Of a stretch of 64,000 nucleotides of DNA, positions 1-64,000 are shown piece after piece. The stretch is from contig JAIRYN010000026.1 of assembly GCA_031267575.1 (NCBI GenBank), forward strand, positions 1 to 64,000, read 5' to 3'. Positions within the stretch are counted from its first letter, which is position 1. Each line of letters begins with the position of its first letter. The notes under the pieces were generated by a model. That model was not told where the DNA came from and did not search any database. It saw only the letters and a program-made list of their open reading frames with translations. The position numbers and the translations under genes were made by a program. The stretch comes from Synergistaceae bacterium. GTDB lineage: Bacteria > Synergistota > Synergistia > Synergistales > Aminobacteriaceae.

Positions 1-367
1 GCTTTTCTTTCGGTTGCGCCTTGCGCACTTGCATATCCGATAACGGCATATACCCCCATACCTCCTCATTCGCTTTTAGAGAAAACATCTCACGGGTTGC
101 CAAGAAAAAACGCGCGGATGTAACCACTATGCGCACTCGCATCACCGTACATCCGTAAGACAAATATTTTTTTGTTGTCCGGTTTTCTGTACGAATACGC
201 GCGGTATTATGCAACATTTTGAGGTAGTTTGATATACCATATTCGTACAGAAAAGCCGGATTCCAAGACTGTTTTAATACTATATGATACTCAGGGATTT
301 CTACATTCGACTTCCTTAGAAGAAGTCAAATATATTTGGGGTATTACTCCAGAAAGTAGGTAGCGCA
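1..367. other. intergenic region, no gene seen
   Basis: No convincing coding frame was found at the left edge. The stretch carries the long inverted repeat described separately (179-259) and the presumed promoter region of the small secreted-protein gene at 368. A possible -10 (TATGAT) lies near 281-286, but no good -35 can be assigned. Confidence 0.4.
179..259. repeat. long inverted repeat, possible MITE-like or cruciform element
   Basis: The arms ccggttttctgtacgaata (179-197) and tattcgtacagaaaagccgg (240-259) are reverse complements except for one extra base. They enclose a 42-nt loop. There is no T-run straight after either arm, so it is not an ordinary terminator. It could be a small mobile palindromic element, a structured RNA or a protein-binding site; nothing here decides between these. 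Confidence 0.6.
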
Positions 368-736
368 ATGAAAAAGATAGTCGTGTTAGCTTTGGTAGTA
401 GTCGCGTTGTTGATGACCAATGTCTCGATGGCATTAGCGGTGACGGGTAAGGGTACACAAAGTGACCCCTATGTTATTTCCAATGACTCCGATGATTTAC
501 CTCAAGGCTTCGGGAACAACTTCGAAGGGTGTTGGTTCAAGCGTCCAAAAGATATTTGGTTGCTCGTTAATGGCGATATCTTTGAATCAGGAGATTGGAA
601 AAGTTCCAATAACAAGCAAGAAGAGCAGAAATTCGTCAAGAAAAAGGATTTTTTGATCAAAGCTTGTGAGGGAAGCTTTAGACTCCGTGCTGGAGTGGGC
701 TGGGAAGCGGACAGTTACTACAACGAAGAAGATTAA
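368..736 (+). CDS. small secreted hypothetical protein
   Basis: This encodes 122 aa with a clear signal peptide: MKK, a hydrophobic stretch of about 18 residues, then a plausible cleavage after ALA at about residue 24. Just after cleavage the motif GKGTQSDPYVIS resembles the GTxxxPYxIS segment that opens many secreted GLUG-type proteins, and the larger GLUG protein at 36755-38074 has GTQKSPYLIS. The rest has two cysteines and is not recognised. The start is supported by a purine-rich stretch (aaagtaggtag) upstream. The protein is probably exported and may be a shortened relative of the GLUG family. No function is assigned. Confidence 0.6.
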   Translation: MKKIVVLALVVVALLMTNVSMALAVTGKGTQSDPYVISNDSDDLPQGFGNNFEGCWFKRPKDIWLLVNGDIFESGDWKSSNNKQEEQKFVKKKDFLIKACEGSFRLRAGVGWEADSYYNEED

Positions 737-783
737 GTAGATGTAAGCGCCTCTGTTTCCTTCCTATTTGTCATGCTTCAGGC

Positions 784-817
784 AAAAAAAAAAATCAGGG
801 AGGGCCTAAGCCCTCCC
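784..817 (-). terminator. intrinsic terminator of the mut-nrd operon
   Basis: The inverted repeat GGGAGGGC (798-805) / GCCCTCCC (810-817) with loop CTAA is followed on the minus strand by a run of T (complement of 784-794). It ends minus-strand transcription coming from nrdG and the small ORF at 863-1141. Confidence 0.8.
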
Positions 818-862
818 CACAATCTTTCTATCCTGCTTTTTATCCTGCTTTCTATCCGCTTT

Positions 863-1141
863 CTATCCTGTTGCCGGTGGCGCTTCACGCATTGCCGGGT
901 CGTCGTCTTCGACGCAGTGTAACACCAGGAATCGTTTTTCACACGCGGTTTCATTTTGCGTCACTGTCTTTTTTCGTCGAATGATCATCTTGCATCCAAG
1001 CGCGTCAAGGAGCGTCGTGAGGCCTTTCAAAGGGCTTTTCAAAGATAGCGCTATAAATAAAAATACGCACATCGATTTTCGTATGGCTATCTTCCGTCTG
1101 ATGCTTGAACGGTCACGGATCGCGAAATGTGGTCGTGCCAT
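863..1141 (-). CDS. hypothetical 92-aa protein, tail resembles an XRE/HigA-type antitoxin
   Basis: The ATG overlaps the nrdG stop (TAATG) and the frame ends just before the operon terminator, so it would be translated by coupling. The only recognisable part is SPLKGLTTLLDALGCKMIIR (about residues 36-55), which resembles the last helix and strand of small XRE/HigA-like antitoxins. The N-terminal helix-turn-helix is not visible, and the last 35 residues look like non-selected sequence. It may be a broken antitoxin gene or a spurious frame. No partner toxin is adjacent. Confidence 0.35.
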   Translation of the reverse strand: MARPHFAIRDRSSIRRKIAIRKSMCVFLFIALSLKSPLKGLTTLLDALGCKMIIRRKKTVTQNETACEKRFLVLHCVEDDDPAMREAPPATG

Positions 1142-1641
1142 TAAAGTTCGATGACGCTACCCGTCGCCAAACTCCGGGCGACATCAATAAGGCGCTGGTT
1201 CGAGGAGCCGCGGAAAGGCAGAGAAAGGGACCGTAACTTTGATTCATACCGACCGTCGACCAGAACGTCCGTGTGTTTCAGCAGCTTCGCGAAACCGGCG
1301 TTGCCCTTCTCGATTTTCTCCATCAGCTCTTCCCACCGATAACCTGTGTAGGTCCACACCGAAAAGCCCCTGCGCTGTGTTTCCTCGGCCAGCTTGGCCA
1401 TGGGAGAAACCTGAAAAAACGGCTCGCCACCCGTGAGGGTGATCCCGTCCAGCAGGGGATTGGCGTCGAGTACCGCCAGTATCGCCGTCACATCTGTCTC
1501 GTGCCCTCCGCCGGGGTCGTGAGTCGCCGGGTTGTGACAACCCCGGCAAAAGTGGGGGCAACCCTGAGAAAACACCGAGAGCCGCAACCCCGATCCGTCC
1601 GTGATGGAATCATTAACCAGGCCGGCGATGCGAACTTTCAT
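1141..1641 (-). CDS. nrdG: anaerobic ribonucleotide reductase activating enzyme NrdG
   Basis: This is a radical-SAM activase that installs the glycyl radical on NrdD. At 166 aa it has the family's usual length. The SAM/[4Fe-4S] motif CX3CX2C is C28-PHF-C32-RG-C35, and TLTGGEP (about 69-75) is the GGE motif that binds the SAM amino group. The N-terminus MKVRIAGLVNDS and NPATH after the cluster motif are typical of NrdG. It starts 9 nt after the nrdD stop, behind AGAGGCTG. It acts in the cytoplasm under anaerobic conditions. Confidence 0.95.
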   Translation of the reverse strand: MKVRIAGLVNDSITDGSGLRLSVFSQGCPHFCRGCHNPATHDPGGGHETDVTAILAVLDANPLLDGITLTGGEPFFQVSPMAKLAEETQRRGFSVWTYTGYRWEELMEKIEKGNAGFAKLLKHTDVLVDGRYESKLRSLSLPFRGSSNQRLIDVARSLATGSVIEL

Positions 1642-1650
1642 TTCAGCCTC

Positions 1651-4068
1651 TTATTCCGACCTGCCACTGGCTGCTGTGCCGAGGCCGTGTTTTACCCGGT
1701 CCCGCTCTTCCGCCTTTTTGGCGTCGTTGAAGCGGTCGAGGGTACCCACCAAGTAGCCCGTGATTCTGCGAATCCGCTCGAACCCTGGAGCGCCATCCGC
1801 CCTGCCGCAGGAAGGGCAGGTGTCTCCGATGATTCCCGTGTAGCCACAAACCGGGTCCCGGTCCACCGGATGGTTGATCGAACCATAGCCCACCCCCGCC
1901 TCTTTCATAGCCCGGACGATTTTCTCGAAGGCTTCTAGGTTCCCCAGAGGATCCCCGTCCATTTCCACATAGGTGATGTGTCCCGCGTTCGTCAGCTCGT
2001 GATAGGGGGCTTCCAAGTGAATTTTATCCCACGCGCTCAGTTTGTGGTAAACGGGGATGTGGAAGCTGTTCGTGTAGTAATCTCTGTCGGTCACGCCATC
2101 GATCATTCCGAAAAGCGTCCGGTCTATTTTCACGAATCGCCCCGCCGTTCCCTCCGCGGGCGTAGCCAGTAAGGTGTAGTTCATCCGGGTTCGCAGTGAC
2201 ACGGCATCCATCCGTTCTCGCATGTGCCCCACGATCTTTAATCCTAGAGCCTGAGACTCCGTGGATTCGCCGTGATGCTTTCCCGTCAGGGCTTTCAAGC
2301 ACTCCGCCAAACCAATGAAACCCATCGATAAAGTCCCATGTCGCAATACCTCGCCGATCTCATCGTCCCAGTCCAGTTTGTCCGAGTCCAGCCAGATCTT
2401 TTGCCCCATCAAGAAGGGGAAATTTTTGACCTTTTTCTTCGCCTGGACCTTGAAACGCTCGAATAACTGATCGACGACCAAGTCGATTTTCTCGTCCAAT
2501 AGCCGAAAAAACGTTTTTTCGTTGCCGTCGCTTTTTAAGGTCAGGCGCGGAAGGTTGATAGTGGTAAAGCTCAGGTTTCCTCGACCCGTGACCACCTCTT
2601 GAGTTTCGTCGAATACGTTGGCGACCACCCGGGTACGGCAGCCCATGTAGGCGACCTCCGTTTCGGGCCTGCCGGGACGGTAATATTTCAGGTTGAACGG
2701 CGCGTCGAGGAAGGCGAAGTTGGGGAAAAGCCTTTTGGCGCTCACCTTGCAGGCCAGACGGAACAGGTCGTAATTGGGGTCCTCAGGGCGATAGTTAATT
2801 CCCTCTTTCACCTTGAAGATTCCTACGGGGAAAATAGGCGTTTCCCCTTTCCCCAGACCTGCGTCCATAGCCAAAAGCAGATTCCGCGTCACTATACGTC
2901 CCTCGGGCGAGGTATCCGTCCCGTAGTTGAGAGAACTGAAAGGGACCTGAGCGCCCGCGCGGCTGTGCATCGTGTTCAGGTTATGAACCAGAGCCTCCAT
3001 CGCTTGATAAGTGGCACGATCCGTCTCCCGGTCCGCTTCCTCCCGCGCGAAAATTTGGACTCGTTCCAGAACGTCCGAGTTCTCGCCGCCTGTGTCTTCG
3101 ATATCTATGTTCTCTGAGTTAAGCAATCGCCGGGCCTTTTCTAGGTTTTGCCTGTAGAGCTTAACCCAAGTTTTGGCTACTCCAGGCGCCATATCGTAGT
3201 CGAAGTTCGCGACGCTCTGACCGCCGTGCTGATCGTTTTGATTGGCTTGAATAGCAATGCAAGCCAGGGCGGCATAGCTCCTGATGTCGTTGGGTTCCCG
3301 CAGAAACCCGTTTCCAGTGCTGAAACCGTTTTTGAAAAGGGCCAGCAGATCGATCTGGCAACAGGTTGTTGTCAAAGTCAGGAAGTCCATATCGTGGATG
3401 TGAATGTCTCCTTCTTTGTGCGCTGCGGAGTGTTCCGGCTTCAGCACGAAAATTTCGTTGAAATACTTCGCGCCCTCGGACCCATAACGCAACATGGTCC
3501 CCATGGCCGTGTCTCCGTCGATGTTGGCATTTTCCCGCTTCAGGTCGTTATCCTGGGCTTCTTTGAATGTAAGGTTTTCGTAAATGTTCATGAGCCGGCT
3601 CCGCGTCTCCCGCGCTCGACTGCGTTGCGCCCTGTAGAGAATGTAAGCCTTCGCAGTTTTCACGTATCCTTCCTCAATCAGGACGCGCTCCACCACGTCC
3701 TGGATGTCCTCTACTTGGGGGGGATACTCCTGGGGTTCGTCTGGAAACAGAAGCGGACTAGGGTAGAAAAAAACTTCAGATGAGGCCTCCGAAGACACAG
3801 GCACCCGGGCCGGCATAATCGCCAAGCGAGCCGCAACCTTTCTTGCCAAAGCCAGAGCCAAGCTGGAAACCAGATCTAGGGCTGGGGCTGGGAAAAGCAT
3901 CAGGCTCGCTTCTCCTGTGGCGCTCATGGCTCTGAAAATGGCGTTCGAGATTTTTTCTATCTTGAAGGCGACCCTGCGCCCGTCGCGTTTCACGATTTCC
4001 GTGACTCCCGTCACCGCTATTCCGGAGCGTTGATCGCGCACAACTTCCCGCTGCCCTTCACTCGACAT
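1651..4068 (-). CDS. nrdD: anaerobic (class III) ribonucleoside-triphosphate reductase NrdD
   Basis: This glycyl-radical enzyme reduces NTPs to dNTPs with formate as reductant in characterised members. It has 805 aa. An ATP-cone at about residues 20-150 (EIVKRDGRRVAFKIEKI) is followed by the catalytic barrel with GCRTRV in the middle. Near the C-terminus is a zinc-type cysteine cluster (CGYTG...CPSCG), then the radical loop RITGYLVG with the radical glycine at about 771. The ATP-cone appears to carry an extra segment of about 50 aa, rich in Ala/Leu then Pro (LMLFPAPALDL...PDEPQEYPP), which is unusual. The start ATG sits 10 nt after GGAGG and overlaps the end of the preceding 50-aa ORF. Confidence 0.96.
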   Translation of the reverse strand: MSSEGQREVVRDQRSGIAVTGVTEIVKRDGRRVAFKIEKISNAIFRAMSATGEASLMLFPAPALDLVSSLALALARKVAARLAIMPARVPVSSEASSEVFFYPSPLLFPDEPQEYPPQVEDIQDVVERVLIEEGYVKTAKAYILYRAQRSRARETRSRLMNIYENLTFKEAQDNDLKRENANIDGDTAMGTMLRYGSEGAKYFNEIFVLKPEHSAAHKEGDIHIHDMDFLTLTTTCCQIDLLALFKNGFSTGNGFLREPNDIRSYAALACIAIQANQNDQHGGQSVANFDYDMAPGVAKTWVKLYRQNLEKARRLLNSENIDIEDTGGENSDVLERVQIFAREEADRETDRATYQAMEALVHNLNTMHSRAGAQVPFSSLNYGTDTSPEGRIVTRNLLLAMDAGLGKGETPIFPVGIFKVKEGINYRPEDPNYDLFRLACKVSAKRLFPNFAFLDAPFNLKYYRPGRPETEVAYMGCRTRVVANVFDETQEVVTGRGNLSFTTINLPRLTLKSDGNEKTFFRLLDEKIDLVVDQLFERFKVQAKKKVKNFPFLMGQKIWLDSDKLDWDDEIGEVLRHGTLSMGFIGLAECLKALTGKHHGESTESQALGLKIVGHMRERMDAVSLRTRMNYTLLATPAEGTAGRFVKIDRTLFGMIDGVTDRDYYTNSFHIPVYHKLSAWDKIHLEAPYHELTNAGHITYVEMDGDPLGNLEAFEKIVRAMKEAGVGYGSINHPVDRDPVCGYTGIIGDTCPSCGRADGAPGFERIRRITGYLVGTLDRFNDAKKAEERDRVKHGLGTAASGRSE

Positions 4069-4210
4069 AAATATATAAACCTCCTTGGTACTCGTCGGGG
4101 TATCGCTTCATATCCCGTGCGAGAGCGTCGAAAATACGCTCGGCCAACTCGCTTTTGCGGTCTTGTGTATGGGCCGTGAGGAAGACGACCTCTTCTCGCG
4201 TTTCGTTCAT
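4058..4210 (-). CDS. small hypothetical protein, 50 aa, between meaB and nrdD
   Basis: The start ATG at 4210 follows GGAGGG (spacing about 12) and is 5 nt past the meaB stop. The stop overlaps the nrdD start by 11 nt. The product begins MNETREEVVFLTAHTQDRKS, is charged and mostly helical, and carries no recognised motif. Good ribosome-binding site, tight packing and overlap argue it is translated, possibly to couple nrdD translation to meaB. The same frame reads further upstream through the meaB gene, but that part is a shadow of meaB. Confidence 0.55.
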   Translation of the reverse strand: MNETREEVVFLTAHTQDRKSELAERIFDALARDMKRYPDEYQGGLYIYVE

Positions 4211-4215
4211 GCTTT

Positions 4216-5505
4216 TCAAATACCCTCCTGCCATGTCTTTTCTTGGAAAAGGCGCAACAACGTCTGCGTCGCCTGGGTCGCGGAGAGTTCCCCGGTCAGG
4301 ACTTTTTCCTCGATAGCTCCTCGATTGGCGGCGATGGAGGGGCAGTCGTAAAAACGTTTTTTCAGGTGGTCCTCGACCATATTGTAAACCCATGAAAGGG
4401 TCTGCTGCTTGCGCCGCTCACCGAAAAACCCGGACCCACGAACGTTTTCCATGAATTGCCCGACGATATTCCAGATTTCGGCGATGCCGGAGTCGCGAAG
4501 GGCCGAACAGACATGGGCGTGAGTGGTCCAACCCTCCGTGGCGGGCCGGAGATAGTGGAGGATCCGGTCGTATTCCACTCGCGTGGCCTCCGCTTTTATA
4601 AGGTTGGCGCCGTCCGCCTTGTTGACCAAGACGGCGTCGGCTAGCTCCATGACGCCCTTTTTCATACCCTGTAACTCGTCTCCTGCGCCGGTGATAACCA
4701 GCAATAGGAAAAAATCCACCATCGAACGTACCGCCGTCTCACTCTGCCCCACACCCACCGTCTCCACCAAAATCACGTCGTAACCGGCCGCCTCGCAGAG
4801 CAGTAGGGTTTCTCGGCTTTTGCGCGTCAACCCCCCCAGGGTTCCCCCCGTGGGCGACGGGCGAATGAAGGCGTTGGGTTCCTTTGCCAGGTTTTCCATA
4901 CGGGTTTTATCCCCAAGAATGCTGCCTTTGCTGACGCTGCTGCTGGGGTCCACGGCGAGCACGGCAACCTTGTGGCCCTTTCGGCAAAGCAGACAACCCA
5001 GAGCCTCAATAAACGTGCTCTTGCCGGCCCCAGGAACGCCGGTGATCCCCACTCGGACGGAATTTCCCGTTCGGTGCAGAATCCCCCGGACCACCTCCTG
5101 CCCCAGGTTGAAGTGGGCCGAGGCGTTGCTCTCCACCAGGGTGATCGCCCGGGACAGGGTCGAGCGCTCGCCGGAAAGAACTCCGTCGATGTACTCCTGT
5201 GGCGTCAGTCGGGGGCGTTTCGGCGAAGAAGGAACAAAAGGAGCAACGATAAGAGGGGATAGCGCGGCCATTCCGTCATGAGAGTCGGTCACCCCCTCCA
5301 TGACCCTGGAAGCATACGCCTCGTTCGCTCCGTCGGGAGCCCATTCGGGTTTGCGCCGTTCGACTGCTCGTTCGACTGCTCGTTCAGCTGCTCGTTCAGC
5401 TGCTCGTTCAGCTGATGGTTCAATTGATAATTCAGTTGATGGTTCAACTGAGGGTTCAACTGAGGGTTCTGTTGGCCGTTCAGCCGGCCGTTCAACCGAA
5501 GACAC
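4216..5505 (-). CDS. meaB: MeaB/ArgK-type GTPase, methylmalonyl-CoA mutase chaperone, with repeat N-terminus
   Basis: MeaB is a G3E-type GTPase that protects and helps reload the B12 cofactor of methylmalonyl-CoA mutase. The frame gives 429 aa. The MeaB core is about residues 95-429 ([20 protein letters not shown] onward), with P-loop GVPGAGKS at about 156-163, Walker-type LAVDPSSS and NKADG for guanine recognition. Residues about 5-51 are a low-complexity ER/EP repeat ([15 protein letters not shown]...), encoded by 12-bp tandem repeats. GTG at 5505 overlaps the mutB stop by 14 nt. Translation could instead start at an internal ATG (residue about 69, MEGVTDS), which would leave the repeats untranslated. 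The family is usually about 330 aa. Confidence 0.9.
5354..5500. repeat. 12-bp tandem repeat array at the 5' end of meaB
   Basis: There are about a dozen copies of a diverged 12-bp unit (plus strand gctcgttcagct / gatggttcaact). The unit length is a multiple of three, so a stop-free unit stays open in every frame; all three minus-strand frames and some plus-strand frames remain open here. This is consistent with slippage expansion at the mutB-meaB junction. Confidence 0.8.
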
Positions 5506-7681
5506 GTCGATTCAGCTCTTCCATAACTCGTTTGGCGGCGACGGGGATGATCGTGCCGGGGCCGAAGATGGCCGACGCCCCGTTTTGGCGCAAAAAATCG
5601 TAGTCCTGAGCGGGAATGACGCCACCGATAACCATCATAATGTCCTCCCGTCCGCGTTTTTTCAGTTCTGCCGCTAGTTGGGGGAGCAAGGTTTTGTGTC
5701 CCGCGGCCAGAGAACTCATTCCCACGATGTGAACGTCGTTGTCCACAGCGTCTTGAGCTGCCTCCTCCGGGGTTTGGAACAGGGGTCCCACGTCCACGTC
5801 GTAGCCCATATCGGCGAAGGCGGTGGAAATGACCTTCGCGCCCCGGTCGTGGCCGTCCTGTCCCATTTTGACCACCATGATCCGAGGCCTTCTCCCTTCC
5901 TTGCGCTCGAACTCGTCCGTCATACCTCGAACCTCGGAGATGATGTCCTCGTCGGCGAACTCGCTGGAGTAAATGCCCGATATGGACCGGATGATCGCCT
6001 TATGCCGCCCGCAGACCTTTTCCACGGCGTCCGAAATTTCACCCAGGGACGCCCGTGCCCGGGCTGCTTCGACGGCCAGCTCCAGCAGGTTGCTCTCACC
6101 GGTCTCCGCGGCCTTCGTGATGGCGTGAAGACAGCCCTCCACCTTTTCAGGGTCGCGAGTGGCGCGCAGTTTTTCGAGCCGAGTGATTTGAGACTGACGG
6201 ACGGCGCTGTTGTCCACTTCCAATATTTCCAGGGGATCTTCTTTTTTCAGTCGGAAGCTGTTGACCCCAACGATCTTTTCTAGCCCTGAATCGATATGAG
6301 CTTGACGCCGCGCGGCGGCCTCCTCAATACGCATCTTGGGAAGTCCGGTGTCAATGGCGGCCGCCATGCCACCCAACCTTTCAATCTCCTGAATATGCTC
6401 CCAGCTCCGGCGTATCAGAGCGTCGGTAAGAGCCTCCACGTAGTAGGAACCGCCCCAGGGGTCGATTACTTTACAGACTTTCGTCTCGTCCTGAATGTAC
6501 AGTTGGGTGTTACGGGCGATACGGGCCGAGAAATCCGTCGGCAGGGCGATGGCCTCGTCCAGCGCGTTGGTGTGCAGGGATTGGGTATGTCCCAGAGCCG
6601 CGGCCAAGGCCTCGATGCAGGTACGTCCCACGTTGTTGTAGGGATCTTGTTCTGTGAGGCTCCAGCCTGAGGTTTGGGAGTGGGTGCGCAGGGCCATGGA
6701 CTTCGGGTTTTTGGGGTCGAAAGAGCCCACGATTTTGGCCCAGACCATGCGGGCAGCGCGCATCTTCGCCACCTCCATGAAGTAGTTCTTTCCGATCCCC
6801 CAGAAAAAAGACAGGCGTGGAGCGAAGTCGTCGATTCCGAGCCCCGACGCGATCCCCGTGCGCAGGTATTCGAGGCCGTCGGCTAGAGTGTAGCCCAGAT
6901 CGATGTCCGCCGTGGCCCCAGCTTCCTGAATGTGGTAGCCTGATATGCTGATGCTGTTGAATTTGGGCATATATTTCGACGTGTATGAGAAAATATCCCC
7001 GATTATGCGCATCGAGGCCTGAGGAGGATAAATGTAGGTATTGCGGACCATGAACTCCTTCAGAATGTCGTTCTGAATTGTCCCGGTCAGGACAGACTTG
7101 TGGACGCCCTGTTCCTCCGCCGCCAGGATGTAGAAGGCCAGGACGGGCAGAACCGCGCCGTTCATGGTCATGGAAACGGACATCTGGTCGAGGGGGATGC
7201 CGGAAAAAAGGATCTCCATATCTAAAATGGAATCCACGGCCACCCCCGCCTTGCCCACGTCCCCCATGACTCTGGGGTGATCGGAATCGTAACCTCGGTG
7301 GGTTGCCAGGTCGAAGGCGATGGAGAGTCCTTTTTGCCCAGCGGCGAGATTGCGCCGGTAAAAGGCGTTGCTCTCCTCCGCCGTGGAAAACCCGGCATAT
7401 TGCCGCACCGTCCAGGGGCGAGTGACGAACATGGTGGGGTAGGGCCCCCGCAGGAAGGGCGGAAGGCCGGGCATGGTCTCCAGATGCCGTAGTCCCTCCA
7501 GGTCGTTTTCCGTATAGAGAGGCTCCACGTCGATCTGCTCCATGGTGTGCGCTCGAAGTTCCTCGTATTTTTTACTGGCTTCTCGTTCCAGGTGTGTTTT
7601 CCAGTCCTCTCGGTCGAAAGCGTTTTCTCCACAGGTGTCGTTCCAAGGAATTTGTGTGAAATCCGGACTCAATCCCCTCAT
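5492..7681 (-). CDS. mutB: methylmalonyl-CoA mutase large subunit
   Basis: This is the catalytic subunit of the adenosylcobalamin-dependent isomerase interconverting succinyl-CoA and (R)-methylmalonyl-CoA. It has 729 aa, full length. The substrate-binding barrel carries [20 protein letters not shown] and [13 protein letters not shown]. The C-terminal B12 domain has the base-off ligand motif D609-x-H611-xx-G614 (QDGHDRGAK) followed by [10 protein letters not shown]. The ATG directly follows the mutA stop (TAGATG), indicating coupled translation. In an amino-acid fermenter it probably links succinyl-CoA to propionate metabolism. Confidence 0.97.
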
Positions 7682-9898
7682 CTACAACATCTCCTTCGTT
7701 TTTTGAAGATCGCTCAGCGTAGTCAGACAGTTGGAACGGACGCTGACAAAATCGTCCACTCCCGCCTCGATATAAGCGGTCTTGAACTCTTCGGCAGGCG
7801 CGCCGGCCAGCAGGACTTTCATCGAAGGACGTCGTTCTTTCAGCCTCCGTGCCAAGGGCGGGACCAACTCAGGGTAGGTCGCGTCCGTGGAACAAATGAC
7901 GGCTACGTCCGCGCCGCTTTCGATGACCGCAGCTGCGCAGGCTTCCACCGTTGGGAAGCCATCGTTTTTCAGCACCTCGAAGTTCGCGACCTCCATAAAA
8001 GACGTCACAAAATCCGCCCGAGCTTTGTGCTGAGGAATCGGGCCCATGTTCGCCAGAAAAATCCGAACGTTACCGCCGGTTCTGGCCTTGAAGTCTTCCG
8101 TGCGTCCGCGCATGATCTCGTATTGTTCCGTCCATCGGTGCGGGGTAATGGGGGAGATAACGCCGTCGGGATCATTGTCGGGATCATTGCCTTCGTCAAG
8201 AAGAGCCCGTACTTCTTCTATCGCGACCCCGGCCTTCGCGGCAGCCGCGACCCGCTCGATCAGTTCTCCGCCCTGAAGGTTTTTTTCACTCTGGGAGACC
8301 AGACCGTCCAGCGCTAGTTTTGCCGCTTCTTTGTCAATTTTGTTGCCTTTACCGCGGCATTTTTCCCGCTCCTCTCGTCGCTGGGAAAGCTGGGAAAGCT
8401 GAGAAAGCATTGATTTCGTCTCCGCCTCCGATATCAGGGAGCGCTCGCCTGTGTTGGGATACATGTTTGTACCCACAGCGCGGTCCGAGCGAGAAGCCAG
8501 TTTTTTGAAACGCTGCGCGAGAGTACCCTCCACCATGGCCTGCACCGTTCCCTCTCGCAAAGCCTGCAACAGCCCGCCCTCTCCCTCTATTTTCTGTATG
8601 AGCTCCCAGCTCTTTCGCGCCAGAGTATCCGTCAGGGTTTCCAGGTACCAAGAGCCTCCCGCGGGGTCCAGGGGCTGAAGCAGAAAAAACTCCTCCTTCA
8701 GCATGTTTTGCAGGTTGCGTGACACCCGCCGCGAGAACTCGTCGCTCGGTCGAATGGCCTCGTCGAAGCACCCGACCGTAAGACCGTCCACGCCGCCCAA
8801 GACGCCGGAGAACGCCTCCGTGGTGTTCCGCAGCAGGTTTACGTAGGGATCGTAGACCGTCTTCGTGAAGAAAGACGTGCGCCCGAAGATCTCGGCTTTC
8901 TTTGAATCCCGATCACCGCCGAAAGCCTCGGCGATTTGTGACCAAATCAGGCGCGCGGCGCGGATCTTGGCGATTTCCATAAAAAAGTTGGAGCCCAGAG
9001 AGAACTCGAAACGCAGATGCCGCGCGAAAACACCAACGTCCAAGTGGCGAACCCGAAGCGCCCGCGTCGTTTCGATGGCCGCGGCCATAACATAACCCAC
9101 TTCTTGTACGGCGCTTGCGCCGCCGTTGTGGTAGACGTCGCCACGCAGGAGCGCCGTCCGCATGTTCGGCATGTGGTTTTCCGTCCAATAAATCGTGTGG
9201 GCCATTTCATCGAAAAGCTCATCCCTATCACAAAAAAGTTTTCCCTTTTCGAGCCATGCCCCTATGGGATCGGCACCGACGCAACCGTGAAGCCGAGAAC
9301 CCCGCTTTTGCGCGAAAGCCGCTAAGTATCCCAACAGTGAGACCGCCGAGGGGCCCGCGTAGACGTGAAGTCCGTATCGCTCCAGGTCCACGCCCTCGAA
9401 TAAAACCTCCAGATCCTCCAGAAGCGACAACGACAGACCGTCGGCGTTTTTCGTGCTTGCACTCGATCCATAGAGCGTTCTTTCGTCCAAGCGCAGCCCC
9501 ACCGTTGTGAGTCCTTTTTCCAGTTCATCGAGTAGCTGCCGGTTTGCCTCGCTAGGCGAAAGGGCGTTGCAAGGCTGCGTCGTTTCCCACGGCCGCGAGA
9601 GGTAACCGGAGGCGGATGACCCTCGCAGGGTCGCGTCCGAACCCGGATACGTTTTGGGGAACGTCAGGTTTTCAGTGTGCTCGGCCGTGTAGAGCGGTTC
9701 GAGCTGGATCCCCTCGTAAGTTTGCGTAAACATGCTTTTTTCGAACGAAGCTCCTTTGAGCGCGGCGACCGCCGCGGCTTTCCATACTTCGTAACTCGCG
9801 GGTGGGAAGCCTCCAAAATCGAAATCCGCTCCGACCTGAGATGGCGCGTCACAAACGCTCGCGCAATCATGTCCAGAATCCCCGTTTTGCTCCTTCAT
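7682..9898 (-). CDS. mutA: methylmalonyl-CoA mutase small subunit
   Basis: This is the structural partner of MutB; in characterised heterodimers it does not bind cofactor. It has 738 aa from the ATG at 9898, which sits 7 nt after AGGAGGG; an upstream in-frame ATG at 9925 lacks such a site. It shows the mutase-family segment LEPLYTAEHTENL and a degenerate B12-like C-terminal domain that lacks DxHxxG (NMGPIPQHKARADF stands in its place), as expected for the small subunit. Two in-frame micro-repeats (NDPDNDPDG and LSQLSQLSQ) come from tandem DNA duplications. First gene behind the cobalamin riboswitch. Confidence 0.93.
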   Translation of the reverse strand: MKEQNGDSGHDCASVCDAPSQVGADFDFGGFPPASYEVWKAAAVAALKGASFEKSMFTQTYEGIQLEPLYTAEHTENLTFPKTYPGSDATLRGSSASGYLSRPWETTQPCNALSPSEANRQLLDELEKGLTTVGLRLDERTLYGSSASTKNADGLSLSLLEDLEVLFEGVDLERYGLHVYAGPSAVSLLGYLAAFAQKRGSRLHGCVGADPIGAWLEKGKLFCDRDELFDEMAHTIYWTENHMPNMRTALLRGDVYHNGGASAVQEVGYVMAAAIETTRALRVRHLDVGVFARHLRFEFSLGSNFFMEIAKIRAARLIWSQIAEAFGGDRDSKKAEIFGRTSFFTKTVYDPYVNLLRNTTEAFSGVLGGVDGLTVGCFDEAIRPSDEFSRRVSRNLQNMLKEEFFLLQPLDPAGGSWYLETLTDTLARKSWELIQKIEGEGGLLQALREGTVQAMVEGTLAQRFKKLASRSDRAVGTNMYPNTGERSLISEAETKSMLSQLSQLSQRREEREKCRGKGNKIDKEAAKLALDGLVSQSEKNLQGGELIERVAAAAKAGVAIEEVRALLDEGNDPDNDPDGVISPITPHRWTEQYEIMRGRTEDFKARTGGNVRIFLANMGPIPQHKARADFVTSFMEVANFEVLKNDGFPTVEACAAAVIESGADVAVICSTDATYPELVPPLARRLKERRPSMKVLLAGAPAEEFKTAYIEAGVDDFVSVRSNCLTTLSDLQKTKEML

Positions 9899-10015
9899 CA
9901 CAACACCCTCCTTTTTATACTTCATACTTCATACTTCTTATACTTCATACTTCGTTCCTGCAAAAACCACAAAAAACCACAAAAAACACAAAATATGGAA
10001 ATAAAAATAAAATTT
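9899..10015. repeat. mutA leader with two short direct-repeat tracts
   Basis: The tract between riboswitch terminator and mutA holds four to five copies of tacttcat (about 9914-9952) and three copies of aaaaaaccac-like units (about 9960-9990). It is AT-rich and encodes nothing recognisable apart from the mutA ribosome-binding site. Confidence 0.6.
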
Positions 10016-10040
10016 GGAGAAACCGGACTATGGTTTCTCC
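9999..10040 (-). terminator. riboswitch-linked intrinsic terminator
   Basis: The perfect 9-bp stem GGAGAAACC / GGTTTCTCC (10016-10024 and 10032-10040, loop 7 nt) is followed on the minus strand by AAATTTTATTTTTATTT. It lies about 70 nt after the cobalamin aptamer and before mutA, the position expected of an expression platform acting by transcription attenuation. Confidence 0.8.
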
Positions 10041-10108
10041 ACTCGATTCATACGCGTCTATAAATCTAAGGAGTCCCACGTGCCCGCGCACATTGAAGAC
10101 GATAACGC

Positions 10109-10263
10109 TTCGAATCGGTCTCCTGGCTTTCGTTCATCCTACTCCCGCGCCTTCCCGCCGCGCCTATTTCTTTTGAAAACAAGCGGCAGTGGCATATCGC
10201 GGTTTCGTCCCGATCACAGTGGCGGGGCCGCTCCGGTTTCACACCGGATTCCCGTAAATTCGA
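10109..10263 (-). promoter_or_regulatory. cobalamin (B12) riboswitch aptamer
   Basis: Read on the minus strand: P1 strand TCGAAT (10263-10258), then CGGGAATCCGGTGTGAAACC, GCGGCCCCGCCACTGTGAT, and the B12 box GCCAGGAGACC (10127-10117), closed by ATTCGA. All the core cobalamin-riboswitch elements are present in order. The downstream gene is mutA, so the switch governs the mutA-mutB-meaB-nrdD-nrdG unit. A terminator follows, which normally means ligand-induced shut-off, yet the first genes use B12 (see findings). Confidence 0.93.
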
Positions 10264-10287
10264 GACAGTTCTTATTCAGTTGAGGTC

Positions 10288-10318
10288 ATTATACTCCATG
10301 AAAAATGCCGGTGAAAAA
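10288..10318 (-). promoter_or_regulatory. promoter for the riboswitch transcript
   Basis: A perfect -10 TATAAT (complement of 10288-10293) lies about 25 nt upstream of the aptamer. A weak -35 (TTTTCA or TTCACC) is found 16-18 nt further upstream. Confidence 0.6.
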
Positions 10319-10399
10319 TCGATAGTATTTGACCAAAGGGGCAATTTTCGCGAAATCGAAGTTCGCGCTCTTATTTTTACTCTTCACCTCCACATCTTC

Positions 10400-10458
10400 G
10401 TGAAAATGAAGACCGTGAAAATGAAGATTGTGAAAATGAAGACTGTGAAAATGAAGAC
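10400..10458. repeat. 15-bp tandem repeat, four copies
   Basis: There are four near-perfect copies of gtgaaaatgaagacc between the divergent mut promoter and gctA. The unit is open in both directions and generates spurious short reading frames. No other gene is seen between about 10320 and 10666. Confidence 0.85.
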
Positions 10459-10596
10459 AACGCATCTGCCACATGTTGTCTTTGTTGAAACGAATTTGTT
10501 GAAACGAAGCTGATATTTCGGCTGGAGCACGCATATCCACCACTATTTCGTCTGATATACTTTTAAGGTCGAATTGTCACTGCTTGGGGTTTGAGG

Positions 10597-10627
10597 CTTA
10601 GTAAACGGGTCAGAACTCCGAAACTGC
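10597..10627. promoter_or_regulatory. short inverted repeat upstream of gctA
   Basis: AAACGGG and CCCGTTT arms are separated by 17 nt, about 40 nt before the gctA start. This could be an operator or a leader hairpin. The arms are short and support is weak. Confidence 0.3.
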
Positions 10628-10666
10628 CCGTTTCCGTTAGCTTTAAATTAAAAAGGAGGTTATGTA

Positions 10667-11620
10667 ATGAACAAGATTCATACTCTCCACGACGCCGTCG
10701 AGAAATTCGTGCATGATGGTGACCATATCGCGTTCGGCGGTTTCACCACGAACCGGAAGCCTTACGCGGCGGTTTATGAAATTCTTCGTCAGCGCCGGAA
10801 GGATTTCATAGCCGAGGGAGGGCCAGCCGGAGGCGACTGGGACATATTGATCGGCGCTGGCCGCGTGAAGGCGTTTATCAATTGTTATACGGCAAACTCT
10901 GGTTTTTCCAACGTTAGCCGCCGATTCAAAAACGCGATAGAACAGGGTACGATCCTGTTCGAGGACTACTCCCAAGATGCTCTGATTCTCATGTTCGCCG
11001 GCGCTGCGTTAGGCCTTTCATATATTCCGGTTCGCGTCATGCTGGGGTCGGATCTGGTCAACAAGTGGGGCATCAGCAAGGAAGAGCGGCAAAAAATCGA
11101 CAAGCTCCCGAACGAAAAATACATCATCCAGGACGATCCCTTCAATCCCGGACAAAAATTGGTCCTCTTGCCGACGCCGAAGTTGGACACGGCCGTCATT
11201 CATGTCCAAAAAGCCTCTCCGGACGGAACCTGTCGTATAGAGGGAGACGAGTTCCACGATGTGGACATCGCGATTGCCTCCAAACACTGTATCGTCACCT
11301 GCGAGGAGCTCATCAGTAACGAAGAGATCAGGCGAGATCCCAATTTGAACAAAATTCCCGGATTTGTGGTAGACGCCGTCGTCCACGCTCCTCACGGCGC
11401 ACATCCATCCCAGTGCTACAACTATTATGACTACGACGCCCAGATGCTGCGGGACTACGACGCGGCCAGCAAGACGGCCGAAGACTTCGAAAAGTTTATC
11501 ACGACGTGGGGCTACGAACCCAAGACCCATGAAGAGTACCTCAACAAACTTGGAGCGGGACGGTTGATCAAAACGCGAGTCGTGCCGGGCCTGGGATACG
11601 CGCCCAAGGCAAAAAAGTAG
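10667..11620 (+). CDS. gctA: glutaconate CoA-transferase subunit A
   Basis: GctAB moves CoA from acetyl-CoA (or glutaconyl-CoA) to (R)-2-hydroxyglutarate, the activation step of the hydroxyglutarate pathway. At 317 aa it is close to the about 320 aa of the Acidaminococcus enzyme. It has the CoA-transferase family I pattern (DGDHIAFGGFTTNRKPYAAV near the N-terminus) with later ALGLSYIPVRVMLGSDL. A strong site (aaaaaggaggttatgta) precedes the ATG. First of six genes in the same order as the A. fermentans cluster (gctA-gctB-gcdA-hgdC-hgdA-hgdB). Confidence 0.93.
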   Translation: MNKIHTLHDAVEKFVHDGDHIAFGGFTTNRKPYAAVYEILRQRRKDFIAEGGPAGGDWDILIGAGRVKAFINCYTANSGFSNVSRRFKNAIEQGTILFEDYSQDALILMFAGAALGLSYIPVRVMLGSDLVNKWGISKEERQKIDKLPNEKYIIQDDPFNPGQKLVLLPTPKLDTAVIHVQKASPDGTCRIEGDEFHDVDIAIASKHCIVTCEELISNEEIRRDPNLNKIPGFVVDAVVHAPHGAHPSQCYNYYDYDAQMLRDYDAASKTAEDFEKFITTWGYEPKTHEEYLNKLGAGRLIKTRVVPGLGYAPKAKK

Positions 11621-11635
11621 GGGAGGGGAAGTATC

Positions 11636-12427
11636 ATGGCGGACTATACCAACTACACCAACCGTGAAATGCAGGCCGTCTCCATCGCGAGATCAGTTCA
11701 AAATGGGCAAATCGCCATCGTGGGAACGGGGTTGCCTCTTATCGGCGCGACGCTCGCCAAAAAATGCTTTGCTCCAGACTGCACCTTGATCGTGGAAAGC
11801 GGTTTAATGGACTGCGACCCCATCGAAGTTCCCACGAGTGTCGGAGATTGCCGCTTTATGGCGCACTGTGCGGTGCAGTGGCCCAACGCGCGATACGTAG
11901 GTTTTCAGGCCAACGAGTGGCAGCACGGCGGCAACCGGATGATCGCCTTCATCGGAGGCGCGCAGATCGATCCTTACGGTAACGTGAACTCCACCAGCAT
12001 CGGCGACTACCACCACCCAAAATCACGCTTCACCGGAAGTGGTGGGGCAAACGGGATTTGTACCTTCGTCAACACGGTCATCATGATGCAGCACGAAGCG
12101 CGCCGTTTCATCGAGAAAGTTGATTACGTCACCAGCCCTGGCTGGATTGATGGACCCGGCGGGCGGGAAAAAGCCGGCCTTCCCGGCGACCGAGGCCCGA
12201 TGATGGTGGTGACCGACCGAGGCATTCTGAAATTCGATGAAAAAACGAAACACATGTACCTTGCGGGATATTACGAAACCTCCTCGGTCCAAGAGATTGT
12301 CGAGAACACCGGTTTTGAAATCGACGTCTCCCACGCCGAAAAGATCGCGCCTCCGGAGCCGGAGATTATCCGTATGATTCGAGAAGAAATCGACCCAGCT
12401 CAAGTGTTCATAAAAGTACCGGCCTGA
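11636..12427 (+). CDS. gctB: glutaconate CoA-transferase subunit B
   Basis: This is the catalytic subunit of the same transferase, with 263 aa. The glutamate in LIVESG is residue 54, matching the catalytic Glu54 known from the A. fermentans beta subunit, which forms the acyl-CoA thioester intermediate. Gly-rich signatures (GNVNSTSIGDY, GSGGANGICTF) are typical of this family. The start follows gggaggggaagtatc, 15 nt after gctA, indicating one operon. Confidence 0.94.
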   Translation: MADYTNYTNREMQAVSIARSVQNGQIAIVGTGLPLIGATLAKKCFAPDCTLIVESGLMDCDPIEVPTSVGDCRFMAHCAVQWPNARYVGFQANEWQHGGNRMIAFIGGAQIDPYGNVNSTSIGDYHHPKSRFTGSGGANGICTFVNTVIMMQHEARRFIEKVDYVTSPGWIDGPGGREKAGLPGDRGPMMVVTDRGILKFDEKTKHMYLAGYYETSSVQEIVENTGFEIDVSHAEKIAPPEPEIIRMIREEIDPAQVFIKVPA

Positions 12428-12563
12428 AAAGTACCAGTCTAATAAGAAGGCATGTCGAAATATCAGGGGAGATCTTAGAAAACCAGCGGGAGAAGACGGT
12501 CCGACCGCGGTCTTCCCTGAGTCGAGTATCGAGGAGTCGAGTATCGAGAAAGGTGGCTGAACA
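12428..12563 (+). repeat. gctB-gcdA spacer with tandem duplications
   Basis: The 136-nt spacer contains duplicated gaaaagtacc-type units overlapping the end of gctB (about 12423-12446) and two copies of gagtcgagtatcga (12519-12549). It ends in the gcdA ribosome-binding site (aaaggtgg). Confidence 0.7.
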
Positions 12564-14321
12564 ATGTCAGAGTACTCCATGCCGACCTATTTCCAAAATA
12601 TGCCGACGGTTGGCAGACCTTTGGCTTCGGTAAACGCGGAGAACGAGACCGCTTCAAGAGAAGTGGAACGAGAAATTCGTGATATAGCGGCTAAAATGCA
12701 GGCTGAAGGACGCTCCGACGAATCCTTGAACGAATCTGGGCAGATGACGGCCATGCAGAGAATCCGGATTCTGGTTGAAGAAGGAACCTGGTGTCCGTTG
12801 AACAGTCTATTCAATCCAGACGACAATCCAGAGGGTTCCACCTCCATCCTCAAGGGGCTGGGACGGATCAGCGGCAGGTGGGCGGTGGTCGTCGCCTCGG
12901 ACAACAAGAAATTGGCGGGCGCGTGGGTTCCAGGGCAGGCCGAAAATCTGATTCGCGCTTCCGACACGGCGAAGATGCTGCGTATTCCTTTGGTTTACGT
13001 CCTCAATTGCAGTGGCGTCAAGTTGAGCGAGCAAGAAAAAGTCTATCCCAACCGGAGAGGCGGCGGCACCCCCTTTTACCGTAACGCGGAGCTAGAGCAG
13101 CTCGGTATTCCTGTCATTGTCGGTATTTACGGCACCAACCCCGCAGGCGGAGGCTACCATAGCATCAGCCCAACTATTTTGTTGGCGCACAGCCAAGCGA
13201 ATATGGCGGTGGGAGGCGCCGGCATTCTCGGCGGAATGAATCCCAAGGGTTACGTAGACTTGGAAGGCGCTCAGCAATTGATCGAGCTCGAGGAAAATTA
13301 CAAGGCGGACCCTCCGGGGACGGTGGCCATTCACTTCAACGAGACAGGGTTTTTCCGTGAGGTCTACACAAAAGAACTGGATGTGTTGGAGGCGATCAAA
13401 AAATACATGCGCCAAATCCCCGCTTACGACCCGGAGTTTTTCCGCGTGGATCAACCCAAGGGACCTCTTTACGACCCCAATGACCTTTACAGCATCGTGC
13501 CACTCAATCCCAAGAGAGGTTATAACATTTACGAGGTTTTGGGGCGCATTTTCGACGGCAGTGAAATCTTGGAATACAAGCGGGGATATGGCCCGGAAAT
13601 GGTGACGGGGCTGGTGAAAATGGACGGGCTTCTGCTTGGAGTCGTCGCTAACGCGCAAGGCCTCCTCGTCAATTATCCCGAGTACAGGCAGAGCGCCACT
13701 GGCATCGGCGGCAAACTGTACCGCCAAGGCTTGGTCAAGATGAACGAGTTCGTCACTCTTTGCGGAAGAGACCGCATACCGATCGTGTGGATTCAGGACA
13801 CCACGGGCATCGACGTCGGTGACGAAGCCGAGCGCGCGGAGTTGCTGGGACTGGGGCAGTCTTTGATCTACTCCATCGAGACGTCTGGAGTACCGCAGAT
13901 CGAGATCACGCTGCGAAAGGGGACGGCAGCCGCCCACTACATTTTGGGAGGACCTCAAGGCAATAACAGCAACGCTTTCTCCTTGGGAACGGCTGCGACC
14001 GAGATCAACGTCATGAACGGCGAGACCGCGGCCGCGGCGATGTATTCGCGGCGGCTGGCGAAAGATCGAAAAGCGGGCAAAGACCTTCAGCCGATCATCG
14101 ACAAGATGAACCAGCTGATTGGGGAATACACGGAAAAAGCGCGGCCGGCCTTCTGCGCGAAGATGGGGTTTGTTGACGAGGTGGTCGAGTTTCCGAGCTT
14201 GCGTTCCTATATCAAGGCGTTTGCCTGTGCCGTGTATCAAAATCCGAAATCGATATGCCCGTTCCATCAAATGTTGCTGCCGCGCTCGCTCCGGGAGTAT
14301 GACACTTGGAAAAAACCGTGA
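12564..14321 (+). CDS. gcdA: glutaconyl-CoA decarboxylase alpha subunit (carboxyltransferase)
   Basis: It transfers the carboxyl of glutaconyl-CoA to biotin, giving crotonyl-CoA. In the full membrane complex the beta subunit then decarboxylates biotin and pumps Na+. It has 585 aa, as in Acidaminococcus (587). Two crotonase-type halves are visible: GRISGRWAVVVASDNKKLAG and GTNPAGGGYHSISPT in the N half, IPIVWIQDTTGIDVGDEAE and AAHYILGGPQGNN in the C half. The beta, gamma and delta subunits (gcdB/C/D) are not in this window, so this subunit must rely on genes elsewhere, perhaps shared with a methylmalonyl-CoA decarboxylase. Confidence 0.94.
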   Translation: MSEYSMPTYFQNMPTVGRPLASVNAENETASREVEREIRDIAAKMQAEGRSDESLNESGQMTAMQRIRILVEEGTWCPLNSLFNPDDNPEGSTSILKGLGRISGRWAVVVASDNKKLAGAWVPGQAENLIRASDTAKMLRIPLVYVLNCSGVKLSEQEKVYPNRRGGGTPFYRNAELEQLGIPVIVGIYGTNPAGGGYHSISPTILLAHSQANMAVGGAGILGGMNPKGYVDLEGAQQLIELEENYKADPPGTVAIHFNETGFFREVYTKELDVLEAIKKYMRQIPAYDPEFFRVDQPKGPLYDPNDLYSIVPLNPKRGYNIYEVLGRIFDGSEILEYKRGYGPEMVTGLVKMDGLLLGVVANAQGLLVNYPEYRQSATGIGGKLYRQGLVKMNEFVTLCGRDRIPIVWIQDTTGIDVGDEAERAELLGLGQSLIYSIETSGVPQIEITLRKGTAAAHYILGGPQGNNSNAFSLGTAATEINVMNGETAAAAMYSRRLAKDRKAGKDLQPIIDKMNQLIGEYTEKARPAFCAKMGFVDEVVEFPSLRSYIKAFACAVYQNPKSICPFHQMLLPRSLREYDTWKKP

Positions 14322-14352
14322 AAAAACCGTGAAAAATCAGGATACGTTTGCT

Positions 14353-15174
14353 ATGGACGCGCGCTGCACGATGGGCATCGACATCGGCTCCACGACCTCG
14401 AAGTGCGTCATTCTGAAAGAGACCGCGAATGACGGCAGGGAGATTGTGAGCAGGGAGATCGTGAGCAAGGCGCTCATTCCCTTCGGGGCGGGGACCAGTG
14501 GCCCCGCGCGCGTCGTCGAACAAGCGCTGGCCGATTGCGGATACCAGAAAGAGAATGTGGCCTATACCCTCGCCACGGGCTACGGCCGCAATTCCGTCGA
14601 GGCGGCAAATTTCGAAATGAGCGAACTGTCCTGTCACGCGTGCGGCGCGTACTTTTTATTTCCCGGTGTTCGCACGGTTATCGACATCGGAGGTCAGGAT
14701 GTCAAGATTTTGCGTATCGGAAAAGAAGGTGTCCTCGATACTTTTGTGATGAACGAGAAGTGTGCCGCGGGCACAGGGCGTTTTCTTGAGGTCATGGCGC
14801 GGGTTCTGGAGGTAAAGTTGGAGGATCTGGCGCAATTCTCCGCCCAGAGCACCGAGCGGGTGGACATCAGCAGCACCTGCACGGTGTTCGCGGAATCGGA
14901 GGTCATATCGCAGCTCGCGCGGAACAAAAACAAGTGTGACATCATCAACGGTATTCACCGTTCGGTCGCCGGGCGGGTGGCTGGTCTCGCGAGGCGGGTG
15001 GGGATCGTGAAAGATGTGGTCATGACGGGCGGCGTCGCGCAAAATTCCGGGGTGCTGCTGGCCTTGGAAAATGAGCTGCGGACCGATATCAAAACATCGC
15101 CCTTGTCTCAATACGTCGGCGCATTGGGAGCGGCGTTATTGGCGTTCAGAAAATTGGGGAATCTGAAAGCGTGA
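14353..15174 (+). CDS. hgdC: (R)-2-hydroxyglutaryl-CoA dehydratase activator (archerase)
   Basis: This ATP-driven [4Fe-4S] reductase fires one electron into the dehydratase HgdAB. It has 273 aa from the ATG at 14353 (AGGA 9 nt upstream); an in-frame GTG at 14329 has no site. It has an ASKHA fold: phosphate 1 loop MGIDIGSTTSKC, then IDIGGQDVKIL. The homodimer-bridging cluster cysteines are those in NEKCAAGTG and STCTVFAESE, and TGGVAQNSGV is the adenosine motif. The repeat REIVSREIVS near residue 30 comes from an in-frame 15-bp tandem duplication. Family members are usually about 260 aa. Confidence 0.94.
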   Translation: MDARCTMGIDIGSTTSKCVILKETANDGREIVSREIVSKALIPFGAGTSGPARVVEQALADCGYQKENVAYTLATGYGRNSVEAANFEMSELSCHACGAYFLFPGVRTVIDIGGQDVKILRIGKEGVLDTFVMNEKCAAGTGRFLEVMARVLEVKLEDLAQFSAQSTERVDISSTCTVFAESEVISQLARNKNKCDIINGIHRSVAGRVAGLARRVGIVKDVVMTGGVAQNSGVLLALENELRTDIKTSPLSQYVGALGAALLAFRKLGNLKA

Positions 15175-15214
15175 CGTAACCGTGTGCGTGGTGTTGGCCT
15201 AGGAGGGGAACGAG

Positions 15215-16471
15215 ATGAGCGAAAACCAAGAAATAAAAGAGCCAGAAAAAAAAGAGGCAAAGGTTTTTCTGAGGGAGATCGTGGACCGGGTTTACCAGAG
15301 CGCGTGGGACGCCAAGAAACGAGGGGAGCCCGTGGGCTGGTCTTCTTCCAAATTTCCGGCGGAGATTGCGGAGGCGCTGGGCCTGGCCGTTTGTTATCCC
15401 GAAAATCAAGCGGCCGCTATTTCAGCAAAACATGGTGGACAGAGGATGTGTGAACACGCCGAGTCGTTGGGGTACGCGAATGACATCTGCGGTTACGCCC
15501 GGATCAGTCTCGCCTACGCCTCCGGGGCCGAGTGCGAGGAAAGAACGATGCCTCAGCCGGATTTCCTGTTGTGTTGCAACAACATCTGCAATTGTATGAC
15601 CAAGTGGTATGAAAATATCGCGCGTATGCGCGACATTCCCTTAATCATGATCGACGTTCCTTACAATAACACGACCGAGGTGAGCGAGGAAACGGTCGCC
15701 TATCTCAAGGGACAGTTCCAGGACGCCATTCGGCAGTTGGAGAAGATCAGCGGCCGTCAATGGGACGAAAAACGCTTCGAGGCGGTTTGCCAGAACTCGA
15801 ATCGGACGGCGAAGGCGTGGCTGAAAGCCTGCTCTTACTGTCAGTACACGCCGTCTCCTTTGAGCGGATTCGACCTATTCAACCACATGGCCGACGTCGT
15901 CACGGCGCGCAGCAAACCGGAGACCGCCGCCGCCTTCGAATTATTGGCCGAAGAATATGAGCAGGCCGTGAAAGATGGCACCTCCACGTTGCCCTACGAG
16001 GAGAAGTACCGCATCATGTTCGAGGGGATTCCCTGCTGGCCGGAGCTGCGCGCGCTGTTCAGGCCGCTCAAGGCGAAGGGAATCAACACCACCGCCGTCG
16101 TCTATGCTCCCGCCTTTGGTTTCGTGTACAACAACCTGGACGAGATGATGCGAGCGTACTGCAAGGCACCTAACTCGGTCTGCATTGAGACCGGCGTCGA
16201 TTGGCGCGAGGGGATCTGCCGCGAGAACAAAGTGGACGGAGTTTTGGTTCACTACAACCGGAGCTGCAAACCGTGGAGCGGTTATATGCCGGAAATGGAG
16301 CGGCGCTTCCGCAAGGACCTGGGCGTGCCGGTGGTTGGCTTCGACGGCGACCAGGCGGACCCCCGCAACTTCTCCGAAGCGCAGTACGCGACACGTGTGG
16401 AGGGTCTTTTTGAATTGATGGAAGTGAATAAGATGGCGGAAGTGAATAAAGCGCAACCGGGGGGGAAATGA
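15215..16471 (+). CDS. hgdA: (R)-2-hydroxyglutaryl-CoA dehydratase alpha subunit
   Basis: This component of the dehydratase removes water from (R)-2-hydroxyglutaryl-CoA by a ketyl-radical route, using a [4Fe-4S] cluster activated by HgdC. It has 418 aa, shorter than A. fermentans HgdA (about 477). Family signatures are LLCCNNICNCMTKWYENIAR and DIPLIMIDVPYNN. It starts behind aggaggggaacgag. Its 3' end carries a tandem duplication giving MEVNKMAEVNK, and its stop overlaps hgdB. Confidence 0.93.
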   Translation: MSENQEIKEPEKKEAKVFLREIVDRVYQSAWDAKKRGEPVGWSSSKFPAEIAEALGLAVCYPENQAAAISAKHGGQRMCEHAESLGYANDICGYARISLAYASGAECEERTMPQPDFLLCCNNICNCMTKWYENIARMRDIPLIMIDVPYNNTTEVSEETVAYLKGQFQDAIRQLEKISGRQWDEKRFEAVCQNSNRTAKAWLKACSYCQYTPSPLSGFDLFNHMADVVTARSKPETAAAFELLAEEYEQAVKDGTSTLPYEEKYRIMFEGIPCWPELRALFRPLKAKGINTTAVVYAPAFGFVYNNLDEMMRAYCKAPNSVCIETGVDWREGICRENKVDGVLVHYNRSCKPWSGYMPEMERRFRKDLGVPVVGFDGDQADPRNFSEAQYATRVEGLFELMEVNKMAEVNKAQPGGK

Positions 16472-17613
16472 CGATGAGCACGATCGGCGAGTTGCTGGAT
16501 CAATTTGATGTTATCGCGTCCAATCCCAAGGCTCAGTTGGGAAAATATGTAGCTGGAGGGAAAAAGGCGATCGGTTGCTTCCCGTACTACGTGCCGGAGG
16601 AGCTGGTGCGAGCCGCCGGTATGGTGCCCTTTGGGATCTGGGGAGCAGAGGGCACGATCAACGCCGCAAAGGAATACTTCGCGCCATTTTACTGTACTAT
16701 CGCTCAAATGGGGCTGGAACTGGCTTTGAACGGAAAACTGGACAAGCTATCGGGCGTGATCATGCCATCGATATGCGATACGTTGCGTCCTTTGACGCAA
16801 AATTTCCGCTCGGCTATCCCGCAGATCCCGTTTATTTTTCTGGCGCATCCTCAGAACAGACGGGCGCCCTACGGCGTGGAGTACACGAAAAGCCAGTACT
16901 CCAACGTAAAAAAGAATTTGGAAGCCATCGCCGGTAAGGCCATTACCGATAACGATTTGAAGGACGCTATTCGCGTTTATAACGAGAGCCGCGCTGTCCG
17001 GAGGAAATTCGTCAAGCTCGCGGCGCGGCACCCTGAGTCGGTCTCTCCTGCTCAACGGAGCGCCGTTCTGAAAAGCGCGTACTTCATGGACAAAACGGAA
17101 CACACGGCACTTTTGACTCAGCTCAACGCGCAATTGGAGGCTTTGCCAAAATCCGATTGGAAGGGCTCCAAAATTCTGTTATCGGGGATTCTCGCCGACA
17201 GTAAAAGTCTGCTGCAAATTCTCGCTGACAACGGCATGGCGGTCGTCGCCGACGACGTCGCCCATCAATCTCGCGCTTTTCGGCTGGACGTGCCGGACGC
17301 GGATGATCCCATGACGGCTTTGGCGCTGCAGTTCGCCGGGCAAGATCACGATGTTCTTCTGTACGACCCTGAGCTGAACAAACGTCCAGAGTACGTCGTC
17401 AATCTGGCGCGCGAAAACGGTGCTCAGGGCGTCGTCATTTTGATGATGCAGTTCTGTGACCCGGAAGAAATGGAGTATCCATCGCTCAAGCAGGCTCTCG
17501 ACAAGGCTGATATTCCCTCCGTGTCCATTGGCTTCGACCAACAAATGCGAGATTTCGAACAGGCGAGAACCCAGCTCCAGGCTTTTGCGGATGTTTTAAG
17601 CGCTAAGCGTTAA
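16468..17613 (+). CDS. hgdB: (R)-2-hydroxyglutaryl-CoA dehydratase beta subunit
   Basis: This is the second dehydratase subunit, with 381 aa (A. fermentans about 379). The opening GGKKAIGCFPYYVPEELVRA and GMVPFGIWGAEG are characteristic, and the cluster-binding cysteines in CDTL and MMQFCDPEE are present. The ATG lies within the end of hgdA (ATGA overlap), indicating coupled synthesis of the 1:1 complex. Confidence 0.93.
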   Translation: MTMSTIGELLDQFDVIASNPKAQLGKYVAGGKKAIGCFPYYVPEELVRAAGMVPFGIWGAEGTINAAKEYFAPFYCTIAQMGLELALNGKLDKLSGVIMPSICDTLRPLTQNFRSAIPQIPFIFLAHPQNRRAPYGVEYTKSQYSNVKKNLEAIAGKAITDNDLKDAIRVYNESRAVRRKFVKLAARHPESVSPAQRSAVLKSAYFMDKTEHTALLTQLNAQLEALPKSDWKGSKILLSGILADSKSLLQILADNGMAVVADDVAHQSRAFRLDVPDADDPMTALALQFAGQDHDVLLYDPELNKRPEYVVNLARENGAQGVVILMMQFCDPEEMEYPSLKQALDKADIPSVSIGFDQQMRDFEQARTQLQAFADVLSAKR

Positions 17614-17637
17614 AATAGAATGCACGCTCTAGAATAA

Positions 17638-18642
17638 ATGGCTATCGAAATATTGCCGGGAGTCTTCCAGCTGGATGTTCCTTTTGTGAAGCATCCCTTG
17701 AGAGGCATTCACGATTATTTCTTTAAAGAGAGCAAAGGGCGAAATTTATTGATCGACACGGCTCTCAACCACGATGCCTGTGATGACTCTTTGCGAGGGC
17801 AATTGAAAGAGCTGGGGGCGGCGTTGGAGGAGACGGACATCTTCCTCACGCATATGCACGTGGATCACTGCGGGCTGATCTCGCGCCTCAAATGCGATGA
17901 AAACAAAGTCTACGCCAGCGAAGTGGACCGAGTTTACATTGACGCCTTCCAGTTGCCCTCCCACTGGAGGTGGCTGACGCAAACCAATACGTGGTGCGGC
18001 GTTCCAGAAGAACACGCGTTGAAGCCCGAAGAGCACGTGGCGCACTCCAACAGGCCTTCTTTCAGCGTCCCCATCGAGACGGTGCGGCCGGGCGATACTT
18101 TGACCTACGGGGGTTATACGCTTTCGGTGGTGGATTTGGCGGGGCATACTCCCGGGCAGGTCGGTCTGTGGCACGAACCCACGAAAAGCCTCTTCAGCGG
18201 TGACCACGTGTTGAATCGAATATCGCCGAACATCACCACGTGGGATTTGGAACACGATTACCTGGAAATATTTTGTGACAACCTCAAGTGCGTGCGTTCT
18301 ATGCCTATACGTCACCTTTATCCGGCGCACGGAACGCCTCTCGCGGACATCAACGGCCGGATCGATGAGTTGTTGGAACACCACGCCGTTCGTCTCGCGC
18401 TCATGGAATCTCTTGTAAGAGCGGCGAATCGTCCGGTGCCCGCTTTTTACGTGGCGAAAGACGTCAAGTGGTCGAAAGGGGACAAATTCACGAAAATTTC
18501 GATTCAGCAGAAATGGTTTGCCTGCTCCGAAACGTTGGCCCATCTACGGCATCTGGTAAACAAAGGGAACTTGTACAGCCAATGGAACGGCGAGACGTTG
18601 TATTTTTCGCCTTTTCCGTTTTCGGCGAGTGATACCGAGTGA
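17638..18642 (+). CDS. metallo-beta-lactamase-fold hydrolase of unknown substrate
   Basis: This 334-aa protein has the zinc signature THMHVDH (HxHxDH) at about residues 73-80, then DLAGHTPGQVGLW, FSGDHVL and LYPAHG, i.e. all MBL metal-ligand motifs. A C-terminal winged-helix-like tail (LAHLRHLVNKGNLYS) resembles MBL proteins that have a BLACT/WH domain and act on thioesters or similar. It lies 24 nt after hgdB in the same direction without a strong ribosome-binding site. A thioesterase or hydrolase role tied to CoA intermediates is possible but unproven. The 3' end holds three copies of gagtgatac. Confidence 0.8.
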   Translation: MAIEILPGVFQLDVPFVKHPLRGIHDYFFKESKGRNLLIDTALNHDACDDSLRGQLKELGAALEETDIFLTHMHVDHCGLISRLKCDENKVYASEVDRVYIDAFQLPSHWRWLTQTNTWCGVPEEHALKPEEHVAHSNRPSFSVPIETVRPGDTLTYGGYTLSVVDLAGHTPGQVGLWHEPTKSLFSGDHVLNRISPNITTWDLEHDYLEIFCDNLKCVRSMPIRHLYPAHGTPLADINGRIDELLEHHAVRLALMESLVRAANRPVPAFYVAKDVKWSKGDKFTKISIQQKWFACSETLAHLRHLVNKGNLYSQWNGETLYFSPFPFSASDTE

Positions 18643-18681
18643 TACTCGAGTGATACTTAAAAAGGAGGGGGGTACGGAAGG

Positions 18682-18729
18682 ATGAAGAAAATGCGAAAAC
18701 AAGGGATGGGGTTGTGGCATCGAAAATGA
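18682..18729 (+). CDS. possible 15-aa leader peptide upstream of the TAXI binding protein
   Basis: The ATG at 18682 is preceded by aaaaaggaggggggtacggaagg, a strong ribosome-binding region otherwise without a gene. The frame reads MKKMRKQGMGLWHRK then stops, 61 nt before the TAXI gene. It may be a leader ORF, or the site may belong to a decayed start. Low confidence. Confidence 0.25.
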   Translation: MKKMRKQGMGLWHRK

Positions 18730-18790
18730 TGTCGAGGTAAAAAGTTTTCGTCCACACCAAAGACGCGGAAAAATCGAAGGAGGCTTTACT

Positions 18791-19792
18791 GTGAAGAAAT
18801 GTGCAGCGATTTTGTTGTCGGTTTCACTGTTGGTTCTCGTTGGAATGATTTCGTTGACTGGCCCGGCGGACGCCGCGTACAGAATCAATATCGCCACGGC
18901 TACATCGGGCGGCGCGTATTATCCCATCGGCAACACGATGGCGCAAATTTACTCGAAAATCGAAGGAATACGCGCGTCGGCGCAAGCTACGGCGGGAACG
19001 CCTCAGAATATCGAACTTCTGATCGAGAACGAAGTTCAGATCGCTATTGGTCAAACCGGTATTTGCTACTACGCCTATACCGCCACAGGCACCTATGAGG
19101 GGAAACCCCCTTACACCAACGAACGGGGACTTTTCACGCTCTATCCCAACGTCATGCACTGGATCGTCAAAAAAGGCTCCGGAATCAGGAACTTGGGAGA
19201 TCTCAAGGGCAAACATATTGTTCCCGGCCAAGTTGCCAGCGCGACCGAGATCAATAGCCGCGAAATGCTCGACGCCTACGGGCTCAACTATCTCAGAGAC
19301 AAGGGTGAAGTTACGGTCACGGCCGAATACCTTGGCTACAACGAAGCGGGCGACCAGATGAAAAACGGGCTGATCGACGCGACGCATATCGCGGGCGGAG
19401 TGCCGACGGCGTCCGTCATGGATATTCTTTCCTCGGACGCGGGGGAATTGCTTTCGATGGACGGGGAACAAATCAGGATCATTTGCAAAATGTACCCCTG
19501 GTACTATCCCTACAGGATCGCCGCGGGAACCTACCCCAAGCAGACCGAAGACATTCATACCATCGCGCTTGCCAACATCCTTTTCACCGACGCGAAACTG
19601 TCGGACGATCTCATCTATACCTTGACCAAGGCCACTTTTGAAAACCATGAAGATATGGTCATCGGACATAAGGCTACAGAGTACACCGTGGTCGAGAACG
19701 CCATAAAAGGAATGCTGATTCCGCTGCATCCAGGCGCGATCAAATATCTGGAGGAGCAAGGCCTCGTTATTCCTGATAATCTGAAACCCTAA
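18791..19792 (+). CDS. TAXI-family TRAP transporter solute-binding protein
   Basis: Periplasmic binding protein of a TRAP transporter, 333 aa, GTG start behind gaaggaggctttact. Signal peptide about 1-29, then the TAXI hallmark INIATATSGGAYYPIGNTMA. A characterised TAXI protein from Thermus binds glutamate/glutamine. Lying directly behind the glutamate-fermentation genes, this one plausibly binds glutamate or 2-oxoglutarate, which is an inference from context. It is separated from the permease gene by a strong hairpin. Confidence 0.92.
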   Translation: MKKCAAILLSVSLLVLVGMISLTGPADAAYRINIATATSGGAYYPIGNTMAQIYSKIEGIRASAQATAGTPQNIELLIENEVQIAIGQTGICYYAYTATGTYEGKPPYTNERGLFTLYPNVMHWIVKKGSGIRNLGDLKGKHIVPGQVASATEINSREMLDAYGLNYLRDKGEVTVTAEYLGYNEAGDQMKNGLIDATHIAGGVPTASVMDILSSDAGELLSMDGEQIRIICKMYPWYYPYRIAAGTYPKQTEDIHTIALANILFTDAKLSDDLIYTLTKATFENHEDMVIGHKATEYTVVENAIKGMLIPLHPGAIKYLEEQGLVIPDNLKP

Positions 19793-19813
19793 TTTCCAGT
19801 TAGCGTTACGGCG

Positions 19814-19850
19814 GGCAATCCAGATATTCAGCTCTGGATTGCCTATTTTT
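19814..19850 (+). terminator. intercistronic hairpin/attenuator between TRAP binding protein and permease
   Basis: A perfect 11-bp stem GGCAATCCAGA / TCTGGATTGCC (19814-19824, 19833-19843) is followed by TATTTTT. The position between binding-protein and permease genes suggests partial termination or 3' stabilisation, keeping the binding protein in excess. Confidence 0.75.
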
Positions 19851-19869
19851 AAATATTAAGCGGAGGCCA

Positions 19870-21876
19870 ATGATCATGCCAAATAACGTACCCGTTTCGG
19901 GAGGTTTGGAAAATCTGGGAGATTTGGAAAATATGAAAGAAGAAATATCTCAGGCCAAGGCGGAGGAAGTGCTCGAACAGATCGACAAAGAATCGAGCTT
20001 TCGTAAATACGCCGGCGTCTGGGCAAAGGTTGTGGCGGTTGTCGCGACGCTCATGTCCCTGTACCATCTCGCGACTTCATCCGGCCTATGGATGGTGCCG
20101 TCGATGCAACATCAAAGCGTACATTTGACATTCCTCATGATTTTGACATTTCTGCTCTACCCAGCATTTGGAAAGAAAAAAGGATCGGGGCCGTCGTACT
20201 TCGACTTGATTTGGCTCGTTGTCGCCGCCTCCGCCAGCATCTACATATTCCTGTTCTTCGATGAGTTCAGCATAAGAGGGACATCGATTCCACGGGATAT
20301 CATCATGGGGGAAATTCTCATCATTTGCGTTCTGGAGGCGACAAGGCGTTCCGTTGGAAAAGAGCTGATGATTCTCGCCATGGTTTTCCTGGCCTACGGC
20401 CTGTGGGGCGAGTATCTTCCCGGATTGCTGGGACACACGGGTTTCTCTCTTCGAAGAATCGTCTATCAGACCTATCTCACATCCGAGGGTATTTTCGGGG
20501 TGGCCCTCAGCGTGTCGGCAACCTACATTTTCCTGTTCATCCTTTTCGGCTCGTTTCTCGCTGAGACGGGTATGGGTTCCTTCATCAAAGACTTCGCCAT
20601 GTGCATAGCGGGGCGTACCATCGGGGGTGAAGCCAAGGTAGCTATTGTGACCTGTGGCTTGATGGGGATGATCAATGGCAGCGCCGTCGGCAACGTGGCG
20701 GCCACGGGAACCTTTACCATACCCTTGATGCGCGGCGCCGGTTTCAAACCGGTATTTTCCGCCGCTCTAGTCGCGGCGGCGGGGACGGGAGGAATGATCA
20801 TGCCTCCTGTCATGGGGGCGGCCTCTTTCATTATGGCCGAGTATCTGGGACTGCATTACGCCCGAATCATGCTCGCGGCGGCGATTCCAGCCGTTCTTTA
20901 TTATTTTTCCCAGTATGTTTACGTCCATATCGAGGCGAAACGCCTCGGGATGCAAAAAGTACCCAGCGACAAAATTATCCCCATGTTCAGTGTGTTGAAG
21001 ACACAAGGGCACATGATTATCCCGATCGTCTCTATCATCTATCTTTTGCTCATAGGACGCACTCCCCTTTACGCGGCATTCTACGGAATTGTGAGTACCG
21101 TCGTCGTCACGTTCGCGGCGTCAGTCTTACAGAGGCGTTTCGTGGCGACGCTGAAAGCGTATCTGCGAGCGCTGGAACAGGGAGCGCGACAGAGCGTGAG
21201 CGTAGGAGTCGCCTGCGCGGTGGTCGGAATCATCAACTCGGTGACGGGTTTGACGAGTCTCGGCTTCACTCTGGGCAACGCCATCGTTTCATTGGCGGCG
21301 GGCAGCATTGTCCTCACGGCTTTTCTCACAATGATCTTGTCGATTATTCTGGGCATGGGCTTGCCGACGACGGCCTGCTACATCATTACGGCCACAATAG
21401 GAGCGCCCGCGCTTCTGAAATTGGGAGTTCATCCTCTGGCGGCCCACATGTTCGTTTACTATTTCGCGTGCCTGTCAAACCTGACACCTCCCGTCGCCAT
21501 CGCTTCCTACGGGGCGGCCGGGCTTTCCGGCCAAAATCCCTCGGAGGTCGGTTGGGCCGGGTTCCGTATCGCGCTCGCCGGTTTCGTTATCCCATACACC
21601 TTTATCTACGCCCCGGCTTTGCTTTTCGTGAGCGACTCTTATCTAGAGATCATAACGGCGACTGTATCGGCCACCATTGGAGTCATTGCGGCGGCCGCTG
21701 CTGTTCAGGGATATATCTTCAAGCCGATTAACGCGTTTTTGCGTATTCTGCTTTTTGGAGGCGCCTGTCTTTTGATCTTCCCAGGGATCGCAACAGATCT
21801 TGCGGGGTTAGCCATCTTTGCCGCTATGATCATCTACCAAAAAGCGCAAATGTCCTCGAAGGCCGCGATGAGTTGA
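19870..21876 (+). CDS. TRAP transporter fused permease (4TM+12TM, DctQM type)
   Basis: This 668-aa membrane protein fuses the small DctQ-like and large DctM-like TRAP subunits, as is usual for TAXI systems. The N-terminal cytoplasmic region (about 55 aa, with a duplicated LENLGDLENM) is followed by multiple membrane helices. LGMGLPTTACYIITAT and NGSAVGNVAATGTFTIP are conserved DctM loops. Transport would be Na+- or H+-coupled through the inner membrane. Start at 19870 (GGAGG 4 nt upstream) or 19876. Works with the binding protein encoded just upstream. Confidence 0.93.
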   Translation: MIMPNNVPVSGGLENLGDLENMKEEISQAKAEEVLEQIDKESSFRKYAGVWAKVVAVVATLMSLYHLATSSGLWMVPSMQHQSVHLTFLMILTFLLYPAFGKKKGSGPSYFDLIWLVVAASASIYIFLFFDEFSIRGTSIPRDIIMGEILIICVLEATRRSVGKELMILAMVFLAYGLWGEYLPGLLGHTGFSLRRIVYQTYLTSEGIFGVALSVSATYIFLFILFGSFLAETGMGSFIKDFAMCIAGRTIGGEAKVAIVTCGLMGMINGSAVGNVAATGTFTIPLMRGAGFKPVFSAALVAAAGTGGMIMPPVMGAASFIMAEYLGLHYARIMLAAAIPAVLYYFSQYVYVHIEAKRLGMQKVPSDKIIPMFSVLKTQGHMIIPIVSIIYLLLIGRTPLYAAFYGIVSTVVVTFAASVLQRRFVATLKAYLRALEQGARQSVSVGVACAVVGIINSVTGLTSLGFTLGNAIVSLAAGSIVLTAFLTMILSIILGMGLPTTACYIITATIGAPALLKLGVHPLAAHMFVYYFACLSNLTPPVAIASYGAAGLSGQNPSEVGWAGFRIALAGFVIPYTFIYAPALLFVSDSYLEIITATVSATIGVIAAAAAVQGYIFKPINAFLRILLFGGACLLIFPGIATDLAGLAIFAAMIIYQKAQMSSKAAMS

Positions 21877-21930
21877 CGATAGGCGCACGATTGGATAGAT
21901 ACTGATATACCTGATATAGGAGGCTTTATC

Positions 21931-23001
21931 GTGCCCAAGTACGATATCATTCACTTTGAAGCGTTAGGCGAGGAAGCTAAGCATTTGGAGGAAGAAACGG
22001 TAGGGGAGCAGAAAAAAAACAATCTGCCCCAAGACCTAAAATACCTCATAACGCCTGACGCGGTGCAGGATTTTATGGAAAAAAACCCCGACGTCGCTCT
22101 GCCGGATCTCATCACGACGAAAACTCACTCCCGGCTTCCCCAGGGTTATTTGAGCGGTGCGAAAAAAAGCATCGTCACTCGAAGCGCCGGATACGATCAT
22201 TTCGAGCACCTCGTCGATGTAGCGAACTTCGCTTCTCTGCGTGAATACTGCGTTGACGCCGTCGCCCAAACCGCTATGAAATTTTTGTACGCCGCGGCGG
22301 GTCTTTTGAATCACTACACGGAAAACACCCGCACCTTCGAGAGAAACAAGAGCCTTTCCTTCATGGAGTTGACCTCTAGCAGAGTGGCGACCGTTTTCGG
22401 AGTAGGGAAAATCGGCAAAAAAACCTACGATCTCTTGGCGGCCAACGGGCTCACAGTACAGGCGGTCGACGTCCGGCGGGACGAATTGGAGCCTTTTTAT
22501 GGCCACGGCGTCCGCTTCGTCTCAAAAGAAGAGGCGATTAAAAATAGTGACGTCGTTGTCAACGCGATGAATTTAACGAAAATACCCCAGAGCCGTTTTT
22601 TCAACGTGGGGTATTTTTCGAAAGAGTATTTGTCCCAAGCGAAACCCGGTTTGATTTTCATCAACGTGACGAGAGGAGAGATCGCTCCGGAGACGGGACT
22701 CGTGGATCTTTACGATCAAAAGATCCTCGGCGGGATCGGCCTGGATATCTTTACCGAGGAAAACGTGTTTTCCAAAGTCGTCAAAGGGCAAGCGCCGGAA
22801 AAGCCGGACCATGTCGCCGCGAAAGCATTGGTGGAGCGGGCCTTAAATCGCGGCGCGAACATCTACGTCCAGCCGCATCAAGGTTTCAACTCGGACGTCG
22901 CCGCCGTCAATAAGGCGTATGAAGCCATTAAGCATATTGTGGCGTGGTACAAAAACGGCAAAAAACATTTTGACGAACAACTCCCTTATTACAGGGGCTA
23001 A
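21931..23001 (+). CDS. D-isomer-specific 2-hydroxyacid dehydrogenase, candidate 2-hydroxyglutarate dehydrogenase
   Basis: This 356-aa protein starts with GTG behind ataggaggctttatc. The NAD-binding motif is GVGKIG in VATVFGVGKIGKKTYD; the catalytic arginine lies in NVTRGE, and the histidine in VQPHQGFNS. A. fermentans HgdH, which makes (R)-2-hydroxyglutarate from 2-oxoglutarate, belongs to this family, so this gene at the end of the cluster is a good candidate for that step. The sequence is fairly divergent and substrate identity is inferred from context only. Confidence 0.82.
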   Translation: MPKYDIIHFEALGEEAKHLEEETVGEQKKNNLPQDLKYLITPDAVQDFMEKNPDVALPDLITTKTHSRLPQGYLSGAKKSIVTRSAGYDHFEHLVDVANFASLREYCVDAVAQTAMKFLYAAAGLLNHYTENTRTFERNKSLSFMELTSSRVATVFGVGKIGKKTYDLLAANGLTVQAVDVRRDELEPFYGHGVRFVSKEEAIKNSDVVVNAMNLTKIPQSRFFNVGYFSKEYLSQAKPGLIFINVTRGEIAPETGLVDLYDQKILGGIGLDIFTEENVFSKVVKGQAPEKPDHVAAKALVERALNRGANIYVQPHQGFNSDVAAVNKAYEAIKHIVAWYKNGKKHFDEQLPYYRG

Positions 23002-23012
23002 GGGATCAAACG

Positions 23013-23040
23013 GGCCACCGTCGAGCGTTTTACGGTGGCC
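23013..23040. terminator. hairpin between convergent genes
   Basis: A 9-bp stem GGCCACCGT / ACGGTGGCC lies 12 nt after the dehydrogenase stop, between convergent genes. There is no strong T-run, so it may be a weak or bidirectional terminator. The following 80 nt contain duplicated cttataaaca and three copies of cgagttatttc, which run into the end of the next gene. Confidence 0.5.
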
Positions 23041-23122
23041 GATTGGGAATCATTTTGCCGAACTTATAAACACTTATAAACAATAGAAGGCGTTGCCGAG
23101 TTATTTCCGAGTTATTTCCGAG

Positions 23123-24241
23123 TTATTCCAACACCTCGAACGGCTCTGGGTCATCGAGAACACGGCACGCAAACTCTAACTGCAAGGTTTTGATCACTTC
23201 TTCATCCTTGAACTCCGCGGGGTTTTCTCCGCGGATTCTACAAAGCCTCAGGTACTCCTTGGGAACGGCTTTTTCCTTCAGTGTGAACATTCGGGACGAT
23301 TCCGGCAAAGAAAGCCGGAATGCGAAGGCTCCGCTGCCCGGCATGACCTTCGGCGCGGGAGTTCCATCGCCCCAAGCCGGGTCGACCGCAACTCGATCAT
23401 CCCTTCCCCGAAACAAAAACTCCAAGGCGTCTTGTATCCCGTCCCCTAAAGCGCCGGACTTGGCATGGACGGCTCTGCGAGGTAATCCGCGCTCCTCGTT
23501 CCCCTTTATGTTCCCCTCCATCCGAACCCACTGCCGGACCAACGACCACGCGAGGCAAAGGCCGCACAACGACGTGTTCCCATGGTACCGCCGAAGCTGT
23601 TCGATCCCCACGGTGTATTCCCCATAGTCGTTCAGGCAAAGACGGAAGTCGTCCTTCAGAATTGGAAGCTCGGAGCGAACATCACTGGGGAGCGTTCCAC
23701 ATATCCTGTGAGCGTACACGTCGAAAATATCGATGGGGTCCAGTGCCAAGAGCGCGGCCTCGAGTTTCCGGCGAAGTTCCAGAGCTCGCGCCTCCGCTTC
23801 TGGTGGAATTCTCTTGAAATGCAGGTCTTCGGAGATTTTATAAAATTCTTCTGGAACCAGTCTCGGTTTCACAGCGAGTTCCACATACCCATCCTCCTGG
23901 GAGAACCGATAAAAGAACTTTCCCCTGACGGGGGCCGGGACGGTTCCCTGGGGAACGGGCATATCCAAATCAAGGACATAGCGGTCCAGGGACGCGCATC
24001 GCAAAACCATCTCCACGGCGTCCTTGAAGCCCTTTCCGGTAAAAGGGGTTTCCACGGAACACCTCCCGCGCACGAAGCATCCTCCATGGGGAAAGAGCAG
24101 AGAATGAGCCAATCGCATGGCCTTGTACCCTAAAACCGTCCCCGCGGGATAACGCCCCCCGTGATAGGCCGCGATATCCCGGTAGTCAGCTTGTAGCGAA
24201 ACATCACCGGCGCGGAATTCGAGCTCTCCACTCTTGATCAT
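23123..24241 (-). CDS. divergent FmdE-like domain protein in an ABC transporter operon
   Basis: This 372-aa protein is not clearly assigned. Residues about 22-55 (DIAAYHGGRYPAGTVLGYKA) resemble the FHGHxCPGxxxGxR opening of the FmdE/FwdE domain. The next blocks (ETPFTGKGFKDAVEM, RGKFFYRFSQEDGYVELAVK, RALELRRKLEAALLALDPID) follow the FmdE order, but the usual metal-binding cysteine is replaced (RYP instead of RCP). The C-terminal half (about 190-372) has several cysteines and is unrecognised. It starts 9 nt after the binding-protein gene, so it is the last gene of the ABC operon. FmdE-domain proteins are often found beside metal or oxyanion transporters. Confidence 0.5.
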   Translation of the reverse strand: MIKSGELEFRAGDVSLQADYRDIAAYHGGRYPAGTVLGYKAMRLAHSLLFPHGGCFVRGRCSVETPFTGKGFKDAVEMVLRCASLDRYVLDLDMPVPQGTVPAPVRGKFFYRFSQEDGYVELAVKPRLVPEEFYKISEDLHFKRIPPEAEARALELRRKLEAALLALDPIDIFDVYAHRICGTLPSDVRSELPILKDDFRLCLNDYGEYTVGIEQLRRYHGNTSLCGLCLAWSLVRQWVRMEGNIKGNEERGLPRRAVHAKSGALGDGIQDALEFLFRGRDDRVAVDPAWGDGTPAPKVMPGSGAFAFRLSLPESSRMFTLKEKAVPKEYLRLCRIRGENPAEFKDEEVIKTLQLEFACRVLDDPEPFEVLE

Positions 24242-24249
24242 GTCGTGAA

Positions 24250-25188
24250 TCAGCGCGCGATCAACGAGACGGGGTCTACATACTTCACGGCGAGTTCCGC
24301 GTCGATGAGGAACTGCATGGTGCTCTTCAGATCCTCGATGTCCCGCTCTCGGATGTCGGGGTCGAAGTCGTAGAGCTTGGCCATCTCTTTGACCTGCTCA
24401 ATCTCTATCTCCGTCTCCTCGCTGACGATCTTCGCCGCTTCCTCCGGGTTATCCGCGGCATAAGCCAGGGCCTTGCGATGAATGTCCAGCATCCTCTTGG
24501 GAAGGTCAGGCACTTCTTCTAGGGCTTTCGCACTGACGCCGATCAGAATCGTCGCCTCGATCAGCCCTTCGCCGTCAAAGAGCACCCGAGCGCCGCCCTC
24601 GATCGCTTTCAGCGCCGCCGGTCCGGCCGCTAGGGCTCCGTCGATGGAGTCACTCATCAGCGCGGCCGTGGCCGTGGGAATCGGCATTTCGATATGCTCC
24701 ACGTCCAAAGGCGACACTTCCGCTTTCTTTAGTCCCGCCAGCAGCAGTTGATGCAGCACCGTTCCCTTGGGGCCGGCGACCTTCTTCCCCTTCAGATCGG
24801 CGATGGTTTTTATAGCGGGGTCCTTAACCAAAAGAGAGTACGTTTTAGGCGCTCTCGAATAGATCCCCGCGATCTTGATGTCCAGTCCTTGAGAGGCAGC
24901 CAACAGAAGAGACGTCCCCCCGATGCAGTTGGCTACCTGAACCGATCCCGCCGCCATCGCCTGAGTCTGTTGAGCGCCGGATGTTATTTCAGGATGGGAA
25001 ACCGTGTAGCCCAAGGAACCAAACTCCGCCTCCAGAAGTCCCAGATGTTTTTCAATGATAGAGGGAATGTTCAAAGGAGACTTTACGTAGGTGATGGTCA
25101 TGGTTTTTTCCCCCGCCCGCGCCGGAAGCGCGGAGAATACCGTCAATGCCAAAACAAACGCCAAAAAGCCCACAACCCATTTTTTCAT
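24250..25188 (-). CDS. ABC transporter substrate-binding protein (NMT1/SsuA/TauA type)
   Basis: This is a periplasmic protein of 312 aa with signal peptide about 1-25 (ending ALPARAG). The pattern ITYVKSPLNIPSIIEKHLGL, then TSGAQQTQAMAAGSVQVANC and TIADLKGKKVAGPKGT is typical of the nitrate/sulfonate/taurine/thiamine-precursor binding family. The substrate cannot be read from sequence. Upstream lie the ATPase and permease genes of the same transporter. Confidence 0.88.
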   Translation of the reverse strand: MKKWVVGFLAFVLALTVFSALPARAGEKTMTITYVKSPLNIPSIIEKHLGLLEAEFGSLGYTVSHPEITSGAQQTQAMAAGSVQVANCIGGTSLLLAASQGLDIKIAGIYSRAPKTYSLLVKDPAIKTIADLKGKKVAGPKGTVLHQLLLAGLKKAEVSPLDVEHIEMPIPTATAALMSDSIDGALAAGPAALKAIEGGARVLFDGEGLIEATILIGVSAKALEEVPDLPKRMLDIHRKALAYAADNPEEAAKIVSEETEIEIEQVKEMAKLYDFDPDIRERDIEDLKSTMQFLIDAELAVKYVDPVSLIAR

Positions 25189-25218
25189 ACTCGTATTCCT
25201 CCATTTGCTTATTTTTTG

Positions 25219-25920
25219 TTAAATTTTTTCGATGGAAAGTAAAATTCGTTCACGGAGAGAGTACAGCTCCGCGGATTTCCTTGGGTGAGGGCTCTCGACC
25301 TGGAAGCGGTCGGTCACCTCCCCTTCGCGCAGGACGACGACATGATCGGCTAGCAGCAACGCCTCGTCGATGTCGTGGGTGACGAATAAAATAGTCTTTC
25401 CTCCTTCCTGCCACAGCCGCAACAGGTCGCTCTGCAGCGCTTTTCGCGTGAACCAATCCAAGGCTCCAAAGGGCTCGTCCATGAGAATCAAATGAGGTTT
25501 GCGGAAAAGTGTTCTTCCCAGAGCAACGCGCTGTGCCATACCTCCGGAAAGCTCGTTGGGAAATGCCTTGGAGAATTCGGACAACCCCAGAGTCCGTAAA
25601 ATTGGGTCCACGTTACCGCCGCTAAAAACTCCGCCAAGTTCAGCGAAACGGATGTTGTCGGCGACGGAAAGCCACGGCATCAGGCGCGCTTCCTGAAAAA
25701 CGTACCCCATGTGACGCCGAGGGACGGAGCAGAACACCTCGCCTTCGGAGGGTTTTTCCAGGCTGGCGATCAGGCGCAGAAGGGTTGTCTTCCCACATCC
25801 GCTTTTACCCAGGAGCGCGACGAAAGAACCCGCTGACAGGCTTAGGGAAACGTTCCGTAAAGCCGTTACGGGTCCATTCTCCGTTTCGTAAATTTTCGTC
25901 AAGTTTTCGACGCGAACCAT
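25219..25920 (-). CDS. ABC transporter ATP-binding protein (SsuB/TauB type)
   Basis: This 233-aa ATPase has Walker A GKSGCGKTT (about 38-46), signature LSGGMAQRVALGR, Walker B LILMDEPFGALD and the H-loop FVTHDIDEA. Length and FxRKALQSDLLRLW segment match the nitrate/sulfonate/taurine importers. The gene lies 4 nt after the permease gene. Confidence 0.93.
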   Translation of the reverse strand: MVRVENLTKIYETENGPVTALRNVSLSLSAGSFVALLGKSGCGKTTLLRLIASLEKPSEGEVFCSVPRRHMGYVFQEARLMPWLSVADNIRFAELGGVFSGGNVDPILRTLGLSEFSKAFPNELSGGMAQRVALGRTLFRKPHLILMDEPFGALDWFTRKALQSDLLRLWQEGGKTILFVTHDIDEALLLADHVVVLREGEVTDRFQVESPHPRKSAELYSLRERILLSIEKI

Positions 25921-25924
25921 GTCG

Positions 25925-26707
25925 TCACCCTACCACCCGTTGCTCGCTCGTTCGGCTCCACGGGAAGAGGCGAGAAGAAACAATCTCCAACAGAAAATCG
26001 GAAAAAGCGCCGACACACCCCAATACGAGGACGCCGCAGATGATGGTGTCTGATCTCGACAGGGTTTCCGCCTCCCGGATCATGTAGCCGATGCCGGAAG
26101 ACGCCGCCACAATCTCCGCACCCACCAGAGACCTCCAACTGTAGGACAGGGCAAGGCGGATGCCCACGAAAAAATAGGGAAAGAAGGCGGGAAACGCTAT
26201 ATGCCGAAACAGGGCCCACCGTGAAAACGACAGGGTTTTGCCGACCTCCAGAAGTCGGCGATCCACATGCCGTATACCGTTTTCCGCGTTGAGCAGTATG
26301 GGGAAAAAACTGGCCATGACGACGACGGCGATTCTGGACGCCTCTCCAATCCCCAGTCCCAAGATCAGGAGCGGCACTACCGCTAGGGGCGGAATTTGAC
26401 GGGCAAAATTCAGAAGAGGACGCGTCAGTAAGGAAAAAATGGGAACCAAGCCCAAGGCGATGCCCATAGGAAAGGCCACGAGCACAGAGATGCCGAACCC
26501 CGAAAACACACGCGTCAAGCTTGCAAAGAGATGTCTCGCCAGAACTCCGCTGTTCAGAAGATTCATCATCCTGCGCAATACCAACAGTGGCGCGGGAAAC
26601 AAAAAATGATTCCATCCAGGCCGACCGCTACCCCAGTGCCACAAAAGCAAAAGAATAATAAACCCCGACGCCGAAAGAACGCGACGACCCCATCTACGCA
26701 TCGGCAA
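25925..26707 (-). CDS. ABC transporter permease (SsuC/TauC type)
   Basis: This 260-aa inner-membrane protein has about six membrane helices and an EAA loop (EVGKTLSFSRWALFRHIAFP) that docks the ATPase. First gene of the operon permease-ATPase-binding protein-FmdE-like. An inverted repeat upstream (26744-26765) may control it. Confidence 0.9.
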   Translation of the reverse strand: MPMRRWGRRVLSASGFIILLLLWHWGSGRPGWNHFLFPAPLLVLRRMMNLLNSGVLARHLFASLTRVFSGFGISVLVAFPMGIALGLVPIFSLLTRPLLNFARQIPPLAVVPLLILGLGIGEASRIAVVVMASFFPILLNAENGIRHVDRRLLEVGKTLSFSRWALFRHIAFPAFFPYFFVGIRLALSYSWRSLVGAEIVAASSGIGYMIREAETLSRSDTIICGVLVLGCVGAFSDFLLEIVSSRLFPWSRTSEQRVVG

Positions 26708-26743
26708 AAAGCCTCTTTATCTCAAAGATAAACGTCAAACAAT

Positions 26744-26765
26744 AATGTTTGTCCGTGCAAACATT
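26744..26765. promoter_or_regulatory. palindromic operator-like site upstream of the ABC operon
   Basis: The perfect 8-bp inverted repeat AATGTTTG / CAAACATT with 6-nt spacer lies about 37-58 nt upstream of the permease start. The spacing fits a dimeric regulator. No regulator gene is adjacent. Confidence 0.5.
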
Positions 26766-27110
26766 GTAATATTTTTACTTCTATCTGTCAATCTTCGTGC
26801 TTGGCGTCGAGTCATTTGAACACTACTTGCGCAACAAATGTGGGAAAAGCGGTCAACCCTGCTCACCACACCTCGGAATTTCCTGTCAATTTCAGTGTCA
26901 AAGTGCACTTGGTGGAAAAGCTCGCCAAGACATCGAGACATTGAAAAAATGGGTAAACGTACTCAATTGAGCTATTTTTAGAGCCTGTTTTTTGAATTTC
27001 TTTTCCCCGCCAGACCCCAAATCGCAGGCAAAAAAGAGCATCTTACAGTGTGTGTATGTTTAAAAATTGATTACCAAAAACCGACATGACAAGACTCTAT
27101 CAAAAAATCA

Positions 27111-27132
27111 AGGGAGAAATTTCTTTCTCCCT
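27111..27132 (-). terminator. intrinsic terminator after alr
   Basis: The stem AGGGAGAAA / TTTCTCCCT (27111-27119, 27124-27132) is followed on the minus strand by TTGATTTTTT, 70 nt after the alanine racemase stop. Confidence 0.8.
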
Positions 27133-27201
27133 ACCGCCGTTGTTCGCAATGGCGAACTTCTTATTTAAAGGTGGAACAAACTGTGACTCGCTATATAAAA
27201 A

Positions 27202-28350
27202 CTAATCCGGCAGCACGACGCGGGGAACGCGGTGGGTAAAGAGACTTAATGCCTGTGTAAGAACGCTGTCGATGCGTCTCGCAATCTCCTGTACCGTAAT
27301 CTCCTCTGTTCCCTGCCGACCGATCACGACGACTTCATCATCAACCCGCGCATCTGGGACCCGCGTCAAATCGATCATCGTCTGATCCATACAGATCGCT
27401 CCCACGACGGGGACGCGTTTGCCGCCGACAAGCACCTCCGGGTTGTGCTGAAAACGCGCGAAGCCATCATAAAAGCCCATCGGAAGCACGCCAATTTTCT
27501 GAACGCCTCGCGTCATGTAGCGCAACCCATAGCCGATGCCGCTGTTGGGCGGGAGCACACGCACAGCGCTTAACGCCGTTTTGACGGCAATCGACGGCAT
27601 TAGCGGGAAGGGACGGCTCCTTTCCCCGCTGGGCAGTCCGTAAAAGAGATTTCCAGGCCGAACTGCGCCGAGGCGCATTTGCGGGTAATGGATGATAGCC
27701 GCGCTGTTGCAGGTGTGCAGAAGGGGCAATTCGACGCCCGCCGCGCGTATTTTTTCCACTGCCGTCATAAATCGCTCGAACTGCCAAAGCGTATAGGCCG
27801 GGTTAGGTTCCTCCGATGTGGCGAAATGCGTAAAAGCTCCCTCGACACTCAACTCCATGTCACGCAAAACCGGCGCGTTCGCGACGGCTTCGTTGGGTAG
27901 GAATCCCGTCCGCCCCATGCCGCTGTCGATTTTGACGTGAACGCGGGCGGGTTGTCCAACGCGCTCCGCGGCGTTCTTCATAGCCAGGGCGTAGTCCAAG
28001 TCCCCGCAGGCGCAAATGACACCGTTACGGACAAGTGGTTCCGCCGCGGCGCGTGGCGCGGCGCTCATGACCAGAATGTCCTCTCGGAACCCATCCCGTC
28101 GCAGCGCCAAAGCCTCCTCCGGCGTCGCAACGCCGAACATGCCGCAGCCCACTTCCCGCAGAATCCGCGCGATCGTGAGCAGGCCCAGAGAATACCCGTC
28201 GCCCTTGATGATTCCGATGATCTGGCAACCGGGACCGACGTACTTTTGGATGTTTCGGTAATTTACCCGCAGGCTTGCGGCGTCGATCTCCAGACGGGTC
28301 GGGCGCAGTCTCTCCAAACCGGCATAGGGAGACAGTTCACTACAGGCCAC
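27202..28350 (-). CDS. alr: alanine racemase (PLP-dependent)
   Basis: This fold-III PLP enzyme interconverts L- and D-alanine, supplying D-Ala for peptidoglycan. It has 382 aa. The PLP lysine lies in IGIIKGDGYSLG (about residues 47-58), where most Alr enzymes have KANAYGHG, a noticeable variant. The C-terminal domain shows GIGYGLRY with the catalytic Tyr, LPMGFYDGFAR and VVGAICMDQTMID. The 5' end overlaps the alanine-type symporter gene by 11 nt. Because of the altered motif and the symporter, a catabolic or broader-substrate racemase is possible. Confidence 0.9.
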   Translation of the reverse strand: MACSELSPYAGLERLRPTRLEIDAASLRVNYRNIQKYVGPGCQIIGIIKGDGYSLGLLTIARILREVGCGMFGVATPEEALALRRDGFREDILVMSAAPRAAAEPLVRNGVICACGDLDYALAMKNAAERVGQPARVHVKIDSGMGRTGFLPNEAVANAPVLRDMELSVEGAFTHFATSEEPNPAYTLWQFERFMTAVEKIRAAGVELPLLHTCNSAAIIHYPQMRLGAVRPGNLFYGLPSGERSRPFPLMPSIAVKTALSAVRVLPPNSGIGYGLRYMTRGVQKIGVLPMGFYDGFARFQHNPEVLVGGKRVPVVGAICMDQTMIDLTRVPDARVDDEVVVIGRQGTEEITVQEIARRIDSVLTQALSLFTHRVPRVVLPD

Positions 28351-29710
28351 GGTCTTTCATCCACGCTTTATAGGTTTTAAAGAAGACAGGGCTTAGAAGA
28401 AGGAGGGCGATCATATTGGGAATGCCCTCAATGCCCGTTGAGACGTCGACGACCGTCCAGACGAAATCCACAGATTTCTCCAGAACAATAAACGGCGGAA
28501 TCAGCCAGATGAAGTTAAATAGGAAGATCGTTGATGGCTTGTCGCCGAAGACATAGACGACCGAGGTTTTGTATTCGAAGTAATAGCCGATCATCGTGGT
28601 CAAGGCCGCCAATGTGACAGTGATCGCGACGATGCCCTGGCCAAAGCCTCCATAGAGCGACTGGAAACCGGAGAAGGTCAGTTCGACGCCCGTCTGCCCG
28701 TTGTGCCAAAGGTTGGGAGCGGCACAGAGAATGACGATGGCGGTCATGGTGCACATCACCATGGTGTCGATGAAAACCTCCATAGCGCCGTAAAGGCCCT
28801 GATTGCAGGGATGATCCGTGATGGCCGTGGCGTGGACCATGGGAGCGGTTCCCAATCCGGCCTCGTTGGAAAAGGTTCCGCGCGACGCGCCCCGCTGAAG
28901 CGCCTGGATGACCGTTGCGCCGGCGAACCCGCCGATGGCCGCGTGCGGATTGAAGGCGTACCGGAAAATATCGACAAAAACCTGAGGAAGATGTGTAATG
29001 TTGACGAGGATGATGCCCATTGAGAAGATGACGTAGAAGATGACCAGGAAGGGGGTGATCTTTTCCGCAAAACGTCCGATGCGCTTGAACCCGCCGAAAA
29101 CGACGAGCGCGGTGAGGACGACCGACGCGACGACGGTGTAGAGGGGCTTGATTCCGAAAGCCGTGTCGAGCGCGACGGCCATGGTGGAGGGTTGGACCCA
29201 CACGGCTGTGCCCAGCGCGCCCAGAATCATCATGACGCCGTAGAAAATTGACAGGGGCTTCCACTTCGGTCCCAGGCCCTTTTCAATGTAATACATCGGG
29301 CCGCCGTAAAACGTACCGTCGGGCCGCTGTTCGCGGTAGAGGACGGCGAGAGTGACCTCGACGAACTTCGTCATCATGCCGAGGATCGCCATCACCCACA
29401 TCCAGAAGACCGCTCCGGGGCCACCCAGCGCGATTGCCGTCGCGACGCCGGCGATATTGCCATTGCCGATCGTTCCGGCCAGAGCCGCGGATATGGCCTG
29501 GAAGGGTGTGATGGTTCCTTCGCCCTTCAGTTCCTCATGCCGTAAGACTTTGCCCAGAGTCTCGCGGAAGATGAAAGGAAGGTGCCGAATCTGAAAGAAC
29601 CCGGTCCCGAAGGTGAAGACGACCCCGCACACAGCGATGAGCGCCAGCATGGGCCAACCCCAAAGCTGTCCCGCCAGCCAATCGAAAAAACTGAAAAACG
29701 CGCTTTCCAT
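28340..29710 (-). CDS. AGCS-family sodium:alanine/glycine symporter
   Basis: This is an inner-membrane Na+-coupled amino-acid carrier, 456 aa, with about 11 membrane helices. AGCS signatures visible are GTGFFQIRHLPF, ALAGTIGNGNIAGVATA and GASRGTFSNEAGLGTAPM. It overlaps alr, suggesting that imported L-alanine (or glycine/serine) and the racemase serve one pathway. Confidence 0.93.
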   Translation of the reverse strand: MESAFFSFFDWLAGQLWGWPMLALIAVCGVVFTFGTGFFQIRHLPFIFRETLGKVLRHEELKGEGTITPFQAISAALAGTIGNGNIAGVATAIALGGPGAVFWMWVMAILGMMTKFVEVTLAVLYREQRPDGTFYGGPMYYIEKGLGPKWKPLSIFYGVMMILGALGTAVWVQPSTMAVALDTAFGIKPLYTVVASVVLTALVVFGGFKRIGRFAEKITPFLVIFYVIFSMGIILVNITHLPQVFVDIFRYAFNPHAAIGGFAGATVIQALQRGASRGTFSNEAGLGTAPMVHATAITDHPCNQGLYGAMEVFIDTMVMCTMTAIVILCAAPNLWHNGQTGVELTFSGFQSLYGGFGQGIVAITVTLAALTTMIGYYFEYKTSVVYVFGDKPSTIFLFNFIWLIPPFIVLEKSVDFVWTVVDVSTGIEGIPNMIALLLLSPVFFKTYKAWMKDRGL

Positions 29711-29906
29711 CTACTATATTCTCCTTTTCTATGTAAAATTCATTTCCGAGCTACGCGGAAATGTAAAACTCGAAGCCTCGGGTTTCGCCAGAAACCACCC
29801 AAAATAGCGATCTTCAGGAATACAGGAATACAGGAATACAGGAATAGCGATCTTCAGGTTGATAGGACAATGTTTACGCGCCATCGCCGCGCGGGTGTTA
29901 TGCGGA
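29711..29906. repeat. spacer with tandem repeats, AGCS gene to RpiR gene
   Basis: It contains four copies of caggaata (about 29817-29845) flanked by two copies of agcgatcttcagg. The AGCS gene ribosome-binding site lies at the left end. No gene is seen. Confidence 0.6.
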
Positions 29907-30821
29907 CTATCGCTTTGGAGACGGAGATGACGCGGACTTAGATCCCACCAAATTTTCGTCGAGGACGTATTTATCGTATTCCTGAACCCTCTTGGCCGTG
30001 TCTTTGCCGTTTTTTAAAAAGACAGAGTACATCAGTGTGTGGATCAGTATCATCGCGGCCGCATAGGCGTCCACAAAGGTGATGGTCCACTGGGGCGTCA
30101 GAATCAGACAATCCGCGTAGGTAGCCGCGGGAGAAAGAACACTGTCTGAGATCACAATGATTTTTGTATTTGGGTTTCGACTTCGCAAGGTCTCCAGGAT
30201 TTCGTTCGTTCTTGTCGGATATCGCGGAAAACTGAACGCCAAAATGACGTCGTTTTCCGAGAGATCGATGAATGTGGCGAAATCGGGAATGTCAAGGCGA
30301 GTCAGAGCGACAACGTTCTTGCGGATGATGCTCAGGTAAGAAGCCGCGTACTCGGCGAGAAAATAATTGAGTCCGGCCGCCGTCGTGACGATTTTTTTTG
30401 CTTTGACGAGGAAATTTGTCGCTTGCTCCAGCACCTTGAGATCAAGAGTGCGATAAGTTTTTTCGATGCTTTTGCTCTCGAGAGAAAAAATTTCGTCGAT
30501 GATCTTTTGCGTTCCCTCGGACTCTTCTCTACTGAAGTCCTGAATGAGGCTGTGTCCAGGTTTTGTCCGGTCGATCTGGGCACGTATCGCGGTTTGAAGG
30601 TCGGGGAATCCCTTGTATCCCAAGAATCGAGCGAAACGGGTAATGCTCGGTTCGCTCACGCTGGTGGCGAAGGAGAGTTCCGTGATGCTGGAGTAAGCCA
30701 AATCCGCGTAGTTTTGCGCGATGAAGCGGGCGAGAATGTACTGCTTCGGACTAAAATCCTTGTTTTTCGATTTCAGACGATCGAGCAATAAACCCTCTGA
30801 GACATCGAGCTTCTCCTCCAT
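29907..30821 (-). CDS. RpiR/MurR-family transcriptional regulator
   Basis: This 304-aa protein has an N-terminal HTH_6 domain about 10-95 (SSITELSFATSVSEPSITRF is the recognition helix region) and a C-terminal SIS sugar-phosphate-binding domain about 135-260 (KKIVTTAAGLNYFLAEYAAS, NDVILAFSFPRYPTRT). Such regulators sense phosphosugars or related metabolites. It sits between glnA and the alanine symporter, all on the same strand, and may control amino-acid or cell-wall genes here. The start follows aaaggagagttccag. Confidence 0.9.
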   Translation of the reverse strand: MEEKLDVSEGLLLDRLKSKNKDFSPKQYILARFIAQNYADLAYSSITELSFATSVSEPSITRFARFLGYKGFPDLQTAIRAQIDRTKPGHSLIQDFSREESEGTQKIIDEIFSLESKSIEKTYRTLDLKVLEQATNFLVKAKKIVTTAAGLNYFLAEYAASYLSIIRKNVVALTRLDIPDFATFIDLSENDVILAFSFPRYPTRTNEILETLRSRNPNTKIIVISDSVLSPAATYADCLILTPQWTITFVDAYAAAMILIHTLMYSVFLKNGKDTAKRVQEYDKYVLDENLVGSKSASSPSPKR

Positions 30822-30932
30822 CTGGAACTCTCCTTTATTGGAGGTCGATTTTCACGGCCATTCCGTCCCTCAATAGGCGGAGAAAATAGGCGGAGAAACG
30901 GAACAGCCTTTTAACAGCCAACCAGCCTCGCG

Positions 30933-32309
30933 TTAGAAATAAAGTTCGTACTCTTGCGGTACAGGAGCATTATACACGTAATCGGCCTCGGACCTTTTGA
31001 CGGTGGTCCAGCGGTTCAACAATTTTTGTGGGAAAACCGGATCGAGGTATTGATGGTCTTTCTCCAACCCGTCCATAACAGCATTCAGATTGAGAGGAAA
31101 TCTTCTGTTCTCGTCGCTTTCAGTATTGTTGAAGCCCAGTTTCACAGGGTCGAGGTTCTGCAATATCCCGTCGCATCCCGCGAGGAGCATGGCCGCGAGC
31201 ATATAATAAATATTCGCCGAGGCGTCACCTGTGCGATACTCCATGCGAACTTCCTGTTTGCCGAGGTAGCCCGGGATACGAATGGCCGCGTTCCTGGACG
31301 CTTTGGCGAAAGTGGCGCTTATAGGCGCCTCATAACCCGCTATCAACCGCCGATAGCTGTTGGTGCTGGGATTACAGAAAGCGAGGAGACTTCCTGTCAG
31401 GCTGTGGGTCAACAGCCCAGCAATATAGGAAAGGGCTTTTTGGGAAAGGCCGTAGAGTTCGTCCCCGATAAAAAGGGAGGTTCCGTCTTTTTCAAGAAAT
31501 TGATGAACGTGCATACCGCTTCCGGCCATTTTGTAAAGGGGTTTAGGCATAAATGTGGCTTTCAATCCCATTCGATCAGCTACGCAACGGATGATCCACT
31601 TGGCCAGACTGACGCCATCCGCCGCTTTTCGAATGTCCATGAAATTCAACTCGATTTCCAGTTGTGAAGCCCCCACCTCGTGATGGTGGTACTTGACCGG
31701 AATACCGATTTGTTCCATTAAATACACGACCTGATTGCGAAAATCCATGTAACGATCATCTGGCGGGAGGCGATGATATCCTCCGTGGTGGTCAAAACGA
31801 GGAGCGGTGTCGAATTCGTGTCCCAGTCCTTCGGCGGAGGCTACGGAATAAAAGGATCCCGTTACATCGCACCCATACTTCACTGAATCAAAAATATAAA
31901 ATTCTAATTCTACCAAGGCTTGCATGTTATCGGCGATTTTCCGCTCGCGCAAAAAATCCAGGGAACGCTGGACAACGTTGCGGGGATACTGGTCGAAAAG
32001 GTCGCCGTTGGAAGTCAGCACATCCCCCAACACGTGAAGGATCCGAAAATTGCCCCGTTTTTCGATAAAAGTGGTTTTTTCGTCAGGTACAATAATCATA
32101 TCGGAGTCCGTGACCTTGGCATAGCCATAGTTGGACGCGTCGAAACCAATGCCCTTTTCAAAAATTTTCTTCGTCACGTATCCTTTCGGTATCGATACGC
32201 TGCGCAGATTCCCGTGCAAATCCAGGGCCATCAGGTTCAAAAAATCAAAGGGTCCGTCTTTGGAATACTTCTCGATAAGCATTTCGTTTCCCATGTTGAC
32301 CGTGTCCAT
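30933..32309 (-). CDS. glnA: glutamine synthetase (type I)
   Basis: It forms glutamine from glutamate, ammonia and ATP. At 458 aa it is in the range of type I-alpha enzymes. Motifs: beta-grasp DLHGNLRSVSIP near the N-terminus, ELEFYIF, KYHHHEVGASQLEIELN, GSGMHVHQFL, and NPSTNSYRRLIAGYEAPI as the ATP/glutamate region. The terminal adenylylation-type tyrosine motif is not evident. Strong ribosome-binding site (gaggaggtattcaa). In a glutamate fermenter it balances glutamate breakdown. Confidence 0.95.
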   Translation of the reverse strand: MDTVNMGNEMLIEKYSKDGPFDFLNLMALDLHGNLRSVSIPKGYVTKKIFEKGIGFDASNYGYAKVTDSDMIIVPDEKTTFIEKRGNFRILHVLGDVLTSNGDLFDQYPRNVVQRSLDFLRERKIADNMQALVELEFYIFDSVKYGCDVTGSFYSVASAEGLGHEFDTAPRFDHHGGYHRLPPDDRYMDFRNQVVYLMEQIGIPVKYHHHEVGASQLEIELNFMDIRKAADGVSLAKWIIRCVADRMGLKATFMPKPLYKMAGSGMHVHQFLEKDGTSLFIGDELYGLSQKALSYIAGLLTHSLTGSLLAFCNPSTNSYRRLIAGYEAPISATFAKASRNAAIRIPGYLGKQEVRMEYRTGDASANIYYMLAAMLLAGCDGILQNLDPVKLGFNNTESDENRRFPLNLNAVMDGLEKDHQYLDPVFPQKLLNRWTTVKRSEADYVYNAPVPQEYELYF

Positions 32310-32609
32310 TTGAATACCTCCTCAATTTTTTCAGTATTTTTTCGACATTTTTCCAACATTAATGACAAGTGTTTGAAGGTAGTTTTTCATGAATAATGAT
32401 ATAAGAAATTAAATTTTCAAAAGTTTACACTTACCTTTGATTTGTGTCAAGTGGTTTTTCCTGACCCAAAAGCACAGATTGCGATTTTAGATCAAACATT
32501 TTTTACAGTGTTTCTTACGGCTATTTTGGTTTTTTTTGGGGGTCTGTTAACGTGAACTGCTATGTTAGAGCGAGAGCTTTTGAGTTATGCCATAAGGATT
32601 GAATTTGAG
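32310..32609. other. intergenic region with glnA promoter and a 3'-end duplication
   Basis: It holds the glnA promoter (32422-32450). A second copy of the end of the kinase gene is found at about 32577-32600 (gagttatgccataaggattg, also at 32605-32624), so the last codons of that gene are duplicated downstream of its stop. Confidence 0.6.
32422..32450 (-). promoter_or_regulatory. sigma-70-type promoter of glnA
   Basis: On the minus strand the -35 is TTGACA (complement of 32445-32450), spacer 17 nt, -10 TAAACT (complement of 32422-32427). It lies about 110 nt upstream of the glnA start. Confidence 0.65.
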
Positions 32610-33734
32610 TTATGCCATAAGGATTGGAATGGAAAAGGACACACTGGAGCCTTTTTTGAGGACGCTGGTGATGGAGATTTTTCCACCCAGCATCTTGACC
32701 CGGTCTTCCATGTTGACGAGTCCATAAGAACCTCGTTCTTTGGCAGCGGCCTTTTCCCGCGCCACATCAAATCCTTCTCCGTTATCAGTGACTCGAACTT
32801 TTAAAGTTTTTCGGGAGTACGCAATGCCCACCTTGATTTCAGTGGCTCCGTGTCGGGCGGCGTTCATCACCGCTTGGTGCAGTGTTTTGAAAGACGCGAT
32901 CCGTGCACTGGCGGGCACTTCGTCCAGATTCCCGTTGAGCGTGAAGATGAGAGTGCATTTCCACATTTGTATCAATTGCGACGCTAAACGTTTCAAGGGA
33001 AACCCAAACCCCTCTTGGATGCCCGTGGGGTTCAAGTTAAAAAGAAAAGCGCGTATTTCATCAAGTCCGTTTCGCGTCTGTTCGAGAGCTCGTTCGATTT
33101 CTTCCTTGGTTTTTTCGTAGTCAGCGCGGAGTAGGTATTCCTTTCCCGTTTCCAGAATCAATCCCACGGCGGCAAAGGTTTGGGTGGGACCATCATGCAG
33201 TTCTCTCGCGAAAGTGATTGCTTCGCGTTCCGCCAAGTGAAAGGCCGTCTGCATCGTCTCGGTGTTGCGAACAGCGTCGTCGCTCGCGGAAAAATCCTCT
33301 GGCATAGACACGAGGTTAAGCACCATACGTAGGCGGTTGCCCATGTTTTCGCTTCTATTCACCAAGCGCTTCAGGCGATACTCTTCTTGTGTCAGCTCGC
33401 TTTTTTTTGCGCTCAGAAGCCGGTGTCGTTCTTCCAAAGAGCCGCGAATTTTCATATAAGCCGACGCGCGCTCATAAGACGCTTTTTCGTCCAACAGCTC
33501 GCCGCGTATCGAGCTTTGCAACAGTTCCTCACGTGATTGCTCGTAGTCTTCGATTGCTTTGTCCAGGGCCGCCGCCAAATCCCTCAACTCCAAGACAAGA
33601 GCGCGCGCGCGTTCTTTCACATCCTCGAGCCGTCCAGATTCTTCTTGCCTCATGAGGTAAAGCTCGTTCAGGCTCTCTTGCAAGCAACGACTGATACGCT
33701 CTCCAATATCTCCGATTTTGTCTGGCATTGACAT
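32610..33734 (-). CDS. DegS-like sensor histidine kinase (HisKA_3 type)
   Basis: This 374-aa cytoplasmic kinase has no membrane helix. Residues about 1-150 are predicted coiled coil (LYLMRQEESGRLEDVKERAR...), as in DegS. The phosphoacceptor motif is FARELHDGPTQTFAAVG, followed by a HATPase_c domain with NAARHGATE (N box), VTDNGEGFD (G1) and KERGSYGLVNMEDRV (G2). Kinases of this class usually pair with a LuxR-type response regulator encoded next door; none is visible here. The gene is alone, with its own putative promoter. Confidence 0.9.
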   Translation of the reverse strand: MSMPDKIGDIGERISRCLQESLNELYLMRQEESGRLEDVKERARALVLELRDLAAALDKAIEDYEQSREELLQSSIRGELLDEKASYERASAYMKIRGSLEERHRLLSAKKSELTQEEYRLKRLVNRSENMGNRLRMVLNLVSMPEDFSASDDAVRNTETMQTAFHLAEREAITFARELHDGPTQTFAAVGLILETGKEYLLRADYEKTKEEIERALEQTRNGLDEIRAFLFNLNPTGIQEGFGFPLKRLASQLIQMWKCTLIFTLNGNLDEVPASARIASFKTLHQAVMNAARHGATEIKVGIAYSRKTLKVRVTDNGEGFDVAREKAAAKERGSYGLVNMEDRVKMLGGKISITSVLKKGSSVSFSIPILMA

Positions 33735-33797
33735 GGAACAACTCCACTCACACCCGTAATATTTTCCGACGAGAAAACGTTCCTACAGTACAATACC

Positions 33798-33826
33798 ATT
33801 ATATTTTATCGCGCGGAGCCACAAAA
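33798..33826 (-). promoter_or_regulatory. putative promoter of the DegS-like kinase gene
   Basis: The -10 TATAAT is the complement of 33798-33803. A T-rich -35 (TTTTTG) lies about 18 nt upstream. It is about 64 nt before the start codon. Confidence 0.45.
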
Positions 33827-33920
33827 AGATACCGTATTGTGTACACAAACATCCGCACCCACGACCAAACGGGAGCGGTATGTCTGCGTCAAAAAGTTAT
33901 CGATAATGACTCGCTTTGGG

Positions 33921-34517
33921 CTACTTAGAGTACAACTCGACTGCTAGGATCTCGTTGACGTCAATAGGAAGCTCGTTGCGCTGTGGCTCTCTAAGCAGCT
34001 TTGCGCTGAACTGATCCTTGTTTTTCTCGATGTAGGGGACATTAAAGGAAACGAGCCCCTGGAAATTATCTTGAAAAACTTGATTTGTCCGAGATTTTTC
34101 CCTGAGAGCCACCACGTCGTTCACCTTCACGCCGTAGGAGGGGATATCCACCTTCGCGCCGTTGACCAACATGTGTCCGTGGGAGACAATCTGGCGGGCC
34201 TGACGAATGGACCGAGCGAAGCCGATGCGGTAGACCAGATTGTCCAAACGACACTCCAGCGTTTTCAAAAGCGCCACGCCAGTCATATCGGAGCTTTTTT
34301 TCGCTATCTCGAAATAACGGGCGAACTGCCGCTCCAGAATGCCGTAGTAAGCCTTGATTTTTTGTTTCTCCAGCAATTGGAGGCCATATTCCGAGACCTT
34401 CTGTCCGCCTCTGGTGGGCTTTTTAGTGTCTACTCTCTTCAGTGCCTTGGGATGACCGCAGACATTGACTCCCAAATGGCGGGAAAGTTTAAAACGGGGT
34501 TCTCTTCGCGTTGCCAT
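33921..34517 (-). CDS. rpsD: 30S ribosomal protein S4
   Basis: This primary 16S rRNA-binding protein nucleates the 30S body. At 198 aa it is the zinc-free (C-minus) form: the N-terminal region [19 protein letters not shown] has only one cysteine instead of the four-Cys knuckle. The S4 domain is [21 protein letters not shown]. It stands alone rather than in the alpha operon, with its own promoter upstream. Confidence 0.97.
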
Positions 34518-35176
34518 AAAGACGCTCCTTTTCTAATACAAATTAAAGGGTTTTTTGATTTTTTTGATAACCCTTCTTCTTTTTTTCCAATTCTAGAATT
34601 TTATCATTGTTAGCGGGAGGTGTAAACCACCAAAATTCACGGGTTATGGGCTTTTCGCTCATTAGGCGCTGCTTCTTTCTTGTTTTCAATTTTCTCAATT
34701 GCTACTTTCTCAATTTCTACCTGACGCACAGGACGTTTCAATTTCTTCAGCTTGATTTCTTCAGCTTGATCGCATATCCTTTATAGCAACATATCCTTTA
34801 TAGCAAATGGATACTTCCCCGCCATAGCTTTCTCGCGCTTCCAGGTCGGTGATTTGCTGTGATTTGCTTCGGATGAAGGTGGGTTCGGATGAAGGTGGGT
34901 GATGTGTTGGACGAAGAGAGGAATATCCTTTCCGGAATATCCTTTATCGTAACTCCTGAAACAGGATTCGTCTTCTCATCTCATCCAGCTCATTGGCCTG
35001 ATCTCGGAGAATCAAGATGACATGAACGAGGCCATGAAAAGAGCGTACCTGGATTTGAATTTGTAACGTACCTGGATTTGAATTTGTAGGGAGAGCAAAC
35101 ACATCGCGCTCTCCCTTTGCAAGATGTCTTAACGACCTGATACGTTTGCCGTTCCGTCAGACCTATTCAAATCTAT
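34518..35176. repeat. 659-bp intergenic region rich in short tandem duplications
   Basis: No gene is recognised. Besides the rpsD promoter it shows at least six adjacent duplications: tactttctcaattt-type (about 34690-34720), atatcctttatagcaa x2 (about 34775-34806), tgatttgct x2 (about 34850-34867), ttcggatgaaggtggg x2 (about 34867-34899), ggaatatccttt x2 (about 34919-34945) and acctggatttgaatttgta x2 (about 35048-35089). A hairpin-forming gggagagc/gctctccc pair follows at about 35089-35117. Confidence 0.75.
34598..34626 (-). promoter_or_regulatory. promoter of rpsD
   Basis: Minus strand -35 TTTACA (complement of 34621-34626), 17-nt spacer, -10 TAAAAT (complement of 34598-34603), about 80 nt upstream of rpsD. 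Confidence 0.6.
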
Positions 35177-35377
35177 CTAAACAGATTCAAAGCTGACTTC
35201 CTGCTTCACTGAGGCCTGTTTCACCGCCATCTCGCGACGACGGCCAGAGCTTTCCTCTCCGCAGGCTGACACCGTGGAACTCACGGCGTAATTTCTGAAA
35301 TTGATCGCTGCGTTCACGTCTCGGTCATGATGTACGCCGCATTGCGGGCACGTCCACTTCCGAACTGATAGCGACAA
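35177..35377 (-). pseudogene. C-terminal remnant of an IS605/IS1341-type TnpB
   Basis: These 66 codons match the zinc-ribbon end of TnpB: RKWTCPQCGVHHDRDVNAAI includes CxxC and the DRDxNAA signature. ACGEESSG and a final SVKQE are typical of the last residues of the family. The RuvC-like body and most of the gene are missing, and upstream sequence is unrelated. It is a fossil of a transposon-associated nuclease gene, not a functional protein. Confidence 0.85.
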
Positions 35378-35441
35378 CTACTCTAATCTATTCATAATTA
35401 CATATATTAACATAGATTCAGTCATATTTCAATCGAACTGT

Positions 35442-36038
35442 TTACACCCTGGTTTTCGCCCCAAACAGCATTACTACAATCACCCAACCTTCCCAAAATC
35501 CCGAATTACAGCCACTGGCTTTGTTGGAAATATCCGGCTTTGGTGAGTTTTTTTTCCAGATAGCGCTTTCGGAGCTGATCTCGACCTGGCCGACGATGTC
35601 CACGTCGATGTATCCACTAATCTTCACGATTCCCGATGTAGTGGAGGTAAACGTCACCTCGTAGACCAAACCGTCAACTGAAACCGGCGGTAGTTTAAAA
35701 GAATTGCTCATCGTGGGAGCGAGTTCAGGAACCTTGACGGGAGTGTTCAGAATAACAACTTTCGAGTACCGCCAGGCGTTGATATTGAGCTTCGACGCGT
35801 TGAGCTGCATCGCCAAAGAAAAACCCAGAAAATATTGATCTCCGCTTTCTATTTGGGTTCGCATATCCAAAGTGCCGTCGAGAGTCATTTCGACCCGCGC
35901 AATACCCTTTTCCACGAATCCTCCACCCTCTATAAACCATGGACCGCTAATATCATAAATATCATAGTCCGCAAGAACGGATCCTGGCGCTAGAAACAAA
36001 AAGAGAAGCGCTATCACCAAATTCCTTCGCATATTCAA
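35442..36038 (-). CDS. secreted protein with Synergist-CTERM-like C-terminus
   Basis: This 198-aa protein has a signal peptide about 1-23 (MRRNLVIALLFLFLAPGSVLA). The mature part is rich in beta-strand-type sequence (DYDIYDISGPWFIEGGGFVEKG) and unrecognised. The C-terminus has SGCN, a hydrophobic stretch (FWEGWVIVVMLFGA) and a final basic residue, resembling the Synergist-CTERM sorting tail (SGC, hydrophobic segment, Arg/Lys). If so, it is processed and anchored at the cell surface. Start chosen at the ATG behind aggaggtttttgaat. Confidence 0.65.
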   Translation of the reverse strand: MNMRRNLVIALLFLFLAPGSVLADYDIYDISGPWFIEGGGFVEKGIARVEMTLDGTLDMRTQIESGDQYFLGFSLAMQLNASKLNINAWRYSKVVILNTPVKVPELAPTMSNSFKLPPVSVDGLVYEVTFTSTTSGIVKISGYIDVDIVGQVEISSESAIWKKNSPKPDISNKASGCNSGFWEGWVIVVMLFGAKTRV

Positions 36039-36091
36039 AAACCTCCTGAACGCAAGAATCTCACACGAGGTCGGGCGCGTCCGTCGGAAGA

Positions 36092-36152
36092 ACCATCATT
36101 TCAAATTGGGTTCGCATATCCAAAGTGCCGTTGAAGGACCATCATTTCAAAT
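36092..36152. repeat. composite dispersed duplication between two genes
   Basis: The spacer holds a 26-nt copy (36106-36131) of a segment inside the neighbouring secreted-protein gene (35853-35878). It is bracketed by two copies of accatcatttcaaat (36092-36106 and 36138-36152), the second being the 3' end of the thioredoxin-like gene. This is a copy-paste pattern rather than a simple tandem repeat. Confidence 0.8.
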
Positions 36153-36681
36153 AAGGTGACACGTCGTTCTTCTGGCCTTGCAAGACCTTCAGGAGGTCTT
36201 TTTCGATCAAATCGTCATTGCCTCCGTTGCGGAACTTGCCGATGACGATCATCGCGACTTTGCGAGAGATGGCCTCGGCCGCGGCACGGTGAACGTCCAG
36301 AGGCCGCTCGATGAAGGCGCCATCCATCAGGTCGCCGGACGCGTTCAGCGCGAGAACCGTAGGAACGCGGCTCGTTCCAAGGCGTTGTTGCAAAAAACCC
36401 TCGGCAGCGGCGTTCCACTCTTCAAACACCACGGAGATATGGGGGTTGACCCGCGGAATTTTACCTAAGAGGGGCAACACTGCCCGGCAATCAGGACAGC
36501 CGACATTCGCGAAAACCACCAAGGTGATCCCCTGAAATTCTTTTAGGGCTTTCTCGAAAGAAGGAGAAAATTTCACTTCCTCCGAGCGTTGTTTAACGTA
36601 AACTTCATCCGAGGAAACGCCGAGAAACTCGTCAAACGTTTTCCCCGATGTTAAATCGAAAGGTACCTGATTGTCGGTCAT
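36142..36681 (-). CDS. thioredoxin-fold protein with CPDC motif
   Basis: This 179-aa, apparently cytoplasmic protein has LVVFANVGCPDCRAVLPLLG with redox pair C62-x-x-C65 and a cis-proline segment RVPTVLAL. It resembles the thioredoxin_9 family (Bacillus YtpP/BrxC-related types with a long N-terminal helix region). It probably acts as a thiol-disulfide reductant or bacillithiol-independent redoxin; the partner is unknown. Confidence 0.8.
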   Translation of the reverse strand: MTDNQVPFDLTSGKTFDEFLGVSSDEVYVKQRSEEVKFSPSFEKALKEFQGITLVVFANVGCPDCRAVLPLLGKIPRVNPHISVVFEEWNAAAEGFLQQRLGTSRVPTVLALNASGDLMDGAFIERPLDVHRAAAEAISRKVAMIVIGKFRNGGNDDLIEKDLLKVLQGQKNDVSPYLK

Positions 36682-36754
36682 TTTTACTCCCCCGTCTTAC
36701 GATAACTCATGAATGATTCACATACGGAGTATAGCGCAAAACCGTTTGAAAACA

Positions 36755-38074
36755 TCAACGGTTGCCAATAATGCCTCCACGGCCAGGATCGGGAACGAAA
36801 GTGGAGTCGCCCTCCGCGCCAACAATCATCCCGACTTTATAAGCGCCGTTAACTCCGCCAAAGTTTCGACTGTCGACAAAACTTCCGTTGGAGAGATGCC
36901 CAATGACGCCGCCCACGGCTTCCCCTCCTCGAACCGTGCCTTTGTTATTGCTATGGTCCACAGCGCCGAACGTCATTTCGCCTACTACACCACCCACGTT
37001 GATCACTCCCACCACCGCCGCGTCGGCGGTGCAGCTTACGACGACACCTCCACCGGCCAATTCGCCGACAATACCCCCAATATGCGCTCTGCCCTGGACA
37101 AATCCCAAGGTACCGCATCCATGTAGCTCTCCTCCCCCGATACGGCCCGCGACACCGCCGATGTTCCCGATTCCTGTCACCTGCCCGTCAAAGGTCGACT
37201 TGTCGGCGCCGCCACTCTCGATGATATTGCCGATAAGACCGCCTACGTTATGCTCTCCCTTAACTAGCAAGTTTTTTCCATAGCAAGCCACAATATCACC
37301 GGCGAGGATACTCCCCACAGCTCCTCCTACGTCCAGAGCGCCGATCACTCGCCCCGATATGACTCCTACACGTATTCTCGCCTGGTCTATCGTGCCGGCC
37401 AGTCCTCCAACGGCGTTCCTCCCTTCGACCTGCCCTAAAAAATCACAATTCTGCAATCCGCCTCCCAGCAAGCTGCCCACAAGACCGCCCACTGAGGAAG
37501 TTCCCTTCACCGAACCGGAAACCGAGCAGTCGGTCGCGACGGAGTTTCTCATAAACGCCGCGATGCCTCCCACGCTACCCCCCGAAAGGTCCACATGCTG
37601 TAGGTTGATACGGTTCACAGTAGCTCCGTCGATCACGCCGAACAACCCCATCAACGGCCGTTCGCCCCGAAGGTTCCAGATGATATACCCCCCGCCATCG
37701 AAGATACCTTTAAAGGGGTTACTCCTGCCCCTGTCGGAAAAACCGATGGGAAACCACGGAGCCCCTTCCAGGTCGATGTCGGTTCCCAGTCGAATATACT
37801 TGCCCGCGTAAGAGTTGCCTCCGCTCACCGAGTTCGAGAAGGCGGCAAGTTGCGCCGCGGTACTGATCAGATAGGGGCTTTTTTGAGTTCCCGCTCCACT
37901 TGCGAAGATCGGCGGAGTTTTGGACGCGGTGGAACGTTGGCCGTTGCTAGGAACGCGTTTCCTTATGACCCTTCCGGTTGCGGCGTCGCTTTCCGACGAG
38001 AAAGAAATCACGAAAAGCCCAGCCAGGAAGATCACGAAAAAAATAGCAGTAAACGTTCTATTGTGTTTGCTCAT
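36755..38074 (-). CDS. secreted GLUG-repeat protein
   Basis: This 439-aa protein has a signal peptide about 1-31. After GTQKSPYLISTAAQLAAFSN and FKGIFDGGGYII come about eight repeats of 30-40 residues with the GLUG-type core (SVGGLVGSLLGGG, NVGGLIGNIIESG, HIGGIVGELAGGG, AVGGVIGHLSNG). Such repeats build right-handed beta-solenoids in surface proteins of gut anaerobes. It is likely exported; no C-terminal anchor is visible. It is transcribed divergently from glmS. Confidence 0.9.
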   Translation of the reverse strand: MSKHNRTFTAIFFVIFLAGLFVISFSSESDAATGRVIRKRVPSNGQRSTASKTPPIFASGAGTQKSPYLISTAAQLAAFSNSVSGGNSYAGKYIRLGTDIDLEGAPWFPIGFSDRGRSNPFKGIFDGGGYIIWNLRGERPLMGLFGVIDGATVNRINLQHVDLSGGSVGGIAAFMRNSVATDCSVSGSVKGTSSVGGLVGSLLGGGLQNCDFLGQVEGRNAVGGLAGTIDQARIRVGVISGRVIGALDVGGAVGSILAGDIVACYGKNLLVKGEHNVGGLIGNIIESGGADKSTFDGQVTGIGNIGGVAGRIGGGELHGCGTLGFVQGRAHIGGIVGELAGGGVVVSCTADAAVVGVINVGGVVGEMTFGAVDHSNNKGTVRGGEAVGGVIGHLSNGSFVDSRNFGGVNGAYKVGMIVGAEGDSTFVPDPGRGGIIGNR

Positions 38075-38212
38075 AAGTGTACACGCTCCTTAAAAAACAA
38101 ATGTACTTATTTCATTCCCTATTTTTATTTCCCTTTTTCATTTTTATCTTACCAAATAAACCGCTAAATGAAGCGTCTCCATGACTGAGAAAATCTTAGG
38201 GAAGAAAACCTG

Positions 38213-38218
38213 TATAAT
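38213..38218 (+). promoter_or_regulatory. -10 element of glmS
   Basis: TATAAT lies 37 nt before the proposed TTG start. The -35 is poor (AAAATC at 38190-38195), so a regulator or extended contacts may be needed. Confidence 0.4.
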
Positions 38219-38254
38219 CTTCTCAGCATTGAATTATAATAAGGGGTGAGCTTT

Positions 38255-40090
38255 TTGTGTGGAATCATGGGCTACATCGGTCCCAGAGACGCCGCCGAGA
38301 TCGTTCTTAAGGGACTGGAGTGTTTGGAATACCGAGGATATGACTCCGCGGGGATCGCGTTGGCCGAAGGACATAAGATCGGTATATCCAAGTGCGTGGG
38401 CAGCGTGGCGAATCTGAGGACCCAACTGGAAAAAAACGTCTTAAGCGGAAAGATGGGTATAGGTCATACTCGCTGGGCGACTCATGGGGGTGTGACGCGG
38501 GAGAACGCGCATCCTCATGTGGATGCCGACGGCAGGGTGGTTTTGATCCATAATGGTATTGTGGAGAACTTTCACGAATTAGGCGAAGAGCTGGTAAAAC
38601 AAGGTGCCCACTTCACCTCCGAAACAGACACGGAAATAGTCGCTTTTCTGATTTCGAGCCTTTACAAAGACGATCCGCTTCTTGTGATACGAGAAGCCTG
38701 TGCTCGTTTGAGGGGCTCCTTCGCTTTCGTCATTCTTTTCGCTGACGTGGCGGACCGCTATTACTGCGTCCGCAAAGGACCGCCTCTGGTGCTGGGAACC
38801 GCTGAAGGCGAGACTTTTTGCGCCTCGGACGTCACTGCCCTGCTACCTTATACCCACAACATTCTTTTTATGGAAGACGGTGAAATAGCGGAGCTGTCCG
38901 CGAAAGGCATCTCCCTTTATGGCTTCGACGGAGTCCAACGGAAAGCGCGCCTACACACCATCGATTGGGACGCGTCAATGACGTCCAAGGGAATGTACCC
39001 CCACTTCATGCTCAAGGAAATCGAGGAACAGGGCAATGTTTTGCGGCACACCCTGTCGGGGCGCATCGACAGCGGAAGCGGAAGGGGCATTGATCTTCAG
39101 GCGGAGTTTCCGTTCACAGACGAGGACGCCCGGAAGTTTTGCCGTATCCATTTCGTGGCCTGCGGGACCTCCTGCCATGCCGCGGCGGTGGCGGGGCGCT
39201 TGGCGGACAAATACACGGGCATGGACGTGCGGGTAGAGGCGGCGTCGGAATATCGCTACGGCAGCGTTGTCTGCAACGAACAGACTCTGGCGGTCTTTGT
39301 CTCCCAATCCGGAGAAACGGCGGACACTTTGGCGGCCGCCCGACAGGCTCGAACGAAGGGCGCACGTTGCCTTGCTGTCACCAATATGGTCAACTCCTCG
39401 CTGGCCCGAGAGGTAGGATCAGTGCTGGAACTGCGGGCAGGACCGGAGATCGGCGTCGCTGCGACGAAGACCTTCATTGGGCAATTAGCGGCACTGACGC
39501 TTTTGGCCCTTTGGATCGGCAAACAAAAAGGCCGCATCGGCCGAGAGGACGAGTCGCGTTTGGCCGAGGAGCTGGTGCGCTTGCCGCTGAAACTCGAAAA
39601 AATTCTGGGGCAGGGCAAGGAGATCAGGGAGATGGCCGAGCGCTACAAAGACATGGCGGGCTTCCTCTTTATTGGCAGAGGAGCCTCCAACGCTATCGGC
39701 ATGGAGGGCGCGTTGAAGCTCAAAGAGATCTCCTATGTTCACGCCGAGGCCCATGCGGCAGGAGAGATGAAGCATGGCCCCATCGCCATTCTGGATGTGA
39801 AGCTGCCGGTGGTGGCCATCGTTCCCAAGGACGACCTGTACGAAAAAACCCTGTCCAACATCCAAGAGGCCCGCGCTCGCAAGGCGCCCATCATCGCGAT
39901 CGCATCTCAAGGGGACGAGGATATACTCCGGTTCTCCAACGATTGTTTTTTTATTCCTGAGACGGAAAACGAGCTAACGCCGCTCTTGACGGTAGTACCC
40001 TTGCAGTTGTTCGCGTACCACTTGGCGTCGATTTTAGGACGAGAGATTGATCGTCCTAGAAACCTGGCCAAAAGCGTCACGGTAGAATGA
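38255..40090 (+). CDS. glmS: glutamine-fructose-6-phosphate aminotransferase
   Basis: It makes glucosamine-6-phosphate for peptidoglycan. It has 611 aa if started at TTG 38255, which places the catalytic nucleophile Cys directly after Met (CGIMGYIG), as the N-terminal nucleophile hydrolase mechanism requires after Met removal. The upstream in-frame GTG at 38246 would bury the Cys at position 5. aaggggtgag serves as ribosome-binding site. Glutaminase domain about 1-240 (HTRWATHGGV), then two SIS isomerase domains (VSQSGETADTL, AGEMKHGPIA) and the C-terminal NLAKSVTVE. No glmS ribozyme fits in the short leader. Confidence 0.97.
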   Translation: MCGIMGYIGPRDAAEIVLKGLECLEYRGYDSAGIALAEGHKIGISKCVGSVANLRTQLEKNVLSGKMGIGHTRWATHGGVTRENAHPHVDADGRVVLIHNGIVENFHELGEELVKQGAHFTSETDTEIVAFLISSLYKDDPLLVIREACARLRGSFAFVILFADVADRYYCVRKGPPLVLGTAEGETFCASDVTALLPYTHNILFMEDGEIAELSAKGISLYGFDGVQRKARLHTIDWDASMTSKGMYPHFMLKEIEEQGNVLRHTLSGRIDSGSGRGIDLQAEFPFTDEDARKFCRIHFVACGTSCHAAAVAGRLADKYTGMDVRVEAASEYRYGSVVCNEQTLAVFVSQSGETADTLAAARQARTKGARCLAVTNMVNSSLAREVGSVLELRAGPEIGVAATKTFIGQLAALTLLALWIGKQKGRIGREDESRLAEELVRLPLKLEKILGQGKEIREMAERYKDMAGFLFIGRGASNAIGMEGALKLKEISYVHAEAHAAGEMKHGPIAILDVKLPVVAIVPKDDLYEKTLSNIQEARARKAPIIAIASQGDEDILRFSNDCFFIPETENELTPLLTVVPLQLFAYHLASILGREIDRPRNLAKSVTVE

Positions 40091-40297
40091 TGGAGATAAT
40101 AATGATGGATATGATATAGACGTAATGATGGATTTAGCAAGGTAATCGGTAACCGTTTATAGGTTTGTAGGTTTATAGACTTGTAGGTTTATAGACTTGT
40201 AGAGACGCGCGGTAGTGCGTCTCTACAGGCGTCACCAATCGATCATCCGATCATCAAGTCAAAGTTAAGTTAAAGTCAAGGCAAAGTCAAATCAAAG
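40091..40297. repeat. spacer with duplications and a hairpin
   Basis: It contains two copies of ggtttatagacttgta (about 40169-40201), then an 11-bp hairpin TGTAGAGACGC / GCGTCTCTACA (40198-40227) that may end convergent transcription, and iterated aaagtcaa/aatcaaa units running into the S-component gene. Confidence 0.65.
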
Positions 40298-40804
40298 TCA
40301 AATCAAATGGAGGCGACTCTTGAGGTTGGCTCGGTCCATTTGGGAGGCAACGCAGAAATAGAGGAATGCGCTGCCGGCAGACTGAAGCGCGTTGTATGGC
40401 AGAGAAACGAGCGGAACGGAAGCGCTACCTGTCAAAATCCACTCGGCAACATAGTATCCCCCCATTGTGATGGGAAACGCCGCAACCAGCGCTACCACAT
40501 TCCAGGCGCACAGCAGTTTTGTGGCGCGGTTGGTGAAAGGCAGAGCTAATCCCATTTTAATCACCAGGGTAAACGGCGCCCACAGGGCAAAACCGGACAA
40601 CACGTCCGCCAAAGCACCTCCGAGCCCGCCCGCCGCCATTGCCCAGCGCTTAGGGAGCAACGCCGCCGCCAAATAAATGACCGTATCGCCGACGTGAATA
40701 TATCCCCCGCTTCCAATCGGAATACGCGGCAGATAGGCGGTAGCGACGAGAATTAAAGCCGTAAATAGTCCGGCTAGGGCAAAATGAGAAAGATTCTTTT
40801 GCAT
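40298..40804 (-). CDS. ECF transporter substrate-specific (S) component
   Basis: This 168-aa membrane protein has about six helices. ATG at 40804 is chosen because aaggagtg lies 9 nt upstream. It begins MQKNLSHFALAGLFTALILV and shows the ECF S-component pattern IPIGSGGYIHVGDTVIYLAA and GGALADVLSGFALWAPFTLV (related to the TIGR04002-type family). It would capture a vitamin-like substrate and dock to an EcfAT module encoded elsewhere. No riboswitch is visible upstream, so the substrate is open. Confidence 0.8.
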   Translation of the reverse strand: MQKNLSHFALAGLFTALILVATAYLPRIPIGSGGYIHVGDTVIYLAAALLPKRWAMAAGGLGGALADVLSGFALWAPFTLVIKMGLALPFTNRATKLLCAWNVVALVAAFPITMGGYYVAEWILTGSASVPLVSLPYNALQSAGSAFLYFCVASQMDRANLKSRLHLI

Positions 40805-40878
40805 CGTTGCGAAACACTCCTTACTGTGTACGATGGCATGACTAGTTCCCAATTACCAATTCGTAATATTACTCCAGT

Positions 40879-42657
40879 TTAAAGATAGTGCCTAAGCTTC
40901 GCGATGACTTCCTCCGCGTCGATGGGTTTTCCTAAATGATCGTTCATACCGGCGACCCGGCAGCGTTCGATGTCCTCGCGGAAAACGTTCGCGGTCATGG
41001 CAATGATAGGAATCAAGTCCGCTTCCGGCAGTCCTGAGTCCCGAATCCTTTTTGTCGCCTCGTACCCATCCATACGGGGCATCTGGACATCCATCAAGAT
41101 CAATTCGTAATTTCCCGGCCGAGCGATGAATTTTTCGACAGCCTCCATGCCGTCGAAGGCAAAATCAATCTCGATACCCGTGTGTCCGATCAGAGCCTGC
41201 ACAATTTCCCGATTGATGATCACGTCCTCCGCGATCAAGACGCGTTTGCCGCAGAAAATGTCGTCGTTGTCAACATCCATGTCATAGTTTTCTTCTCCCT
41301 GAAAATCGTCGCCGTCGATCTTCATTTCTGCGCCTCTTTTCGCCTTTATCTCGAAGATGAAAGAAGCGCCCTTACCCAGTTCGGACTCGATCCAGATACG
41401 TCCGCTCATCATTTCGACAATGCGCTTGGAAATAGCAAGCCCTAAACCCGTCCCGCCGAACTTGCGGGAGATGCTACCGTCGGCCTGCTCGAAGGAGGTA
41501 AAGAGCCTTTGTTGCTGTTCTTCCGATATGCCGATACCCGTGTCTTTGATCTCGACGTAGAGACTGCATACCTCCTCTTCCTCCGCGATCTTTCGGGCCA
41601 ACAGAGCGACGGAGCCGTGTTCCGGCGTGAACTTGACGGCATTTCCCAGAAGGTTCGTGATCACCTGAGCCAGGCGCTGCTCGTCTGAAACGATGTTCAC
41701 GGGAATGTTGTCGCTTACATCCACAGATAGGCTCTGTCCCTTTTCCTCCACCCGAAAGCGGATGACGTTGGTGACCCGTTCGATCATTTTCCTGAAGTTG
41801 AACTCTTCGATCGACAGATCGAACTTGTTCGCCTCGATTTTGGACATATCCAAGATATCGTTGATGACACCCAAAAGGTGTGTGGATGCCTCGCTGATCT
41901 TATCTAGGCAGTATTCCTTCCGCTCGGCCTGGTTCGAGGCCTTGGCGATGGAGGTCATGCCGATAATGGCGTTCATGGGCGTGCGAATCTCGTGGCTCAT
42001 CCGGGAGAGAAATTCCGATTTCGCGCGGGTGGACTGCTCAGCCAGCTCTCTGGCGCGTTCGGCGTCGCGTCTCGCCTGGGAGATTTCGGTGGTATCATAG
42101 AAAAAAAGCATCACTCCCTCTGTCGTACCGTCTTCTTCCAACATCGATGTCACTTGCGCGAGATAATGGCGAACATTTCCCAACCCCCCGAAGTCAATAT
42201 CGCACTCGATCTCGGTGAAGCGTTTAGCGCCCAGGCTGGCTTGGAAAATCTCGTCTATACGTTGTAGCAATCCCTCTTCGACGAGAGAGGTTAGCAGCTC
42301 CCGGTAGGACTTTCCTCGAATCATACCGAAAGCCGAGGTCCCAGTGCTCCGCAGGTACGAGTCGCTGGTAAAGACAATATGACCTTCCCGATCGAAGAGC
42401 ATAATCGCGTCCAGGCAGTTGGCGAGCAACAAATTCATATATTTTTCCAGCCGGGATTTCTCTGCCGAGACGATTTTACTCAGGTTATCCTTCGTCTCGG
42501 CGCTGATTCTATTACGTTCGTTGATGCTTTGCTGATATTTAAATTCTCGCGCCAATTTTTTGTTTTCCAAACGCAGTTTTTTATTTTCTTCGCTCAGCGC
42601 TCTCAATATCTCTGCGTTATTCGAGGGTTCTGGAAGAGGCGCGGGTTTCTCATGCAC
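40879..42657 (-). CDS. hybrid sensor histidine kinase with PAS and receiver domains
   Basis: This 592-aa cytoplasmic protein starts with GTG. Order: coiled coil about 10-65, PAS about 68-195 (LDAIMLFDREGHIVFTSDSY), HisKA with FLSRMSHEIRTPMNAIIGM, HATPase_c with NLLGNAVKFTPEHG and KFGGTGLGLAISKRI, linker, then REC (RVLIAEDVIINREIV, LILMDVQMPRMDGYEAT, KPIDAEEV). The gene follows the FIST-domain gene by 3 nt, so FIST probably supplies the signal input. No HPt or output protein is adjacent. Confidence 0.95.
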   Translation of the reverse strand: MHEKPAPLPEPSNNAEILRALSEENKKLRLENKKLAREFKYQQSINERNRISAETKDNLSKIVSAEKSRLEKYMNLLLANCLDAIMLFDREGHIVFTSDSYLRSTGTSAFGMIRGKSYRELLTSLVEEGLLQRIDEIFQASLGAKRFTEIECDIDFGGLGNVRHYLAQVTSMLEEDGTTEGVMLFFYDTTEISQARRDAERARELAEQSTRAKSEFLSRMSHEIRTPMNAIIGMTSIAKASNQAERKEYCLDKISEASTHLLGVINDILDMSKIEANKFDLSIEEFNFRKMIERVTNVIRFRVEEKGQSLSVDVSDNIPVNIVSDEQRLAQVITNLLGNAVKFTPEHGSVALLARKIAEEEEVCSLYVEIKDTGIGISEEQQQRLFTSFEQADGSISRKFGGTGLGLAISKRIVEMMSGRIWIESELGKGASFIFEIKAKRGAEMKIDGDDFQGEENYDMDVDNDDIFCGKRVLIAEDVIINREIVQALIGHTGIEIDFAFDGMEAVEKFIARPGNYELILMDVQMPRMDGYEATKRIRDSGLPEADLIPIIAMTANVFREDIERCRVAGMNDHLGKPIDAEEVIAKLRHYL

Positions 42658-42660
42658 GAC

Positions 42661-43848
42661 TTAAAAGACGCAACCCACAAAAGTATCGTTGTGGTTACGG
42701 TTAGCGGTCACAGATATCCCTTTCTCCCTGGAGTAGACCGGGCAAAGTTCACCCCCCGAATAGGTGAACTGGTAGGGAATGTCGGTGTCCTTCAAAAGCT
42801 CCTGTACTTTTTCGATTTCGGCCATAGGTTGGTAGCCCAGGGAAAAGTAACGCCCGACGCAGGAGAACATCAAAATGCCTCGGACTTCTTCGAGGCCAAT
42901 GGCTGAAACCAGGGTCTCTGCGGTGGTCGTGAGCACTTCCTCCGCGTTGATGGATCCCACGGATAGGATAGCCCCCACCGGAATGTTTCCCCCGCAAACG
43001 GCGTAACCCTCCGGCGTGTTCGCGAACATCGCCAGCACAATAGGCGTCGTGCCGTCGTTATAGTCCACGATAAACGGGAAGGAGTTGATGCCCACAATGG
43101 TTCCGTCTTTGTTGCGGGTAATACCGATACTTTGTAGATATTCGACCACGGGCTTGCCGTTGATCGTTTGAAGCTGGTTACCCTGGGCGGCCGTGACAAG
43201 ACCTTTCTCTCTAGAGACTTTTTCGTTTGAGATAGATCCCGTGATAAACCGGGGATGGATATTTCCTGAAAGGAGAACGAAGGTGTAGCGGTCGAGGTAG
43301 GCTTCTCCGTTGCAGATAATTTGTGACTCGTGGTAATCGCTGTTGTGGTCCACCGCCAGCATCCCGAAGTTTGGGACTCCCCCCGAAATTTCGGTGAAGG
43401 AGTTAGCGAAGAAATCACCTCCCACGTTCATGAGCAGAGGGGCGTAGCTGAGCATCAATACGGGCTTCTCGGCAAGTTTTGCCGCGGCGGTCTCGTATGC
43501 CCGGCGCAGAGGAGCGGGGTCTTCCGAGGGGATAGGATCGGTTAGGCCCACGGAGAAATAAACGTCGTCGCTGGAGATCAGCATCAAGGTTAAAAGAATC
43601 GTGCTGGAGGACCTCGGAACGGCATTACCCAAGGTGGTGGAGCCCACGACCTCGAAGGGCAACGCTTCGCATATCCTTTTTACCGCTTCAGACTCGATGA
43701 AATCGGCGTAACAAGTGAGGAGACCTACCGTGTTTTTGAGCAGTTTCCCCTCAAGTTTCCCATCGATGTCCAGTTGCTCCATTATCTCGGAAACTGCCTC
43801 TGCCGCGTCGTCAACTTCGCTGGTGTGCGCAGTCCATATTTTGATCAC
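42661..43848 (-). CDS. FIST sensory-domain protein
   Basis: This 395-aa protein has a FIST N-terminal domain (about 30-210, VGLLTCYADFIESEAVKRI, GSTTLGNAVP) and a FIST_C domain (about 225-375, ILMFSCVGRYFSLGYQPMAE). FIST domains are thought to bind small ligands, perhaps amino acids, and occur with signalling proteins. GTG start behind aaaggaggagatcctaa. It pairs with the hybrid kinase immediately downstream. Confidence 0.9.
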   Translation of the reverse strand: MIKIWTAHTSEVDDAAEAVSEIMEQLDIDGKLEGKLLKNTVGLLTCYADFIESEAVKRICEALPFEVVGSTTLGNAVPRSSSTILLTLMLISSDDVYFSVGLTDPIPSEDPAPLRRAYETAAAKLAEKPVLMLSYAPLLMNVGGDFFANSFTEISGGVPNFGMLAVDHNSDYHESQIICNGEAYLDRYTFVLLSGNIHPRFITGSISNEKVSREKGLVTAAQGNQLQTINGKPVVEYLQSIGITRNKDGTIVGINSFPFIVDYNDGTTPIVLAMFANTPEGYAVCGGNIPVGAILSVGSINAEEVLTTTAETLVSAIGLEEVRGILMFSCVGRYFSLGYQPMAEIEKVQELLKDTDIPYQFTYSGGELCPVYSREKGISVTANRNHNDTFVGCVF

Positions 43849-44047
43849 TTAGGATCTCCTCCTTTCAAAAGATTAAAAGGTCCCCACTTCGCAGGAGTAT
43901 CAATCGTATTTTAAACCCACTTTCCGGTTTCTACCAAGTTTAAATCGATGATTTCTCACTGTTGAAAGGCCTGTATCTAGATATCTCTCTCTTTTTGAGC
44001 TTTTCGAGTATGGCGGTACCGGTATGTTGTTCGGCTGAGATTTCCTC

Positions 44048-44173
44048 TTGTTAGGCATGCTTTGGATTGTTAGGCATGCTTTAGATTGTTAGGCATGCTT
44101 TGGATTGTTAGGCATGCTTTGGATTGTTAGGCATGCTTTAGATTGTTAGGCATGCTTTAGATTGTTAGGCATG
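44048..44173. repeat. 19-bp tandem repeat with palindromic core, about 6.6 copies
   Basis: The unit is TTGTTAGGCATGCTTTRGA, six full copies plus a partial one, differing only at one purine. The core GGCATGCT nearly forms a palindrome (GCATGC). A further gttaggcatgcc lies at 44205-44216, next to the terminator. There is no spacer diversity, so this is not a CRISPR array. Confidence 0.9.
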
Positions 44174-44220
44174 TTCGGGGGTTTCACCTTATAGCTCGCT
44201 CCTACGTTAGGCATGCCAAA

Positions 44221-44252
44221 AACAAGGCCAAGAGACGTCCCTTGGCCTTGTT
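44221..44252 (-). terminator. strong intrinsic terminator downstream of the peptide transporter operon
   Basis: A perfect 12-bp stem AACAAGGCCAAG / CTTGGCCTTGTT with 8-nt loop is followed on the minus strand by TTTTTG. Confidence 0.75.
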
Positions 44253-44361
44253 CTACTGTTTTCCTGTTCTATGCTCAGTCAATCCAACGTTTGCTTATTG
44301 CGTCGGCTGGCGCCTTTAACCTTTATTTTTCTAACCTTTATTTTTCTCAGCTTTACGATAA

Positions 44362-44490
44362 AACGATGCGAGATGCGGGGCGGAACACGACCGGGATATC
44401 AATCGGGATATCAAGGCGGCTATAAATATTCTCAGAGTGGGGGCATCCACTCTTAAAAGAGAAGATGTCAGACCGGTTTCAGTCGGCTGT
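44362..44490 (+). pseudogene. C-terminal remnant of an IS605-type TnpB
   Basis: Read from 44365 the frame gives CGAEHDRDINRDIKAAINIL..., i.e. the TnpB zinc-ribbon end and DRDxNxAxN signature, with the signature itself tandemly duplicated (12 bp, cgggatatcaat / cgggatatcaag). A few dozen codons remain before the stop; nothing upstream is recognisable as TnpB. Confidence 0.75.
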
Positions 44491-44504
44491 CTTTGTTGAT
44501 CTTA

Positions 44505-44537
44505 GAATCCCACAACTTTAGTCGTGAGAGTATGTCA
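44505..44537 (+). mobile_element. IS200/IS605-type right end
   Basis: GAATCCCACAACTTTAGTCG followed by TGAGAGTATGTCA matches the typical hairpin-bearing right end of IS200/IS605 elements (consensus CCCACGACTTTAGTCGTGGG then AGTATGTCA) with two point changes. It follows the TnpB remnant in the expected position and orientation. Confidence 0.7.
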
Positions 44538-44549
44538 ATTTTCTAAACT

Positions 44550-45737
44550 TTATTCTTCGCTTTTCTGGTTTTCCTGAGTGAGACGGGGGTCGGCGTGTTC
44601 TTCGAGTTTGCGGCCGATATCCATAAAGACGAGGCATATCAAGGAAATCCCCAACCCCGGCGGCAAGATCGTCCACCAAGCCCCGTTGGTGAAAGCCCCG
44701 AAAGTTTGAGCTTCATGGAGCATCCGGCCCCAAGAGGGCAGTCGAGGGTCTGAGAGTCCCAGAAAGGCTAGTCCCGCCTCGGCCAGGATTGCCCCTGGAA
44801 CCCCTAAGGCCATGTTGGCCAGCAATAAGGGGAGCGCTTCGGGGACCAGGTGGCGAAAAAGAATGTAATCACGTTTCGCCCCCAAGGCGCGCAATCCCTC
44901 CACCCACGGGGCGTCCCGCAAGGACAGCGTCATGGCCCGCACCGTCCGAGCCGTTCCCATCCACGAGAAAACGGAGAGAATCACCACTAGGTTCCAAAGC
45001 CCCTTGCCCCACATCCCCGCGAAGATCATCAAAATCGGCAGGGTCGGAATGGACAAAAGCACGTCCACCGAACGCATGATCAGTGTGTCGGTCAAGCCTC
45101 CCGCATAGCCCGAGAGCAACCCCAGAGAAAGACCCAGAAGCGTCGCGATCAAGGTCGCCGTAATCCCCACGATCAAGGACACTCGTATCCCTCGCAAGAA
45201 AAGCGCGGCAACATCCCGCCCCCGCTGGTCTGTGCCCAGCCACCCCCATCGCCCGCCCTCGATTTTCAAGGCCACATCTCCACTGCCCACCAGCGAGAGT
45301 GTATATTCTCCATCTGAGGGGAACAGCACCGAGGACATATCATCGAAGGGCTTCAACCCCAGGGCTTTTTTGAAAGAGATATCGCGAGCGTCCAAGTCCA
45401 GTTCTCCCGGAACATCGGTCAGCAGAAACTCGTTTGTGGGCGTCTTCCACCGGACGGTTCCCTCGTCCAGGCGCCCAGTCAGAGCCACCCGCAAAGGCGC
45501 GGCGTGGTTCCAGGCCAAGGGCGCCTCAGCTGCGCCGCCGGAGACTTGCAGAGTGAGCGTGATCGTGGGGGCGATGGAGCAGTCCAGCCATTTCGGCTTG
45601 GAATAGGGAGGCGCCTGAACACCTTCCCTCAAGCCGAAAAGTTCAGGGCCCACGATAGCCAAAAACGCCAGTAAAACGAGACATACCGTACTCCATGTAC
45701 TCCATGTACTCCGTTGACGCTTTACATGGCGCCTCAT
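44550..45737 (-). CDS. peptide ABC transporter permease (DppC/OppC type) with extra periplasmic segment
   Basis: This 395-aa inner-membrane protein starts at ATG 45737, which overlaps the upstream permease stop (ATGA); the frame extends further upstream but only as a shadow. After the first helix (about 12-33) comes an insert of roughly 130 aa (GVQAPPYSKPKW...), much longer than the usual short loop, before the standard WLGTDQRGRDV motif. The transporter core follows with EAA loop GLRALGAKRDYILFRHLVPE. Near the start WSTWST arises from a 9-bp tandem duplication. Confidence 0.9.
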   Translation of the reverse strand: MRRHVKRQRSTWSTWSTVCLVLLAFLAIVGPELFGLREGVQAPPYSKPKWLDCSIAPTITLTLQVSGGAAEAPLAWNHAAPLRVALTGRLDEGTVRWKTPTNEFLLTDVPGELDLDARDISFKKALGLKPFDDMSSVLFPSDGEYTLSLVGSGDVALKIEGGRWGWLGTDQRGRDVAALFLRGIRVSLIVGITATLIATLLGLSLGLLSGYAGGLTDTLIMRSVDVLLSIPTLPILMIFAGMWGKGLWNLVVILSVFSWMGTARTVRAMTLSLRDAPWVEGLRALGAKRDYILFRHLVPEALPLLLANMALGVPGAILAEAGLAFLGLSDPRLPSWGRMLHEAQTFGAFTNGAWWTILPPGLGISLICLVFMDIGRKLEEHADPRLTQENQKSEE

Positions 45738-46699
45738 TTCGCGCTCACCCGCCTCACTCGCGGATCGATCAAGACGTAAATTAGGTCGGCCAAAAGATTG
45801 CAACACACAGTCAAAAGCGCCAGAAGGTAAAAGGCCGCACCGGCTGAGGGATAGTCGTGGGAGTTTGTGGCCTCCAGCAAAAAGCGCCCCGCCCCGTTGA
45901 GGGAGAAAACGGTTTCCGTAATCACGGCGCCGCTGACTACGCTGGGCAGTGAGAGCAGAAAGATCGTCAGTACTGGCGGTAGGATGGAACGGAAGGCGTG
46001 GTTCCACACCACCCTACTATAAGGCAGACCCCGGGCTCGGGCTATCAAGATGTAGTCCTCGCCCAGCGCCTTCACCATCATGTTACGGATGTAAAGCGCC
46101 CATCCTCCGAAGCTCATAATCACCAGTGAAAAAAGGGGTAAAGCCAGGTGCCACAGATAGTCGAGCACCGCGGCCGGCCCTTCCGGAGGCGGAATAGAGG
46201 TCGTTCCCCGCAGGGGAAAGATCGGCCAAGCATAGGCGAAACACAAAAGCAACAAGAGCTGCACGAAAAACGAGGGAAACGAGAAGGAAACCGCGCCGCT
46301 CAGAAGCACCACTCGCTCCACCTTGGACCCCCGTTTTAAAGCGGCCTGCATACCTAGCCACAGCCCCAACAGCGCTGACAACAACAGCGCCGGAAGCAGT
46401 AGCGCCACGGTATTGGGAACTCGGTTCTTCAATTCCTCCCACACGGGCTGACCCGTCATCATGGACAAGCCGAACCGGAAAAAGAGCATCTCCTGGATGT
46501 AGACTACGAACTGTTCGGCCAAGGGCTTATTCAGGCCCCATTGAGCAGCCAGTTGCTGTTTAGCCTCAGGCGAGAAACGAGGATCCACGATGCTCGTCAA
46601 GGGGTCTCCGGGCATAACGCGGAAAAGAAAAAAATTGAGCGCCAACACCACAGCCAGAACCACCAAAGAGCCACAAACGCGTTTGGCCAAGGCGCTCAT
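45734..46699 (-). CDS. peptide ABC transporter permease (DppB/OppB type)
   Basis: This 321-aa inner-membrane protein opens with the family's FLFRVMPGDPLTSIVDPR and later has the EAA loop ARARGLPYSRVVWNHAFRSI. About six membrane helices. The start overlaps the stop of the binding-protein gene (ATGA). It partners with the DppC-type permease; ATPase genes are not in this window. Confidence 0.93.
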   Translation of the reverse strand: MSALAKRVCGSLVVLAVVLALNFFLFRVMPGDPLTSIVDPRFSPEAKQQLAAQWGLNKPLAEQFVVYIQEMLFFRFGLSMMTGQPVWEELKNRVPNTVALLLPALLLSALLGLWLGMQAALKRGSKVERVVLLSGAVSFSFPSFFVQLLLLLCFAYAWPIFPLRGTTSIPPPEGPAAVLDYLWHLALPLFSLVIMSFGGWALYIRNMMVKALGEDYILIARARGLPYSRVVWNHAFRSILPPVLTIFLLSLPSVVSGAVITETVFSLNGAGRFLLEATNSHDYPSAGAAFYLLALLTVCCNLLADLIYVLIDPRVRRVSAK

Positions 46700-48456
46700 G
46701 GGATAGCCTCTCCCTTCGGGGCGGGTTCAGGATCAGATTTAGGTTTAAACAACATATAATGCTCGTTGCGAGTCATGTGCACATATTCTCCCGTTCGGGA
46801 CTCCCGAAAGATGAAGGGTCCCGTGCCGACCAGCTCGGTCAGGATCGTGCCGTTCAGGTCCTCGTGAGGGCGGTTTGTGGGTTGCCAGGCTCGCCAGTCC
46901 GAGACCGTCTCTAGAATATGTTTGGGAAGAATCAGCATTCCTCCGATGTTGTGCAGGTGCCAGTAACTCGTGTTCGCCATAACCACCCGCACCGTCCGCC
47001 TTTCAACATCGAACTCCATCGACTCGACGTCCTTCACGTTATCATAAAAACGTGGAACATTATGCTCCTTAATGTACTGGAGAGAAAAGGTCACGTCCTC
47101 CGCGGTCAGGAGACGGCCATCTTGCCATTTTAGGCCGGGGCGCAGGGTGAAGTTCAAAACTGTCCTGCCTTGTTCTTGAGTGATATCCCAGCTTTCGGCC
47201 AGCCAGGGTAGGTCCTCAAAGGTGTAGGGGTTCGTGGAGAGCAACGTATCATAAACCGTGCCCAGTACTGTCCAATCGTAGGCGGTGGAGGACACCAGCG
47301 GGTTCAAGGTCCGTATTTCCTCCGGGATATTCCAGTAGATGGGACGCTCTCTGCCTTCCTTGGGGGTCATGGAGATAAGGGTCAACAAATTGTCCGAGTT
47401 GGAGCGGTCGGTAGTGAACACTCCCTTCCAGTCGTTACGCGTGGCCGAGATGGAGTAGCGGCTGTAGATGGGAATGACCGGAAGCAGGTCCGACAAAAGC
47501 TCCTGAGCACGGGAAGCGAGGGATCGAGCGGCAGGTTCGTCGGGGGCATAACGCAGGTCCCACAGCGCTTGATCCAGTTCGGGGTCCGCGATGCCGCTCA
47601 TGTTGTAACCTCCTTCCACGTCCATAGACGAATGGTAAAAGGAATAGAGGATGTCGGGATCGCGACTCATAGACCAAGCGTTGGTGCAGGCGTCAAAATC
47701 GCGCGCATCCACCCGAGCCAACATGGTTTGGAAGTCGATGGGCTCCGCTTCCACGGGCATTCCTATGGAGACTAGCACCTCGGCGGCCAGTTGGGCGATC
47801 TCCGCCGTGGTCGCCGCCACAGACGAGGGTGGGCAAAGAATTTTCGTGGGAGGCACGGAGCGACCGTCAGGTGCCACCAACCACCCGAATCGATTCCAAG
47901 TCCATCCGGCGTTGGCCAAGTGTTGGCGAGCCGACTCCACACCGCGTGGCAGTTTTTTTGTGAGTTCGGCGAGTTCGATAGGCTTGTAATAAGGAGAGAT
48001 GGGGGGTAGAAAGCTCGTCAGGGGTTCGCAGTATCCAGAGAACAAGTCCCGGGTCCATTCTTTACGATCTACTACTTGGGCGGCCGCCTGACGGAGCGTC
48101 ACTTGATCCCAGGGAAACTTGCGGACATTGAGGGTGATGAAAAAACCATGAAAGCTGGAGGCCAAGGACAAGTCGGCCATCCCCGATTCTCCCAGGCGTT
48201 TGATGTCCGCGGGGCGATAGAGGTCCGAGAGCACGTCCAGTTTTCCCGTTTCCATAGCTAGAAGCTGCGCGTCCATGTCCCGTGTAATCACGTAATACAG
48301 GTCCCGCATTTTTGGCCCCTCGAAGGCGAATAGATCGAAGGACGCACATGGAGAAACATCAAGAGCGTCTGACTCCGACGCGAAAGCTATTGAAAAAATC
48401 AACACAGAGAGAAAGAAAGAGAGAAAGAAAAGGAAACACGCGTATCGACGTTTCAA
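46696..48456 (-). CDS. family-5 peptide-binding protein with circularly permuted domain order
   Basis: This exported binding protein has 586 aa and a signal peptide about 1-27. TTG start at 48456, 10 nt behind AGGAGG. In DppA/OppA relatives, the LNPL...LAESW...LRxGxKWxDGxxxTAEDV...GTGPF part comes first and the ITxDxxxxxxAxxxGxxDV...VRQAxxxAVxK part second. Here the second part comes first (ITRDMDAQLLAMETGKLDVL about 58-77, TLRQAAAQVVDRKEW about 120-135, LLPVIPIYSRYSI about 315) and the first part follows (PEEIRTLNPLVSS about 373, LAESWDITQEQGRTVLNFTLRPGLKWQDG, VGTGPFIFRES about 550). Both parts are complete, so it is a permutation rather than a truncation. Confidence 0.88.
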   Translation of the reverse strand: MKRRYACFLFFLSFFLSVLIFSIAFASESDALDVSPCASFDLFAFEGPKMRDLYYVITRDMDAQLLAMETGKLDVLSDLYRPADIKRLGESGMADLSLASSFHGFFITLNVRKFPWDQVTLRQAAAQVVDRKEWTRDLFSGYCEPLTSFLPPISPYYKPIELAELTKKLPRGVESARQHLANAGWTWNRFGWLVAPDGRSVPPTKILCPPSSVAATTAEIAQLAAEVLVSIGMPVEAEPIDFQTMLARVDARDFDACTNAWSMSRDPDILYSFYHSSMDVEGGYNMSGIADPELDQALWDLRYAPDEPAARSLASRAQELLSDLLPVIPIYSRYSISATRNDWKGVFTTDRSNSDNLLTLISMTPKEGRERPIYWNIPEEIRTLNPLVSSTAYDWTVLGTVYDTLLSTNPYTFEDLPWLAESWDITQEQGRTVLNFTLRPGLKWQDGRLLTAEDVTFSLQYIKEHNVPRFYDNVKDVESMEFDVERRTVRVVMANTSYWHLHNIGGMLILPKHILETVSDWRAWQPTNRPHEDLNGTILTELVGTGPFIFRESRTGEYVHMTRNEHYMLFKPKSDPEPAPKGEAIP

Positions 48457-48590
48457 AAATCAATTGCCTCCTTGTCGTTCAGGTATCGCCACAACAACGT
48501 CGGGTAGTCCATGTAGTCCATGTAATCCATGTAATCCATGAACTGGCTGAACACCAACGCCTTCTGGCCCCTCTTTTCCCCAGCACGGCA
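48457..48590. repeat. spacer with 9-bp tandem repeats
   Basis: Four copies of tagtccatg/taatccatg lie at about 48506-48541, between gpt and the binding-protein gene. The binding-protein ribosome-binding site is at the left end. Confidence 0.6.
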
Positions 48591-49073
48591 TCATTCCTCC
48601 ACCAAAGGTCTACTGTAAGTGTATTCCGCGTCCCAGGGAAAAAGGATCCATGTGTCTTGGGTGACCTCCATAACGTGGGTGTCGACGAAAGGGCGACCCT
48701 CCGGTTTGGAGTAGACCGTGGCGAAGTAGGCCTCGGGCAGAAGGCCGCGCACGATGCGCGCGGTTTTGCCTGTGTCCACCAGGTCGTCGATGATGAGCCA
48801 GTTCCGGCCTCCATTTTCGGATTGGATTTCTTTGAGAACGCTGGCCTCTCCCTGGGTTCTTAGCGTGTAGCTGGAAACACAGACCGTGTCCACGAGCTTG
48901 ATATTGAGTTCTCGCGCGATAATCGCCGCGGGGATCAACCCTCCTCTCGCGATGCCCACAATACGTTCCCATTTGCCGGTAGCGTGGAGCCGCGTCGCCA
49001 GCACTTTGCAATCTTGATGAATTCTTTCCCACGAAATCGGATAAGTAATATGATAACGTTCTTCGGAACCCAC
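48591..49073 (-). CDS. gpt: xanthine/guanine phosphoribosyltransferase
   Basis: This purine salvage enzyme transfers PRPP to xanthine, guanine or hypoxanthine. It has 160 aa from GTG 49073 (GGAGGAG 9 nt upstream); a TTG further upstream would overlap that site. PRPP loop VIIDDLVDTG-type sequence (LIIDDLVDTGKTA), VGIARGGLIPAAIIARELNI, and the Gpt-typical ends GRPFVDTHVMEV and QDTWILFPWD align along the E. coli protein. Genes upstream (GatZ-like) and downstream (peptide transporter) share its strand. Confidence 0.92.
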   Translation of the reverse strand: MGSEERYHITYPISWERIHQDCKVLATRLHATGKWERIVGIARGGLIPAAIIARELNIKLVDTVCVSSYTLRTQGEASVLKEIQSENGGRNWLIIDDLVDTGKTARIVRGLLPEAYFATVYSKPEGRPFVDTHVMEVTQDTWILFPWDAEYTYSRPLVEE

Positions 49074-49106
49074 TTTTTCAATCTCCTCCAATTTTTTTTA
49101 TTTTTT

Positions 49107-50507
49107 TTATGAATATGGCTTCGCCGCCGTCGAGTAACCTCGCAGGCAATGACGCACACAGTCTTTCAGCACATTCCTTGGCGTGAGGGCTGCAGAGCCA
49201 GACCCCAAAAGCCCCCGGCGCGCTCTTTCAAAAGTACGCGGCAGATATTGACTGAGCAGAGGCAGAGGCAAACCTGTTCGTTCCAGGTTGCGGAGAAGCG
49301 TTTGCAAACTGAACTCGACTTCCGGCAGGGGGAGGTAATATCGCGCGCGGTCGAAGAAGCTGTAGCGCATTTGGAAACGTAACCTTTCCGGCCCATCCTC
49401 GCGCCGATAGTGGTTCCTCCAGTACCTGTCATCACGTAACATAGCCGCCTCCAGAGTCTCGGAAAAACGACTCAAGGAAAGATCTGAAAGCCCCGGGGTA
49501 CCGTCGGCGATTAACTCCCGCTCTATCGCCTCGAGGGCGAAAAGTCCTTCTCTAAGGGCGAACGTGAGAGCTGGACCCACCTTTAAAATAGCGACTCCGT
49601 CCTCCACCAGCATCGCCAAAGCCTCAGGTGTCTGGTAATCGGTGGAATGTCCCTCGAAAACCAATGGCTGGCCGACCTCACTTAACGCGGCGCAAAGAGC
49701 CGCCGCGGCGTTTCTATCGTAATCAAAGATTTTATCGCCGGTAAACGCCATTCCAGGCTGCACGATGAAAGCGACAACTCTTTTCATCGCGTCCGCCAAC
49801 CCTGCTGCCTCGAAGGCTCGCTGAAAGGCCGCGTATGAGGTAAGAAAAGCCAAAGGAGACGTAGAACAAATGGGACAAAGGGCGCTCCCTTCCCGTTGAT
49901 CTTTTCTTATATTTTCTTGGTCGCCGCCAGAAGCGGGTACCTCGCTACCGACGACATAAACCGGCGGGGTGGAATCAGCGTCCTTCGGCAGACGGTAACG
50001 GCGAAAACTCTCTTCCGACGCGACACATAAACGAGCAGTACGTACAGCAATAACTTCATCTTCCAGATCGGGAGGATCATCCGCCAAACGCATACTCGCG
50101 TCCAAATGTATTTTTGTAAAACCGGCCGCTACATAAGCGGATACCAGTTCCTCTCCCAACCTCATAGCTTCCGCTTCGGGTTTGTCCTGCCACAGTAAAG
50201 GCCCCAAGTGGTCGCCCCCCAGAATAATTCTCTCTATAGGAAAACCACAATTTACGGCGATGCCTCGAATAAAGCGAATGAAGTCCTCCGGGGTCATTCC
50301 AGTATAGCCGCCCTGCTGGTTCACTTGATTGGAAGTTGTCTCAATCAGAACCGGGGCGCCCTCTTCCGCGGCATGGTCTAGAGTAGCTTCCAATACAAAA
50401 GAATTAGCGCTACAGACGGAGTAAACGCCGATTGTTTTCCCGATTTTTTCATTTTTTCCTTTTTCGCGTTTATGCAACATCCATGCAAAAACGTCATCGT
50501 CGCCCAT
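49107..50507 (-). CDS. GatZ/KbaZ-like tagatose-bisphosphate aldolase non-catalytic subunit family
   Basis: This 466-aa protein has GVYSVCSANSFVLEATLDHA, the family's opening, then APVLIETTSNQVNQQGGYTG, ERIILGGDHLGPLLW and FTKIHLDASMRLADDP. In enterobacteria the homologue chaperones a class II aldolase in galactitol or tagatose breakdown. No aldolase or kinase gene lies nearby. Divergent from it, 300 nt away, is a mannitol-dehydrogenase-family gene, so both may belong to one sugar or sugar-acid pathway. Confidence 0.9.
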   Translation of the reverse strand: MGDDDVFAWMLHKREKGKNEKIGKTIGVYSVCSANSFVLEATLDHAAEEGAPVLIETTSNQVNQQGGYTGMTPEDFIRFIRGIAVNCGFPIERIILGGDHLGPLLWQDKPEAEAMRLGEELVSAYVAAGFTKIHLDASMRLADDPPDLEDEVIAVRTARLCVASEESFRRYRLPKDADSTPPVYVVGSEVPASGGDQENIRKDQREGSALCPICSTSPLAFLTSYAAFQRAFEAAGLADAMKRVVAFIVQPGMAFTGDKIFDYDRNAAAALCAALSEVGQPLVFEGHSTDYQTPEALAMLVEDGVAILKVGPALTFALREGLFALEAIERELIADGTPGLSDLSLSRFSETLEAAMLRDDRYWRNHYRREDGPERLRFQMRYSFFDRARYYLPLPEVEFSLQTLLRNLERTGLPLPLLSQYLPRTFERARRGLLGSGSAALTPRNVLKDCVRHCLRGYSTAAKPYS

Positions 50508-50806
50508 TGATTGAACCTCTGAACCTCAACTGAACCTCAACGCGAGTATGATCCGAACCTCTCATAAGATTATCCCAAATGGTTCCTCGATCAAAAACCG
50601 ATTTATTTTAACACAAATAATCAAGAAAATTTTCCTTCTTCTAGAGTAACGAACATTCTATTAGAGTAACGCACATTCTATAGGTTGCGTAATTTGAGCT
50701 GAATGGGTAAAGTGGTCTCAATATTCGGTGGAGTCAAGTTTTCGTTTTGTCATCGACCTGAAGTTCAAATGTTCAATTAAGTTAAGTATTCGAGGAGGAG
50801 AGAGTC
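50508..50806. other. 299-bp divergent intergenic region
   Basis: It carries promoters for the GatZ-like and mannitol-dehydrogenase-like genes. Duplicated tgaacctcaa (about 50513-50540) and ttagagtaacgmacattcta (about 50640-50680) could be regulator sites or products of the general duplication tendency. No gene is seen. Confidence 0.45.
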
Positions 50807-52405
50807 ATGCTGTATCTCAACAAGACTAACGCGGCCAAAAAGAAGGAATGGGAGGCGGCGGGGGTGAAAATGCCGAGCTACGACTACGTGAGCGTCGCGT
50901 CTCGGACAAGCCGGAGCCCGTGTTGGCTCCACTTTGGAGCGGGCAACATTTTTCGAGCGTACATCGCCCGTTTGCAACAGCGGCTGTTGAACGAAGGAAA
51001 AGTCGGTGTAGGTATCGTAGCGGCGGAGGGGTTCGATTACGAGATCCTCGAAAAGGTGTACTGGCCTCACGACAACCTAGCACTGGCCGCGGACCTGAGG
51101 GCGGACGGCGACATTCAGGTGGAATTGGTGGCCTCCATCGCGGAGACGATTCGGTCCGACGTCGGCTTGGAACGTCTTCGCGAGATCGCGAGATTTCCGA
51201 ATCTTCAGATCATCAGTCTCTGCATTACCGAAAAGGGCTACGCTCTAACAGATATCAAGGGAGATTTGCTGGAATCCGCGCGTCAGGAGATGGATAGAGG
51301 CCCAGAGAGCGCCAAGCACATGATGTCTCTGACAGCGGCTTTGATGTTGGAGCGATTCAGAGCGGGAGGAGCTCCTGTGGCGCTTCTCAGCCTGGACAAC
51401 TGTAGCCACAACGGAGAAAAACTGCGGAACTCGGTGTTGAGCGTGGCCCGAGCCTGGGAAGTCAAAGGTTTTGTGGACAAGAATTTTATCGCGTACCTAG
51501 AGGACGAAAGCCGGGTCGCTTTCCCCTGGAGCATGATCGACAAGATTACGCCACGTCCTTCCGAGGCGGTACAGGACTATCTGAAGAAAAAGGGCATCGG
51601 GGGTATGAACCTTCTGGTCACGGACAAAGGCACCTTCGCCGCTCCCTTCGTCAATGCTGAGATTCCCCAGTACCTGGTGGTAGAGGACAAGTTCCCCGGA
51701 GGCCGGCCGCCTCTGGAGGACGCAGGGGTCTATTTCGCGGACAGAAAAACCGTGAACGCCGTGGAACGCATGAAGGTCACTGTCTGCCTCAATCCCCTGC
51801 ACACAGCTCTGGCGATTTGCGGATGCCTGTTGGGCTATTCGTCCATCGCTTCCGAGATGAAGGATCCTCTTTTGAAGGCCTTGGTGGAGAGGATCGGCTA
51901 CGATGAGGGAATGAAGGTCGTGGTGGATCCCGGCATCTTCAGCCCTCAGAAGTTCCTGCGCGAGGTGTTGGAGGATCGTTTTACCAACCCCTTCATACCC
52001 GATACCCCTCAGCGCATCGCCACCGACACGAGTCAGAAGGTTCCCATCCGTTACGGTGAGACAATTAAAGCCTATATGGCGGCCAACTTGGACACGGGAA
52101 ACCTGAAGGGTATTTCTGTGGTGATCGCGGCCTGGTTCCGGTATCTATTGGGCATAGACGACAATTTACATCTCATGGAGATCAGCGGTGATCCCATGTT
52201 GCCGGTTCTACGGGAAGGTCTGAAGGGCATTCGAGTAGGTGATCCGGAAAGCTATAGTGGACAATTACGCCCCTTCCTATCCAACGCTACCCTATTTGCC
52301 GTAAACTTATATCAAGCAGGTATGGGAGAAAAGATCGAATCTCTTTTCGTTAAAATGTTGGCCGGGAAAAACGCCGTCCGAGAAACGCTGGAGACGGCTT
52401 TTTAG
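50807..52405 (+). CDS. mannitol dehydrogenase-family oxidoreductase
   Basis: This 532-aa polyol/hexuronate NAD(P)-dependent dehydrogenase belongs to the long-chain family (mannitol, fructuronate, tagaturonate, altronate enzymes). Rossmann region LHFGAGNIFRAYIA, substrate region LLSLDNCSHNGEKLRNSV, and the C-terminal helical domain are present. Start behind cgaggaggagagagtc. Its neighbour suggests tagatose/tagaturonate-type metabolism, but the substrate cannot be read. Longer than the typical 480-490 aa. Confidence 0.85.
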   Translation: MLYLNKTNAAKKKEWEAAGVKMPSYDYVSVASRTSRSPCWLHFGAGNIFRAYIARLQQRLLNEGKVGVGIVAAEGFDYEILEKVYWPHDNLALAADLRADGDIQVELVASIAETIRSDVGLERLREIARFPNLQIISLCITEKGYALTDIKGDLLESARQEMDRGPESAKHMMSLTAALMLERFRAGGAPVALLSLDNCSHNGEKLRNSVLSVARAWEVKGFVDKNFIAYLEDESRVAFPWSMIDKITPRPSEAVQDYLKKKGIGGMNLLVTDKGTFAAPFVNAEIPQYLVVEDKFPGGRPPLEDAGVYFADRKTVNAVERMKVTVCLNPLHTALAICGCLLGYSSIASEMKDPLLKALVERIGYDEGMKVVVDPGIFSPQKFLREVLEDRFTNPFIPDTPQRIATDTSQKVPIRYGETIKAYMAANLDTGNLKGISVVIAAWFRYLLGIDDNLHLMEISGDPMLPVLREGLKGIRVGDPESYSGQLRPFLSNATLFAVNLYQAGMGEKIESLFVKMLAGKNAVRETLETAF

Positions 52406-52859
52406 AAGAAGGGACCCCAACGGGGAACCCATTTGTCCCAATGTACCCAAAAACGCGACGAAGGCCGCTCATCCTTTTCTCCGGGAGAGTAGCCTTTATA
52501 ACCTACTGAGCCGGGGGGTGACCTCCGGCTCTTGTTAGCTGTCAAAGTAAAGACCATATTCGCTTAAGGAAAACGGTTATAATCGTATGGAAAAAGAATA
52601 GAAGTTAAAGAATAGAAAAAGAATGAAATTAAGGATGGAAGAAGGATGGAAGAAGGGGTGAACAGTTATGGAGGAGCGTCGTGGCTATGAGGCAGAAAAA
52701 ATATGAGGTCGAGAAAAATGGAAAGATCCGGCCCTCTTTGCGTATTCTGCCGACCTTTATGTGGTAGACGTTCCTCTGGCGGAAAAACATAAAAAACGCT
52801 TAGTCTCGTTACATTGCTTTTCAAAACTGGAAATTTTAAAAGCGGAAAGGTCGTAAACG
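52406..52859. other. 454-bp intergenic region
   Basis: Contains a terminator-like hairpin (GAGCCGG 52508-52514 / CCGGCTC 52525-52531), a TATAAT at about 52578, duplicated aaagaatagaa and gatggaagaag units (about 52595-52655), and an eroded reading frame (52668-52855). Confidence 0.5.
52668..52855 (+). pseudogene. possible eroded small gene upstream of the fliK-like gene
   Basis: From ATG 52668 the frame reads MEERRGYEAEKI, a TGA, then GREKWKDPALFAYSADLYVV and VDVPLAEKHKKRL and further to a TAA at 52853-52855. The second part looks like genuine protein sequence (charged, amphipathic) but has no start of its own, so it could be a broken gene with one in-frame stop. Not recognised as any family. 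Confidence 0.25.
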
Positions 52860-53969
52860 ATGGCGCAAATACCGAACCTCAACGTGCAAGTCAACCAAAA
52901 TCAGATCAACCAAAACCAAATAAACTCCCAAGTGGCACAAACTTCCCAGGGACGCCCGATACAACTGCCCCTAGCTGGAATACGATCGGGAACTTTGGTT
53001 GAAGGGCAAGTTCTAGCGCAGAACGCCGACGGAACCTACAACGTCCGCATCAACGCTCAGGGCGGCCAACCGGCTCAGACCCTTCTGGCGCGTGCTACAG
53101 TGGATTTGATTGTCGGGGAACATTTTCGAGCCGTGTGGGATTCCTCCGGCGGAGAGAAAATTCCCGTGTTGCGGCTTTCTCAAAGCGAACTCTCGTTTTT
53201 GGCCAAACTACCCCTGGCCGACCGGGAGCTGGCAACCGCGCTCCTCGCCCGAGGAATGCCCCTTTCCGACGAGGTCCTGCTCTCGGTGCGGGAGTCCTGG
53301 CGACGCATGGGTGGAGACCCTGAGCAAGTGGCGCCCTTGCTGGAGCTTTGGGCGCGAGACCTGCCGATGACGTCGGGCAACGTTCAGGTGCTTTCGTGGT
53401 ACATGGGGTTGAATGGGGATGAGACCAACGCCCTTTGGGGCCGTATCCGCAAGGAATTGAAGGAGCGGTCCCGCAAAGGAGAGGACCCCGTGGCGATTTT
53501 ACGTGGACTGAAAGAAGACGAAGGACACGGGGAAAATAAGGAAATAGCGGCGTTTTTGAAAGGCCACTCCCTCCTACTGCGCGCTCCTAGGGAAGATGTG
53601 GATCCTTCTCTCCTGAACGCGCCTCTCTGGCCCGTTCAGGAGGGTTTGGAGCATCTCTCGGCCCGGGTTTTCGTCGGACGCGTTCACGAACAAAAAAAAC
53701 GGAGATATTGGCAGATGGGTTTCGGTGTGGAAGGGACGCGGCTGGGCCTTATCGGCGGCGATGTCGAGAGCGACGGGCGCTCGTATAACTTGAATCTCTA
53801 CGCAGAGCGGCAGGCTACTTGCGAACTTCTGAAGCACAAACGTCACTCTATTCGTAAAGAATTGGAAGGAGTGCCTTTGGCTCTGCAATTCATCGGTATA
53901 TCCCAGATCATCAGCGGTGGGCTGCGCCGACAGCTTTTGTCCGGGCGAGGACTGGATATCACCGTATGA
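52860..53969 (+). CDS. FliK/YlqG-like hypothetical protein
   Basis: This 369-aa protein has an Asn/Gln-rich start (QVNQNQINQNQINSQ), then a beta-rich segment (GTLVEGQVLAQNADGTYNVR), helical middle, and a C-terminal domain reminiscent of hook-length control proteins (LSARVFVGRVHEQKKRRYWQ). Its place directly before an FlhB-like gene matches ylqG-ylqH of Bacillus, where a FliK-like and an FlhB-like protein occur outside flagellar operons near rnhB/trmD. The function in such non-flagellar pairs is unknown. 4-nt overlap with the next gene. Confidence 0.6.
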   Translation: MAQIPNLNVQVNQNQINQNQINSQVAQTSQGRPIQLPLAGIRSGTLVEGQVLAQNADGTYNVRINAQGGQPAQTLLARATVDLIVGEHFRAVWDSSGGEKIPVLRLSQSELSFLAKLPLADRELATALLARGMPLSDEVLLSVRESWRRMGGDPEQVAPLLELWARDLPMTSGNVQVLSWYMGLNGDETNALWGRIRKELKERSRKGEDPVAILRGLKEDEGHGENKEIAAFLKGHSLLLRAPREDVDPSLLNAPLWPVQEGLEHLSARVFVGRVHEQKKRRYWQMGFGVEGTRLGLIGGDVESDGRSYNLNLYAERQATCELLKHKRHSIRKELEGVPLALQFIGISQIISGGLRRQLLSGRGLDITV

Positions 53970-54244
53970 AACAACGAGTCCCTCTAGAACACAAAAAAGC
54001 TGCGGCCTTGAAGTACGATAAACAGGACACCGCTCCCGTAGTCACGGCCAAGGGGGAGGGTTTTTTGGCGCGGCGCATCGTGGAAATCGCCCAAGCTGCC
54101 GACGTGCCCATCGTCGAGGACGCGGCGCTGGTGTCCGCTCTATTGTCCCTGGAGCTGGGGCAGGAGATTCCCGTGGAACTCTACGAGGCCGTGGCCCGGA
54201 TCCTTTCCTGGATATATCGGCTGGAAAAGGGAGAACAGGCGTGA
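53966..54244 (+). CDS. FlhB C-terminal-domain-like protein (YlqH/FlhX type)
   Basis: This 92-aa protein corresponds to the cytoplasmic domain of FlhB/YscU: AAALKYDKQDTAPVVTAKGE, then ARRIVEIAQAADVPIVEDAA and LELGQEIPVELYEAVARILS. The autocleavage motif NPTH is replaced by the KYDKQD-type region, as in stand-alone FlhX/YlqH proteins. No membrane helices. The start overlaps the FliK-like gene (ATGA), indicating a functional pair. Confidence 0.88.
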   Translation: MKQRVPLEHKKAAALKYDKQDTAPVVTAKGEGFLARRIVEIAQAADVPIVEDAALVSALLSLELGQEIPVELYEAVARILSWIYRLEKGEQA

Positions 54245-54636
54245 CTGCCGCCGCGAGGCATTTGGAGCTGGGCAAACGCGCCGAGGACCTGGCGTTGACC
54301 CATGTCGAAAAGCTGGGCTGGCGGGTGTTGTCCCGCAATTTTTCCTGCAAGCTGGGAGAATTGGACGTGGTTGCCGTGGATCGGGAGGAAAACGAGCTGG
54401 TAGTGGTGGAGGTGCGTTACCGCACCTTCGGGGAAATCCAATCTCCGGAGGATTCCATCGGACCCAAGAAGCTGCGAACCCTGGTGAACGTCGGGTGCGT
54501 CTACGTCAACGACATCGAATGGACGGGTCCTTGGCGCATCGACCTGATCGGTATCACAGCATCTCCCCACGAGCCGGAGGTCTGCTGGCGAATTGAACAC
54601 CTCAAAGACATCACCGGAGGCGAGTACCCGGTTTGA
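54241..54636 (+). CDS. yraN: YraN-family (UPF0102) endonuclease-like protein
   Basis: This 131-aa protein starts with GTG overlapping the preceding stop (GTGA). The restriction-endonuclease-like core is visible: GKRAEDLALTHVEKLGWRVL, LGELDVVAVDREENELVVVE, VEVRYRTFGE, matching the E...D...ExK-type pattern (final Lys replaced by Arg in VEVRYR). The family is linked to DNA processing or competence by fold only. Confidence 0.9.
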   Translation: MTAAARHLELGKRAEDLALTHVEKLGWRVLSRNFSCKLGELDVVAVDREENELVVVEVRYRTFGEIQSPEDSIGPKKLRTLVNVGCVYVNDIEWTGPWRIDLIGITASPHEPEVCWRIEHLKDITGGEYPV

Positions 54637-54655
54637 AGGTGTTAAACAAAAATAC

Positions 54656-54684
54656 TTGACAGAAAAGAAGGCTGAAAATATAAT
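54656..54684 (+). promoter_or_regulatory. perfect sigma-70 consensus promoter
   Basis: TTGACA (54656-54661), exactly 17 nt, TATAAT (54679-54684), just after the yraN stop. It would drive ylxM-ffh and probably the ribosomal/tRNA-modification genes after it. The start point near 54691 lies downstream of one candidate ylxM start (54683). Confidence 0.8.
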
Positions 54685-55069
54685 GCTCTGCGTTGGCAAA
54701 AACGTCGATGAGGGCGAGTTTACCCTTACCGGCCGAAAAAGAGAGAAAAGGAAAGGGAAAATAAAAGAGAACGGCGACGACAGGCTGAGCTTGGACTTTC
54801 GGGTTCGTGTGAACTCCCTTTATGATTTTTACGCCCCCCTTTTGACCCAACGACAGAGAGACATTTATGAGATGCGTTGTTTTTTGGATCTGTCGCTGGC
54901 GGAAATCGCCGAGGCCTTGGGGGTCACGCGTCAGGCCGTCCATATTCTGGTGAATAGGATAGAAGAAAGGCTTCTGATCCTGGAGGAAACCTTGGGTTTC
55001 GCGACCCAGGTGGAGCGTCTTGAAAGCAGAATCGAGGAACTCGAAGCCAGGGAAATAAAGATAAAATAA
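54683..55069 (+). CDS. ylxM: YlxM-like SRP-associated helix-turn-helix protein
   Basis: This sigma-70 region-4-like regulator is encoded before ffh in many bacteria. The recognisable domain runs from RVNSLYDFYAPLLTQRQRDI to SLAEIAEALGVTRQAVHILV, followed by a coiled coil. The start is uncertain: the frame is open from 54593, ATG 54683 coincides with the -10 of the promoter, and a TTG at 54791 would give the usual family length but has a weak ribosome-binding site. A lysine/arginine-rich linker (RKREKRKGKIKEN) lies between. Confidence 0.85.
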   Translation: MLCVGKNVDEGEFTLTGRKREKRKGKIKENGDDRLSLDFRVRVNSLYDFYAPLLTQRQRDIYEMRCFLDLSLAEIAEALGVTRQAVHILVNRIEERLLILEETLGFATQVERLESRIEELEAREIKIK

Positions 55070-55128
55070 AGATAAAAAAGATAAAATCAAGACAAAAGGG
55101 AAGTAAAGATAAAAAAGGGGGATTCGTC

Positions 55129-56469
55129 GTGTTCGAGGCCCTAAAGGAAAAACTAGAGTCCGTGTTTTCTAAGCTGAAAAGCAAGGGGAAACTTTCCGAA
55201 GCGGATGTGGATCTGGCGTTGCGAGAAATTCGGAAATCCCTTCTGGAGGCGGACGTCGATTTCAAGGTTGTCAAGGACCTCGTGGGGAAAATCCGTGTCC
55301 GGGCCTTAGAACTGGAGGTTCTGGAATCCATCACGGCGGGACAACGGGTCACGACGGTGGTCTACGAAGAACTCATCGCCCTGATGGGTGAGGCCATGCC
55401 ATTGATGATTGCCCCCAAACCTCCCACTGTCGTCCTGATGGCGGGACTTCAAGGAAGCGGCAAAACCACGACGACCGTCAAGTTAGCGCGACGTCTTCAA
55501 AACGGACACAATCCCCTAGTGGCGGCCTGCGACCTGCGCCGCCCCGCCGCTGTGGAGCAGTTGCGGGTGTTGGCGGAGCAGGCAAAGGTGGCTTTTTACG
55601 GGCCCCAGGCGGGAGAATCCGATGTCCTCCAGGTTGTGAAGGGAGTCGCTCTGTACGCGGAGTCTCATATGCACGACGTCATCTTGTTGGACACGGCCGG
55701 ACGGCTTCACGTAGATCAAGAGTTGATGGAGGAGTTGGTTGGCCTTTCCCGCATCCTGCCTCCTCATGAAACCCTTCTCGTGTTGGACGCCATGACTGGA
55801 CAAGAGGCCGTGAACGTAGCCAGGGCTTTTCATGAGACGTTGCCGCTAACCGGCCTCGTCTTAACCAAAATGGACGGGGACGCCAGAGGAGGAAGCGCCC
55901 TCGCCATACGAGCCGCGACGGGCATCCCCGTAAAATTTGCGGGTATGGGCGAGACCACCGATGCTCTGGAGATTTTCGACGCTCGTCGCATGGCGAGCCG
56001 CATCATGGGCATGGGGGACATTCAGGGACTTCTGGAAAAGGTTCAGGCGATTGGTGCGAACGACGTCGAAAAAATGGCCGAAACCATCAAAAGCAAGGAA
56101 TTCACTCTGGAGACGCTTCTGCACCAGTTTGAACAGATGGAAAAGATAGGACCTATAGGGAAAGTTTTGGAGATGATTCCCGGCTTGAACCGAGTGAAAG
56201 GGCTGAATACCTCGGAAGTCGATAATTCCGCTCTAAACAAAAACAAGGCGATCATTCAGTCGATGACCCCGTTGGAAAGGCGCAACCCCAAAATCATCAA
56301 GGGGTCCCGGCGCCGGCGCATTGCCCTGGGGTCTGGAACGTCGGTTCAAATGGTCAACCAATTGCTGGCGCAGTACGAGCAGATGAAGAAACTTTTCAAA
56401 ACCTTTTCTTCCTCTGACGGTAAGGGGTTTGATTTCAAATCTTTGTTTGGCGGAAGACGATTCAGGTAG
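55129..56469 (+). CDS. ffh: signal recognition particle protein Ffh
   Basis: This GTPase binds signal sequences and SRP RNA for co-translational membrane targeting. It has 446 aa; GTG start behind aaaaaagggggattc. N domain about 1-85, G domain with P-loop GLQGSGKTTTT, DLRRPAAVEQL, DTAGRLHVD, TKMDGDARGG, and a methionine-containing M domain with SRRRRIALGSGTSVQMVNQL that contacts SRP RNA. The leader between ylxM and ffh contains several aaagataaaa duplications. Confidence 0.98.
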   Translation: MFEALKEKLESVFSKLKSKGKLSEADVDLALREIRKSLLEADVDFKVVKDLVGKIRVRALELEVLESITAGQRVTTVVYEELIALMGEAMPLMIAPKPPTVVLMAGLQGSGKTTTTVKLARRLQNGHNPLVAACDLRRPAAVEQLRVLAEQAKVAFYGPQAGESDVLQVVKGVALYAESHMHDVILLDTAGRLHVDQELMEELVGLSRILPPHETLLVLDAMTGQEAVNVARAFHETLPLTGLVLTKMDGDARGGSALAIRAATGIPVKFAGMGETTDALEIFDARRMASRIMGMGDIQGLLEKVQAIGANDVEKMAETIKSKEFTLETLLHQFEQMEKIGPIGKVLEMIPGLNRVKGLNTSEVDNSALNKNKAIIQSMTPLERRNPKIIKGSRRRRIALGSGTSVQMVNQLLAQYEQMKKLFKTFSSSDGKGFDFKSLFGGRRFR

Positions 56470-56519
56470 CAAATCGGATTTCTTGATCGTATCGTAAAAT
56501 TTTAGGAGGTGTTTTTTGT

Positions 56520-56786
56520 ATGGCAGTGCGCATTCGTTTATCCCGTTTTGGAAGAAAAAAAGCTCCGTTTTATAGGTTGGTTGTGGCCGATTCTCGTTCG
56601 CCCAGAGATGGACGCTTTATCGAGCTGATAGGAACCTATAACCCCATGACCGACCCAGCGGCCGTGGCGATCAATGAAGAACGAGCCCTCTACTGGTTGA
56701 GCGTGGGAGCTCAACCTTCGGACACGGCAAAGAGCCTTTTGAAAAAACAAGGTGTCTGGGAAAAGTTCGAAAGCACTGAAAAATAA
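56520..56786 (+). CDS. rpsP: 30S ribosomal protein S16
   Basis: This 88-aa protein opens with [20 protein letters not shown], the family hallmark, with [15 protein letters not shown] following. Strong ribosome-binding site (aggaggtgtttttgt). Part of the ffh-rpsP-khpA-rimM-trmD-rplS block. Confidence 0.98.
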
Positions 56787-56915
56787 TTGGCTCTAAATTT
56801 GGCGGTCATTTACAATCTTCTCACGTTCTGAACCGTTATAAAAAAAGCCAAATAGGTTTTAGGTTTAAAGTAGTATAATAAGATGAACTCGTACCAAAAT
56901 ACAGGAGGTGCCACC

Positions 56916-57161
56916 ATGGCCAATTATAATGAGCTTGTCGAGTTTGTCGCGAAACACCTTGTCACCCAGCCGGAACTCGTCAATGTGGAGAGTAGCGACG
57001 GCGAGAACGGAATCAAGATCATGATCCGTGTGGCCCATGATGATGTGGGACGCATTATCGGCAAACGAGGAGCCACCATCAACGCGATCCGTCTCCTGGC
57101 CAAAGCCGCCGCGGTGAAAGCGGGAGAAAGGGTGGATGTTGATATCGTCGAGGAAGAATGA
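56916..57161 (+). CDS. khpA: KH-domain RNA-binding protein KhpA
   Basis: This 81-aa protein starts at ATG 56916 (aggaggtgccacc directly upstream; the frame extends 11 codons further but without a site). KH motif GRIIGKRGATINAIRLL (GxxG loop GKRG). KhpA binds RNA and acts with KhpB/Jag in cell-size and ribosome-related control in other bacteria. A TATAAT at about 56873 may give an extra promoter. It overlaps rimM (ATGA). Confidence 0.93.
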   Translation: MANYNELVEFVAKHLVTQPELVNVESSDGENGIKIMIRVAHDDVGRIIGKRGATINAIRLLAKAAAVKAGERVDVDIVEEE

Positions 57162-57718
57162 CCCCCGGCGAAGGAGAAGACGAAAATCTGGGAAACCTCC
57201 GAAAAGTGGCTGATAAGATAGTGATCGGTTATGTTTCCTCTGCCCACGGGGTGAAGGGGGAGATGCGGATCGTTCCTTTGACGGATTTCCCAGAGCGATT
57301 CCACAAAATGGGCACGTTGGACCTCTACTCGGAGGGAGTGTTCGCGCGTAAATTACGTGTGACGCGGGTGAGGAAAGACGCCGCTAAAAACGAATTCATC
57401 GTGGAAAGTGACGTCTCGGACCGAGAGGAAGCCCAAAAGTGTGTAGGAATGTCTATTTTGATTGATCGAGAAGACCGGGTCCCATTGCCTGAAGGGCGTT
57501 TTTGGTTGGACGATCTTATCGGCCTCTCGGTCGAAAACGGAAAAGGAGAGGTTTTGGGCGTGGTCGCGAATCTCCTTTCATCGGGCGGCAACGAAATCTA
57601 CGAAATCGAGGACGAAAAAGGAAATTTCCACTATATTCCGGCGGTGGAAAATTTTGTGAAAGTTATTAATCTGGACGCGGGCAAGATCGTTGTAGAGCTG
57701 ATTGAGGGGCTTTGGTAA
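57158..57718 (+). CDS. rimM: 16S rRNA maturation factor RimM
   Basis: This 186-aa protein aids 30S assembly near S19. Two beta-barrel halves: N-terminal IVIGYVSSAHGVKGEMRIVP and PRC-like C-terminal domain with FWLDDLIGLSVENGKGE. The start overlaps the khpA stop. About 20 residues before the domain form an acidic lead (MTPGEGEDENLGN). Confidence 0.95.
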   Translation: MTPGEGEDENLGNLRKVADKIVIGYVSSAHGVKGEMRIVPLTDFPERFHKMGTLDLYSEGVFARKLRVTRVRKDAAKNEFIVESDVSDREEAQKCVGMSILIDREDRVPLPEGRFWLDDLIGLSVENGKGEVLGVVANLLSSGGNEIYEIEDEKGNFHYIPAVENFVKVINLDAGKIVVELIEGLW

Positions 57719-57726
57719 GGTAACAA

Positions 57727-58953
57727 ATGCGCTTCACGATCATTACGGCGTTCCCCGATTTTTTTCGAGATTTCCTTTCGACGAGCATCGTGGGACGGGC
57801 GCTGAAAAACGGTCTTTTTGAAGTGAGGCTCGTCGATCTCCGTTCTTTTGGAAAAGGAGGCTATCGTCAAGTGGACGACTACTCCTTCGGTTCTGGAGGA
57901 ATGGTGTTGATGTCTCAACCGCTTCAGGACGCTCTAGAGACCGCGCGAGGAGAGGATGAAAAATCAGAAGGCGAGAAACCTTTTGTGGTTTATCCCTCTC
58001 CTCAAGGTGTTTTTTTGACTCAAGAAGTAGTGGAGTCCTTGTTTCATCAGCCTCACGTAGTTGTCGTCTGTGGACATTACGAGGGCATCGATGAGCGTTT
58101 TGTCGAACGAGAAGTGGACCTAGAGGTCACGATAGGCGATTGTGTTTTGACCGGTGGAGAAATTCCCGCGATGGCTATCGTCGACATGGTTTCTCGCCTT
58201 ATTCCGGGAGTTGTTGGGAAGAGCGAAGCTGTAACGGAAGACTCTTTTTATCGGGGAATGCTGGACCACCCTCATTATACTCGTCCCGCGTCTTGGAAAG
58301 GTCAAGAGGTTCCAGCGGTATTGCTCTCCGGTAACGCGGTGGAAATCGAGAGCTGGCGACGGAGACAAGCGGTGATTCGCACTCTTTCTCGGCGCCCTGA
58401 TTTGTTAGCGAGAAATGGAATTCTTGGCTACACGGGAGCGGGATTCTATGTGGTGGTGGAGTTTCAGAACGCCGTAGAGACGTCGATCGGTTGTATGGAA
58501 GAAGCGTATATGGAAGAAGCGATGAAAGTAAAAGAATGGGCGCGTTCTTGCGAAGGTTACGGGGTTTCGCGCCTGATTTTGATTGTGAAGAACCCGGAAA
58601 AAAGAGAGTTCCTGCGACGCGTTTGGCGGGATAAATGTCCCGCGCCGGGGGGAATTGAGAAAGCCAAACTGATGCCCTCGATGGTTCGGGCAGTTGAATG
58701 GGTCAAAGAAAAAGAAAAACGTTTACCTCTGATCGTGCGTGTTTCCGACAATGACGAAAACGGCGCGAGGCACTGGTTGGACATAAAGCGTATTGTCCTG
58801 GAAAAGGGCCATTCCGTTCTTTTTTACTTTTCCGAAAAAACGGGATTGAAGGAGGATTTTTGTGACGTTTGGATGATCCCTTTACAGGGAGGTAGGCTTT
58901 CTCTTTTGGGAAAAATGGCGGCGACGCTCGACCGTTTTTTGGGTTCTAAATAA
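57727..58953 (+). CDS. trmD: tRNA (guanine37-N1)-methyltransferase TrmD fused to a second SPOUT-like domain
   Basis: TrmD methylates G37 of tRNA to prevent frameshifting. Residues about 1-240 are a complete TrmD: MRFTIITAFPDFFRDFLSTS, the SAM knot with VVVCGHYEGIDERF, and SRLIPGVVGKSEAVTEDSFY. Residues about 255-408 are extra (YGVSRLILIVKNPEKREFLR, PLIVRVSDNDENG, RLSLLGKMAATLDRFLGSK). They resemble the stand-alone SPOUT-type RNA methyltransferase family (Methyltrn_RNA_4, Thermotoga TM1570 type) often encoded next to trmD. Total 408 aa versus the usual 230-260. A tandem duplication gives MEEAYMEEAM at the junction. Confidence 0.92.
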   Translation: MRFTIITAFPDFFRDFLSTSIVGRALKNGLFEVRLVDLRSFGKGGYRQVDDYSFGSGGMVLMSQPLQDALETARGEDEKSEGEKPFVVYPSPQGVFLTQEVVESLFHQPHVVVVCGHYEGIDERFVEREVDLEVTIGDCVLTGGEIPAMAIVDMVSRLIPGVVGKSEAVTEDSFYRGMLDHPHYTRPASWKGQEVPAVLLSGNAVEIESWRRRQAVIRTLSRRPDLLARNGILGYTGAGFYVVVEFQNAVETSIGCMEEAYMEEAMKVKEWARSCEGYGVSRLILIVKNPEKREFLRRVWRDKCPAPGGIEKAKLMPSMVRAVEWVKEKEKRLPLIVRVSDNDENGARHWLDIKRIVLEKGHSVLFYFSEKTGLKEDFCDVWMIPLQGGRLSLLGKMAATLDRFLGSK

Positions 58954-58981
58954 TTTAAATTTATTTTAAGGAGCGTTAAAC

Positions 58982-59329
58982 GTGAATATATTGGATCTTA
59001 TCGAAAAGAAATATACCCGGTCCGACCTTCCCGACTTCCGCCCCGGGGATACGTTGAGGGTGCATGTGAAGGTCAAGGAAGGTGTAAGGGAGCGCGTTCA
59101 GGTTTTCGAGGGCATTGTGATCGCCCGTCAGCACGGGGGATTGAACGAGACCTTTACCGTCCGCAAGATATCCAGCGGCGTGGGTGTGGAGCGTATTTTC
59201 CCGCTGCACTGCCCCTCCATCGATAAAATCGAGATTCGACGTCAGGGCAAAGTGCGCCGGGCGAAGCTCTATTATCTGCGCAAACTCAGCGGTAAAGCCG
59301 CTCGCATTAAAGAAAGAAGAGAGTTTTAA
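58982..59329 (+). CDS. rplS: 50S ribosomal protein L19
   Basis: This 115-aa protein has [40 protein letters not shown] and the C-terminal [20 protein letters not shown] typical of L19. GTG start behind aaggagcgttaaac. Last gene of the block, ended by a strong terminator. Confidence 0.98.
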
Positions 59330-59341
59330 GATTTTATTTTC

Positions 59342-59371
59342 AAAGAGCGAGCATGCTAGCTCGCTCTTTTT
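59342..59371 (+). terminator. intrinsic terminator after rplS
   Basis: An 11-bp stem AAAGAGCGAGC / GCTCGCTCTTT with loop ATGCTA is followed by T residues. Behind it three copies of ttctatctag (about 59390-59423) fill the space to serS. Confidence 0.88.
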
Positions 59372-59452
59372 CCTACGACAACATATTGACCTCTATCTAG
59401 TTCTATCTAGCTAGTTCTATCTAGTCTACGCTCACACTCATCCTCCTCATCC

Positions 59453-60733
59453 TCATCCGATACGTTCCTTGCCCCCCATATAGGGCCGTAGTGGCATAGG
59501 GATGGTGATGGAACCGTCCGACCTTATGTTATTCTCCAACAACGCGATGAGCATACGTGGTGGCGCCGTAACCGTGTTGTTGAGAGTGTGGGCGAAGTAG
59601 TTTCCTTTTTCTTTGTTTTTGACGCGGATGCCCAATCGGCGCGCCTGAGCATCCCCCAAGTTAGAACAGCTTCCAACCTCAAAGTACTTGCGTTGTCGAG
59701 GCGACCAGGCTTCCACGTCGACGCTCTTCACTTTCAGATCCGCCAGATCTCCCGAACAACATTCAAGCGTCCGTACGGGAATGTCCAAGGAGCGGAAAAA
59801 ATCCACCGTGTTCCGATAAAGTTTCACGAACCAGTCGGGACTTTCCTCTGGTTTACAGACAACGATCATCTCTTGTTTCTCGAACTGGTGGATGCGATAC
59901 ACCCCGCGCTCCTCGATGCCGTGGGCTCCCACCTCCTTGCGGAAGCAGGGAGAATAGCTGGTCCAAGCCTGAGGCAGGCTGTCCTCCTCCAGTATCGCGT
60001 CGATGAATTTGCCGATCATGGAGTGCTCGCTGGTTCCAATCAAATACAGGTCCTCTCCCTCGATTTTGTACATCATGTTTTCCATCTCCGTGAAGCTCAT
60101 GACTCCACTGACCACGTTGCCTCTGATCATGAAGGGAGGAACGCAATAAGTGAAGCCCCGGTCGATCATGAAGTCCCGAGCGTAGGAAAGCACGGCGGAG
60201 TGCAGTCGAGCCACGTCACCACAAAGGTAGTAAAAGCCGCTTCCGCTGGTCTTCCTGGCGGTGTCCAGGTCGATCCCCCGCAGCTTTTCCATGATGTCCA
60301 CATGATAGGGCACCTCGAAGTCGGGAACCCGTGGCTCACCGAACCGCTCGACCTCCACATTTTCACTGTCGTCCCTGCCGATGGGCACCGAAGGATCGAT
60401 GATATTGGGAATAAACATCATCTTCTCGCGGACCTGGGCAGCCAGCTTCTCCTCCAGGCCCTCCAGGTCCTCCAGGTCCTGGGCCATATTCGCCACTAGT
60501 CCCTTGTCTCGTTCCGCATCCTCTTTTCGTCCCTGGGCCATAGCGAAGCCGATTTCCTTGCTCAGGGAGTTGCGTCGGTTTCTCAAGGTATCGGCCTTGG
60601 TTCGGGCCTCCCGGCTCTGCCGGTCCAGATCGACGATCTCATCCACCAACGATAATTTGTGCTCCTGAAATTTTTTGCGAAGGTTTTCCTTGACCCGTTC
60701 TGGAGTCGTTCGCAAGATCTTGATGTCCAGCAT
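59453..60733 (-). CDS. serS: seryl-tRNA synthetase
   Basis: This class II synthetase charges tRNA-Ser (and tRNA-Sec where present). It has 426 aa. The N-terminal antiparallel coiled coil is about 30-105 (with LEDLEGLEEKLAAQ, where tandem duplication of a 9-bp unit is visible), then motif 2 FRKEVGAHGIEERGVYRIHQ and motif 3 NNTVTAPPRMLIALLENN. Controlled by a T-box leader directly upstream. Good ribosome-binding site (atgaggaggaatcagct). Confidence 0.97.
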   Translation of the reverse strand: MLDIKILRTTPERVKENLRKKFQEHKLSLVDEIVDLDRQSREARTKADTLRNRRNSLSKEIGFAMAQGRKEDAERDKGLVANMAQDLEDLEGLEEKLAAQVREKMMFIPNIIDPSVPIGRDDSENVEVERFGEPRVPDFEVPYHVDIMEKLRGIDLDTARKTSGSGFYYLCGDVARLHSAVLSYARDFMIDRGFTYCVPPFMIRGNVVSGVMSFTEMENMMYKIEGEDLYLIGTSEHSMIGKFIDAILEEDSLPQAWTSYSPCFRKEVGAHGIEERGVYRIHQFEKQEMIVVCKPEESPDWFVKLYRNTVDFFRSLDIPVRTLECCSGDLADLKVKSVDVEAWSPRQRKYFEVGSCSNLGDAQARRLGIRVKNKEKGNYFAHTLNNTVTAPPRMLIALLENNIRSDGSITIPMPLRPYMGGKERIG

Positions 60734-60774
60734 AGCTGATTCCTCCTCATAAAATTATCCTAAGCAGTATACAT

Positions 60775-61012
60775 AAAAAACTTCCGTCCTCATACACTCT
60801 TGTATGGGACGGAAGTACTCCGCGTTGCCACCCAAATTGCCAACCCCAAAAAGGGCTGACCTCTCGAACGCGCTATAAAGGGCGCGACCCCTCGGCTTTC
60901 GCCAACAGCTCAAAAAGTGGAAAGGCCTTTTCTCCCTCCGGTTCGCACCCACCACCGGCTCTCTGTGGGGAGGTTTGAAGGCCGCAGCTTTCGTCATCGC
61001 TTCCTCGATGTT
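60775..61012 (-). promoter_or_regulatory. T-box leader of serS (serine specifier UCC)
   Basis: On the minus strand: Stem I with AGAGAGCCGG and GGTGCGAACCGG, a candidate specifier UCC followed by A (complement of 60919-60921), the T-box GGGTGGCAACGCGG (complement of 60820-60833), and a terminator ACTTCCGTCC ... GGACGGAAGTTTTTT (60775-60816). Uncharged tRNA-Ser of the UCC-reading type would stabilise the antiterminator and raise serS expression. A TATAAT lies upstream at about 61072. Confidence 0.92.
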
Positions 61013-61331
61013 TATCAAAAATGCTTATTCAAATGAGATAACCATCATTTTCATGATCTATTGACGTTTATTATATCATTTGCTGTCCACAGTTTTCCCA
61101 CGAAAGCTCTCCCGCGCTTCCGCGAGGCAAATCCCTAGCTCCACGAAGAAAATAGGAGAAGAAGAGCCCAAATACAGATTGACGTGAGCCTCAAGGCACT
61201 GAATTTCATAGGTCCTGAGTATCATTTTGCGTTATTATCGATAAAATCTTTTCTGATGACTGAAAAAAGACTTGCATAATTTGTCAAGGCTGTTAGAATG
61301 CAGGAAAAATCTTTACATGGAGGTGTAAGTT
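61013..61331. other. divergent intergenic region serS / HU
   Basis: Contains the serS -10 (TATAAT, complement of about 61071-61076) and the HU promoter (TTGCAT 61272-61277, 16-nt spacer, TAGAAT 61294-61299). No gene is seen. Confidence 0.5.
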
Positions 61332-61634
61332 GTGACGAAGGCCGAACTTATTGACGGAATCGCTGAAAAACTCAACATGAAGAAGAAAGAAGTTGCTCCT
61401 GTCGTCGAAGAGGTCTTCAGTTCTATCGAAGGAGCCCTGGCAAAGGGAGAAAAGTGCACGTTTGTTGGTTTTGGCGTCTTTGAAGTCAAAGATCGCGCCG
61501 CCCGTGAGGGCCGCAACCCCCAAGACCCCACGAAGATTGTCAAGATCCCGGCAAAGAAAGTCCCCGTGTTCCGCCCCGGCAAAGACCTGAAAGAGAAAGT
61601 TCTCGCAGTGAAAAGCGGTAGAAAAAAGAAATAA
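61332..61634 (+). CDS. hup: HU-family DNA-binding protein
   Basis: This 100-aa nucleoid protein starts with GTG behind catggaggtgtaagtt. HU/IHF features: TKAELIDGIAEKLNMKKKEV, VGFGVFEVKDRAAREGRNPQ, then the beta-arm end IPAKKVPVFRPGKDLKEKV and a basic tail. It binds and bends DNA non-specifically as a dimer. Confidence 0.96.
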   Translation: MTKAELIDGIAEKLNMKKKEVAPVVEEVFSSIEGALAKGEKCTFVGFGVFEVKDRAAREGRNPQDPTKIVKIPAKKVPVFRPGKDLKEKVLAVKSGRKKK

Positions 61635-61659
61635 GTCCTGCAAGGTTTTTTGCCCCAAG

Positions 61660-61685
61660 GGCGGCACTTTAATGTGCCGCCTTTT
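61660..61685 (+). terminator. intrinsic terminator after HU
   Basis: An 8-bp stem GGCGGCAC / GTGCCGCC with loop TTTAAT is followed by TTTT. Confidence 0.85.
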
Positions 61686-61918
61686 GTTGTAAAAGGCCGA
61701 CGCGGAGGGTGTTTGCGCGGCGTAAATCAAACGCGTCGGGAATCGGAATGAACGATCAATGAAGCGCAAGCAAGTAAGTTCAACATAAATTGATCATTCC
61801 ATTCAGCCAATAAGCGTTTACTTCTTAATACTAAGGAGCTGTAAAATAATAAGTTAACCTATTTGTTAAAATATGCTATATAATAAAAGGATGGTATATA
61901 ACATGTGGTGTATAGCAC

Positions 61919-62131
61919 ATGGAAGAAAGAATAAAATGGATGTTATCGATACTGAACGAGAAGTAAAAGCGATTATTTTTGGCAAGTGAAGCATTGTCAT
62001 TTGGACACGGCGGAATAGCCAAAGTTTGCAAAATCAACGAATGCTCCAAAAACGCTAAAATAGCCACGATACTGTTTTTCGAACATAATTTCGAACATAA
62101 TATCGTTGAAACCGCTGTAAAACTCATTTGT
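61919..62131 (+). pseudogene. remnant of an ISAzo13-type transposase N-terminus
   Basis: From ATG 61919: MEERIKWMLSILNEK, then TAA where the family has Gln, then KRLFLASEALSFGHGGIAKV. This matches the ISAzo13-family opening (LNEKQRRLxxAAEAxxxGxGGIxxVxxxTGxSRxTI). The similarity fades after NECSKNAKIATI, where TIRRG is lost. The stop and decay show it is dead. Confidence 0.6.
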
Positions 62132-62581
62132 AAAACTCATTTGTAAAACTCACTGGAAGTACGACCATAAAAACAGGCCTTATAGCTATTCCACTTAACA
62201 TTAGCAATCCTAAAAATTTTATTTATGAGAAAAAAAGATCATATTTTTTTGATGAATAAAAATTCTTTGAGATATATAAAATCATGATTTTCATTAGAAT
62301 AATATTTATAAATATACATTTTACAAAATTACACAACTATAAATCACTAATATACCCAACACATGAAAACCAGTTAGCTATATCTAATTTCGTAAAGCTG
62401 TCGAGCGCTATCTTCATACTTTTGACTATATCCTCATAATCATGATAATATCTCATTTATATAAACTTTGAAAAAATCTCCATTGAATGTTTCTTTTGGC
62501 ATAAACGGCACCTGTCTACCATCAAGACGAATAGACGAAATAATAGATGTACGCTCAAAACGCACATCCGGCGTCTATTTA

Positions 62582-62713
62582 TTAACTCTGTCTGATAAGC
62601 AACTTTGAAAGCTGTGATTTCTTTATTGGAAGCGATAACTGTTCAATCAATTCGGTCAAGGTTGTATTAGGGTTTTCTTGAATCGCCGAATCTATTTCTT
62701 TATGGGAGGACAT
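62582..62713 (-). pseudogene. fragment resembling an IS630-type transposase helix-turn-helix
   Basis: The minus-strand frame gives MSSHKEIDSAIQENPNTTLT, ELIEQLSLPIKKSQLSKLLI and stops. The spacing E..AIxxNPxxTLxELxxxLxLxISxSxLxRxL is that of the IS630/orfA HTH. Only about 43 codons remain and no catalytic DDE part follows. Confidence 0.45.
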
Positions 62714-62904
62714 TATCACAGACGAGTGACAGGGGGGAGAAACTTGGATAGTGGGCCGAATGGGTTGATGAATAGATTTCGGTCGTTGATATCAGCGCTT
62801 TCAGAAAAGCGCATTAACACGTTGGACTCACTACCAAAACTTAAGTTGACAAGAAGATGACTTCCAATATAATATATGGTTGAAATTAATGGTTGAAATT
62901 GTGT

Positions 62905-62994
62905 GGAGAAGTGGCCGAGTGGTCGAAGGCGGTTGATTCGAAATCAACTGAGTGGGTAACTGCTCCGTGAGTTCAAATCTCACCTTCTCCGCCA
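62905..62994 (+). tRNA. serX: tRNA-Ser (anticodon CGA)
   Basis: The acceptor stem GGAGAAG / CTTCTCC (62905-62911, 62984-62990), discriminator G and an encoded CCA are all present. The anticodon arm GTTGA-TTCGAAA-TCAAC places CGA at the anticodon, reading UCG. The long variable arm (GAGTGGGTAACTGCTC) is that of class II serine tRNAs. T-loop GTTCAAATC. It is a likely integration target. Confidence 0.95.
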
Positions 62995-63025
62995 AAACAA
63001 TAAGTAATAGCCAACAATAGAGTGT

Positions 63026-63051
63026 AAAACCCCGCTGATGAGCGGGGTTTT
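63026..63051 (+). terminator. intrinsic terminator after tRNA-Ser
   Basis: An 11-bp stem AAAACCCCGCT / AGCGGGGTTTT with loop GATG; it works in either direction. Confidence 0.9.
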
Positions 63052-63106
63052 ATCATTTTCAACCGCTGTTAGAGATCAATAGCAAGTAGTATAATTTAGA
63101 CGTGAT

Positions 63107-63145
63107 TTGTACCCAATCTTGTCCCCAAAATGTTTTTGGGGTACA
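63107..63145 (+). promoter_or_regulatory. nested inverted repeats before the integrase-HicB chimera
   Basis: TTGTACCC (63107-63114) and GGGTACAA (63138-63145) form an outer inverted repeat. Inside, CCCCAAAA / TTTTGGGG (63123-63130, 63134-63141) forms a tight hairpin. Sequences like GGGTACAA precede many tRNA-targeting tyrosine-recombinase genes. It could be an operator for a HicB-type repressor or old recombinase sites. A TATAAT lies at 63090-63095. Confidence 0.5.
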
Positions 63146-63167
63146 AAATGATAGGAGGAGAAAATTC

Positions 63168-63557
63168 GTGTCATTGACTGAACTCGCGTTAAAAAACCTC
63201 AAACCTAAAGAAAAACGTTACCTTGTCCGCGATGATCAAGGTCTTTATATCGAGGTCAACTCCCCCGCCAATCCGATCAAAGTGGTTCCAGCGGTGCCGA
63301 CTCCTGTTCGCGAGCTTCGACCAGATCCAGATCAAACCGTCGTCTTGGTTGAAGTTTTCATGCCCCCCTTCCGAGAACGCATGAACAACAAAGCCGTTAC
63401 CAAAACGGTCACGGTTCCACGTTGGCTCGAAATGGAGGCAAAGACCGCCAATTTAAACTATTCCAAAATCTTGCAAGAAGGAATTATGGAGCGTTTAGGA
63501 ATTTTTAGGGAGATTGACCACCGGCCCGGCAAGAAAAAACAGAAAATCACCTTATAG
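63168..63557 (+). CDS. chimeric protein: integrase arm-domain start fused to HicB/CopG-like tail
   Basis: This 129-aa protein starts with GTG 63168 behind aggaggagaaaattc. Residues about 1-30 (LTELALKNLKPKEKRYLVRD and GLYIEV) match the N-terminal arm-binding (DUF4102-type) start of tyrosine integrases. Then a Pro/Val-rich linker with no family match follows. Residues about 85-115 (NNKAVTKTVTVPRWLEMEAK, YSKILQEGIMERLG) match the CopG/ribbon-helix-helix tail of HicB antitoxins. No HicA toxin or integrase catalytic part is encoded nearby. It sits directly behind tRNA-Ser, where an integrase would be expected. Confidence 0.7.
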   Translation: MSLTELALKNLKPKEKRYLVRDDQGLYIEVNSPANPIKVVPAVPTPVRELRPDPDQTVVLVEVFMPPFRERMNNKAVTKTVTVPRWLEMEAKTANLNYSKILQEGIMERLGIFREIDHRPGKKKQKITL

Positions 63558-63573
63558 CAAAAGGAACATCGGG

Positions 63574-63783
63574 ATGCTGATCTCTATGTTTTTCGTCGTC
63601 TTTGCCATCGCAGGGCTAACCCTACTGCTCCACTCCTTGATCCATCCAGTCGCGTCGCTCATTAAGGGCGCTCTCATATTGTTGTTTGTTTTGTTTTTGC
63701 TATCGCTTTTTATTCCCGATGATTCAACTACGCATCCGGTTCCTTCTGAGCAAGATGGCAAGGTATTTATAGACCTCAATTGA
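63574..63783 (+). CDS. small membrane protein, 69 aa
   Basis: The ATG at 63574 has aggaac 8 nt upstream; the same frame is open further upstream but overlaps the previous gene. Two hydrophobic stretches (ISMFFVVFAIAGLTLLLHSL and about 32-46) and a polar acidic tail (DDSTTHPVPSEQDGKVF). No family recognised. Placed between the chimera and a phage-like gene. Confidence 0.55.
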   Translation: MLISMFFVVFAIAGLTLLLHSLIHPVASLIKGALILLFVLFLLSLFIPDDSTTHPVPSEQDGKVFIDLN

Positions 63784-63786
63784 CTG

Positions 63787-63831
63787 ATCCGGCGGAGTCT
63801 GCTGTAATCTCACCCCCGCCGGATTTTTTTC
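63787..63831 (+). terminator. terminator between convergent genes
   Basis: Stem ATCCGGCGG (63787-63795) / CCGCCGGAT (63816-63824) followed by TTTTTTT. The loop contains the stop of the convergent phage-like gene. Confidence 0.7.
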
Positions 63832-64000
63832 GCTTCGTCGATTTCTTTGTTTTCTGCTTTTTTTTGTTCTTTAAGACGAGCGACGTACCAGCGTCTTACA
63901 GCGGTTGGCATGTCGAGAATATCGTCGCGGCTCCAATGCAGGCCACTGTAGGCTAGAGCGAAGACCTCCTCTTCTATCCTCCAGCGTTCTCCTGAACACG
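63810..64000 (-). CDS. partial phage-like protein (tail/baseplate assembly chaperone type)
   Basis: Only the last about 62 codons are in the window. The frame gives EEEVFALAYSGLHWSRDDIL and MPTAVRRWYVARLKEQKKAE, then a Lys-rich end. This matches short phage proteins of the type EEIxFIxYHxHWSxxEIxxLxxxERRxWxxxI, found after tail-tube genes of myo- and siphophage-like prophages. It suggests that a prophage or phage-tail-like cluster starts at the right border. Confidence 0.55.
   Translation of the reverse strand, partial: CSGERWRIEEEVFALAYSGLHWSRDDILDMPTAVRRWYVARLKEQKKAENKEIDEAKKIRRG

Follow-up and report, generated by a model that had tools for sequence, protein, structure and literature searches.

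The solute-binding proteins (SBPs) of family 5 or cluster C, such as DppA, OppA, AppA, NikA and SapA, are the closest described relatives of the protein reported here. The N- and C-termini of oligopeptide-binding proteins lie near each other in the fold (PMC10924461), and in the E. coli DppABCDF importer the DppA cleft is where the periplasmic scoop of DppB docks (PMC12136057). A naturally circularly permuted SBP has been described before, namely TpMglB-2 (Tp0684), a glucose-binding protein of cluster B, for which the category 'Type Ic / Cluster Bc' was proposed (PMC4990184). For family 5/cluster C we found no report of a natural permutation in the open-access full-text literature; a previous reading of this DNA from the sequence alone (the sequence-only reading) had also known of none in the family, and the searches are consistent with this without amounting to proof. 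Thus natural permutation of an SBP as such is already known, and what would be new here, consistent with the literature searches, is a case from family 5/cluster C.

We analysed a stretch of 64,000 nucleotides of Synergistaceae DNA (the window). With a probability of about 0.9 in our estimate, one of its genes encodes a natural circular permutant of a DppA/OppA-type SBP, which would act as the SBP for its own dedicated ABC importer of DppBCDF type.

A family-5 protein with its portions in reversed order

The elements of the gene are as follows:

48467..48471, minus strand: GGAGG ribosome-binding-like site, 10 nt ahead of the TTG start of the SBP gene (from sequence)
46696..48456, minus strand: probable circularly permuted family-5 (cluster C) solute-binding protein, type 1 permutant, 586 aa, TTG start
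48379..48456, minus strand: signal peptide, residues 1-26, by sequence inspection; a single helix of residues 2-31 in the AF2 model
47359..48339, minus strand: native C-terminal portion, now first (residues 40-366), comprising lobe 2 and the remainder of lobe 1; SBP_bac_5 profile 146-363 (profile/HMM matches)
47347..47361, minus strand: linker at about residues 366-370 that bridges the old C- and N-termini, from alignment
46747..47346, minus strand: native N-terminal portion, now last (residues 371-570), ending just past the GTGPF...NEHYML strands; SBP_bac_5 profile 4-148 (profile/HMM matches)

A single uninterrupted frame runs from 48456 to 46696 with an in-frame stop two codons 5' of the TTG start, and the motifs quoted in the sequence-only reading are all present in the order in which it gave them. 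On inspection the N-terminus has a clear Sec-type signal peptide with a predicted cleavage at MKRRYACFLFFLSFFLSVLIFSIAFA-SES, by which the protein would be exported; no lipobox was seen in it.

The only Pfam family matched by the 586-aa ORF is SBP_bac_5 (PF00496), in two stretches (182.5 bits, E 1e-53). A six-frame search of the genome places profile positions 146-363 upstream and 4-148 downstream, each part as a single copy with no duplication of the domain. When the protein was rotated in silico (residues 371-570 followed by 40-370), it gave a single Pfam stretch over positions 4-363 of 368 with 193.1 bits (E 1e-56), and its PDB matches, which fall into two swapped pieces for the unrotated chain, became one collinear piece (e.g. 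AppA, 1xoc, 69-463). A canonical-order HMM likewise reads the window SBP and all 15 type-1 proteins examined as two swapped stretches (186-504, then 3-185, with the joint at 185/186), and each of 23 normal SBPs, including paralogues from the window's own genome, as one. The parts are hence those of a circular permutant: they are single, contiguous and complementary, the old ends are joined, and the new ends lie at one formerly internal site. This bears out the earlier claim that an intact segment of C-terminal type precedes an intact one of N-terminal type; two complete SBP_bac_5 domains, which that reading had named as a finding that would speak against it, are not what the gene contains, as each profile part occurs once.

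The protein therefore shares with other family-5 SBPs nearly the whole profile (4-363), a signal peptide (by inspection) and an operon of DppB/DppC type, and differs from them in that its parts are reversed around profile position ~147, 146-363 preceding 4-148, and in that its termini lie in lobe 1. It is a family-5 protein by content that departs from the standard N-to-C order of the family, and is best filed as 'cluster C, permuted'. Identity with the TpMglB-2-like Cluster Bc was considered and rejected, since PF00496 alone was matched and the listed Foldseek matches all belong to family 5. The two cases have in common that a natural permutant serves as an ABC-importer SBP and is shared by many relatives, ligand binding having been kept in TpMglB-2 (PMC4990184). 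However, TpMglB-2 belongs to the sugar-binding class of cluster B and its permuted part bears little resemblance to normal homologues, whereas both parts align well here; the cut sites of the two are not comparable.

The new termini separate the strand pair GTGPFIFRES/GEYVHMTRNEHYML from the strand YYVITRD, and no overlap of copies is left over. The cut had earlier been assigned to a connection between the domains; it is instead a cut within lobe 1 (domain I) that separates neighboring strands a little past the GTGPF strand. In placing it there we used the lobe boundaries of the YejA paper and the domain limits of OppA. The joint of the old C- and N-termini measures 7-22 residues in type-1 relatives, and alignment gaps are concentrated in it, which fits a surface linker. 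An AF2 model of the mature protein, without the signal peptide, reached a pLDDT of 70.9 and a pTM of 0.72 (pLDDT 59 for the full-length chain with the signal peptide). In an order-dependent Foldseek comparison of the model with the PDB, family-5 SBPs make up all of the best 50 matches; the alignments span ~300-350 columns, the targets being ~480-580 residues long, a partial coverage as would be expected from such an aligner on a permuted chain. We infer that the chain folds as a normal two-lobe Venus-flytrap, with the old termini bridged by the short linker and the new ones opened in lobe 1.

The reversed order could in principle also arise from two half-SBPs with different partners or functions that were fused, and whose product is either cut apart after export or dimerises by exchange of parts. 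The flexible joint of variable length would suit such an arrangement, as would one relative (G118) in which both parts occur as separate overlapping frames. But taken together the halves make up one complete SBP_bac_5 domain, no more and no less, the rotated score exceeds the sum of the parts, and the profile cuts agree within a few positions; further, the variable joint lies where the old termini meet, like a surface linker, and there is no sign of a protease site. We therefore regard this alternative to a single permuted SBP as improbable.

Conservation of the permuted protein and its operon

A collection scan recovered 26 loci with homologues of 63-78% identity, all from Synergistaceae/Synergistales and mostly from MAGs. 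Among 188 Synergistota genomes searched, a collinear full-length orthologue is present in about 100 (102 by row count) at 41-80% identity. Each of the ten families that make up the window's order has these type-1 orthologues, and among the same genomes they are absent from the two families outside it (5 genomes). They are found in one- or two-contig assemblies (G021, G022, G030, G032, G136, G137, G182), several of them single-contig. Where dS could be estimated, dN/dS between the window gene and its relatives is about 0.06-0.12 and similar in both halves; judged from these comparisons, purifying selection is acting on the two halves alike.

These observations bear on the reading of the gene as a non-functional assembly artefact, or a chance fusion of two truncated SBP genes. 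The window's genome is a draft of 76 contigs and the copy in G118 is split, both of which could be cited in its favor. Against it, the same order recurs in the 26 loci from independent assemblies and in about 100 species (G030, G032, G136, G137 and G182 included), both halves are under purifying selection, and each domain part is found just once. A misassembly or random fusion is accordingly rejected, and we consider an artefact of any such kind scarcely credible. The sequence-only reading had proposed a search for homologues sharing the order and had named a misassembly joining two genes as something that would refute it; the swapped order proved common to these Synergistota genomes, single-contig ones among them.

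About 80 of the 188 genomes have no full-length type-1 copy, including almost all of the genus g11. This genus (about 40 species) and its neighbor g12, which belong to the window's own family, are without the operon that the order otherwise shares, apparently through lineage-specific loss. In G118 (L088:7280-8952, plus strand) the gene occupies two overlapping frames, with the break about 30 codons past the joint of the old C- and N-termini. This could come from a frameshift or an error in sequencing, or the protein could be made in two parts. The gene is likewise fragmented in G178. From these split copies it follows that gene loss or sequencing error does occur. On plasmids, the best-covering records gave only two-piece matches to type 1 (24-28% identity). 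A Cytobacillus plasmid protein (L120) was considered as a further type-1 candidate and rejected, since the HMM reads it in canonical order.

The permease genes of the window, with the additional segment of one of them, are:

45734..46699, minus strand: DppB/OppB-type permease (PF00528 and PF19300), overlapping the SBP stop (ATGA)
44550..45737, minus strand: DppC/OppC-type permease, 395 aa from the ATG at 45737, overlapping the DppB stop
45240..45623, minus strand: extra periplasmic segment of DppC, from TM1 to the GTDQRGRD core motif, 131 aa

The overlap of cognate permease genes downstream of the SBP, as previously proposed, is that of DppB and DppC with ATGA junctions, and it is conserved with the SBP: the order SBP-DppB-DppC is kept in all complete loci examined. 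Two ATPase genes then follow DppC in most loci, including those of termite-gut relatives (L006, L007, L009-L014). In the window's genome they do not; a different contig (C41:5402-7014, minus strand) carries a DppD orthologue, 78% identical to the DppD of L006, next to a gene for a DppF-like ATPase. Just downstream of the window's DppC, at the expected place of the ATPase genes, there is a short ORF (44362-44499, plus strand) ending in ...CGAEHDRDINRDIKAAINIL..., which resembles the C-terminus of a tnpB-type transposon protein (weak Pfam match, E 0.055). Between the operon and a FIST-like gene is a tandem 19-bp repeat, TTGTTAGGCATGCTTTRGA, in about seven copies (44048-44180). Because of this tnpB-like remnant and the repeat, a displacement of the ATPase genes by a mobile-element rearrangement is plausible. 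A search for clues to the ligand in the neighboring genes of the examined loci found nothing conserved beyond the operon, the other neighbors being variable.

The relocated ATPases, and neighbors that offer no hint of a ligand, would be compatible with the protein having given up its place in the importer to act instead as a sensor or as a regulator of the permease. However, the gene sits in a tight operon with both permeases, and with both ATPases too in most families and in the termite-gut relatives, while orthologous ATPases are retained elsewhere in the window's genome; such a change of role is thus very improbable, and a permuted importer SBP remains the preferred reading.

The DppC partner departs from its counterparts as well. 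In every type-1 operon measured, 125-200 aa separate the first hydrophobic helix of DppC from the (G/S)TDxxGRD core motif; the corresponding distance from TM1 is 24 aa in two related canonical-SBP operons of the same phylum. The additional segment, about 100 residues in the periplasmic TM1-TM2 region, is not a feature of the usual family-5 partner, and the DppC of the E. coli system (PMC12136057), which has the same subunit composition and the delivery mechanism expected here, also lacks a large periplasmic segment and is paired with a DppA in standard order. The segment is conserved, column identity averaging 46% in nine aligned rows, and no Pfam family or solved structure matched it (best PDB E 0.44). 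Across the phylum, DppC proteins bearing it closely track the permuted SBP; in other DppC copies the match begins no earlier than about residue 150-165.

A second class of permutants opened in lobe 2

The hunt for the nearest unpermuted relative led to a protein, P0002 of genome G176, that is itself permuted, with HMM positions 325-503 first and 3-340 after them. Proteins of this kind (type 2) were located as follows:

L073:6614-8293, minus strand: P0002
L105:4974-6623: type-2 permutant
L106:5791-7623: type-2 permutant
L107:5983-7659: type-2 permutant
L108:5941-7569: type-2 permutant
L116-L119: type-2 permutants

Type 2 shares with type 1 its membership in family 5, the joining of the old ends and complete DppBCDF-type operons (SBP-permease-permease-ATPase, where examined). 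The types differ in that type 2 is opened in lobe 2, at HMM position ~335 after 'AGYeW..G+lyYPeG', in that DppC has no insert in G176, where it was measured, and in their range, type 2 occurring in Alphaproteobacteria, Haloarchaea and one Synergistota genome. In its native order P0002 gives single-piece matches (87-100% query cover, 30-43% identity) to proteins encoded on fully sequenced plasmids from Halalkalicoccus, Haladaptatus, Nitratireductor, Roseomonas, Ketogulonicigenium, Neorhizobium, Microvirga and Maritalea; against the same proteins a rotated P0002 query breaks into two pieces, and canonical SBPs give one piece. No solved structure with the type-2 order was found in the PDB. Among the operons of L105-L107, the alphaproteobacterial ones adjoin genes for M28 peptidases and hydantoinase/oxoprolinase, and the one of Halalkalicoccus adjoins a creatininase-family gene, possibly hinting at an amide or peptide-like ligand.

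In an SBP tree, for which the sequences were first rearranged into canonical order, type 1 (100/100) and type 2 (100/99) each form one group, and the two are nearest neighbors (89/90). A tree of DppB plus DppC unites both types and three canonical operons in one subfamily (100/99); a union of types 1 and 2 does not appear within it, but the test does not reject such a union (AU p 0.225). It is a tentative and rather doubtful proposal that one ancestral joined or tandem cluster C SBP gave rise to lineages opened in lobe 1 (Synergistales) and in lobe 2 (Alphaproteobacteria, Haloarchaea and the one Synergistota genome), and that in the former the permutation evolved together with an additional, new domain of DppC in the periplasm that changed the docking of the SBP.

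Proposed function, origin and wider meaning

The permuted SBP very probably works as a normal DppA-like SBP, as the sequence-only reading had thought probable: dN/dS is low in both halves, the overlapping permease genes are conserved, and the old termini are close in the fold of the family. The exported protein would capture its ligand, predicted to be a peptide or peptide-like compound, between the two lobes in the periplasm and hand it to DppB/DppC, on which it would dock, with DppDF powering the delivery. In DppC, the enlarged periplasmic portion is a probable site of contact with the re-threaded SBP. As to the origin of the permutation, the most likely course is that an ordinary SBP gene of this transporter subfamily was duplicated in tandem or fused and then trimmed at both ends.

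Family-5 SBPs are among the largest families of transporter receptors and have been assumed to be uniform in chain order; annotation pipelines label the permuted members merely 'ABC transporter substrate-binding protein', type 2 included. An order-wide permutation tied to a modified permease, together with a second permutant in other phyla, provides natural experiments on how the position of the termini relates to folding, flytrap motion and docking on DppBC. Such proteins also offer ready starting points for biosensors built on permuted binding proteins.
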